A stretch of DNA of 35,604 bases from positions 1 to 35,604 of the forward strand of contig NZ_SUTM01000025.1 in assembly GCF_015062935.1 (NCBI RefSeq). The letters run 5' to 3'. The translations under genes and the position numbers were made by a program. Of this stretch, positions 1 through 35,604 are shown one piece after another (within the stretch, counting starts at the first letter, position 1; each line of letters begins with the position of its first letter). This stretch comes from Methanobrevibacter sp. GTDB lineage: Archaea > Methanobacteriota > Methanobacteria > Methanobacteriales > Methanobacteriaceae. Under the pieces are notes generated by a model, which saw nothing but the letters and a program-made list of their open reading frames with translations, did not search any database and had not been told where the DNA came from.

Positions 1-284
1 AGGAAAATTAGAAAAGAAAAAAATTATGCTCCAAAAAATTAAGTTTGATCCAAATCACTTAAGTTTTTGAAAGAGCCGGAAAAAATTAAAAAAATTACTA
101 ATAAAATCTAAATTTAAAATCACCAGAACACATTAAATTCTTCATACTATAAACAAAACTAAATTTCAATCATATTTTTAATTTTAGAATAAATATTATT
201 ATATATAATTATTTTTATAAATCTATAATATAATATTAAAAATTAGAATAGTTTAACTTTTAAATTAATAAACAAAGTGAGAAT
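1..284. other. AT-rich region upstream of the YhgE-like gene
   Basis: This stretch is very AT-rich and carries no complete gene that I can support. Two plus-strand frames are open from the window edge. One stops at 40-42 and the other, 22 codons long, at 68-70; either could be the tail of a gene that begins outside the window, but neither tail is recognisable. The rest, about 71-276, is presumably the promoter region of the next gene. It contains TATA-like runs near 195-240, too degenerate in this base composition to assign. A GTGAG ribosome-binding-like element lies just before the ATG at 285. Confidence 0.4.
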
Positions 285-2123
285 ATGGGTAGTAAAGATA
301 TAGGCAATATTGTCGAGATAATGAAAAACGATTTCAAATCAGCATTTTCAAATCCTATTGTAACCCTTGTTTTGATTGGAATAATTATTCTCCCATCCCT
401 TTATGCTCTTTTAAATATACAAGCATGCTGGGACCCTTATGGAAATACGGGGAATGTAGAATTTGCAATTGCCAATCTGGATAATGGTTCCACATTTAAT
501 GATATAAACATCAATGTTGGAAATGAACTTGTTAAAGATTTGAAGAAAAATGACAAATTCAAATGGACATTTGTTACAGAAGATGAACTGCGAGATGGAG
601 TTCATAGCGGGAAGTATTATGCGGGTATAGTAATACCCAAAAATCTATCGTCGAATGTTGTTTCGATTTCCGGAGATGATCCTAAACAAGCAGAATTGGA
701 ATATGTCGTGAATGTAAAATCCAATCCGGTAGCTACCAAATTAACAGATACCGGTGCGAATACTGTTTATACAACACTTAATGCAAAAATTATTCAAATT
801 ATTAACCTTGCGGCATATGGAAAACTTGGAGAGTTACAGGAAGGTCTTGCAGCTGGTGCAAGCCAACTAGCCAGTGGTGGAGGTCAACTTCAAGCAGGTG
901 CTGCGCAAGTTTCATCTGGTGCAAGTCAGGTTTCATCAGGTGTTGGCCAAGTCCAAGATGGAGCTAGTCAAGTTAAAGACGGTGCTAGTCAGGTCCAACA
1001 GGGAAAAAGTGCAGTTGAACAAGGTGCAAGCCAAGTACAACAAGGTTCCAGTGCAGTTCAACAAGGTGCAAGCCAAGTACAACAAGGTTCTGAAGAATTA
1101 GACTCTGCAGTAGACTCATCTTTAATTCCGGACGGCCCTGTGAAAGAGTATATTGACAGTACTTCGGAACTGGCAAAGGGAACCGGCAAAGTAGCTGATG
1201 GGTCAAGCCAAGTTGCTCAAGGTGCCAGTGACCTAGCAGACGGTTCCGTGAAATTAGCTGATGGGTCAAGTCAAGTTGCCGGAGGAGCAAGTGACCTAGC
1301 AGACGGTTCAGTACAGTTAGCCGAAGGTTCATTAAGTCTTGCAGCAGGTGCAGAATTACTTGGAAATTCAGCTGCACAAGCATTATTTACTGCAGCAGGT
1401 TCACTTGGAGCAACAGCAAATGAACTTTCAGCAATTACAGGTATCAACGAAACACTCCTTGGAGATTACTTCTTCTCACCAGTTAAACTAGATAGAAATG
1501 AAGTATTTTCAGTACCTGACTACGGATCCAATGTAGCGCCATTTTATATTGTATTGTCCATGTGGGTTGGTGCTTTAATTACCTGTGTGATGATAGAACC
1601 TAAATCAAGTATAGGAACCAAATATTCTCCATTTGAAATGTATTCAGGTAAATTATTAATTTACATAGTTTTGAGCATGTTGCAGGCTTGTGTAACAATT
1701 ATTGGAGCTTATCTTTTAGGAGTTCATGTAGATAATTATCCATTGTTTATATTTTCATCGATACTGGTATCGGTAGTGTTCATGATTCTGGTATATTCAG
1801 TGATTTCGGCAATAGGAACCGTTGGAAAAGGAGCTATAGTAGTTCTTTTGGTTCTTCAAATTTCAGCAACAGGAGGAATATATCCTATTGAAATCATGCA
1901 TAAATTCTTCCAAACATTATACCCATATATGCCAATGACATATGCAATTAAACTGATACGGGAAGCACAGTTAGGTGTTGTCTGGTCAAATTACTGGCCA
2001 GCATTAGCTATTCTTTTAGCAATTGGTATAATAACAGTTATCGTTGCAGTAGCAATTAAGGAAAAAGCAGATAAAAGGTCAAAATTCTTTGAAGAAAAAT
2101 TGGAGGAAAGTGGATTATTTTAG
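285..2123 (+). CDS. YhgE/Pip-family membrane protein
   Basis: This 612-residue protein has the YhgE/Pip layout. One N-terminal membrane helix (about residues 22-43) is followed by a large outer domain, and then by a block of about five membrane helices (about 414-590) resembling ABC-2-type permeases. Between about 187 and 360 the outer domain contains repeated Gly-Ala-Ser-x-Val/Leu heptads (such as GASQVQQ and GASDLADGS), the LxxG-by-heptad pattern typical of this family and expected to form a long helical rod. In bacteria the family includes the phage receptor Pip, and relatives are linked to type VII secretion; the archaeal role is unknown. The start is the ATG after GTGAG at about 277. The next gene encodes a secreted adhesin, so a role in surface protein handling is possible but is only inference. 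A terminator hairpin follows the stop. Confidence 0.85.
   Translation: MGSKDIGNIVEIMKNDFKSAFSNPIVTLVLIGIIILPSLYALLNIQACWDPYGNTGNVEFAIANLDNGSTFNDININVGNELVKDLKKNDKFKWTFVTEDELRDGVHSGKYYAGIVIPKNLSSNVVSISGDDPKQAELEYVVNVKSNPVATKLTDTGANTVYTTLNAKIIQIINLAAYGKLGELQEGLAAGASQLASGGGQLQAGAAQVSSGASQVSSGVGQVQDGASQVKDGASQVQQGKSAVEQGASQVQQGSSAVQQGASQVQQGSEELDSAVDSSLIPDGPVKEYIDSTSELAKGTGKVADGSSQVAQGASDLADGSVKLADGSSQVAGGASDLADGSVQLAEGSLSLAAGAELLGNSAAQALFTAAGSLGATANELSAITGINETLLGDYFFSPVKLDRNEVFSVPDYGSNVAPFYIVLSMWVGALITCVMIEPKSSIGTKYSPFEMYSGKLLIYIVLSMLQACVTIIGAYLLGVHVDNYPLFIFSSILVSVVFMILVYSVISAIGTVGKGAIVVLLVLQISATGGIYPIEIMHKFFQTLYPYMPMTYAIKLIREAQLGVVWSNYWPALAILLAIGIITVIVAVAIKEKADKRSKFFEEKLEESGLF
1020..1318 (+). 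repeat. Tandem repeats coding the heptad rod
   Basis: Short in-frame tandem repeats lie inside the YhgE-like gene. A 29-bp segment at 1020-1048 recurs exactly at 1062-1090, a period of 42 bp or two heptads. A second set has a 63-bp period: the segment starting at 1192 recurs from 1255, and the shared core near 1226-1245 recurs near 1289-1308. Both periods are multiples of 21 bp, so gain or loss of units would keep the frame and only change the length of the rod. Confidence 0.8.
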
Positions 2124-2152
2124 AAGTTATTTATTAACTTCTAATTATTTTT
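2121..2152 (+). terminator. Hairpin terminator after the YhgE-like gene
   Basis: A perfect 9-bp stem (2121-2129 pairing with 2135-2143) with a 5-base loop begins at the stop codon of the YhgE-like gene and is followed by a T-rich run. It separates this gene from the adhesin gene, whose ATG lies 58 bases past the stop. Confidence 0.7.
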
Positions 2153-2180
2153 AAAAAAAATAAACACGGAGCTAAATAAA

Positions 2181-3677
2181 ATGAAAAAAAAGTTATTTAT
2201 TATACTATTAGTTGCTTGCATATTATTTAGCGTTTCAGGCGTTTTTGCCGCTGACATCAATGATACTTCAATATCCAGTGATGAAAGTAATATAAACAAT
2301 TTAGAAGCAATTAATAACAATGAAAATCAACCTTTAGGAAATGTCACTGATTTAATCGGCGATGAGGATAACGGAACATTCACAGCATTGCAATTGAAAA
2401 TCAGTCTTGCTAAAGATGGAAGCGAAATAAATTTAACCAGAGATTACAAGTACAACGATGATTTTAAACTAACCACTGGAATTTTCATCAATAAAGACAT
2501 AACTATAAACGGTAACGGCCATGTCATTGACGCAATGGGCAAATCAAGAATTTTCAATATAAACTATGGAAACGGATTATCATTCCACAAGGTTATTTTG
2601 AATAATATCACCTTTAAAAACGGTAATGCCAAAATCTATGGTGGTGCAATATTAAACTTTGCAGATTTAACAATTGATAACTGTTATTTTACAAACAATA
2701 ATGCAGGCACTGCCGGTGGAGCTGTAAATTCATTAGGAGCTTTAACTTTAAAAAATTCAAAATTCAATAAGAATTCTGCAGGGGGAGATGCCGGAGCGGT
2801 TTTCTCACTAACACTTAAAAAAGGTCCACAGTTCTATTACAATTATTTTGAAGGCAAAAATGCAACTGATGATGTTAACCTTTTATTAGGTATTGCAATG
2901 CAAGCAGCCCTTGAACATGGAAAAGACACCATAACCAACTGTGTATTTACCAACAACATAGCTAACGGTCGTGGCGGAGGAGCGGTTTATGCATACTCCC
3001 ATATAGATATAAATTCATGTACATTCAATTCAAATAAGGCCAGTGAAAAAGGAGGTGCCGTATTTGGATGTAAAGACCTATTTATTAAAAATTCAAAATT
3101 TAATAAAAATCAGGTTTCAATGTATGGTGGAGCAGTCTATTTCAAATGCCATGAGCAAACAGGACATTACGAAAACGGCAAATGGGTTTCCAGCGTTAAA
3201 TATTACACAAATTCAATTGAAGGATCAACTTTTGCAAACAATGTTGCAGGTGAAAGAGGGGGAGCAATCTACGGGTTCAGAACTTCCGACTCAGATAAAG
3301 TTCATTGCGCTAAAGCTGTGAAATGTACTTTTAGTGATAATAAAGCTCCAAAAGGTAAAGATATCTATGGCGGAACAGTTAAAAATTGTGTTTATAAAAA
3401 TACAAAAATCGCCTTAAAAACAGCTACTGTTAAAAAATCAGCTAAAAAACTAACCTTACAAGCAACACTCAAAAAAGGTTCATCACCACTTAAAAGCAAA
3501 CAGGTTACTTTCAAATTTAATGGAAAAACCTATAAAGCAAAAACCAACTCCAAAGGTATTGCAAAAGTTACCATTAAACAAAGTATCTTGAATAAGCTTA
3601 AAGTGGGCAAAACCATCAAATATCAAGCTAAATACAGTAGTTTTATTGCTAAAAAAACTGCAAAAGTTAAAAAGTAA
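2181..3677 (+). CDS. Secreted beta-helix adhesin-like protein
   Basis: This 498-residue protein begins with a clear signal peptide (about residues 1-23, a lysine-rich start then a hydrophobic core ending VFA). Residues about 85-400 carry the parallel beta-helix pattern of archaeal and bacterial adhesin-like proteins: repeated short turns of the type GGA(I/V) followed by NCxF or NSxF and NN or NxA. The last 90 residues look like a small basic Ig-like domain, with a TYKAKTNSKGIAKVT-type motif also found in the larger wall protein at 31214. There is no C-terminal membrane helix, so it may be held at the wall by the basic C-terminal domain. The ATG at 2181 is preceded by GGAG at 2168-2171. It is one of three or four surface proteins in the window; its ligand cannot be told from sequence. 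Confidence 0.85.
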   Translation: MKKKLFIILLVACILFSVSGVFAADINDTSISSDESNINNLEAINNNENQPLGNVTDLIGDEDNGTFTALQLKISLAKDGSEINLTRDYKYNDDFKLTTGIFINKDITINGNGHVIDAMGKSRIFNINYGNGLSFHKVILNNITFKNGNAKIYGGAILNFADLTIDNCYFTNNNAGTAGGAVNSLGALTLKNSKFNKNSAGGDAGAVFSLTLKKGPQFYYNYFEGKNATDDVNLLLGIAMQAALEHGKDTITNCVFTNNIANGRGGGAVYAYSHIDINSCTFNSNKASEKGGAVFGCKDLFIKNSKFNKNQVSMYGGAVYFKCHEQTGHYENGKWVSSVKYYTNSIEGSTFANNVAGERGGAIYGFRTSDSDKVHCAKAVKCTFSDNKAPKGKDIYGGTVKNCVYKNTKIALKTATVKKSAKKLTLQATLKKGSSPLKSKQVTFKFNGKTYKAKTNSKGIAKVTIKQSILNKLKVGKTIKYQAKYSSFIAKKTAKVKK

Positions 3678-3705
3678 ATGCACAAGCATTTACTATTTTT
3701 ATTTT
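3673..3705 (+). terminator. Hairpin terminator after the beta-helix adhesin
   Basis: A perfect 9-bp stem (3673-3681 with 3686-3694) and 4-base loop overlap the stop codon and run into a T-rich tract. This has the form of an intrinsic terminator. Confidence 0.75.
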
Positions 3706-3861
3706 ATACATATTCTATTTTTTACTAATATACCCCTATTTTTAAAAAAAAATGACACATATTAAATATAATCCCAATAGAAAAATAATATTATATTAAA
3801 TTTATTTTACTAGAAAAAACTATACGGAATATAGATTGTTTATAAAGTCGGGTGATTAAAT

Positions 3862-5457
3862 ATGGATAAAGAAACCAAACAGCGTTTGGGTGAAATTAGA
3901 GCTGCCCTAAAAAAATATGGTTTTGATAAAATTTTAGGCCAAACGGCAAAAAATAAAATTCGTTCAAAAGATGATGATGAAGCAGATAATCTTTTATTAG
4001 ATGATGAAACACCAGTTAAATTAAGACTGATGCTTCAGGAATTAGGAACCACATTCATTAAATTAGGTCAACTGTTAAGCACTAGACCTGATGTTGTCGG
4101 TGAAAGAATAGCAAACGAATTAGCTAATTTACAGGATGATAATCCTGCAATAAGCTATGAACAAGTCAAAAAAATTGTTGAAAGAGAACTTCATGGCAAT
4201 ATCGATGAACTGTTTGAAGACTTTTCCCACGACCACCTGGCAACCGCATCAATAGGTCAGGTTCATGAAGCCAAACTGATAACCGGTGAGAGAGTTGCAG
4301 TTAAAATCCAGAAAGAAGGAATTACAGATAAGATTGATCTTGATTTAAGGATATTGAAATTTATAGCCGCTCGTGCGGACAGATTAAGTGAAAAGGTTAG
4401 AAAAATAAACTTGCCCGGAATAATGGATGAGTTTGACCGTTCCATTCACAAGGAAATTGATTACAATAATGAATTCATGAACATGCAACGCATTGAAATG
4501 AATTTTATTGACGACCCAAAGGTCCATATTCCCGCTACATATGACAGATATTGCTCCTCAAAAGTTTTAACAATGGAGTTCATAGACGGTACAAAGTTAA
4601 ATGATGTCTATGCAAGTACAGGAGATGAATTTGACAAGAAACTTTTAGCAAAAACTGTCCTCGATTCATATCTTCAACAGCTGTTCATTGACGGATTTTT
4701 CCATGGAGACCCACACCCAGGCAACATCATGATTTTAGAGGACAATGTATTGTGCTATCTTGATTTGGGCATGATGGGATTCTTTGATGAAAAATTCAAA
4801 CGTGACCTTTCCGAAGTAATGCTGCTGTTTGTAGACCAGGACGTTGACGGATTGATAAATCAATTAATGTACATGGACATCCTTGATTATGACATTGATA
4901 CAACTACTTTAAGAAGAGACCTGAATGACTTGTTTGGAAGATATTTCGGTGTACAGCTCAACCGTTTCGATGGAGTCTTAGAAGCACTGCTTAACCTAAT
5001 GCAAGAGTATGGAGTCATTCTTCCAAATGAAGTTGTTACAATGGCAAGAGGCCTGTCAATGATTGAAGCTACCGCACACAATCTCGATCCTGAAATTGAT
5101 GTATTCGCATCAATTAAACCTGTTGCAGCTCAAATTGCAAAACAGAGACTCAGTCCAAAAAGATATATAAAAAGCAAAAAAAGCAGTGCAATCCTTTATG
5201 GACATATGATTCAGGCATTGCCAAAACTTCTTACAAAAACAATCCACAAGATTGAAAATGAAGAGCTGCAATTCAGATTTGAAGTCGACATTACCGACAA
5301 GGTTTCAATTATAGCATTAATCTCAGCACTCATAATCGGTTCTTCAGTTGTTTCTTTCGGACCCAGAGTATTCGACATGCCAGTAATCTCATTAATAGGT
5401 TATATAATAGCCATAATCTTAAGTATTATCGGCATGAGAAAATTTGTTTTAAAATAG
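3862..5457 (+). CDS. ABC1/UbiB (AarF-type) kinase-like protein
   Basis: This 531-residue protein belongs to the ABC1/UbiB atypical kinase family. Visible landmarks in order are the family-specific KxGQ motif (K67-Q70, in a FIKLGQLLSTRPD context), the nucleotide-binding AVKIQ lysine strand, the catalytic loop HGDPHPGN (H281-N288), and the metal-binding DLG (D301). Two hydrophobic segments at the C-terminus (about 470-530) suggest a membrane anchor, as in UbiB and ADCK proteins. Bacterial and mitochondrial relatives support isoprenoid quinone biosynthesis. These methanogens are not known to make ubiquinone, so the substrate here is unclear; another isoprenoid or lipid process is a reasonable guess. 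The ATG is preceded by GGGTGATT, a strong archaeal ribosome binding site. The gene stands alone and ends at a terminator. Confidence 0.92.
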   Translation: MDKETKQRLGEIRAALKKYGFDKILGQTAKNKIRSKDDDEADNLLLDDETPVKLRLMLQELGTTFIKLGQLLSTRPDVVGERIANELANLQDDNPAISYEQVKKIVERELHGNIDELFEDFSHDHLATASIGQVHEAKLITGERVAVKIQKEGITDKIDLDLRILKFIAARADRLSEKVRKINLPGIMDEFDRSIHKEIDYNNEFMNMQRIEMNFIDDPKVHIPATYDRYCSSKVLTMEFIDGTKLNDVYASTGDEFDKKLLAKTVLDSYLQQLFIDGFFHGDPHPGNIMILEDNVLCYLDLGMMGFFDEKFKRDLSEVMLLFVDQDVDGLINQLMYMDILDYDIDTTTLRRDLNDLFGRYFGVQLNRFDGVLEALLNLMQEYGVILPNEVVTMARGLSMIEATAHNLDPEIDVFASIKPVAAQIAKQRLSPKRYIKSKKSSAILYGHMIQALPKLLTKTIHKIENEELQFRFEVDITDKVSIIALISALIIGSSVVSFGPRVFDMPVISLIGYIIAIILSIIGMRKFVLK

Positions 5458-5467
5458 ATTTAAACAA

Positions 5468-5500
5468 TTGAGGATTAATTTCCTCAACACTTATTTTTTT
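5468..5500 (+). terminator. Hairpin terminator after the UbiB-like gene
   Basis: A 7-bp perfect stem (5468-5474 with 5481-5487) with a 6-base loop lies just past the stop codon and is followed by a T tract at 5491-5500. Confidence 0.7.
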
Positions 5501-5599
5501 AAGAACCCAATTTAATTATTTTTCTACCTTTTTTTTAACCCTATTTAATTAAAACCATTGAAAATTAATATTTTTTTCAACTACAATAGTAAGTATAAT

Positions 5600-5621
5600 A
5601 TATTTGTTAAGATACAAATAT
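5600..5621. promoter_or_regulatory. Inverted repeat upstream of tfrB, possible operator
   Basis: The half-sites ATATTTGT (5600-5607) and ACAAATAT (5614-5621) form a perfect 8-bp inverted repeat with a 6-base spacer, about 44 bases before the tfrB start. An AT-rich TATA-like run (about 5621-5630) lies immediately downstream. The placement suits a regulator site bordering the promoter. In AT-rich DNA short palindromes can occur by chance, so this is tentative. Confidence 0.35.
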
Positions 5622-5664
5622 TATATTATAATGTTTTATAAGCTTTTGATAATATTGGAGGGAA

Positions 5665-7149
5665 ATGATGATTAAAGTATATGTTTCAAGATTTAACCCT
5701 GAAACTGACAGTGAACCCCATATGGAGTGTTATGAAATAGAGCAAACTCCACACATGAAGGTTCTTGATGCACTGCAAGCTATCAACGACAAGTATGATG
5801 CAGACATCAGTTTTAGAAGCTCTTGTAGAGCAGGCCAATGTGGATCTTGCGGAATTTTATTTAAGGGAAACGGTGCTCTAGCATGTCAGAAAGAAATAAA
5901 AAACGGAGCAATTATTGAACCGCTCAGATTCCCTGTTATTAAAGATTTGATAGTTGACAAATCAAGTATTGAAGCTAAAGTTAAAGATTTGGAATTATCC
6001 CTTCAATGTGACCACACATGCAGTGATGAGCTTGACACAAGCATCACAAAGGCAGATTCTCAAGAAACCAAAAAGGTTAGAAGCTGTATCGAATGTTACT
6101 CATGTTATTCAACTTGTCCTGTTGTCAATATTGCAACAGAAGAATTTGGTGGACCATACTTAATGAGATATGTCCGTAAATTTGAAAGCGATCCGAGAGA
6201 TAATTTTGACAGGCTTAAAGAAGCTTTGGATGAAGGATTATACAAATGTACCAGTTGCGGTAAATGTCTGGCTGTTTGTCCTAAAAACATCAACACCTTT
6301 GGAGATGCAATAGAAAAAATGAGAGCTATTGCAGTTGCTAACGGTTCAGGACCTCTTCCAGAACATGTTGCATTTAAGGAAAACATCTTAAAAACTGGAA
6401 GGTCCGTAAAAACCAATAAAACTCCATTCATAGAAGAAGCTGAAAACAACACCGGTTCAAAAGTTGCATTCTTTACCGGATGTATGGTAGATTATAAATT
6501 CCCTGAAACAGGACATAAACTAGTTAAAATCTTAAAGGAGAATGGAATTGATATTGATGTTCCTGAAGGCCAGGTTTGTTGTGGTTCTCCTCTTTTAAGG
6601 ACTGGTCAAACTGACATAGTTCAAGATTTGGTTGATAAAAACAAGGAAGTCTTTAAGGATTATGATACAGTAATCACAATATGTTCAGGTTGCGGAGCAA
6701 CATTGAAAAATAATCATCCTGATTTTGGCTCCAAACTAAATGTAATGGACATTAGTGAATTTTTAGTTGACAAATTAGATGAATCCAAACTTAACGAAGT
6801 CAATATGACCGTTACATACCATGATCCTTGTCATTTAGGAAGGGGTCAAGGAATTAAAGATGCTCCTCGTGACATCATTGAAAAAATTCCAGGTGTTGAA
6901 TTTAAAGAAATGAAATATCCTTGTCAATGCTGCGGAGCTGGTGGAGGAATCAAATCCGGAAAACCAGATATTGCACTGGATTTATCCAAATCTAAAGCAG
7001 AAATGATTAAAGAAACCGGCGCTGATGCAGTAGTTACAATATGTCCATTTTGTGAGCTGAACCTGCAGGATGGATTGAATGCAATCGGAGAAGAAAATAT
7101 TAAAGCGATGCATATTCTTGAATTATTGAATAAATCTTACGAAGAATAG
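5665..7149 (+). CDS. tfrB: CoM/CoB thiol:fumarate reductase subunit B (TfrB)
   Basis: TfrB is the iron-sulfur subunit of the methanogen fumarate reductase, which uses coenzyme M and coenzyme B thiols to reduce fumarate for the incomplete reductive TCA route and yields the CoM-S-S-CoB heterodisulfide. The 494 residues show the expected fusion. An SdhB-like N-terminus carries a 2Fe-2S site (C54, C59, C62, C74) and two cysteine clusters for Fe4S4 centres (C141/144/147/151 and C195/198/201/205). An HdrB-like C-terminus follows, with two CCG motifs (C305-C306-G307 and C422-C423-G424). The catalytic flavin subunit TfrA is not in the window. Two in-frame ATGs (5665 and 5668) follow a strong GGAGGG at 5657; spacing slightly favours the second. 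It is the first gene of a five-gene run and has a possible operator upstream. Confidence 0.92.
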   Translation: MMIKVYVSRFNPETDSEPHMECYEIEQTPHMKVLDALQAINDKYDADISFRSSCRAGQCGSCGILFKGNGALACQKEIKNGAIIEPLRFPVIKDLIVDKSSIEAKVKDLELSLQCDHTCSDELDTSITKADSQETKKVRSCIECYSCYSTCPVVNIATEEFGGPYLMRYVRKFESDPRDNFDRLKEALDEGLYKCTSCGKCLAVCPKNINTFGDAIEKMRAIAVANGSGPLPEHVAFKENILKTGRSVKTNKTPFIEEAENNTGSKVAFFTGCMVDYKFPETGHKLVKILKENGIDIDVPEGQVCCGSPLLRTGQTDIVQDLVDKNKEVFKDYDTVITICSGCGATLKNNHPDFGSKLNVMDISEFLVDKLDESKLNEVNMTVTYHDPCHLGRGQGIKDAPRDIIEKIPGVEFKEMKYPCQCCGAGGGIKSGKPDIALDLSKSKAEMIKETGADAVVTICPFCELNLQDGLNAIGEENIKAMHILELLNKSYEE

Positions 7150-7164
7150 AACTTAAATTAGGAG

Positions 7165-8073
7165 TTGATTAAAATAGGAGATGCTGCAGTCAGTGAAGAA
7201 AAAGTGGTTGAGACAACTGCAATGAATTCACCTGAAGAAAAATCAGAAGAAAAAAGCGAAAAACAGTCAACTTCTACAAAAAAAGCTAAATCCAAAACTC
7301 AATCCAGAGGAACCGGAAGAGTAAAGCTTGTCCGTGACAAAGAAGACCGAGAAACTAATCTCTTTAAAGAGAATATTTATATTGTTTTTGTCGAGTGTGA
7401 AACTCCGGGAAACATTGGTTTTCTTGCGAGAACAATGGCAAACTTCGGATTGAAAAATTTAGTTTTAATAAATCCTCCAACATTAACAAATGAAGCATTC
7501 TATCAAGCAACACATGGTAAATACATTGTGGAAAATGCAAAAATTTATGCAACTTTAGATGAATTCTATCAGTCACAAAGAATTGATTTTAAGGTTGCTT
7601 CTACAGGAATGGCTGGAGGAAGCTACAATTTATCAAGGATTCCGTTAAGGCCGGAACAGCTTGGTGAATCAATGAATGTTTCAAATAAAATTGCAATTTT
7701 ATTCGGAAGGGAAGGAGATGGACTTTCAAACAAAGAAATCGAAGATTGTGATATCTGCGTGTCCATTCCAACAGACCCAACATATCCTATCATGAATATT
7801 TCACATGCTGCCGCAATAATATTTTATGAACTATTTAAGAATAGGCATGATTTTGGAGTTGAGGGAGTTAATGAAAGCAGTGAATTAGAAAAAGATTATC
7901 TTTTGAAAGACATGAATTCATTAATTGACACTCTGGATATTCCGGAACATAAAAAGAAAAACGGTAAAAAGACTTTTAGAAATATTGTTTCAAGAGCATT
8001 CATTACCGGCAGAGAAGCCCATACTATGAAGGGCATTTTAAGAAGATTGAATAATAAGATTGGTGGACAATGA
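7165..8073 (+). CDS. SpoU/TrmJ-type RNA 2'-O-methyltransferase
   Basis: Residues about 70-230 match the SPOUT (SpoU/TrmH) class and look most like TrmJ, which methylates the 2'-OH of a tRNA anticodon-loop nucleotide with S-adenosylmethionine. The motifs are the N-terminal CETPGNIGFLARTMANFG, the LFGREGDGLS loop, and a C-terminal IPTDPTYPIMNISHAAA stretch that forms the knotted cofactor site. The first 65 or so residues are unusual: low complexity and rich in Glu, Ser and Lys, probably disordered. The start is uncertain. TTG at 7165 directly abuts the GGAG at 7161-7164, which is too close for normal use. The next in-frame candidates are GTG 7204 and ATG 7222, neither with a good ribosome site. 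It follows tfrB by 15 bases and overlaps the next gene by ATGA. Confidence 0.85.
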   Translation: MIKIGDAAVSEEKVVETTAMNSPEEKSEEKSEKQSTSTKKAKSKTQSRGTGRVKLVRDKEDRETNLFKENIYIVFVECETPGNIGFLARTMANFGLKNLVLINPPTLTNEAFYQATHGKYIVENAKIYATLDEFYQSQRIDFKVASTGMAGGSYNLSRIPLRPEQLGESMNVSNKIAILFGREGDGLSNKEIEDCDICVSIPTDPTYPIMNISHAAAIIFYELFKNRHDFGVEGVNESSELEKDYLLKDMNSLIDTLDIPEHKKKNGKKTFRNIVSRAFITGREAHTMKGILRRLNNKIGGQ

Positions 8074-8900
8074 GACGACCTAGATTTGCAGACATAAGCA
8101 TATTTACTTTAAAATACATATTCAATTGGAGATTTTGGATAGCTGAAATTACCAAAAAATCAAAAACATACAGAAGATTAATTGATAAAATGCTTTTTGA
8201 AGAGGATGAAATCGTTGTTATACCAAATACAATAAATATCAATAAGAAAATTGAATCAGAAGGTTCTGAATTCTTACCTACACAGATTATTAAAGATGTT
8301 ATTAAAAGATGCGACGATATTGTAATTATGAATTCCTGTCTGTGCAGAACCTCAAACGGCTGTGAAGATTACCCCCAAGATATAGGATGTATCTTCCTTG
8401 GCCCAACTTCCAGAAAAATTCCAGCACATATTGGGAAAAAAGCAACTGTTGAAGAAGCACTTGCACATGTTGATAAAGCAGATGCAGCTGGATTAAGCCA
8501 TATCATAGGAAGAAATAAAATTGATACCGTTTGGATGAATGTAAGGCCGGGAAAAGGACTATTAACAATTTGTCACTGCTGTCCTTGCTGCTGTTTATGG
8601 AAAGTACATCCTAATTTAGATTATTCAATTAGTGACAAACTGGAAAAACTCGATGGAGTGACTGTGAAACTCCATGAAGACAAATGCAAACTATGTAAAA
8701 AATGTTTAATGGAAGTTTGCATGTTCAAAGCAATAGATTTAGTGGACAATAAAATTACAATTGATTACGACATATGCAGAGGATGCGGACTTTGCGTAAA
8801 TGCATGCAAATTCGATGCAATTACCATTGATTATACTGCTGAAACTATTGATAATGTAGTCAATAGAATGGACAATTTACTTGAAATTAGAGAATTTTAA
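8070..8900 (+). CDS. Cysteine-rich 4Fe-4S ferredoxin-domain protein
   Basis: This is a 276-residue protein of unassigned function. The C-terminal quarter contains two ferredoxin-like cysteine clusters, CxxCxxCxxxxC (in CKLCKKCLMEVC) and CxxCxxCxxxC (in CRGCGLCVNAC); neither last cysteine is followed by the usual proline. The middle has two further cysteine groups. One is around the SCLCRTSNGC segment; the other is a remarkable run, CHCCPCCC, at residues 168-175, so more than two metal centres are possible. The N-terminus is basic and aromatic without a signal peptide, so it is probably cytoplasmic. The start codon overlaps the stop of the methyltransferase gene (ATGA), so translation is probably coupled. 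A redox or electron-transfer role fits the cysteines, but the partner and reaction cannot be read from the sequence. Confidence 0.75.
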   Translation: MRRPRFADISIFTLKYIFNWRFWIAEITKKSKTYRRLIDKMLFEEDEIVVIPNTININKKIESEGSEFLPTQIIKDVIKRCDDIVIMNSCLCRTSNGCEDYPQDIGCIFLGPTSRKIPAHIGKKATVEEALAHVDKADAAGLSHIIGRNKIDTVWMNVRPGKGLLTICHCCPCCCLWKVHPNLDYSISDKLEKLDGVTVKLHEDKCKLCKKCLMEVCMFKAIDLVDNKITIDYDICRGCGLCVNACKFDAITIDYTAETIDNVVNRMDNLLEIREF

Positions 8901-8924
8901 TTATAAACTTATTTGTGTGAAAAA

Positions 8925-9509
8925 ATGGCAATTTTAAGTGATAAGACTATAAAAGAATATTTAAATGAGGGCAAAATAGAAATTGAACCTCTTTTAGATG
9001 AAAAACAAATCCAACCATCTTCCATTGATATGAGACTGGGAGATGAATTTAAAGTTTTTAAAGTTATTAGAAAACCCTATATTGATCCTAAAGATGAAGA
9101 TGATATTGCATCTTATATGGAATCAACAACCGTTAAAAAAGGTGATGCATTTATAATACATCCAAACGAATTCGCCCTGGCAACTACACTGGAATACGTT
9201 AAAGTACCTGAAGATTTGGTTGCAAGAGTTGAAGGGCGTTCAAGTATGGGAAGATTAGGCGTTACCATGCACGTTACAGCAGGATTTATTGATCCCGGTT
9301 TTGAAGGCAAAATAACTTTGGAGATATCCAACATTGGGGCAATGCCTGTTGCACTCTATCCCGGCCAAAGGGTTTGTCAAATTGTTTTTGAAACTATGAC
9401 AACACCATCTGAAATCCCATATGGACATCCGGATAGAAAAAGTAAGTATATGGGTCAAACCCGCCCTGAAAGCAGTAGAGTTAAATTAGATTATGAATTG
9501 GAAAAATAA
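8925..9509 (+). CDS. dcd: dCTP deaminase, possibly bifunctional DCD-DUT
   Basis: This trimeric-dUTPase-fold enzyme deaminates dCTP toward the dTTP supply. The active-site region is clear: GRSSMGRLG, then HVTAGFIDPGFEG, then KITLE with the catalytic glutamate, and a C-terminal SKYMGQTRP lid motif. Where the monofunctional E. coli enzyme has TAH, this one has TAG followed by FIDPGF, as I recall for the bifunctional enzymes of Methanocaldococcus and Mycobacterium that also hydrolyse dUTP to dUMP; bifunctionality is therefore plausible but unproven. I chose the ATG at 8925 (194 residues), preceded by a GTGTGA ribosome-site-like sequence. A TTG four codons upstream at 8913 is in frame but lies before that site. 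It sits in the tfrB-glyS run, 24 bases after the ferredoxin-like gene. Confidence 0.92.
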   Translation: MAILSDKTIKEYLNEGKIEIEPLLDEKQIQPSSIDMRLGDEFKVFKVIRKPYIDPKDEDDIASYMESTTVKKGDAFIIHPNEFALATTLEYVKVPEDLVARVEGRSSMGRLGVTMHVTAGFIDPGFEGKITLEISNIGAMPVALYPGQRVCQIVFETMTTPSEIPYGHPDRKSKYMGQTRPESSRVKLDYELEK

Positions 9510-9524
9510 GTGGAGATTATATTT

Positions 9525-11219
9525 ATGAATCATGATAAAATGTCAAATATTAGTGCGAAAAGAGGATTTTTATGGCCATCTTTTGAGATTTACTCAGGAG
9601 TATCAGGTTTTACCGATTACGGACCTCTTGGTGCAAGTCTAAAAAATAACATTATGCAAAAATGGAGAAAACAGTATGTTTCAGGTGAAGGATTTTATGA
9701 AATTGAAGGCCCTACAGTAATGCCTAAGGAAGTCCTAAAAGCATCAGGACATGTTGACAACTTTACAGATCCAATGTGCAAATGTGAAAAATGCGGAGAA
9801 GTTTTTAGAGCAGACCACATCATTGAAGATGTTATCGGTGAGGATGTGGAAAGCCTTGAAAATGAAGAGCTTGACCAAATAGTCATTGACAACAACATCA
9901 GATGTCCTGAATGTGAAGGTGAATTGTCAAAAATCTGGAACTACAATCTGATGTTTAAAACAGAAATCGGTGCAAAAGGCGATAAAGTAGGTTATATGAG
10001 ACCTGAAACTGCACAAGGTATATTCATTTTATTCAAAAGATTAGAAAGATTTTTCAGAGGAAAATTACCGTTCGGCGCGGTACAACTCGGAAAAGCATAC
10101 AGAAATGAAATTTCCCCAAGACAAGGTGTTATCAGACTTAGGGAATTCACACAGGCAGAAGCTGAAATCTTTTTAAATCCTAAAGATAAAACTCATCCAA
10201 AATTCTCACAAATTGAAAATGAGGTTTTACGCTTAAATTCACAGGAAGTTCAGGAAAATAATTTGGAACCTTTAGAAATTACTGCACGTGAAGCTTTGGA
10301 CAAAGGCATTGTGGCTAATGAAATGTTAATTTACCAATTATATTTAGCACGTAAATTCCTTATGGAAATCGGAATTCCTGAAGATGTTTTAAGATTCAGA
10401 CAACACCTGAAAGGAGAAATGGCACATTATGCTCTTGACTGCTGGGACGTGGAAGTTTTAACTGACAAATACGGATGGGTTGAAATTATCGGAATAGCTG
10501 ATAGAGGAGATTACGACTTGTCATCACATTCCAAATTCAGTAACGATGAGTTAAATGTATTTGTTGAATATGATGAACCTAAAAAAGTTCAAAAAACTAT
10601 TGTGAAACCTAATTTATCTAAATTCGGACCAATATTTAAAGGAGACTCTCCTAAAGTAAAACAGGCAATTGAAGAAGCTGACGTCAATGAAATAAAAGAA
10701 GCTATCGATAAAAAAGGTAAATTTACAGTCCAATTAGATAAAGAATATGAAGTTACTGAAGATTTATTAATTTTCGAGGATGTTGAAGAAGAAATTACCG
10801 GAGAAAAAATCACTCCTCATGTAATTGAACCGTCATTCGGTATTGACCGTATTACATATTCTGTATTGTTACACTCATTTACTGAAACTGAAGGAAAAGA
10901 TTACTTTAAATTCAATAAATCCGTGGCTCCTGTTCAAGTTGGAATTTTCCCACTTGTCAACAAAGAAGGACCTCGTGAAATAGCTCAGGAATTAACTGAA
11001 AACTTAAGAATGGCTGGATTTACAGTTGAATACGATGCAAGCGGAACCATCGGTAAAAGATACGCCAGAGCAGATGAAATTGGAATTCCTCTTGCAGTAA
11101 CTGTTGATTTTGACTCACTTGAAGACGATAAAGTAACCGTAAGGGACAGAGATACAGAAACTCAAGAAAGAATTGCCATCAGCGATTTAAAAGAGTATCT
11201 GGAAAAATATTATAAATGA
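9525..11219 (+). CDS. glyS: Glycyl-tRNA synthetase
   Basis: This is a dimeric class II glycyl-tRNA synthetase of the archaeal/eukaryotic type, about 564 residues, which charges tRNA-Gly. The N-terminus has the expected KRGFLWPSFEIYSG and GFTDYGPLG segments. A zinc-binding-like pair of CxxC motifs (CKCEKCG and later CPEC) is inserted early. Class II motif 2 is visible as YRNEISPRQGVIRLREF, motif 3 as an EPSFGIDRITY segment, and the C-terminus is an anticodon-binding domain (PVQVGIFPLVN onward, with YDASGTIGKRYARADEIG). I prefer the ATG at 9525, nine bases after GTGGAG; a GTG at 9510 is in frame but lies within that ribosome site. It follows dcd by 15 bases and is the last gene of the run, ending in a hairpin shared with the convergent regulator. 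Confidence 0.96.
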   Translation: MNHDKMSNISAKRGFLWPSFEIYSGVSGFTDYGPLGASLKNNIMQKWRKQYVSGEGFYEIEGPTVMPKEVLKASGHVDNFTDPMCKCEKCGEVFRADHIIEDVIGEDVESLENEELDQIVIDNNIRCPECEGELSKIWNYNLMFKTEIGAKGDKVGYMRPETAQGIFILFKRLERFFRGKLPFGAVQLGKAYRNEISPRQGVIRLREFTQAEAEIFLNPKDKTHPKFSQIENEVLRLNSQEVQENNLEPLEITAREALDKGIVANEMLIYQLYLARKFLMEIGIPEDVLRFRQHLKGEMAHYALDCWDVEVLTDKYGWVEIIGIADRGDYDLSSHSKFSNDELNVFVEYDEPKKVQKTIVKPNLSKFGPIFKGDSPKVKQAIEEADVNEIKEAIDKKGKFTVQLDKEYEVTEDLLIFEDVEEEITGEKITPHVIEPSFGIDRITYSVLLHSFTETEGKDYFKFNKSVAPVQVGIFPLVNKEGPREIAQELTENLRMAGFTVEYDASGTIGKRYARADEIGIPLAVTVDFDSLEDDKVTVRDRDTETQERIAISDLKEYLEKYYK

Positions 11220-11240
11220 GTTTAAAACTCATTTATTTTT
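11214..11240. terminator. Bidirectional hairpin terminator between glyS and the regulator
   Basis: A near-perfect palindrome (11214-11223 pairing with 11225-11234) spans the stop codons of the convergent glyS and regulator genes. T-rich sequence follows on the plus strand (11235-11240), and an AT-rich stretch with a T run follows on the minus strand. It can serve both transcripts. Confidence 0.65.
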
Positions 11241-11998
11241 AAATTTTCATAAAGATTATTGGCCCAAACAATAGGATCTTCATGACTGGAAGTTAAAATC
11301 CTTGTTTGGTCAAAATAACCATTATCCATAAATAATCCTAAAATCATCACATTATCTGTAATAATCAATAGGAAAGAATTTAATTCATCAAATGGTTTTA
11401 AAGTTTCAATGCCTGATTTTCTCTCGAAACTGTTTAGCAGGTTCTGAGGAACATATATTTCTACATCACCTTTGGATGAAATCATGTCACATAGGATATC
11501 GAAAAAAGGTTCGTAAAAAATCGGCATTATACATTTTACGAATTCCGCTTCAGCCAGACAATTTTGAATAAAATTGTATGTCCTATATGCATCGACACCC
11601 TGAGATTCAATGAAATTCGCATTATGAAGCATATGGAACTCCAATACAGATTCAAATGGCAGCATGTCAATGATATGGCCTTGCAGAATGTTGAAAAAGT
11701 TATCCAATACAGCAATTGTCTGGTCAAGTTCCATAAGGTTAGCAATGCGAACCCTTGTTGAATTGGATAAAAAATATTTATTTTGGTGTCTGTAAATCCA
11801 ATGCTTTAATTCCAAATCATGCATTGTACTTGAAACGGAACTATAACTCAATCCAGTCAAATCAGTTATTTCTTTCATGTTTCTAGGTTCTTCCAACAAA
11901 GTTACCAATACTTTTAACCTAACAAAAGAATTTGTTACGAATTTTACATCTTCAGCTATTGTTTCAAAATTTTTTATACAATCTACAGTATCTATCAT
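11222..11998 (-). CDS. FilR1-domain (DUF1724) winged-helix regulator
   Basis: This is a 258-residue predicted transcription regulator. Residues about 20-85 form a winged helix-turn-helix, with a recognition helix in the DLTGLSYSSVSSTMHDLE region and a wing ending KYFLSNSTRVRI. The rest resembles the FilR1/DUF1724 effector domain, common in methanogen regulators and named after the FilI/FilR methanogenesis regulator. The ligand is unknown. There is no membrane segment, so the protein acts in the cytoplasm. The ATG is preceded on the minus strand by AGGTGATT (12001-12008). It is convergent with glyS and divergent from the TatD-like gene at 12183, so autoregulation or control of that neighbour is possible; no convincing operator was found in the 184-bp gap. 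Confidence 0.8.
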   Translation of the reverse strand: MIDTVDCIKNFETIAEDVKFVTNSFVRLKVLVTLLEEPRNMKEITDLTGLSYSSVSSTMHDLELKHWIYRHQNKYFLSNSTRVRIANLMELDQTIAVLDNFFNILQGHIIDMLPFESVLEFHMLHNANFIESQGVDAYRTYNFIQNCLAEAEFVKCIMPIFYEPFFDILCDMISSKGDVEIYVPQNLLNSFERKSGIETLKPFDELNSFLLIITDNVMILGLFMDNGYFDQTRILTSSHEDPIVWANNLYENLKINEF

Positions 11999-12182
11999 AC
12001 AATCACCTATGTAGTATTACTCTTATCTTAATTTTTATTACTATGGGATATAAAGTCAGCTGAAGTGAACAGGTACATCGCAATGCACTTGCAAAATACT
12101 TAAAAAGAATGATATAATTAGATATTTTTTTAACTTTAAATCAACAAAAATAGAATATAACTAAAAATATTGACGTGATAAG

Positions 12183-12938
12183 ATGATTGACACCCATATG
12201 CATGCAGATTCAAGAAGCAGCGAAGATTTTGAAAAAATGTATCTGGCAGGCATTAATCAGGCAATAACCTGCAGCTACTACCCTTATAAAATTGATAACG
12301 AAACTATACTTTTAAATCACTTAAATAGGATTTTAGAATATGATACAAAAAGAGCCGGAGAATATGGCCTTGATTTAAAGGTAGCACTCGGAATCCATCC
12401 TACAAATACTATAGAAAATCCTCAGATAATATTTGAAAACCTCTACAAATGGATTGAAAACAACCAGATTGTAGCAATTGGTGAAATAGGTCTTGAAGAT
12501 TTGACAGATAATGAAATTGAAACATTTGAAAAACAGTTAGATATTGCAGATGAAACAAATTCCAAAGTTATCATACATACACCTAGAAAAAATAAAAAGG
12601 AAGTCCTTGATAAAATTCTGGAGATTTTACCGAACCACATGGATGAAAAAAATGCAGTTATAGACCACATAAATCCGAATGTTATAAAAACAGCAATTGA
12701 CTGCGATTGCATGTTAGGCCTGACCGTTCAGCCTCAAAAGATGGATAAAAATGAAGCTATAGCTATTTTAGATGAATACGGATTTGATAAATTTCTATTG
12801 AATAGTGATATCAGCAATAAACCGTCAGACCCGCTATCCGTTCCAAAAACAGTGAGAGAATTAAATAGAAGAGGATATTCAAAAGAAAACATTGAAAAAG
12901 TATCCCATAAGAATGCGCAGGAATTCTTTAACATTTAA
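12183..12938 (+). CDS. TatD-related metal-dependent hydrolase
   Basis: This is a 251-residue amidohydrolase-fold protein of the TatD-like group. The metal ligands expected for the family are visible in order: HxH at residues 5-7 (DTHMHAD), a Glu in AIGEIGLE, a His in VIIHTPR, a His in VIDHIN, and the late Asp in LNSDIS. TatD proteins are metal-dependent nucleases or phosphoesterases. This one is well diverged from classical TatD, and a closer homologue of the E. coli enzyme is encoded at 28801, so the two paralogues probably differ in substrate. The start follows a GTGATAAG ribosome site. The next gene begins 20 bases downstream. There is no signal peptide, so it should be cytoplasmic. Confidence 0.8.
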   Translation: MIDTHMHADSRSSEDFEKMYLAGINQAITCSYYPYKIDNETILLNHLNRILEYDTKRAGEYGLDLKVALGIHPTNTIENPQIIFENLYKWIENNQIVAIGEIGLEDLTDNEIETFEKQLDIADETNSKVIIHTPRKNKKEVLDKILEILPNHMDEKNAVIDHINPNVIKTAIDCDCMLGLTVQPQKMDKNEAIAILDEYGFDKFLLNSDISNKPSDPLSVPKTVRELNRRGYSKENIEKVSHKNAQEFFNI

Positions 12939-12958
12939 ACTTCAGAGGCTATGATAAA

Positions 12959-13612
12959 ATGGATAATCAGAAAATAATTATAATATTGCTAATTATAATA
13001 ATAGCCATACTTGCAGTAGGGCTTGGAGTAATGCTTACAGGAGATTTCAACAAACAGGAATGTAAATTAACCGTAAAATGCAACAAGACCATGAGCAATG
13101 GAGATTCAGTAATCATTAAACTAACAGATTTGAATAAAACTCCAATCAAAAACGCCAACATTACAATCAAATTGACAAGTAAAAACACTACCAAAGAATA
13201 TAATGCAACTACAAATGAAAAGGGAAAAGCAACTCTAAAATTAAGCAACATGGATGATGGAAAATACACAGTTAACTGCACATTTGATGGAAACGACAAA
13301 TACAAAGCAACAACAGCTGAGAAAAAATTCAGCTATACCGATGAAATAGTCGCATCAGGTGGAAGTAGCTCAGATTCAAGTTCTAGCAGTTCTGTTGATC
13401 CAATTGATGCCAATCGTCCAACAAATGATCCGAATTACAAAGGATATACTCCGCTTCATGAAAGTGAAGTTACCAATGACGGCTGGAATCCTAGAGAACA
13501 TGAAGTGTCACGTAAAAACATGGCTGACGGTTCCCAGGAAATACGTTACGATGACGGATACTACAGGCTTGTTGATGAAAACGGTTATGTTATCACATAC
13601 GGATACAAATAG
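12959..13612 (+). CDS. Membrane-anchored Ig-like surface protein
   Basis: This 217-residue protein has four parts. Residues about 5-27 are a strongly hydrophobic helix made almost entirely of Ile, Leu, Val and Ala, acting as a signal anchor. Residues about 33-125 form a beta-rich Ig-like domain with the TPIKNANITIKL and NEKGKATLKLSNMDDGKYTV features seen in archaeal surface proteins. A serine-rich linker follows (about 134-146). The last 65 residues form a compact acidic and aromatic segment rich in Asp, Gly and Tyr that I do not recognise. The bulk is therefore expected outside the cell, tethered by the N-terminus. It lies 20 bases after the TatD-like gene and 27 before the transporter, so the three may be cotranscribed. 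Function is unknown. Confidence 0.7.
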   Translation: MDNQKIIIILLIIIIAILAVGLGVMLTGDFNKQECKLTVKCNKTMSNGDSVIIKLTDLNKTPIKNANITIKLTSKNTTKEYNATTNEKGKATLKLSNMDDGKYTVNCTFDGNDKYKATTAEKKFSYTDEIVASGGSSSDSSSSSSVDPIDANRPTNDPNYKGYTPLHESEVTNDGWNPREHEVSRKNMADGSQEIRYDDGYYRLVDENGYVITYGYK

Positions 13613-13639
13613 ATAATTAGCAACTAAAAAAGTGAAATT

Positions 13640-14557
13640 ATGAATTTGATTAAAAATATTCCCCTCCCAATAAGCGGATTGGTTCTTGCATTGTTATCTC
13701 TTGGAAACCTGCTGCAGGACATCCATCCATATTTAAGATATCTTTTTGGGGCCATAGGGTTAATATTTTTAATTTTAATTATTTTAAAAATAGTTTCCCA
13801 TCCCCAAAATGTTAAAGAGGATTTTAAAAATCCTGTGATACTCAGCAGTTTCGGCACATTTTCAATGAGTATTATGCTTTTATCTACATACCTCACCCAA
13901 TTTAGCTCAAGTATTGCATATGCCATATGGATTATTGGAATAGTCTTGCATATTTTGCTAATGATTTACTTTACCTATCATTTTATGATACGTAATTTTG
14001 ATATTTCTAATGTCTATCCGAGCTACTGGATTGTCTTTGTGGGAATCACCATGGCAGCAATAACATCTGCCGTTCACAATGCCCCTGAAATTGGATTCCT
14101 ATTTTTCATCATAGGATTCATAGCAATGCTTTTAACAATGCCTTTGATGTTTTATAGATATATTAAAAAACCAGATGTTCCGGATGTCAATAAACCTCTG
14201 ATATGCATATTTACAGCGATTTTCAGCATATTGATAGTGGGATACATCAATTCAGCACCAGGAATATCACCTGAATTTTTACTCATAATGTATGTCATCG
14301 CATGCATATTCTACATTTTTGCATTCATTAAGCTCATCGAATACAGAAATTTAGATTTTTATCCAAGCTTTTCAGCATTTACATTCCCATTTGTTATAAG
14401 TGCTCTTGCAACAAAAGGAGTTTTAGGAAAAATGGGAAGTAATTTAATTTTAAACTGCATATTAGAAATAGAAATAGCTGTAGCAGTTATAGTAGTATTA
14501 TATGTATTAATAAGATATTTAAAATTTTTAAAAAGAAATAGTGGAAGTAGAAATTAA
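13640..14557 (+). CDS. TDT/SLAC1-family (TehA-like) transporter
   Basis: This 305-residue integral membrane protein has about ten hydrophobic helices spaced as in the TehA/SLAC1/TDT family. Members move small anions: nitrate or chloride in plant SLAC1, C4-dicarboxylates in some yeast members, and TehA in tellurite resistance. The N-terminus (NIPLPISGLVLALLSLGNLL) matches the family's first helix, where Pro and Gly residues are conserved. The substrate cannot be told; an organic acid such as malate or fumarate would fit a methanogen with an incomplete reductive TCA cycle, but that is speculation. The start follows AAAGTGAAATT. The gene is convergent with sepF, with only five bases between them. 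Confidence 0.8.
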   Translation: MNLIKNIPLPISGLVLALLSLGNLLQDIHPYLRYLFGAIGLIFLILIILKIVSHPQNVKEDFKNPVILSSFGTFSMSIMLLSTYLTQFSSSIAYAIWIIGIVLHILLMIYFTYHFMIRNFDISNVYPSYWIVFVGITMAAITSAVHNAPEIGFLFFIIGFIAMLLTMPLMFYRYIKKPDVPDVNKPLICIFTAIFSILIVGYINSAPGISPEFLLIMYVIACIFYIFAFIKLIEYRNLDFYPSFSAFTFPFVISALATKGVLGKMGSNLILNCILEIEIAVAVIVVLYVLIRYLKFLKRNSGSRN

Positions 14558-14564
14558 TCTACTT
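14545..14564. terminator. Possible hairpin between the transporter gene and sepF
   Basis: A 7-bp stem (14545-14551 with 14558-14564) with a 6-base loop spans the convergent ends of the transporter and sepF genes. There is no strong T tract on the plus strand; on the minus strand a T-containing run follows some bases later. It is a weak candidate terminator. Confidence 0.3.
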
Positions 14565-15102
14565 AACCTTTGTTTACAACTTTTACTTTTTTAGGAGAAA
14601 CGATTAACAAATCTTTATCTTCTGTTCTTGCAAGCAATAATGCCTGAACGCCGTATCTTTCTCTCATTTGTTTAATTTTTTCTCCGGCCAATTTGAAATT
14701 AGCAGCACTTTCTTTTTCTAAAAATGATAAATCCAAAATGACAGGATTATTTTCTTCAATTACCTGATCAACAACATAATTGATATCATCAATAGTTTTT
14801 GGCCTGATTAAAACAATCTCATAAAATGACTGTTCAGGAATTATCACATAATCATCATAATCCTCATAAGCCGGAGTTGGTGTAGGTTCCGGACGAGGCC
14901 TTGGATTTGGTGTTTGTCTTGGTTCCTGCCTATATTGAGGTTGAGAATATTGTTGTTGCTGATAGTTGTTGCCGTCTTTAGGTTTTACAAGATTATTAAA
15001 CATGTCAGATAAATTTGAAAGAGCACCTTCCATACTATCATGATGATTTATTTCATCTTCTTCATAACCTAAACTTCTTTTAATATTATCCAAAAAACCC
15101 AT
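14563..15102 (-). CDS. sepF: Cell division protein SepF (archaeal type)
   Basis: SepF anchors FtsZ to the membrane at the division site; in Methanobrevibacter smithii the archaeal SepF is the demonstrated FtsZ anchor. This 179-residue protein has the standard layout. A short N-terminal amphipathic helix for membrane binding (MGFLDNIKRSLGY) is followed by a flexible linker rich in Gln, Pro and Arg (about 45-80), then a C-terminal alpha/beta core from about residue 85 to the end, with the VIIPEQSFYEIVLIRPKTIDDI and NNPVILDLSF segments. The ATG is preceded by GAGGAG, which touches the stop codon of the DUF1611 gene upstream, so the two are almost certainly coupled. ftsZ is not in the window. Confidence 0.93.
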   Translation of the reverse strand: MGFLDNIKRSLGYEEDEINHHDSMEGALSNLSDMFNNLVKPKDGNNYQQQQYSQPQYRQEPRQTPNPRPRPEPTPTPAYEDYDDYVIIPEQSFYEIVLIRPKTIDDINYVVDQVIEENNPVILDLSFLEKESAANFKLAGEKIKQMRERYGVQALLLARTEDKDLLIVSPKKVKVVNKG

Positions 15103-15107
15103 TGTAA

Positions 15108-16163
15108 TTACTCCTCTAAATATTCTAAAATAGCATCTAATAATTTTGAAGCACCATTATTGTAAACATCTTCAACAGGCAAACCAAATTGAGATTCAAA
15201 TGATTCGATATCTGATTCGGAATTCTTGAAATTAACTGATAAACCAACAACTTTTGTAGGCTCCACAGCTTCAATAGCTTTGATTTCTTCAGCAATACCT
15301 CTAGGTTCTCTGTATGGATGATTTGGTCTGTGTCCAACAATTACTGCATCAGGAGCGGCTCCTATTAAAATTGCTGCTGACAATCCTCTTGGATGAGGAT
15401 TTCCGTCTTCAGTCAGACTGGACTGACCTTCAATAAAAATAATATCAGGATGTTTTGTTTCTTCAACATATTTGATTGCAGATAAAACCGCTGCAGGGAC
15501 ATCCATTGCAGACAGGCTTCCTGCTCTAAAGTTAAAATCAGTAGGTTCTTCCAAACCCATTTCATCAGTGGAAATAATAGCAGATGTCATGCCTCTTTCA
15601 CTGCTGGCCTTACCGAGCATTTTAGTTGTGGTTCTTTTTCCACATTCCTGGGAGGTTCCGCCAACAAAAATTACTGGAGCTTTAGGAGTATAAGATATCT
15701 TTGGCAATACTTCACATGATTTTTCAGGGGCTACTCCAGCTATTTTCTTAACAACATCTAACCTAGGACCAATCTCTTTTATGACAACCTGCTTTGAATC
15801 AGCAAATTTCTTTAAAGACAAGTTTTCTTCAATTGACAATGATCTAAATGAAGTGATTACATTCAAACCGGAATCGATAGCTTGAACTGCATATTTTAAT
15901 GCAGAACCTTCAGCACCAATAGGTAACATTATTACAAGAGATTTTGCTTCTGGCGCATCTTTTAAACAGTTTTTCAAACTGTCACAAACAATGTGGCCAC
16001 AAAATTCCTTTCCTTGCTTTCTTTCATCATCATCAATGAAACCTACTGTTTCTATTCCTTCAAGATTGGAGAACTTTTCACCTCCGCCTCCGCATCCAAC
16101 AACTATGAACGGATTTAAATCTTGAATTTCTTTAACTGATTTTACTGAATACAAAAACTTCAC
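15108..16163 (-). CDS. DUF1611-family P-loop protein
   Basis: This 351-residue two-domain protein is of the DUF1611 family. Residues about 1-150 look like a Rossmann-type domain ([13 protein letters not shown], then VGFIDDD). Residues about 165-351 form a P-loop-related domain with a [13 protein letters not shown] nucleotide-binding-like loop, an acidic STDEMGL segment and [10 protein letters not shown]. Some bacterial DUF1611 proteins have been linked to D-amino-acid metabolism (the DgcN type). Whether that applies here is uncertain, although modified amino acids would be relevant to pseudomurein chemistry. The start appears to be GTG at 16163-16161, with AGGTAGG right in front, and no better ATG is nearby. 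The stop lies 5 bases before the sepF start, suggesting co-expression. Confidence 0.8.
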
Positions 16164-16345
16164 CCCTACCTATAATTTATAACTTATAACTAATCATGTA
16201 AATTTAATCTTAATTTTTTAAAAAAAAATTTCAAAAAATGATACTATAATAAATTATGAATTTTCATATTAATAAAGTATAATGTTTTATGTTAATATAA
16301 CCATAAATAATACCATATACTACAAATTTATAATGGGGAGATAAA

Positions 16346-17290
16346 ATGAGAAAACCCTACGTCATACTTATTGGAAGTGCATCAGGAATTGGAAAATCTA
16401 CAATCGCAGCAGAATTGGCCAAAACATTAAATATCAAACATCTGATTGAAAGCGATTTTATAAGAGCTGTTGTGCGAGGAATTATTGGGAAAGAATATGC
16501 TCCTGCACTGCATAGCTCCTCCTATGATGCATACAAACACCTGAGAAATAAAAATAGATACGAAAGTTATGAAGAGCTGGTATCGGCAGGATTCGATGAA
16601 CATGCAGCATCCGTCATACCCGCTCTGGAAAAAATTATTCAAAGAGCAATTACAGATTACGATGACATAATCATAGAAGGAGTCCATCTAGTTCCCGGAT
16701 TAATCAATATCGAACAGTTTAAAGAATATGCGGAAATTTACTTTTTTGTATTGAGCTCCGATGAAGAGGCACACAAGGAAAGATTTGTTAAAAGAGCTGT
16801 TCAAATACACCGAGGCGGAAAACAGCTGGATTTCTTTAGAGAAAATAGGATAATCCATGACCACCTCCTAAAACAAGCTGAAAGTCATAACGTTCATGTT
16901 ATAAAAGCGGAAGAGATTGATAAAACACTTGATAAAATTTTAGCAATCATCAACAATTCCTGCACCACCGTCAATCTAATAAACAGCGTTGATGAACTTG
17001 AGGATGTCATTGACATAATCATTAATAAAAATAATGGAAGCATCAGAAACATTACATATTACATAAAAGGCTTCAAGGAACCTTTATCAAGAAACGTCAA
17101 TGTTTCAGATTCACAATCCGCTGAAAAATTTATTGAAAAACTTAAGGATGATGAAAATAAAAAAGAAGATTTAAATGGACTATATCACTTATCAGAATAT
17201 AGGAAAACAACTATCTGCGCACCTAATCAGGAAAAGCTGGATAACATTATAAAAGAATTGAATGAAAAAGGATATGTTTTAAATGAATGA
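16346..17290 (+). CDS. 2-phosphoglycerate kinase-like P-loop protein
   Basis: This 314-residue P-loop kinase has a Walker A at residues 10-19 (GSASGIGKST). Further landmarks include ESDFIRAVVRGII, a Walker B-like DIIIEGVHLVPG, and a lid-like segment with KERFVKRAV. This arrangement matches the archaeal 2-phosphoglycerate kinase group, which in methanogens makes 2,3-diphosphoglycerate on the way to cyclic 2,3-diphosphoglycerate, a phosphate store and osmolyte of Methanobacteriales. Family members often carry an N-terminal ATP-cone-like domain that is absent here. The last 100 or so residues form a second alpha/beta region that I do not recognise. Substrate assignment is therefore moderate. The ATG follows GGGGAG at 16334. 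The gene overlaps the ZPR1 gene by eight bases. Confidence 0.7.
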   Translation: MRKPYVILIGSASGIGKSTIAAELAKTLNIKHLIESDFIRAVVRGIIGKEYAPALHSSSYDAYKHLRNKNRYESYEELVSAGFDEHAASVIPALEKIIQRAITDYDDIIIEGVHLVPGLINIEQFKEYAEIYFFVLSSDEEAHKERFVKRAVQIHRGGKQLDFFRENRIIHDHLLKQAESHNVHVIKAEEIDKTLDKILAIINNSCTTVNLINSVDELEDVIDIIINKNNGSIRNITYYIKGFKEPLSRNVNVSDSQSAEKFIEKLKDDENKKEDLNGLYHLSEYRKTTICAPNQEKLDNIIKELNEKGYVLNE

Positions 17291-17861
17291 AGAGCAATTA
17301 ACTGAAATGATTATCAAATGTCCCGCATGCGGTATAGAAGGCAAGGCAAAGTCAATTATGAAGGAACTTGAAATTCCTCACTTTGGAAAAGTACTTGAAA
17401 CAAGTATCCAATGCCCGGAATGTGGATTTAAACACAATGACATTATTGCATTGGAACAAAATGACCCTGCAAAATATGTTTTGGAAATTAACAAAAATAC
17501 ATTAACAGTCAGGGTTGTTCGCTCACAGTCTGCAACTGTTTCAATACCTGAAGTAGGCATTAAAGTGGAACCCGGTCCAAAATCTGAAGGGTATGTGACT
17601 AATGTTGAAGGAATGCTTAATCGCTTTGAAGATGCAGTGAAAAAAGCTTTGCAATTGTTTGATGACGAGGAATCCCAGAAAAATGGAAAAAATACTCTCG
17701 ACCACATTCAAGAACTAAAAAATGGAAACAAAACTGCAACATTAATTATTCAAGATCCGTTTGGACAAAGTAACATAGTCAGTGATAAGGTTGAAATTTT
17801 AGAAATTCCGGAAGAGGAATTGCGAGAATTAAAAACAGGTTTTAGTCATATTGAAGAGTAA
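17283..17861 (+). CDS. ZPR1-type zinc finger protein
   Basis: This 192-residue archaeal ZPR1-domain protein has four zinc-binding cysteines in two CxxC pairs (C13/C16 and C44/C47), followed by the ZPR1 beta-rich domain with RSQSATVSIPEVGIKVEPG and GYVTNVEGML and a late LIIQDPFGQSNI segment. Eukaryotic ZPR1 binds elongation factor 1A and acts in its folding and in growth signalling; a similar role for archaeal single-domain proteins is plausible but inferred. It begins inside the end of the kinase-like gene, with an eight-base overlap in another frame, so the two are cotranscribed. It is convergent with the histone-fold-like gene. Confidence 0.88.
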   Translation: MNEEQLTEMIIKCPACGIEGKAKSIMKELEIPHFGKVLETSIQCPECGFKHNDIIALEQNDPAKYVLEINKNTLTVRVVRSQSATVSIPEVGIKVEPGPKSEGYVTNVEGMLNRFEDAVKKALQLFDDEESQKNGKNTLDHIQELKNGNKTATLIIQDPFGQSNIVSDKVEILEIPEEELRELKTGFSHIEE

Positions 17862-17882
17862 AAAAAGGAAGATTATTCTTCC
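17861..17882 (-). terminator. Terminator of the minus-strand histone-fold-like gene
   Basis: Read on the minus strand, a 6-bp stem (17882-17877 with 17872-17867) with a 4-base loop overlaps the stop codon and is followed at once by a run of T (complement of the A run at 17861-17866). This is an intrinsic-type terminator. Confidence 0.65.
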
Positions 17883-18313
17883 TCTTCTTCATCATCGTTT
17901 GATGCTGTAAAACTAGCAAATGAATCTTCTTCTACAACATCTTTTAATTTTAATGTTTTTTGTACATCCATAGCTAATGCATTACAATCTGCTTTAATAG
18001 CTTCTAAATGTAATAATATTCTTTCTTTTTCTTGATTAATTCTTTCAATATTAGTATATGGGTAAGTGGATTCTTTAAGCATTTCATACTCAATAGTAGT
18101 GTATGGATAATCATTTAATTGTTTACAAACATTTTTTAAGACTTCTCCTAAAAATTTGTTCATTTCTACTTTTACCCTTTCCCTGATCATTTTGTCATCA
18201 TCAAGATTTTCTTTCATTAAACGTACAACTTCTGCTTTAGCAAAAGGTAATTTTTCTTCTTCTTCATCAACAAATTCTTCAGAAGTTTCTTCAATCATTT
18301 CTTCTTCAGACAT
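17873..18313 (-). CDS. Divergent histone-fold protein with acidic tails (inferred)
   Basis: This 146-residue protein has no certain annotation. Residues 1-21 are strongly acidic. Residues about 22-82, beginning [12 protein letters not shown], can be laid without gaps over the 61-residue archaeal histone core that begins LPIAP in HMfB. The predicted helix 1, long helix 2 and loop 2 fall in register, with the TI pair of the loop-2 RKTI motif in the same place (YTTI). The DNA-contacting Arg and Lys of loop 2 are replaced by Tyr and Thr, and the loop-1 arginine region is acidic. Residues about 85-125 look like a further long helix, possibly a coiled coil, then an acidic tail. I infer a non-canonical histone-fold protein that may act in protein-protein contacts rather than direct DNA wrapping. 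A GAGGTG ribosome site precedes the ATG. Confidence 0.5.
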
Positions 18314-18553
18314 GTTTACACCTCGTTTAATTAATTAAAAATATTGAATCATTAGATAAAATTTTAAAAAAATTATTATTTCATCAATATCTAACTATAA
18401 ATTTATCATAAGTTTTATTTAAAGGTTTTGATTAAATTAAAGAAATGGAGCAGTATTTGGCCAGTTATAGCAATAAGTATACAAATTATGAATCGTGAAA
18501 ATAATTATTTTAATACTTGCAAAATTTCGAAAAATCGTTTCAAAAAAAATAAA

Positions 18554-18579
18554 AAAGTAGCTCGAAAGCTACTTAAAAT
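18554..18579 (-). terminator. Terminator of the giant adhesin gene
   Basis: Read on the minus strand, a perfect 8-bp stem (18574-18567 with 18562-18555) with a 4-base loop lies directly after the adhesin stop codon and runs into a long T-rich tract (complement of the A tract from about 18542 to 18556). Confidence 0.8.
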
Positions 18580-21500
18580 CATCTTCTCTTCAATATATTC
18601 TTACCACAAACTGCACCCATACTAAAAACAAACAACAATATGATTACCATAAACGGATTACCTGAAACATGTTTTTTAAGAACAGATTCAGAATATTTAA
18701 TTAATTCTTCCTCATGATTTTTTACATGCTCTTTTTTAACATTATCTACAGGATTATGTTTATTGGAAACATTTATAGTTACAGTATCATTATTATTGTT
18801 CAAATCAGAGTCATAATTGTCACTTTTTGCAACAACATTATTATTTGCAGTTCCCGGTTTTTTAGCTATTGCATTGACTTTTAAGAATGCTGATTCACCA
18901 ACATCCAACTCATCCAATGACCAGACATTGTTCTCCTCATCAAAGTCACCCCCGCTAGCCTTAAATGACTTAAACAATAATGAATTATCCATAATCTCAC
19001 GAACTTCAACATTTTCTGCTTTATCAGGTCCGTTATTTGTCAGTTTAATGGAAAATTTAACCAAATCTCCCACTGAATACTTATATTTAGAAACTGTCTT
19101 TGTAATGGAGATGTCACTAGCAGGTCTCACAAATACAGACTCTTTAGCATCATTGTTGCTTAAATCAGGGTCAGTTTCACTAGCCCATACTTCAGCAGCA
19201 TTCACAAAATTGCCTGTAGCTTTGATTTTACATACAATTTCTAATTTTACGGATTGGCCGTTTAACAAATCACCAATATAGAATAGTGAATCTTCTAATT
19301 TTCCACCATACACATCAACAATCTCCAAACCTTTTGGAATTACATCACTTACAAATACATTGGATGCATCGTTAGGACCATTGTTTTTTACAATCAATGT
19401 CCATTTAATTAAATCCAAATAATTTGCTTGAGTAACATTGGCAAATTTAATTATTGACATGTCCGCAATTGGATTGACAGAAATTTTCTCACTATCATCG
19501 TTATTTGATTCATTCCAGTCATATTGTGATGGAATAACACTTACAATGTTTTCAATATCATTTAACCTATTTATTAAACAACGAAGCATCAGATATTGGC
19601 TTTCACCTAAACTTAAATGATTTAATTGCCAAATGCCATCATAATAAGTGCCTGCACTACAGCTGTAACTTATTAACTCTAAGCCGTCAGGCAATATATC
19701 AACCACCAATACATCATCACTGTCATCAGGACCGTTATTTGTAACAGTTATTGTCCATTCAACAATATCCCCATAATCAGGATATGAATTGTCTACGGTC
19801 TTTGTGACAGACAAATCTGAAGATTTTGGAACTGAAACAGTATTGTTATCAACATTATTGGACAAATCAGGATCATATTCATTGCCTTTGATTGTCGCAA
19901 CATTGGTTAAATCCCCAGTTTTTGTAACCTCACAAATCAATTCCAAAGTTTGGTTTTCACCAGGTTCAATGCAGCAAACCGCCCAGACACCATTGTCATA
20001 AAATCCTTTTGTTGCAGTGTAATTGACCATTTTTAAGCCTTCCGGCAAACTATCCTCAACATAAACCCCTGTAGCTTTATTTGGACCGTTATTGATGGCT
20101 ATTACTGTCCATTTAACAAACTGGAGATAATCAACAGTTGATTGATTTACCAATTTTATAACTTTTAAATCTGAAGCATTGGCAACTTTGATTGTTTTGT
20201 TATATTCATTATTGGATTTATTCCAGTCAAACTCTTTACCTGTGACTGATACATTATTGACAAATTCACCAGTTGCATTAACTCTGGAAATTATGTTTAA
20301 ATGTTTTGTTTCACCTTTACTTAAGGTTCCAACATTCCAAATACCAGAATTATGATTATATTTGCCATTTGAATCATCACTGCTCCATATTAATCCAACT
20401 GGAAGCAGGTCAGAAATGATAACTCCAGTAGCAGCATCAGGACCATTATTAGTCACAGTTATTGTCCATTTAACTAAATCCTGATAGTTTGGTGAAGATT
20501 CATTTACATGTTTTGTTACTGTTAAATCAGTTGCAGGTTTAACGAATATGGAAGCATTATCTCTATTATTGATAGGATTTTGATCAAACTCATTACCTTT
20601 GACGCTTGCAACATTAACGAAACTTCCAGTGACATTGACTCTAGTATAGATATCAACACTAACAGAACTGCCAACACCTAAACTGCCAATATCAATAACC
20701 CCTTTATTTAACGGTTTTGTGGAATTTAAATAAACAAAGCCCTTAGGCAAAGTATCATAAATTTTAACACCACTAGCAGCATTTGGACCATAATTAGTAA
20801 CAGTCAAAGTCCATTTAACAACATCAGTATAATTAACAACACTTTCACTAACAACTTTAACAACAGCCAAATCACAGGCCGGACTAACATTAACAACCTC
20901 AGAATCATAATTATTAGACATATCCCAATCAAACTCATTGCCGGAAACGCTAACAACATTCTCAATAACGCCAGTAGCATTAACCCTACAAACAACAGAC
21001 AAACTAGCAGTGCCACCATTACTTAAAGTTCCAACATTCCATACTCCGGAATTGTGATTATATTTCCCATTTGAATCATCATTAATCCAAATTAAAGTTT
21101 TTGGAAGTTTATCACTGACTTTTACTCCAGTAGCGGCATTCGGACCATTATTTGTAACAGTTATTGTCCATTTTATCAAATCGTTAATGTTTACTTCTGA
21201 AGCATTAACATCTTTAACAACACCTAAATCCGCTGCAGGTTTCACTAAAATGGAAGCATTGTCTCTGTTATTGATAGGATTTTGATCAAACTCATTACCT
21301 TTGACGCTTGCAACATTAACGAAACTTCCAGTGACATTGACTCTAGTATAGATATCAACACTAACAGAACTGCCAACACCTAAACTGCCAATATCAATAA
21401 CCCCTTTATTTAACGGTTTTGTGGAATTTAAATAAACAAAGCCCTTAGGCAAAGTATCATAAATTTTAACACCACTAGCAGCATTTGGACCATAATTAGT

Positions 21501-24500
21501 AACAGTCAAAGTCCATTTAACAACATCAGTATAATTAACAACACTTTCACTAACAACTTTAACAACAGCCAAATCACAGGCCGGACTAACATTAACAACC
21601 TCAGAATCATAATTATTAGACATATCCCAATCAAACTCATTGCCGGAAACGCTAACAACATTCTCAATAACGCCAGTAGCATTAACCCTACAAACAACAG
21701 ACAAACTAGCAGTACCTCTATTATTTAAAGTTCCAACATTCCAAATTCCAGTATTATTGTTATAGTTACCGCTTGATCTAACAAATATTAATGATTCTGG
21801 AAGAACTTCTTTAACTTTTACTTCAGTAGCTGTATTTGGACCATTATTTGTAACGGTAATTGTCCATTCAATTAAATCTCCCAAATCCGGCCTTGAATTA
21901 TTCACTGATTTTTTAATACCCAAATCGGATGCAGGTTTTATGAAAATGGAAGCATTGTCCTTATTATTGTCAGGATTATAATCATGTTGATTTCCTTTGA
22001 CGCTTGCAACATTAACAAAACTGCCAGTGATATTAGCTCTGCAGTAAATATCAACACTGACAGAACCGCCAACACCTAAACTACCAATGTCAACAACACC
22101 ATTATTTAACGGTTTGGTAGAATTCAAATAAATAAATCCATTAGGCAAAGTATCATAAATTTTAACACCACTAGCAGCATTTGGACCATAATTAGTAACA
22201 GTCAAAGTCCATTTAACAACATCAGTATAATTAACAACACTTTCACTAACAACTTTAACAATAGCTAAATCACATGCAGGATTAACCTTTATTTTGTCAC
22301 TATCTTGGTTATTTGATTTATTCCAATCGTATTGTTGTCCTGATACTGAAACTTCATTTTCAATAGTTCCGGTTGCATTAACTTTACATGTTATATGCAA
22401 TGTAGCGCTCTTGCCGTTATTTAATGTACCGATGTTCCATACTCCAGTTTCATGATTATACTTCCCATTTGAATCATCACTATCCCAGATTAAAGATTTT
22501 GGAAGCAAATCGTTTGCAATTACTCTTGTTGCAACATCAGGACCGTTATTTGTAACAGTTATTGTCCATTTTACAAAATCGCCCATATTGACAGTAGTCA
22601 CATTAACAGTTTTTACGACAGCAAGATCAGCTGCTGAATCAACATTTATCTTAGATTGGTCGTGGTTGTTTGTTATATTGTAATCATATTCATCAGCTGT
22701 AACATTTACATTGTTAACAATTTCCCCTGTTTTGTTAATCTGGGTCTTGATTGTGACAATATAAATTTCACCCACTTCCAAAAAGTCAATTGTTAAAGTA
22801 CCGGTTTTCGGATTATAATCTCCATTTGTATTGTCTTCCAACCAGATTAATCCATCAGGTAAAATATCCCTTACAACAACATTTGTTGCGTTACTTGGAC
22901 CGTTATTTGTAATATTCAATGTCCAGATAACAATGTCATCATAATTTATAACTTCAGGAGAAACGGATTTTCTGACTTTATCATCTACCTGTGCAGTTAC
23001 TGTGAATGTTGTTGAGTTGGTAATTGATTTATAATATGTATCTTCAAAATGCATTGCAGTTACATAGTATTTTCCAACTTTTAGATTGTTTAAATTATCA
23101 CTAACTTCACCAAACACATTAGAATTTAATGTTTTATTGTAAACAATGCTGCCGTCTTCATGTTTTACTGTTAATAATATCCCCATATTGTATTCACAGT
23201 CATCCTGATATAACTTATCTTGAGTATTTGCTCCTGAAACTGGAGTCTGGCCGTCAATATTTATGTAGGTGTTATCCGCAGCATTGTATATTGCATTGGA
23301 TACGGCTAAATTTCCGTATTTTCCAATGTTGTTACCACCATGAATAATTGAGCCTATTGTTTCGGTTTCGCCGAAGTAAATATCTTTTGCATAAATAGGC
23401 AATGCATAAACCCATGCCTGATTTTGGTATAATGTGTTATTGGTTAATTTTAAATCAAATCCTGACTTATCATAATAGATTGCACTACCGTTTCTTGCAG
23501 TATTATAACTGAAATCATTATCTTTAACTATTGCATAAGTACTGTTGATGTATATTGCACCACCCAATCCGTCATTTAATTTACTGACGTCAGGAATTGC
23601 ATCATTTGAAATAAATGAAGAACCTGCAATATTGGTGTTTGTTCCATTTATAAAAACCGCACCTCCATCAATATTTGCAATGTTATTGTTAAATGATGAA
23701 TCATCAATATTTACTGATTTTGCATTTATACAAACAGCCCCACCATATGTTGAAGCATTGTTATTGTTGAATTTACAATCTTTAACATTAACATTCATAC
23801 CGTTTAATTGTATGGCTCCACCAATTGGAGCAGCATTTCCATCAAAATCACATTGAACAATGTCTAAATCCATTGTTGAATATAAGTATCCTGTTGCTAA
23901 TGCCCCACCATAATATCTAGCGTAATTATCCATAAATGTACAATTTTTAATCAATCCTGAAGCGTGGTAGGTTAATGCTCCACCCTGAGATGCGGAGTTA
24001 TTGATAAAGATACAATTTTGATAAATTGTACCGTTACGTACACATCCTGCACCCCCATGTGCCCAACTGCTATCAGAATCTACATGATTATTTATAAATT
24101 TACATCCAGAGACTGTTACTCTTGCTTTATAATCATCCAATCCAACTTGAATTGCACCACCATATGGAACATAACCCCTAGGATCACCATAAGCACTGTT
24201 TGAATCAAATAAACAATTTTCAACAATAGAATTATCTCCATAGACCTCTAATGCACCTGAGCTAACCAGAGCATGATTAGATATGAACTGACAGTTTTTT
24301 ACTTTCATATTAACTGCAGTCACATTGTCTCCCATCGTGGAAACTGCACCTCCTCTCAACGCAGCATTACCCTTAAAAATACAATTCGTAAACTCTATGT
24401 TTTTTGTCTCAATTCTAATAGCACCACCTAATCCTGACGTATTTCCATTAATAAATTTGATATTATTGAATGTGGATCCTGCCGCAGACGCATTGAGAAA

Positions 24501-24956
24501 CATTATCTGAGACATTCCCTTACCGTTCAGTGTTGCAGTCGAATCTGCAGTAAAAAATATTTTTTTGTTCACCACGATTTTATCATACTTCTTTTCTGCA
24601 TTATATGTGCCACTTAATTTTAATGTATCCCCACTATTGGCACTTTTAATTGCTTTTCTAATATCTGCAAAAGTATTTCCAGAAACAGGAGTTATTTTTG
24701 CTCCTAAAAGTTCATTGTTTTCATCAACACTTAACGAATAATCACTTTCAACATTCATAGTCAATATTTCATCATGAGAATTTTCTAGTTTATCTTCAAT
24801 ATTTAATTCACTCCCCATTCCAAAATCACTCTGATTTAAATCCAGAGCATAAATGTTATCCATACTTACCCCAACAGAAGTAACTACTAAAATAACAAAC
24901 AACAGTGAAATTAGAAAGTGATTGCTAATAGCTGTTTTTTTACTATTTTTAAACAT
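18579..24956 (-). CDS. Giant DUF11-repeat adhesin with beta-helix
   Basis: This 2125-residue surface protein begins with a signal or membrane segment (about residues 12-36). A beta-helix domain of repeated GGA(I/V)-NCxF-NN turns spans about 75-520 and an Ig-like stretch about 590-655. About twelve tandem DUF11 domains (about 655-2055) follow, each roughly 115 residues and marked by DLxVxKxV, W(T/S)(I/L)xVTNxGP, LPxGL and YDxxxSNNxD. The protein ends with a charged linker, a membrane helix (about 2098-2118) and a KRR stop-transfer end. DUF11 arrays act as stalks in archaeal and bacterial surface proteins, so the beta-helix is probably displayed away from the wall to bind a partner cell or glycan. 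The start is preceded by AGGTGATT (24962-24969). Part of the repeat array is internally duplicated almost without change (see repeats). The partner is unknown. Confidence 0.92.
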   Translation of the reverse strand: MFKNSKKTAISNHFLISLLFVILVVTSVGVSMDNIYALDLNQSDFGMGSELNIEDKLENSHDEILTMNVESDYSLSVDENNELLGAKITPVSGNTFADIRKAIKSANSGDTLKLSGTYNAEKKYDKIVVNKKIFFTADSTATLNGKGMSQIMFLNASAAGSTFNNIKFINGNTSGLGGAIRIETKNIEFTNCIFKGNAALRGGAVSTMGDNVTAVNMKVKNCQFISNHALVSSGALEVYGDNSIVENCLFDSNSAYGDPRGYVPYGGAIQVGLDDYKARVTVSGCKFINNHVDSDSSWAHGGAGCVRNGTIYQNCIFINNSASQGGALTYHASGLIKNCTFMDNYARYYGGALATGYLYSTMDLDIVQCDFDGNAAPIGGAIQLNGMNVNVKDCKFNNNNASTYGGAVCINAKSVNIDDSSFNNNIANIDGGAVFINGTNTNIAGSSFISNDAIPDVSKLNDGLGGAIYINSTYAIVKDNDFSYNTARNGSAIYYDKSGFDLKLTNNTLYQNQAWVYALPIYAKDIYFGETETIGSIIHGGNNIGKYGNLAVSNAIYNAADNTYINIDGQTPVSGANTQDKLYQDDCEYNMGILLTVKHEDGSIVYNKTLNSNVFGEVSDNLNNLKVGKYYVTAMHFEDTYYKSITNSTTFTVTAQVDDKVRKSVSPEVINYDDIVIWTLNITNNGPSNATNVVVRDILPDGLIWLEDNTNGDYNPKTGTLTIDFLEVGEIYIVTIKTQINKTGEIVNNVNVTADEYDYNITNNHDQSKINVDSAADLAVVKTVNVTTVNMGDFVKWTITVTNNGPDVATRVIANDLLPKSLIWDSDDSNGKYNHETGVWNIGTLNNGKSATLHITCKVNATGTIENEVSVSGQQYDWNKSNNQDSDKIKVNPACDLAIVKVVSESVVNYTDVVKWTLTVTNYGPNAASGVKIYDTLPNGFIYLNSTKPLNNGVVDIGSLGVGGSVSVDIYCRANITGSFVNVASVKGNQHDYNPDNNKDNASIFIKPASDLGIKKSVNNSRPDLGDLIEWTITVTNNGPNTATEVKVKEVLPESLIFVRSSGNYNNNTGIWNVGTLNNRGTASLSVVCRVNATGVIENVVSVSGNEFDWDMSNNYDSEVVNVSPACDLAVVKVVSESVVNYTDVVKWTLTVTNYGPNAASGVKIYDTLPKGFVYLNSTKPLNKGVIDIGSLGVGSSVSVDIYTRVNVTGSFVNVASVKGNEFDQNPINNRDNASILVKPAADLGVVKDVNASEVNINDLIKWTITVTNNGPNAATGVKVSDKLPKTLIWINDDSNGKYNHNSGVWNVGTLSNGGTASLSVVCRVNATGVIENVVSVSGNEFDWDMSNNYDSEVVNVSPACDLAVVKVVSESVVNYTDVVKWTLTVTNYGPNAASGVKIYDTLPKGFVYLNSTKPLNKGVIDIGSLGVGSSVSVDIYTRVNVTGSFVNVASVKGNEFDQNPINNRDNASIFVKPATDLTVTKHVNESSPNYQDLVKWTITVTNNGPDAATGVIISDLLPVGLIWSSDDSNGKYNHNSGIWNVGTLSKGETKHLNIISRVNATGEFVNNVSVTGKEFDWNKSNNEYNKTIKVANASDLKVIKLVNQSTVDYLQFVKWTVIAINNGPNKATGVYVEDSLPEGLKMVNYTATKGFYDNGVWAVCCIEPGENQTLELICEVTKTGDLTNVATIKGNEYDPDLSNNVDNNTVSVPKSSDLSVTKTVDNSYPDYGDIVEWTITVTNNGPDDSDDVLVVDILPDGLELISYSCSAGTYYDGIWQLNHLSLGESQYLMLRCLINRLNDIENIVSVIPSQYDWNESNNDDSEKISVNPIADMSIIKFANVTQANYLDLIKWTLIVKNNGPNDASNVFVSDVIPKGLEIVDVYGGKLEDSLFYIGDLLNGQSVKLEIVCKIKATGNFVNAAEVWASETDPDLSNNDAKESVFVRPASDISITKTVSKYKYSVGDLVKFSIKLTNNGPDKAENVEVREIMDNSLLFKSFKASGGDFDEENNVWSLDELDVGESAFLKVNAIAKKPGTANNNVVAKSDNYDSDLNNNNDTVTINVSNKHNPVDNVKKEHVKNHEEELIKYSESVLKKHVSGNPFMVIILLFVFSMGAVCGKNILKRR
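20566..21011 (-). repeat. Direct repeat copy 1 in the DUF11 array (446 bp)
   Basis: By eye this segment is base-for-base the same as 21268-21713, offset by 702 bp. It codes for the DUF11 unit with DLAVVKVVSESVVNY and its flanks. The 702-bp period equals 234 codons, or two DUF11 domains, so the duplicated unit is a domain pair and keeps the reading frame. Confidence 0.9.
21268..21713 (-). repeat. Direct repeat copy 2 in the DUF11 array (446 bp)
   Basis: This is the second copy of the 446-bp segment. A shorter stretch of the same unit, 22141-22261 (121 bp), also matches 21445-21565 exactly, while the rest of that third unit has diverged. The mix of identity and divergence points to recent duplication or gene conversion. 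Confidence 0.9.
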
Positions 24957-25422
24957 ATTTAATCACCTAATTTCGAGGACAATTACATACCATTAATTAG
25001 GAAAACTATTAACCAGCAATTAAACTTTTTATTTTAGGTTAGTTTTTTGAAATAATAATTTTAACCCATTGAATTTAAAAATGATTGATAATTTAATGGA
25101 ATAACTCTTATCGAGACATCCAACACAAAATATTTCACCAGAATATTTTGACAAAAATTAAACAATTATTTTCAATTCAACATATCGAATTAAATTTTCA
25201 CAAAATCCTATTAAATTGAACTTAAAATAAAAGATAATCTTTCTAAATCCTCAAATTACTTATTAAAAAACAATGTATTTAAATTTATGCTTTAAACTGA
25301 ATTTAAATTGATAAAATAAAAAAATATGATAGTATAAAAGAAATTTAATAAAAATAAATCAATAAAATATTTTAATTATAAAAATAATAACTAAATATTA
25401 ATCAAAGTTAAGGTACAGAGAT
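24957..25422. other. AT-rich divergent intergenic region (466 bp)
   Basis: The gap between the divergent adhesin and pseudomurein-binding genes holds no open reading frame worth naming and no GC-rich island that would suggest a structural RNA. It must contain promoters in both directions. The adhesin ribosome site lies at 24962-24969, and a weak AAGGT/AGAG element precedes the ATG at 25423. One clear 9-bp inverted repeat is present (25126-25150). Many A/T runs make TATA boxes impossible to assign with confidence. Confidence 0.6.
25126..25150. promoter_or_regulatory. Inverted repeat in the divergent adhesin intergenic region
   Basis: CAAAATATT (25126-25134) and AATATTTTG (25142-25150) form a perfect 9-bp inverted repeat around a 7-base spacer. 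It lies about 170 bases upstream of the adhesin and 270 bases upstream of the other gene, so it could be a regulator site shared by the divergent surface genes. Confidence 0.35.
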
Positions 25423-26556
25423 ATGAAAAAGAAAATTGCAATACTACTATTAGCATTATTAATTGTCTCACCAATGGTTCAGGGAGTTACCGCATCCAAA
25501 ACAGTGTTCATAACTTCCGATAACCTCATAGACCATGATACTGACGTTGATATGCTGAATTCAATTAAAAAGTACATAGAAGAAATTAGTGGAGGTGAAC
25601 TTCAAGTAATTGTTGACAACCAGGCACCTTCACCAGGAGAAGGATATCGGGCAATTCAAGTAACAAGTGATGTAAGCATATGTTTAGCCGCATGTGATGC
25701 AGGGAATTTCTTACAATTAGCAACAGCTACAAAAGATACCAATAAACAAATTGTTTTAGTGAATACTGGAGATTATGATTTGGATAATCACACCAATTAC
25801 CTTAGACGTGCTTGGGATGACAATTATTCCAATGAAACATTTATGGGAATGCATGATCCAGGAACATTCCTAAAAAATGATGGAATATACTACATCCAGC
25901 CATTAAAAGAATTCCCAGACAATGGAAGAAACGGTTATATCGACAGATACGATGACAAAATGAACGAACAAATAGCTAAGGAAATTGTTGACATAGTCAA
26001 TGCACATGGAAATGATACAAAGATATTCAGTGACAATATGATTGTATCAAACAAGATAGCTCCAAGCACTCTCGCAAATGCAAGTAAAGCACTGATTGCC
26101 AGTAACGATACTCAAATGAATGGCACTTATGGAAATTACTCAGCGGCACAGTTGCTTTATCAAGCAAGTTCCTATTTGAATGGAAATGGATTGGATATTC
26201 CAAAGGCAATGGCCGGACCTGAAAATCCTATGGGCATTTCATTTTTAGTAAAAGACAAATATTCAATTTATGATTATATAAATATGGCAGGAATAGTTAG
26301 AAATTATATGGATGCAAATGGACGTGCCCCAGACTCAATTGAGTACGAGGGAGCACATATAGGTTATTATGATCTGCTTTATAATTTTGCTAAAATAACC
26401 CAAAACCATACTGATGCAAAACATATGGGCTTTAATAAAGAATATAGTTTCGATAAAGTCAATGATTCATTCTTACTCAAAGCATTCCCATTCATATTGA
26501 TTTTATTCGTATTATTCATTGCATATTTAGGATATAGAAGATTTAGAAAATATTAA
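25423..26556 (+). CDS. Membrane-anchored protein with pseudomurein-binding repeat
   Basis: This 377-residue exported protein has a signal peptide (about residues 1-25, KKKIAILLLALLIVS core). An N-terminal alpha/beta-looking domain of about 200 residues (TVFITSDN onward) is not one I recognise. One pseudomurein-binding repeat lies at about residues 280-325, with the pattern IYDYINMAG then VRNYMDANGRAPDSI. A C-terminal membrane helix (about 350-371) ends in a basic tail. Such repeats hold proteins to the pseudomurein wall of Methanobacteriales. The protein would thus be fixed both to the membrane and to the wall, and the N-terminal domain is the likely functional part. Possible N-glycosylation sequons (Asn-x-Thr/Ser) are frequent. 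It is divergent from the giant adhesin. Confidence 0.78.
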   Translation: MKKKIAILLLALLIVSPMVQGVTASKTVFITSDNLIDHDTDVDMLNSIKKYIEEISGGELQVIVDNQAPSPGEGYRAIQVTSDVSICLAACDAGNFLQLATATKDTNKQIVLVNTGDYDLDNHTNYLRRAWDDNYSNETFMGMHDPGTFLKNDGIYYIQPLKEFPDNGRNGYIDRYDDKMNEQIAKEIVDIVNAHGNDTKIFSDNMIVSNKIAPSTLANASKALIASNDTQMNGTYGNYSAAQLLYQASSYLNGNGLDIPKAMAGPENPMGISFLVKDKYSIYDYINMAGIVRNYMDANGRAPDSIEYEGAHIGYYDLLYNFAKITQNHTDAKHMGFNKEYSFDKVNDSFLLKAFPFILILFVLFIAYLGYRRFRKY

Positions 26557-26617
26557 AAATAAAAAGTAATATAAATTTAACAGTAGCAAAAAGAATTACA
26601 AAATAGAAGTGAAATTT

Positions 26618-27301
26618 ATGAAAAGATATATTTCAGAATTAATCGGAACAATGGTACTTGTTCTTTTCGGATGTGGAAGTGCAGCTATAGCCGGTTCCGT
26701 ATTAGGTAACCTCGGAATTGCATTAGCATTCGGTTTATCTATCGTGGCTATGGCTTATGTGATTGGAGACATCTCCGGATGTCACGTCAATCCTGCTGTT
26801 TCAATAGGCATGTGGATTGATGGAAGAATGGAAACAAAAGATTTAATCATGTACATCGTTTTCCAATGTATCGGAGCAATCATAGGTATTGCAATCCTTG
26901 CTGTTATAATTAACTCCGCTCCAAGCCTTGGAGGATATATGGCTACTGGATTAGGTCAAAATGGATTCGGATCTGCATCAAGTGTCGGACTTAATGTAGT
27001 CGGAGCCATAATTGTCGAAATAATATTAACCTTTGTATTTGTATTTACTGTACTTGGAGTCACTAAAAAAGCAGAAAACGGAGCGGTTGCAGGTATTGTA
27101 ATAGGTTTAACTCTTGCATTCGTACATATACTAGGTATTCCATTAACAGGTACTTCAGTTAACCCTGCAAGAAGTTTAGCTCCAGCACTGTTCCTTGGAG
27201 GACAAGCATTACAACAAGTTTGGGTATTTATTTTAGCTCCAATTATTGGTGCAATAATTGCCGGTTTGTTACACAAAGGATTAATATCAGAGGATGCTTA
27301 A
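26618..27301 (+). CDS. aqpM: Aquaporin (AqpM-like MIP channel)
   Basis: This six-helix MIP-family channel of about 227 residues contains both signature half-helix motifs: NPA in GCHVNPAVSIG and NPA in GTSVNPARSLAP. The length and the N-terminus (KRYISELIGTMVLVLFGCGSAAI) agree with the archaeal aquaporin AqpM of Methanothermobacter, which passes water and, less readily, glycerol and perhaps dissolved gases. A GTG at 26609 is in frame, but it sits in the AGAAGTGA ribosome site; the ATG at 26618 is the better start. It follows the pseudomurein-binding gene by 61 bases with no clear terminator between them, and is convergent with the nitroreductase gene. Confidence 0.92.
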   Translation: MKRYISELIGTMVLVLFGCGSAAIAGSVLGNLGIALAFGLSIVAMAYVIGDISGCHVNPAVSIGMWIDGRMETKDLIMYIVFQCIGAIIGIAILAVIINSAPSLGGYMATGLGQNGFGSASSVGLNVVGAIIVEIILTFVFVFTVLGVTKKAENGAVAGIVIGLTLAFVHILGIPLTGTSVNPARSLAPALFLGGQALQQVWVFILAPIIGAIIAGLLHKGLISEDA

Positions 27302-27322
27302 ATCCTCTCATTTTTCTTTTTT

Positions 27323-28015
27323 TTAAATTTTTATACTTCCGATATAAGTATAACCTTTTAAGTCATCAAAACTATTTTTAACTTCAAATTCAAAAGTGTT
27401 TTCATTTGAAACATACAAATGAGACAAGGCAATTCCAACATCAATAGGATTCCATTTTTTAAGAATTTGCCTTTTTAAAATATTCTGTTTAACCTGATAT
27501 ACATCAAAACCATCTGAAGTGTGTTTAAAATACCATGGCTGGGAATTAATAGCTGAAGGAGCAAGCTGTGCGGGAATTAACTTTTCATCCTCAAAATCAC
27601 TGATTTCTGATAGGGATTTCCTTTTAAAGTTTGATACATCGCGAGTCATTTCATCTGATTTACCAAAGGCTATCAAAATTACAAATTCAGGGTCTTTTTC
27701 TTTTATTGAAGCCATTCCAACCCAACAGCTGCCAATGCCTATGCTTTGTAAAAACAGACACCCCTGCTGAAATACAAATCCTATATTGACTAAACCCAAA
27801 TCCTTCTTCTCAGAGTATAGCGCCAAATAATAGGGAGCACTCCAAGGTGTTTTTAGGCTTACTTCATCTCTTTTAAAGATTTCATAATGATAATGAATAT
27901 CCTCTGTTAAAGGATTCACATTTGAAATGAATTCATGAATACCACTCAAATCGATTTCATCATCCAAATACTTTCTACAAGATTTTCTAACATATATCTG
28001 ATTACTCAAATCCAT
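27323..28015 (-). CDS. Nitroreductase-family FMN protein
   Basis: This protein of about 230 residues resembles the nitroreductase fold, close to the group annotated as putative TM nitroreductase. Near the N-terminus IYVRKSCRKYLD gives the expected phosphate-binding Arg-Lys-Ser motif. The middle has FVFQQGCLFLQSIGIGSCWVG, typical of the family's dimer helix, and later QLAPSAINSQPWYF corresponds to the PSxxNxQPW FMN contact. Family members use FMN and a nicotinamide or other electron donor on diverse substrates; the reaction here is unknown. The start is the ATG at 28015, about six bases after GGGGTG. A TTG upstream at 28036 is in frame but lies before that ribosome site. Confidence 0.8.
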   Translation of the reverse strand: MDLSNQIYVRKSCRKYLDDEIDLSGIHEFISNVNPLTEDIHYHYEIFKRDEVSLKTPWSAPYYLALYSEKKDLGLVNIGFVFQQGCLFLQSIGIGSCWVGMASIKEKDPEFVILIAFGKSDEMTRDVSNFKRKSLSEISDFEDEKLIPAQLAPSAINSQPWYFKHTSDGFDVYQVKQNILKRQILKKWNPIDVGIALSHLYVSNENTFEFEVKNSFDDLKGYTYIGSIKI

Positions 28016-28114
28016 TGATAAAGCACCCCAACACAATTAAAATAATATTTTAAAATTTCTAATTAATTAAGATTTAAATAACATATAATTTATAAATTAC
28101 TATAAGGTGAATAT

Positions 28115-28792
28115 ATGAAAATTGTTGTTGCAATTGGTGGATCAATATTGCTTAAAGAATATGATTGTAAAAAATTCCAAGAGTACAGTGCTATCTTGAA
28201 AGATTTAGCCGAAGAACATGAATTATTCATTGTCGTTGGCGGTGGAAAACCTGCAAGAGAATACATTAGTGTAGTTCGTGACTTAGGAGCTGGAGAAGCA
28301 CAATGTGATGATATTGGAATTGAAGTAACTAGAATTAACGCTAAATTAATGTTAGCAGCGCTTGGAGATGCAGCATACCAAAGAGTTCCTCATAACTTCC
28401 AGGAAGCATTGGAATTTTCAGCAACTGGCAAGATAATAGTTATGGGTGGAACTGAACCTGCACACAGTACAGATGCAGTTTCTGCAATATTGGCAGAATA
28501 CATCAATGCTGACAAACTGATTAATTTAACTTCCGTTGATGGAATGTATACAAAAGATCCTAATAAATTTGACGACGCTGAACTTGTTCCTGAAATTACA
28601 GCAACAGATTTGCTTGAATTTTTAAATGGAAAAGACGTTAAAGCCGGAACCTATGAGTTCTTTGACACAACCGCTGTTCAAATGATTAAAAGGTCAAATC
28701 TTGAAACCGTTATAACAAACGGATTTGAACCGGAAAATCTCATTAAGGCAGTCAACGGAGAAACCATCGGAACAAGAATTATCAATGAATAG
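28115..28792 (+). CDS. pyrH: UMP kinase
   Basis: This is an archaeal-type uridylate kinase of 225 residues in the amino-acid-kinase family, phosphorylating UMP to UDP with ATP. The glycine-rich start AIGGSIL, the [12 protein letters not shown] loop, [12 protein letters not shown] and the [12 protein letters not shown] motif all fit PyrH. The start follows AAGGTGA at a normal distance. It is divergent from the nitroreductase gene and heads a run of five plus-strand genes with short spacings. The stop codon forms part of the ribosome site of the next gene. Confidence 0.95.
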
Positions 28793-28800
28793 GTGATTAG

Positions 28801-29589
28801 GTGGATAATCTTATCGACATCGGTTTGAATTTAATGCATTCCTCATTTAAAAAGGATAGAGTTGAAATAATTGAGGAAGCAAAAAAAGTAGGTGTGAACC
28901 AGTTCATCATCACAGGAACCAACGTGAATTCAAGCCAGCTTGCAGCACAATATGCTTCCAAATATCCTGAAACATTATATTCAACATCAGGAGTTCATCC
29001 TCATGATGCAAAAACCTGTAATGGACACAGCATGTTTGAATTGGAAAAAATAGCTAAAGAAGATTGTGTTGTAGCTATTGGCGAGTGTGGCCTTGACTAT
29101 AACAGAAATTTTTCACCACAGGACCTTCAGAGGAAATGGTTTGAAGCACAGGTACAGCTTGCCGATAGATTAGATATGCCTTTATTTTTACATGAAAGAG
29201 AAGCACATGAAGATTTGTATAACATTTTAAAGAAATATGATGGAATAAGTGAAAAATCAGTAGTCCACTGTTTTACAGGAACAAAATCAGAAGCTCAAAA
29301 CTACATTGATTTAGGCTGTTACATTGGAGTAACCGGATGGATTTGTGACATGAAAAGAGGAAGAGATTTGCAGGAAGCAGTGAGTGTAATTCCTCCGGAA
29401 AAATTAATGATTGAAACCGATGCACCATTCCTCATACCAAAAAACTTCGATGTCAAACCTAAAAAAAATAGGAATGAACCAAAATATTTACCTCATATAC
29501 TTAATACCATTGCACTTTGCATGGGCATTGATGCAGAAGAATTAGCAGTTCAAGTTAATAAAAATACTAAAGAATTTTTTAAAATATAA
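28801..29589 (+). CDS. tatD: TatD family metal-dependent DNase
   Basis: This 262-residue protein closely follows the classical TatD of E. coli: the N-terminus LIDIGLNLMHSSF, then ITGTNV, TSGVHPHDAKT, AIGECGLDYNRNFS, FLHEREAHE, VVHCFTGT, GVTGWICDMKRG and LMIETDAPFLIP, followed by NEPKYLPHIL. TatD enzymes are magnesium-dependent 3'-5' exonucleases involved in DNA repair and turnover. As in E. coli TatD, the first HxH is replaced by an NLxxxxF-type start, while the later metal ligands remain. The start is GTG at 28801, with AGGTGATT just before it at 28791. The likeness to the bacterial protein is unexpectedly strong and may reflect transfer from bacteria. A divergent paralogue is encoded at 12183. 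Confidence 0.92.
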   Translation: MDNLIDIGLNLMHSSFKKDRVEIIEEAKKVGVNQFIITGTNVNSSQLAAQYASKYPETLYSTSGVHPHDAKTCNGHSMFELEKIAKEDCVVAIGECGLDYNRNFSPQDLQRKWFEAQVQLADRLDMPLFLHEREAHEDLYNILKKYDGISEKSVVHCFTGTKSEAQNYIDLGCYIGVTGWICDMKRGRDLQEAVSVIPPEKLMIETDAPFLIPKNFDVKPKKNRNEPKYLPHILNTIALCMGIDAEELAVQVNKNTKEFFKI

Positions 29590-29601
29590 GGAGATGATAA
29601 A

Positions 29602-29793
29602 ATGGCAGTAGACCCTCATAAACATTGTCCAATTTGTGGAACCCCAATACCATTAAATGAACTTGTATGCTCACCAGACTGTCAAAAAGTTTGGGACGCA
29701 CGATTAAAACAAAGGAAACGATCACAAATAATTCTGTATATTGTTATTGCAATCTTTTTAATAATCTGGGCATGCATGACTTTTATTAAATAG
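29602..29793 (+). CDS. DUF2116 zinc-ribbon membrane protein
   Basis: This small 63-residue protein has an N-terminal zinc ribbon: HCPICG (C9, C12) followed by LVCSPDCQKVW, giving four cysteines. A basic stretch and one C-terminal membrane helix (about 42-60) follow. This matches the DUF2116 family of archaeal zinc-ribbon proteins. The ribbon probably faces the cytoplasm because of the positive residues just before the helix. Function is unknown. The ATG follows GGAGATGAT. It lies between tatD and the YbjQ gene and is probably cotranscribed with them. Confidence 0.85.
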   Translation: MAVDPHKHCPICGTPIPLNELVCSPDCQKVWDARLKQRKRSQIILYIVIAIFLIIWACMTFIK

Positions 29794-29801
29794 GGATATA
29801 A

Positions 29802-30125
29802 ATGATTTTAACTTCAGCAAATACTCTGGAATCCAAAGAAATAATTGATTATAAAGGCCTTGTAACCGGAGAATTTTTAATAGGTTCAAACATTTATAAA
29901 GATTTATTTTCCGGAATTCGTGATGTAGTGGCTGGAAGAACATCTATTTATGAAGCAGAACTCGAAAAAGCCAGAGAAAACGCCCTTAAGACCATGGAAG
30001 AAAAAGCGGAAAGTTTAGGTGCTAACGCAATAATCGGGCTCAAGATTTCATATGATAATCTTGGAGGCACCATGGGAAATACTATTCTGGTTACTGCTTA
30101 TGGTACTGCAGTAAAATACGAATAA
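29802..30125 (+). CDS. YbjQ/UPF0145 family protein
   Basis: This 107-residue protein belongs to the YbjQ (UPF0145) family, annotated by fold as a putative heavy-metal-binding domain that forms a pentamer. The pattern is clear: [21 protein letters not shown], then [28 protein letters not shown] and the ending [13 protein letters not shown]. No metal-binding cysteines are present, so the metal role is doubtful. It comes eight bases after the zinc-ribbon gene and one base before a gene whose product carries a related domain, so the two probably work together. Confidence 0.9.
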
Positions 30126-30126
30126 A

Positions 30127-30978
30127 ATGAATTTTAGAGAACGAAAAATAAGATTAGCATATCTTAAAGAAGCAATAGCCTGCATTGCATTCGGTACGGC
30201 TGTTGGTCTTGGAGTATATGCTGCTTTTTTATATTTTGAAATAGCTATTTTTGGATGGAATTTAGGTTTAGTATTTGCACCTCTTGCCGCAGGATATGCA
30301 GAAACATATCTCGCCAATAAGCTTATTGGAGACAGTATAGGTGCAATCAGTGCATTTATTCTTTTCATTGATACTGTTATTTACGGGTTTATTTTGAAAA
30401 ATCCTACATTAGGTTTCAATGTAATAACAATCGGTTCAATAGGAGTAATATTGCAAGCCGCATTTCCAACTTTAATAAACTATATTATTATAGTTGTAGG
30501 AATAGGTGTCATTTCATACATGTTAGGAATTTTCAAAAGGACAACCACATTCTTTTCAAATAAAATTAATAATATTCTCTACAAACATGGGCTTAAAGAA
30601 CCCGAAGTTGTTGAAACTGAAGAGATTCTTCCATTCAATGAACAGAAAAGTAATGAACAAATCAACAGTTTAGATTTTTACTTTATAACAAGCACAGATA
30701 TTTTAGACCGCCACCATAAAAATCTGGGACAATACCATGCAACAGTGATTGTTGAAAAGGAAGAAAAAAGGGTCAACAGCGACCCCGAAAATGTTATGCT
30801 CACAACATCAAACAAACTTAAACAAGGAAAAGATGAATGCTTAATTAAATTAGCCAATATCATACAAAAAGCTGGGGGAAATTGTGTTGTAGATTTGGAA
30901 ATCCAATACGGACTGGTCGGGCTTGGTGGAGACAACTATCAGATTACTGCAATGGGCATGGGCATTTATTTAGACTAA
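30127..30978 (+). CDS. Membrane protein with a C-terminal YbjQ-like domain
   Basis: This 283-residue protein starts with about four or five membrane helices (about residues 12-145). After an acidic linker (about 155-185) comes a soluble C-terminal domain whose last part, AGGNCVVDLEIQYGLVGLGGDNYQITAMGMGIYL, runs parallel to [33 protein letters not shown] of the preceding YbjQ protein. I read it as a diverged YbjQ domain fused to a membrane module. The start ATG comes one base after the upstream stop and has no separate ribosome site, so translation is presumably coupled. The soluble neighbour may assemble with this membrane form. The membrane module itself is not recognised. Confidence 0.65.
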   Translation: MNFRERKIRLAYLKEAIACIAFGTAVGLGVYAAFLYFEIAIFGWNLGLVFAPLAAGYAETYLANKLIGDSIGAISAFILFIDTVIYGFILKNPTLGFNVITIGSIGVILQAAFPTLINYIIIVVGIGVISYMLGIFKRTTTFFSNKINNILYKHGLKEPEVVETEEILPFNEQKSNEQINSLDFYFITSTDILDRHHKNLGQYHATVIVEKEEKRVNSDPENVMLTTSNKLKQGKDECLIKLANIIQKAGGNCVVDLEIQYGLVGLGGDNYQITAMGMGIYLD

Positions 30979-31105
30979 AACTAACTATTTTAATTTTTTT
31001 TGAATCAATTTAAAATTATAAATTGAAAATTTTGAATGATTGAATATATTTTAAAGCTAAAAATAAGTATTACCAATTATTTTTAATATTAAAGTTGTAA
31101 TAACA

Positions 31106-31117
31106 TTTATATAAATA
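31106..31117 (+). promoter_or_regulatory. TATA box of the wall-protein gene
   Basis: TTTATATAAATA is a near-ideal archaeal TATA box. Transcription would begin roughly 25 bases downstream, giving a leader of about 70 to 80 bases before the proposed start. It merges with the tetranucleotide repeat at 31111-31129. Confidence 0.5.
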
Positions 31118-31129
31118 AATAAATAAATA
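31111..31129 (+). repeat. ATAA tetranucleotide repeat (4.75 copies)
   Basis: The sequence ATAA repeats four times plus three bases, beginning inside the TATA box and ending before the expected transcription start. Short sequence repeats at such places can change in number and alter expression of surface proteins; whether this one varies is unknown. Confidence 0.75.
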
Positions 31130-31213
31130 TTTATCCACTCATTATGAAATATTATAGTCATTTGTAATTTTTTTAATAAAAATTGTCATAGTGAGAACCA
31201 AGAAGGTGTAAAT

Positions 31214-34054
31214 ATTTCGATTAAAAAAACAGCATTATTAATTTCTGTTGTGTTAATCTTATTCTTTTTAATAGGGAGCATTAGTGCAACCGAAATAAGT
31301 AATGCTACAAATACAGAAAGTTCTAATTTAATGGTAGAAAATGAGGACGTAGCTTTAACTGATTTAAATGATTCTAAATTGGAATTAAGCTCCGAATCAC
31401 TAGAATATGGTTCAAACACATCTGATAATGAAATGCTCATGAGCAGTCCACAGAATATACAAACTGCTGATGAAAATTCAACATCAGATTCATCTAACAC
31501 AACAACCATAACAACAAAAATCGATGTGAACAATCCTCGTTATTCCCAGTCAGGCACTGTAATAAAAGTTACTTTAAAAGATAGTGATGGTAATCTGCTT
31601 GGAAATAAAACTGTTAGCTTAAAAATTAACAGTAAAACCTACACAGACACCACAAATAATAATGGTGTGGCATATTTTACCGTCAGTGCTCTTAAAAAAG
31701 CATCATCATATTCAGTGAAAATAAATTTTGCTGGAGATTCAGAATATGAAAAAAGTTCTTTAACAAAAACAATTAAAGTAGTATCCTCAATTTCCGCAAC
31801 CAATCAAGTTAAAGGATATGGTGAAAATAAAAGATTTACAGCCAAATTTTTAAAAGACAATTACATTTTAAAAAATACCAATGTAAAATTTACAGTTAAC
31901 GGTAAAACATACACCGTAAAAACTGATTCAAAGGGTGTTGCAAAATTAACTGCAAGTCTTAAGCCTGGAAAATATAATATAAAAATTTATAATAGTTATT
32001 CCAAAGAAACAGTAACAAAAACTTTTACTGTTAACAAAGGACCTACCACCATTACTGGATCAAATGCATACATACTTCCTAAAACCAAATACTCTTATTC
32101 CGTTGTATTGAAAAACAGTAGAGGCACATTGCTTAAAAACGGTAAAATCCACTTTACTTATAACGGTAAAGAAGTGATTAAAACTACCAATGCAAACGGA
32201 AAAGCAACCTTGACTATTCCTGCTCTTTCAAAAGGTACATACACAATTAAGTATCAATTTAAAAGAAGCAGCAATTATAAGTCAACTAGTGGTTCTAAAA
32301 AGTTATATGTAAAAGATTCAACAACAAAACTTAAGGCAACTACCTTAAAAATGCAATACAATGATGGATCAGTATTTTCCGTTAAATTAACTGATTCTGC
32401 TGGAAAAGCAATGGCCAATAAAACTATAAAAATTACTTTAAACGGAAAAACCACGTCAAAAACTACTGACAGTACGGGTGTGGCCAAATTAAGTATAGGC
32501 AACTTAAAACCAGCAACATATACAGTTAAATCAACTTACTCAAAAGCAGGTTTAAAAGATTACAATATCTTAACAAGCAGTGTTGTAATATCAAAACAGA
32601 CTGCCAGTATAACCGCAAGCGATTTAGTTATGGAATATAAAGATGGGTCCGTTTATCAAATAACTCTTAAAAATAAAACCGGATCAGTCCTCCCAAATAC
32701 CACAATCCAATTTACCTTAAATGGAAAAACCATCAATGTAAATACTGATGGAAATGGTGTGGCAAAATTAGCTATCTCTGAAGATGTAGGATACTATGTA
32801 ATAAAATCAGCCGTAAGCTCCACATATTATACTTCTTCTGAAGTATCAAAACATGTGTTAGTTAACGGTACTAAATTTACTGCAAGCGATTTAATTTCCC
32901 CTCCTAATACCAATAATAATTTCACAGTGAAATTATTAGACGGACAGGGAAAAGAGGTTTCCGGAAAAACTGTTAAATTTACATTGAACAGTAAAGAACA
33001 ATCTGTAAAAACAGACTCAAATGGTATAGCAAGACTTTCCCTTTCAGGACTGGCACAAGGAACTTACACCGTTTCATATACTGATGGATTTGCTTCAGGT
33101 ACATCAAAAATAACAATAGTTGAAAAAGTTACATTAAAACAAATCATTGCAGCATCACAAAATGTTAAAAAATACATTGAAGGCAATGAAGCTTTACCTA
33201 AGACCGTTACAATAGGTAGTGTGACTTATTCACTTGCGGAATATATGTATCTAGCATCTCAGGCCATTATTAATTTAGATAAAAATAGTAAAGCTGACAT
33301 CAGTGTAAAAGCAGTGAATGCCCCTGCAAGTCCAAAAGAAGCATCTACTTTAGGAAATCTTTATGATTACGTTTCAGTTGCGAAAAGTGTTGTGAATACT
33401 GTTAATTCAAAAGGCACTATGCCAGATTCCGTAAGTTCAAAAGTTGGAACTATTGGTTACAATGGATTAGTTTATGCTACTGCTCGTGTTGTAGCGTTCT
33501 ATGATGATTATTCCATAATGCCTAACTACGTATCCATTAAAACATACAGTAGTACTTCAAGTTCAAGTTCATTGAACTCAAAAAATACTATAACAAACTT
33601 AAAAGCATATTTGGCTGCTTCCACCAATTGTCAAGTAGGAAACAGTAAAATCAAATCACTTGTTAATTCACTTACTTCAGGATTAACAACCGATCTTGCT
33701 AAAGCAAGAGCAATATACAATTATGTACGTGATTCAATATCCTACAGTTTCTATTATAACACTAAATATGGTGCTGTCGGCACTCTTAATGCTAAAACCG
33801 GAAATTGTGTTGACCAGGCTCATTTATTAATAGCTATGTATAGAACTGCAGGCCTTGCTGCAAGATATGCTCATGGAACATGTTACTTCACATTAAGTGG
33901 AAGTACATACGGACACGTTTGGACTCAAGTCTTAATTGGCGATACTTGGATTGTAGGAGATCCAACAAGTGCAAGAAATTCATTTGGAAATGTTGTTAAT
34001 TGGAACAACTATAATTATAACCTTAAAGGTTATTATTCTAGCATTGCATTCTAA
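31214..34054 (+). CDS. Secreted pseudomurein-binding protein with transglutaminase-like domain
   Basis: This protein of about 946 residues (934 from GTG 31250; numbers here count from that GTG) has a signal peptide and six Ig-like repeats (about 90-620), each with TDxxGxAxLxxxxLxxGxY signatures. Two pseudomurein-binding repeats follow (about 627-675 and 700-750), then a C-terminal transglutaminase-like domain with the triad C853 (GNCVDQAH), H889 (YGHVW) and D904 (VGDPTS). This combination resembles the pseudomurein endoisopeptidases PeiW and PeiP of methanogen viruses, so it may cut or remodel the peptide cross-links of the cell's own wall, or those of neighbours. The signal peptide's basic part (SIKKTALL) lies upstream of GTG 31250. 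No ATG, GTG or TTG precedes it in frame back to the stop at 31145, and the AAGGTG ribosome site points to ATT 31214. Confidence 0.85.
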   Translation: MSIKKTALLISVVLILFFLIGSISATEISNATNTESSNLMVENEDVALTDLNDSKLELSSESLEYGSNTSDNEMLMSSPQNIQTADENSTSDSSNTTTITTKIDVNNPRYSQSGTVIKVTLKDSDGNLLGNKTVSLKINSKTYTDTTNNNGVAYFTVSALKKASSYSVKINFAGDSEYEKSSLTKTIKVVSSISATNQVKGYGENKRFTAKFLKDNYILKNTNVKFTVNGKTYTVKTDSKGVAKLTASLKPGKYNIKIYNSYSKETVTKTFTVNKGPTTITGSNAYILPKTKYSYSVVLKNSRGTLLKNGKIHFTYNGKEVIKTTNANGKATLTIPALSKGTYTIKYQFKRSSNYKSTSGSKKLYVKDSTTKLKATTLKMQYNDGSVFSVKLTDSAGKAMANKTIKITLNGKTTSKTTDSTGVAKLSIGNLKPATYTVKSTYSKAGLKDYNILTSSVVISKQTASITASDLVMEYKDGSVYQITLKNKTGSVLPNTTIQFTLNGKTINVNTDGNGVAKLAISEDVGYYVIKSAVSSTYYTSSEVSKHVLVNGTKFTASDLISPPNTNNNFTVKLLDGQGKEVSGKTVKFTLNSKEQSVKTDSNGIARLSLSGLAQGTYTVSYTDGFASGTSKITIVEKVTLKQIIAASQNVKKYIEGNEALPKTVTIGSVTYSLAEYMYLASQAIINLDKNSKADISVKAVNAPASPKEASTLGNLYDYVSVAKSVVNTVNSKGTMPDSVSSKVGTIGYNGLVYATARVVAFYDDYSIMPNYVSIKTYSSTSSSSSLNSKNTITNLKAYLAASTNCQVGNSKIKSLVNSLTSGLTTDLAKARAIYNYVRDSISYSFYYNTKYGAVGTLNAKTGNCVDQAHLLIAMYRTAGLAARYAHGTCYFTLSGSTYGHVWTQVLIGDTWIVGDPTSARNSFGNVVNWNNYNYNLKGYYSSIAF

Positions 34055-34059
34055 TTAAC

Positions 34060-34080
34060 TTCCTTTTTTCTTTTTTTAAA
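34060..34080 (+). terminator. T-rich termination region
   Basis: Two T tracts (about 34064-34077) follow the stop of the wall-protein gene with no strong hairpin. Archaeal polymerases can terminate at T-rich stretches alone. Confidence 0.4.
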
Positions 34081-34182
34081 ATAGCTCTTTTTTAATTATC
34101 TATCAAAACTTTTTCTAAGTCAATAGGTTTCACTGCAAAAAAATTATTAAACAAAATTAAAATATATAATTTCAGTGATACT

Positions 34183-35001
34183 ATGGACGACCTTTTAAAA
34201 GATACCGTGGATATTGTTGTAAACAGATTAGGATCAAAGCTAGACAATATTACTGTTGAAAGAGCAGTATTCGGATTATTCTTCTCAGGCGTTAAATTAT
34301 CCACAGGACATGGAGGATTATGCTTTACCCCTGTTAAGGAAATGCCTGAAGCAGTATGCTGTCCAAGTTCGGCTATGGTAATGCCTCTTTCTGGAAAACT
34401 ATCAAATGTACCTGTAAAACAATATCTGGACAATATTTTCTGTGATAATGTTTTAAGAAGAACATTGGGTATTGCAACACTCAATGCATTAAGCACAATC
34501 ATATGGGAAAGCGAGGATTCAACATATATACCAATCATTGGCAGAGACGCTTTTGATGAAATAGATGTGACAAAATACAACAAGACCGTTGTTGTCGGTG
34601 CATTGATTCCAATGCTTAAAAAATTAATAGCCAATGATTGTGACTTTACAATTTTAGAACAGGATTCACGTACATTGAAAGACCATGAACTTAAGTTTTA
34701 TGCACCTGCAGAAGATGCATACAAATATGTTCCAGATGCAGATTTGCTGGTAATTACAGGCGTTACTGTTTTGAATGGCACTTTATCAGAACTTCTTGAA
34801 ATGGCGAAACCTGAAGCCGAAATATTGGTTACAGGACCTACGGCAAGCATGATTCCAGATGTGTTTTTTGAAAAAGGTGTGACAATGACCGGAGGGATTA
34901 TTGTAACAAATGCTGATGAATTGCTGGATATCATATCTGAAGCAGGATCAGGTTATCATTTCTTCGGACAATCAGCAGAACGTGCAATAATTAAAAAATG
35001 A
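34183..35001 (+). CDS. DUF364/DUF4213 family protein (putative metal chelation)
   Basis: This 272-residue protein belongs to the DUF364 family, usually with an N-terminal DUF4213-like region. The visible parts are an N-terminal domain with SGVKLSTGHGGLCFTP and CCPSSAMVMPL, and a Rossmann-like second half (VVVGALIPMLKKL, then LLVITGVTVLNGTLSELL and EILVTGPTASMIPDVFF). The family is annotated as putative heavy-metal chelation from structure and context; no enzyme activity is assigned. The CC pair and several histidines could contact metal but this is not shown. There is no signal peptide, so it should be cytoplasmic. A GTGATA element precedes the ATG. Its stop overlaps the ribosome site of the next small gene. 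Confidence 0.82.
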   Translation: MDDLLKDTVDIVVNRLGSKLDNITVERAVFGLFFSGVKLSTGHGGLCFTPVKEMPEAVCCPSSAMVMPLSGKLSNVPVKQYLDNIFCDNVLRRTLGIATLNALSTIIWESEDSTYIPIIGRDAFDEIDVTKYNKTVVVGALIPMLKKLIANDCDFTILEQDSRTLKDHELKFYAPAEDAYKYVPDADLLVITGVTVLNGTLSELLEMAKPEAEILVTGPTASMIPDVFFEKGVTMTGGIIVTNADELLDIISEAGSGYHFFGQSAERAIIKK

Positions 35002-35010
35002 GGTGAAAAA

Positions 35011-35211
35011 ATGGAAAATGAAGGAAACATCATAATTCCAATTATCGGTTATATATTAACATTGATACATCCATTGATTGGCATAGTATATGGAGCAGCA
35101 TTGTTCTATCTGAAAAAAGAAGTTCCATTATACCGCAAACATGGACGACTGATTATATACTTTTCAATTTTAGTATTTGTAGTAACATTAATAGTTAGAC
35201 AATTTTTATAA
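35011..35211 (+). CDS. Small two-helix membrane protein
   Basis: This 66-residue protein has two hydrophobic helices (about residues 7-28 and 46-63), separated by a basic loop with KKEVPLYRKHGR. No known family is recognised. The start is supported by AGGTGA directly before the ATG, overlapping the stop of the DUF364 gene, so the two are cotranscribed. The positively charged loop between the helices should lie in the cytoplasm. The transposase left end begins soon after its stop. Confidence 0.65.
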   Translation: MENEGNIIIPIIGYILTLIHPLIGIVYGAALFYLKKEVPLYRKHGRLIIYFSILVFVVTLIVRQFL

Positions 35212-35250
35212 TTACTACAAATCCTTTTTTATCTAAATGATGCAAGAATA

Positions 35251-35273
35251 CCACAACTTCTGTAAAGTTGTGG
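35251..35273 (+). repeat. Left-end hairpin of the IS200/IS605 element
   Basis: CCACAACTT (35251-35259) and AAGTTGTGG (35265-35273) make a perfect 9-bp stem with a 5-base loop. IS200/IS605 elements lack terminal inverted repeats and instead use such subterminal hairpins, recognised as single strands by the transposase; the position about 70 bases before tnpA fits. Confidence 0.75.
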
Positions 35274-35343
35274 ATGAATTGCAAGTTGGGTATACTATTA
35301 TTTTTTTTAACTTTTAAATAGTTATTTTCTTATAATAATTATT

Positions 35344-35604
35344 ATGAGCAGTAATTTGAATAGGAATCAGCATTCAGTATACATATTAACTTATCATTTA
35401 GTATTGGTGATTAAATATCGTAGAAATGTAATTAATGAAGATATATTCGATTCATTAATGGTTATTTTTGATAATATTGGTTTTAAATATGGTATTCAAG
35501 TTAAAGAAGCGAATTGGGAGGTTGATCATATTCATATTTTATTTGAAGCTAAACCAAGTACTAATTTGGTTAAATTCATTAATTCTTATAAAAGTGCAAG
35601 TAGC
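35344..35604 (+). CDS. tnpA: IS200/IS605 transposase TnpA, partial (5' 87 codons)
   Basis: This is the N-terminal 87 residues of a Y1 single-strand transposase. The start, with NRNQHSVYILTYHLVLVIKYRR, is typical of IS200-type TnpA, and VDHIHILFE contains the HUH metal-binding pair (His-Ile-His). The catalytic tyrosine would lie further on, beyond the window. Family members are about 130-155 residues long, so roughly the last 50 to 65 residues are missing. The reading frame is intact as far as it can be seen, so the copy may be active. It is preceded by the left-end hairpin. Confidence 0.9.
   Translation, partial: MSSNLNRNQHSVYILTYHLVLVIKYRRNVINEDIFDSLMVIFDNIGFKYGIQVKEANWEVDHIHILFEAKPSTNLVKFINSYKSASS

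Follow-up and report, generated by a model that had tools for sequence, protein, structure and literature searches.

The gene at positions 31214-34054 (+) of the window, by which is meant the whole 35,604-nucleotide stretch of DNA analysed, is a complete open frame for a secreted protein of 946 residues, in which Ig-like repeats and pseudomurein-binding (PMBR) repeats precede a C-terminal transglutaminase-fold cysteine peptidase domain. With a probability slightly better than even, this host-coded enzyme cleaves or remodels the cell's own pseudomurein wall, a function favoured because a conserved paralog fuses the same PMBR and transglutaminase unit to a putative glycosyl hydrolase. Judging from the nucleotide sequence, translation of the gene most likely starts at an AUU codon.

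Domain Architecture

The preliminary description had read a signal peptide, six Ig-like repeats, pseudomurein-binding repeats and a C-terminal Cys-His-Asp transglutaminase-like domain in this frame, and inspection of the sequence (for the signal peptide), Pfam, self-alignment and the family alignment confirm all of these modules; likewise, the start that it placed at 31214 is an in-frame ATT codon, and the frame is open to 34054. The features are as follows, with residue numbers counted from the ATT codon.

31204..31219 (+), translation-initiation element AGGTGTAAATATTTCG: Shine-Dalgarno AGGTG, 5-nt spacer, ATT, second codon TCG
31214..31216 (+), inferred ATT start codon, with no ATG, GTG or TTG from the upstream stop to the signal-peptide core
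31214..31288 (+), signal peptide (M)SIKKTALLISVVLILFFLIGSISA, read from sequence
31289..31501 (+), Ser/Asn/Thr-rich linker, fast-evolving (19-45% identity among orthologs)
31502..33127 (+), six Ig-like (Big_1/Big_3_5) repeats (Pfam, self-alignment), starting at 31502, 31790, 32039, 32321, 32600 and 32870 (+)
33128..33547 (+), four pseudomurein-binding repeats (Pfam PMBR, PeiW alignment, four helices in the model), starting at 33128, 33230 (PMBR2, degenerate), 33359 and 33458 (+)
33599..34051 (+), transglutaminase-fold cysteine peptidase domain (PF01841 E 1e-24; Foldseek matches PeiP, 3isr, TglA and PeiW)
33806..33808 (+), catalytic Cys865 in the motif G-N-C-V-D, invariant in 88 relatives and also present in the aligned Pei enzymes
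33914..33916 (+), catalytic His901 in the motif G-H-V-W, invariant in 88 relatives
33959..33961 (+), catalytic Asp916, invariant in the family

Such an arrangement of modules is far beyond chance, with Pfam E-values of 7.6e-30 for Big_1, 3e-14 for PMBR and 5e-24 for Transglut_core; in the predicted structure, each PMBR repeat corresponds to one helix. The N-terminal membrane/signal segment is the single one in the protein, and a C-terminal membrane segment is absent (sequence, hydropathy). No right-handed beta-helix domain occurs among the Pfam matches, an NCBIfam scan of the protein gave no family above its cut-off, and a PHROGs search returned a single weak match to a function-unknown family.

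This architecture has a published counterpart in the Group III (transglutaminase-type) adhesin-like proteins, described in 2024 from Methanobrevibacter smithii and Methanosphaera stadtmanae; in the available part of that report (PMC11532034), they have an N-terminal membrane/signal segment, Ig-like ABD repeats and PMBR beside a C-terminal transglutaminase domain. With its single N-terminal segment, no C-terminal anchor, Ig-like repeats, PMBR-transglutaminase C-terminus and no beta-helix, the window protein shares the features of the group, and as an enzyme it is therefore a further member of an already described architecture. However, the available part of the report presents Group III proteins as adhesins, and wall cleavage, an AUU start and glycosyl-hydrolase-fused paralogs are absent from its description.

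Genomic Setting and Descent

Contig C25, which contains the window, belongs to a genome of 2.5 Mb (completeness 99.6%) whose named relatives are Methanobrevibacter from rumen and gut. Cellular genes adjoin the transglutaminase gene upstream (aquaporin, UMP kinase, TatD and nitroreductase; Pfam, NCBIfam), and the order pyrH-TatD-YbjQ-YbjQ2-TG is kept in 8/8 orthologs examined, so that the gene is chromosomal and host-coded. A provirus origin is ruled out by these neighbours, the synteny and the tree.

Regarding its distribution, all 132 genomes of the phylum that were searched with the family profile, from 20 genera and 4 families, carry the family, mostly as more than one copy; PMBR occurs in none of 14 control genomes. 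The tree groups the window gene and its orthologs into an 11-row clade within one genus, nested in a 73-row clade that gathers nearly all copies from that genus, among them all four of the window's genome; thus, the family multiplied by duplication within host lineages. Selective constraint is strongest in the catalytic domain: compared with eight orthologs, this domain shows 85-91% identity at a dN/dS of ∼0.1, the Ig part 55-64% at ∼0.2 and the linker 19-45% at nearly 0.8; identity of the PMBR part is 67-84%.

Paralogs and Viral Relatives

The four secreted copies with a transglutaminase-fold domain in the window's genome lie on contigs C25, C20, C23 and C11. The one on C23 (L001:803-4813) joins a putative glycosyl hydrolase (DUF4015) to PMBR repeats and a transglutaminase domain, and the M. 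thermautotrophicus paralog L146/L172 carries the same fusion. This composition is that of a predicted wall hydrolase, the glycosyl-hydrolase annotation of DUF4015 being itself putative. Some paralogs carry the catalytic unit with little or no Ig stalk.

As for viruses, ORF35 of Methanobacterium virus Drs3 (AXN53416.1, L097:2992-3894) matches the whole PMBR and transglutaminase unit end to end (hhalign E 7e-55), with ∼30% identity. Unlike the window protein, it is viral, has an ATG start and lacks the signal peptide and the Ig repeats; its gene lies just after tail genes, and it is likely a lysin that belongs to neither the C71 nor the C39 type. A literature search in open-licence papers found no report of the conserved glycosyl-hydrolase fusion or of this end-to-end viral relative, and earlier reports may exist.

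Other proteins with related domains were also observed. The viral protein L099:2311-3378 (vir080), encoded in a tail gene cluster, has an N-terminal tail-like part and a C-terminal domain similar to the transglutaminase domain of the family (NCCDHAH, GHVY). The window's genome also encodes five short PMBR and Peptidase_C71 proteins of viral type (L005, L006, L007, L008 and L009, on its contigs C16, C7, C1, C24 and C30), which are ∼270 aa long, have no signal peptide and resemble Pei of virus MSTV1; so many copies in a single genome are unusual and may mark proviruses or remnants. Finally, a second, shorter secreted TG-like family (L161, L152, L155, L168, L170 and L092), with PMBR in some members, has the same ATT start element and the motif GDCWGLSDW ... 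SSRHRW ... FEPSLVTKRYGSKHY.

Catalytic Domain and Relationship to the Pei Enzymes

The window protein fits the transglutaminase-like superfamily PF01841, with a Pfam score of 87.3 bits against a cut-off of 23 and Cys865, His901 and Asp916 invariant in 88/88 aligned family members; the Asp of PeiW and PeiP is offset from the Asp916 column in the alignment. The score for PF12386, the C71 family, is 13.9 bits for the whole protein and 15.8 for its C-terminal part, below the gathering cut-off of 22, and an assignment to peptidase family C71 was dropped for this reason. Since by sequence it belongs to PF01841 and the C71 score stays under the cut-off, the protein is classed as a relative of the Pei enzymes, not a C71 member. 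A weak C71 match is found in 50 of 58 relatives, and the paralog on C20, scored with its neighbours in frame, gives 22.1 (cut-off 22).

PeiW and PeiP (C71; PMC2989375, PMC4592898; PDB 8jx4, 8z4f) share with the window protein the succession of four PMBR repeats and a C-terminal Cys-His-Asp transglutaminase-like domain, whereas they are viral, have no signal peptide or Ig repeats and form the distinct sequence family PF12386. Of the likeness to these enzymes noted in the preliminary description, the fold and the PMBR-then-catalytic build were borne out, but not the sequence family. A structure model of residues 639-946, built on an alignment of 58 relatives (mean pLDDT 92.1, pTM 0.62), served for the comparison with PeiW and PeiP structures that the description had suggested. 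In a Foldseek search of the PDB with this model, the top match was full-length PeiP (8z4f, E 8.6e-10), followed by the TG-like protein 3isr, TglA, the PeiW catalytic domain (8jx4, E 1.5e-4) and TgpA; among the viral structures of BFVD, PeiP was again the best match. These superpositions are driven by the catalytic domain, and because the full-length rmsd to PeiP is ∼20 Å, the placement of the PMBR relative to the catalytic module is not settled by the model. Profile matches of the family also include the PeiW catalytic domain and PeiP, and the profile alignment with PeiW covers both the PMBR and the catalytic parts (247 columns, probability 97).

Proposed Function in the Cell Wall

Secretion, attachment to the wall through PMBR and the cysteine triad are read from the sequence. 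If the enzyme cleaves and remodels its own wall, it would bind pseudomurein through the PMBR repeats, with the six Ig-like repeats forming an extended N-terminal stalk, and the Cys-His-Asp triad in the transglutaminase fold would act on the peptide cross-bridges. The reaction would most likely be the hydrolysis of isopeptide bonds, as in PeiW and PeiP, whose family cuts the Ala-epsilon-Lys bond of pseudomurein, and would remodel the wall during growth and division. Cleavage is supported by PeiP as the best match in both structure libraries, by the low dN/dS of the catalytic domain, by the universality of the family, by the order of four PMBR repeats and then the catalytic domain, as in PeiW and PeiP, and by virus Drs3, which carries the whole PMBR and transglutaminase unit in the position expected of a lysin; on the other hand, the G-H-V-W motif and the TG-like neighbours 3isr, TglA and TgpA fit a transglutaminase equally well, and the protein falls below the C71 cut-off.

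The main rival to cleavage is cross-linking, which is possible although clearly less probable: the Cys would form a thioester with the acyl group of a stem peptide and transfer this group to the amino group of Lys in an adjacent peptide, thereby taking the role of a bacterial transpeptidase. The pseudomurein cross-link is thought to be gamma-Glu-epsilon-Lys (PMC4592898), and both this chemistry and the lack of any known pseudomurein transpeptidase (PMC2812497, PMC4592898, PMC11915815) agree with such a role. In 2010, Leahy et al. proposed that transglutaminases, those of M. ruminantium, form this cross-link (PMC2812497), and in 2025 Lupo et al. named the exported transglutaminases of pseudomurein archaea in orthogroup OG0000044, which probably includes the window family, as the best candidate (PMC11915815). 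The occurrence of the family in every pseudomurein genome searched and a fold common to true transglutaminases (Foldseek) point the same way. However, among solved structures the nearest ones that share the two-module build are those of lytic enzymes, the PMBR and transglutaminase unit is carried by a virus as well as by the glycosyl-hydrolase fusion, and the window's ortholog group is limited to part of one genus, unlike an essential cross-linker, a task that another paralog could serve. The paralog family could also comprise both activities, cleavage and cross-linking, in different members.

It is doubtful that the protein is instead an adhesin that anchors itself, with the transglutaminase domain covalently fixing the Ig-like stalk to pseudomurein or to other surface proteins. 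In favour of this reading, ABD repeats without a C-terminal anchor are described for the Group III adhesin-like proteins (PMC11532034), and a membrane segment is likewise missing from the C-terminus of the window protein. Against it, the catalytic unit persists in paralogs that carry a glycosyl hydrolase or that have hardly any Ig stalk or none, and it is the catalytic domain that is most constrained while the Ig part evolves faster.

Finally, the preliminary description had proposed a host-coded secreted wall enzyme, which stands on the synteny, the signal peptide, the PMBR repeats and the PeiP match, and had added as an alternative a weapon secreted against other pseudomurein-walled archaea, which is highly improbable because the family occurs in 132/132 genomes with several copies each: the signal peptide, the PMBR repeats and viral relatives that lyse pseudomurein-walled cells (PMC4592898) would suit a weapon, but vertical inheritance and conserved synteny speak against it, no immunity-like gene could be recognised next to the enzyme gene in the window, and the PMBR repeats would retain the enzyme on the producer's own wall.

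In the papers searched, the enzymes known to cleave pseudomurein cross-bridges are viral, and no cellular one that opens or joins them is described as characterised. Because the family is universal in pseudomurein archaea and existing synthetic substrates allow its catalytic domain to be assayed, it can be tested directly which enzymes remodel or cross-link this wall.

Probable Initiation at AUU

At the start of the gene stands AGAAGGTGTAAAT-ATT-TCG; a second gene of the window shows the matching context with ATG, GAGGTGTAAAC-ATG. The first in-frame ATG, GTG or TTG is the GTG at 31250, inside the signal peptide, and the ATT at the start position is invariant in 9/9 orthologs. An exact match to the initiation element occurs once per genome in five of six same-genus genomes, always at the counterpart of the window gene. 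An Rfam search of the 5' end of the gene gave no known RNA element.

The start was then surveyed in 81 relatives picked by protein homology alone: 74 have ATT (59), ATA or ATC at Shine-Dalgarno spacing, and 43 of these 74 have no canonical start at that spacing; as for the remaining members, three have a canonical start only and four have neither. The element of Shine-Dalgarno, ATT and TCG on secreted transglutaminase-fold wall proteins spans four families of the phylum (besides the window, loci L063, L064, L069, L076, L079, L082, L086, L089, L123, L187 and L189), and in some genera several copies have ATG in place of ATT. Most secreted transglutaminase-fold wall enzymes of pseudomurein archaea have probably been started at AUU, rarely at AUC or AUA, within a conserved Shine-Dalgarno element from a time before the families of the phylum diverged. 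Family-wide use is not proven, because some Methanobrevibacter copies have a TTG right after the ATT that is a possible start.

It is unlikely that translation starts instead at a downstream ATG, GTG or TTG, or in an upstream frame joined by a frameshift, the ATT being a conserved spacer only. Some relatives do have ATG or TTG one to four codons past the ATT, but 25 of the 81 members (the window gene and 24 others) lack ATG, GTG and TTG altogether upstream of the signal-peptide core, and the distance from Shine-Dalgarno to ATT is constant, mostly 5-7 nt. Moreover, L077 has an ATG exactly at this position (CATGGAGGCAGTATAATGAAGCGACAT), where L091 (CATGGGGGCGGTAAAATTAAGCGACAT), L078 and others have ATT in an otherwise matching sequence.

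The 18-base start element was also searched by itself in six genomes, allowing ≤3 mismatches, and gave 31 sites vs 10 for the reversed pattern; 26 of 30 sites read out open into a signal peptide, nearly all in PMBR or transglutaminase-fold proteins, among them a short TG-like family that the search profile does not cover. Genus-specific versions of the element gave 14 and 6 sites in six genomes of the window's genus (2 and 0 when reversed), all but ∼4 of them in PMBR/transglutaminase-fold family genes. Among 274 other reading frames, 15 of the 122 with an N-terminal hydrophobic stretch had no canonical start before it; ∼7 of these 15 seem to be wall proteins that share this start context, and the others appear to be miscalled.

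Non-canonical starts serve as control points in bacteria, where infC (AUU/ATT start) and Streptomyces sigR (GUC/GTC start) are both repressed by initiation factor IF3 (PMC5472188). By analogy, an AUU start may limit how much of a potentially lytic enzyme is made, or make that amount adjustable; infC and sigR are single bacterial genes, whereas the present case would concern an entire family of wall enzymes in archaea. If the family-wide reading is true, start-codon fidelity would be a shared throttle on wall-opening enzymes, and a start codon otherwise known from few single genes would be in use across a family, in a group to which methane producers of the rumen and the human gut belong. Because the AUU start is conserved, gene finders clip these signal peptides. 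Open-licence papers gave nothing relevant on AUU starts in archaea or in pseudomurein genes, and earlier reports may exist.

Other Genes of the Window

A large adhesin-like surface protein of 2125 residues, with twelve DUF11 repeats and an ordinary ATG start, is encoded at 18579-24956 (-), and the frame at 25423-26556 (+) gives a secreted protein of 377 residues in which a single weak PMBR repeat, but no catalytic domain, was recognised. Finally, the start of an open frame at 35344-35604 (+), cut by the window end, resembles by eye an IS200/IS605-type transposase.
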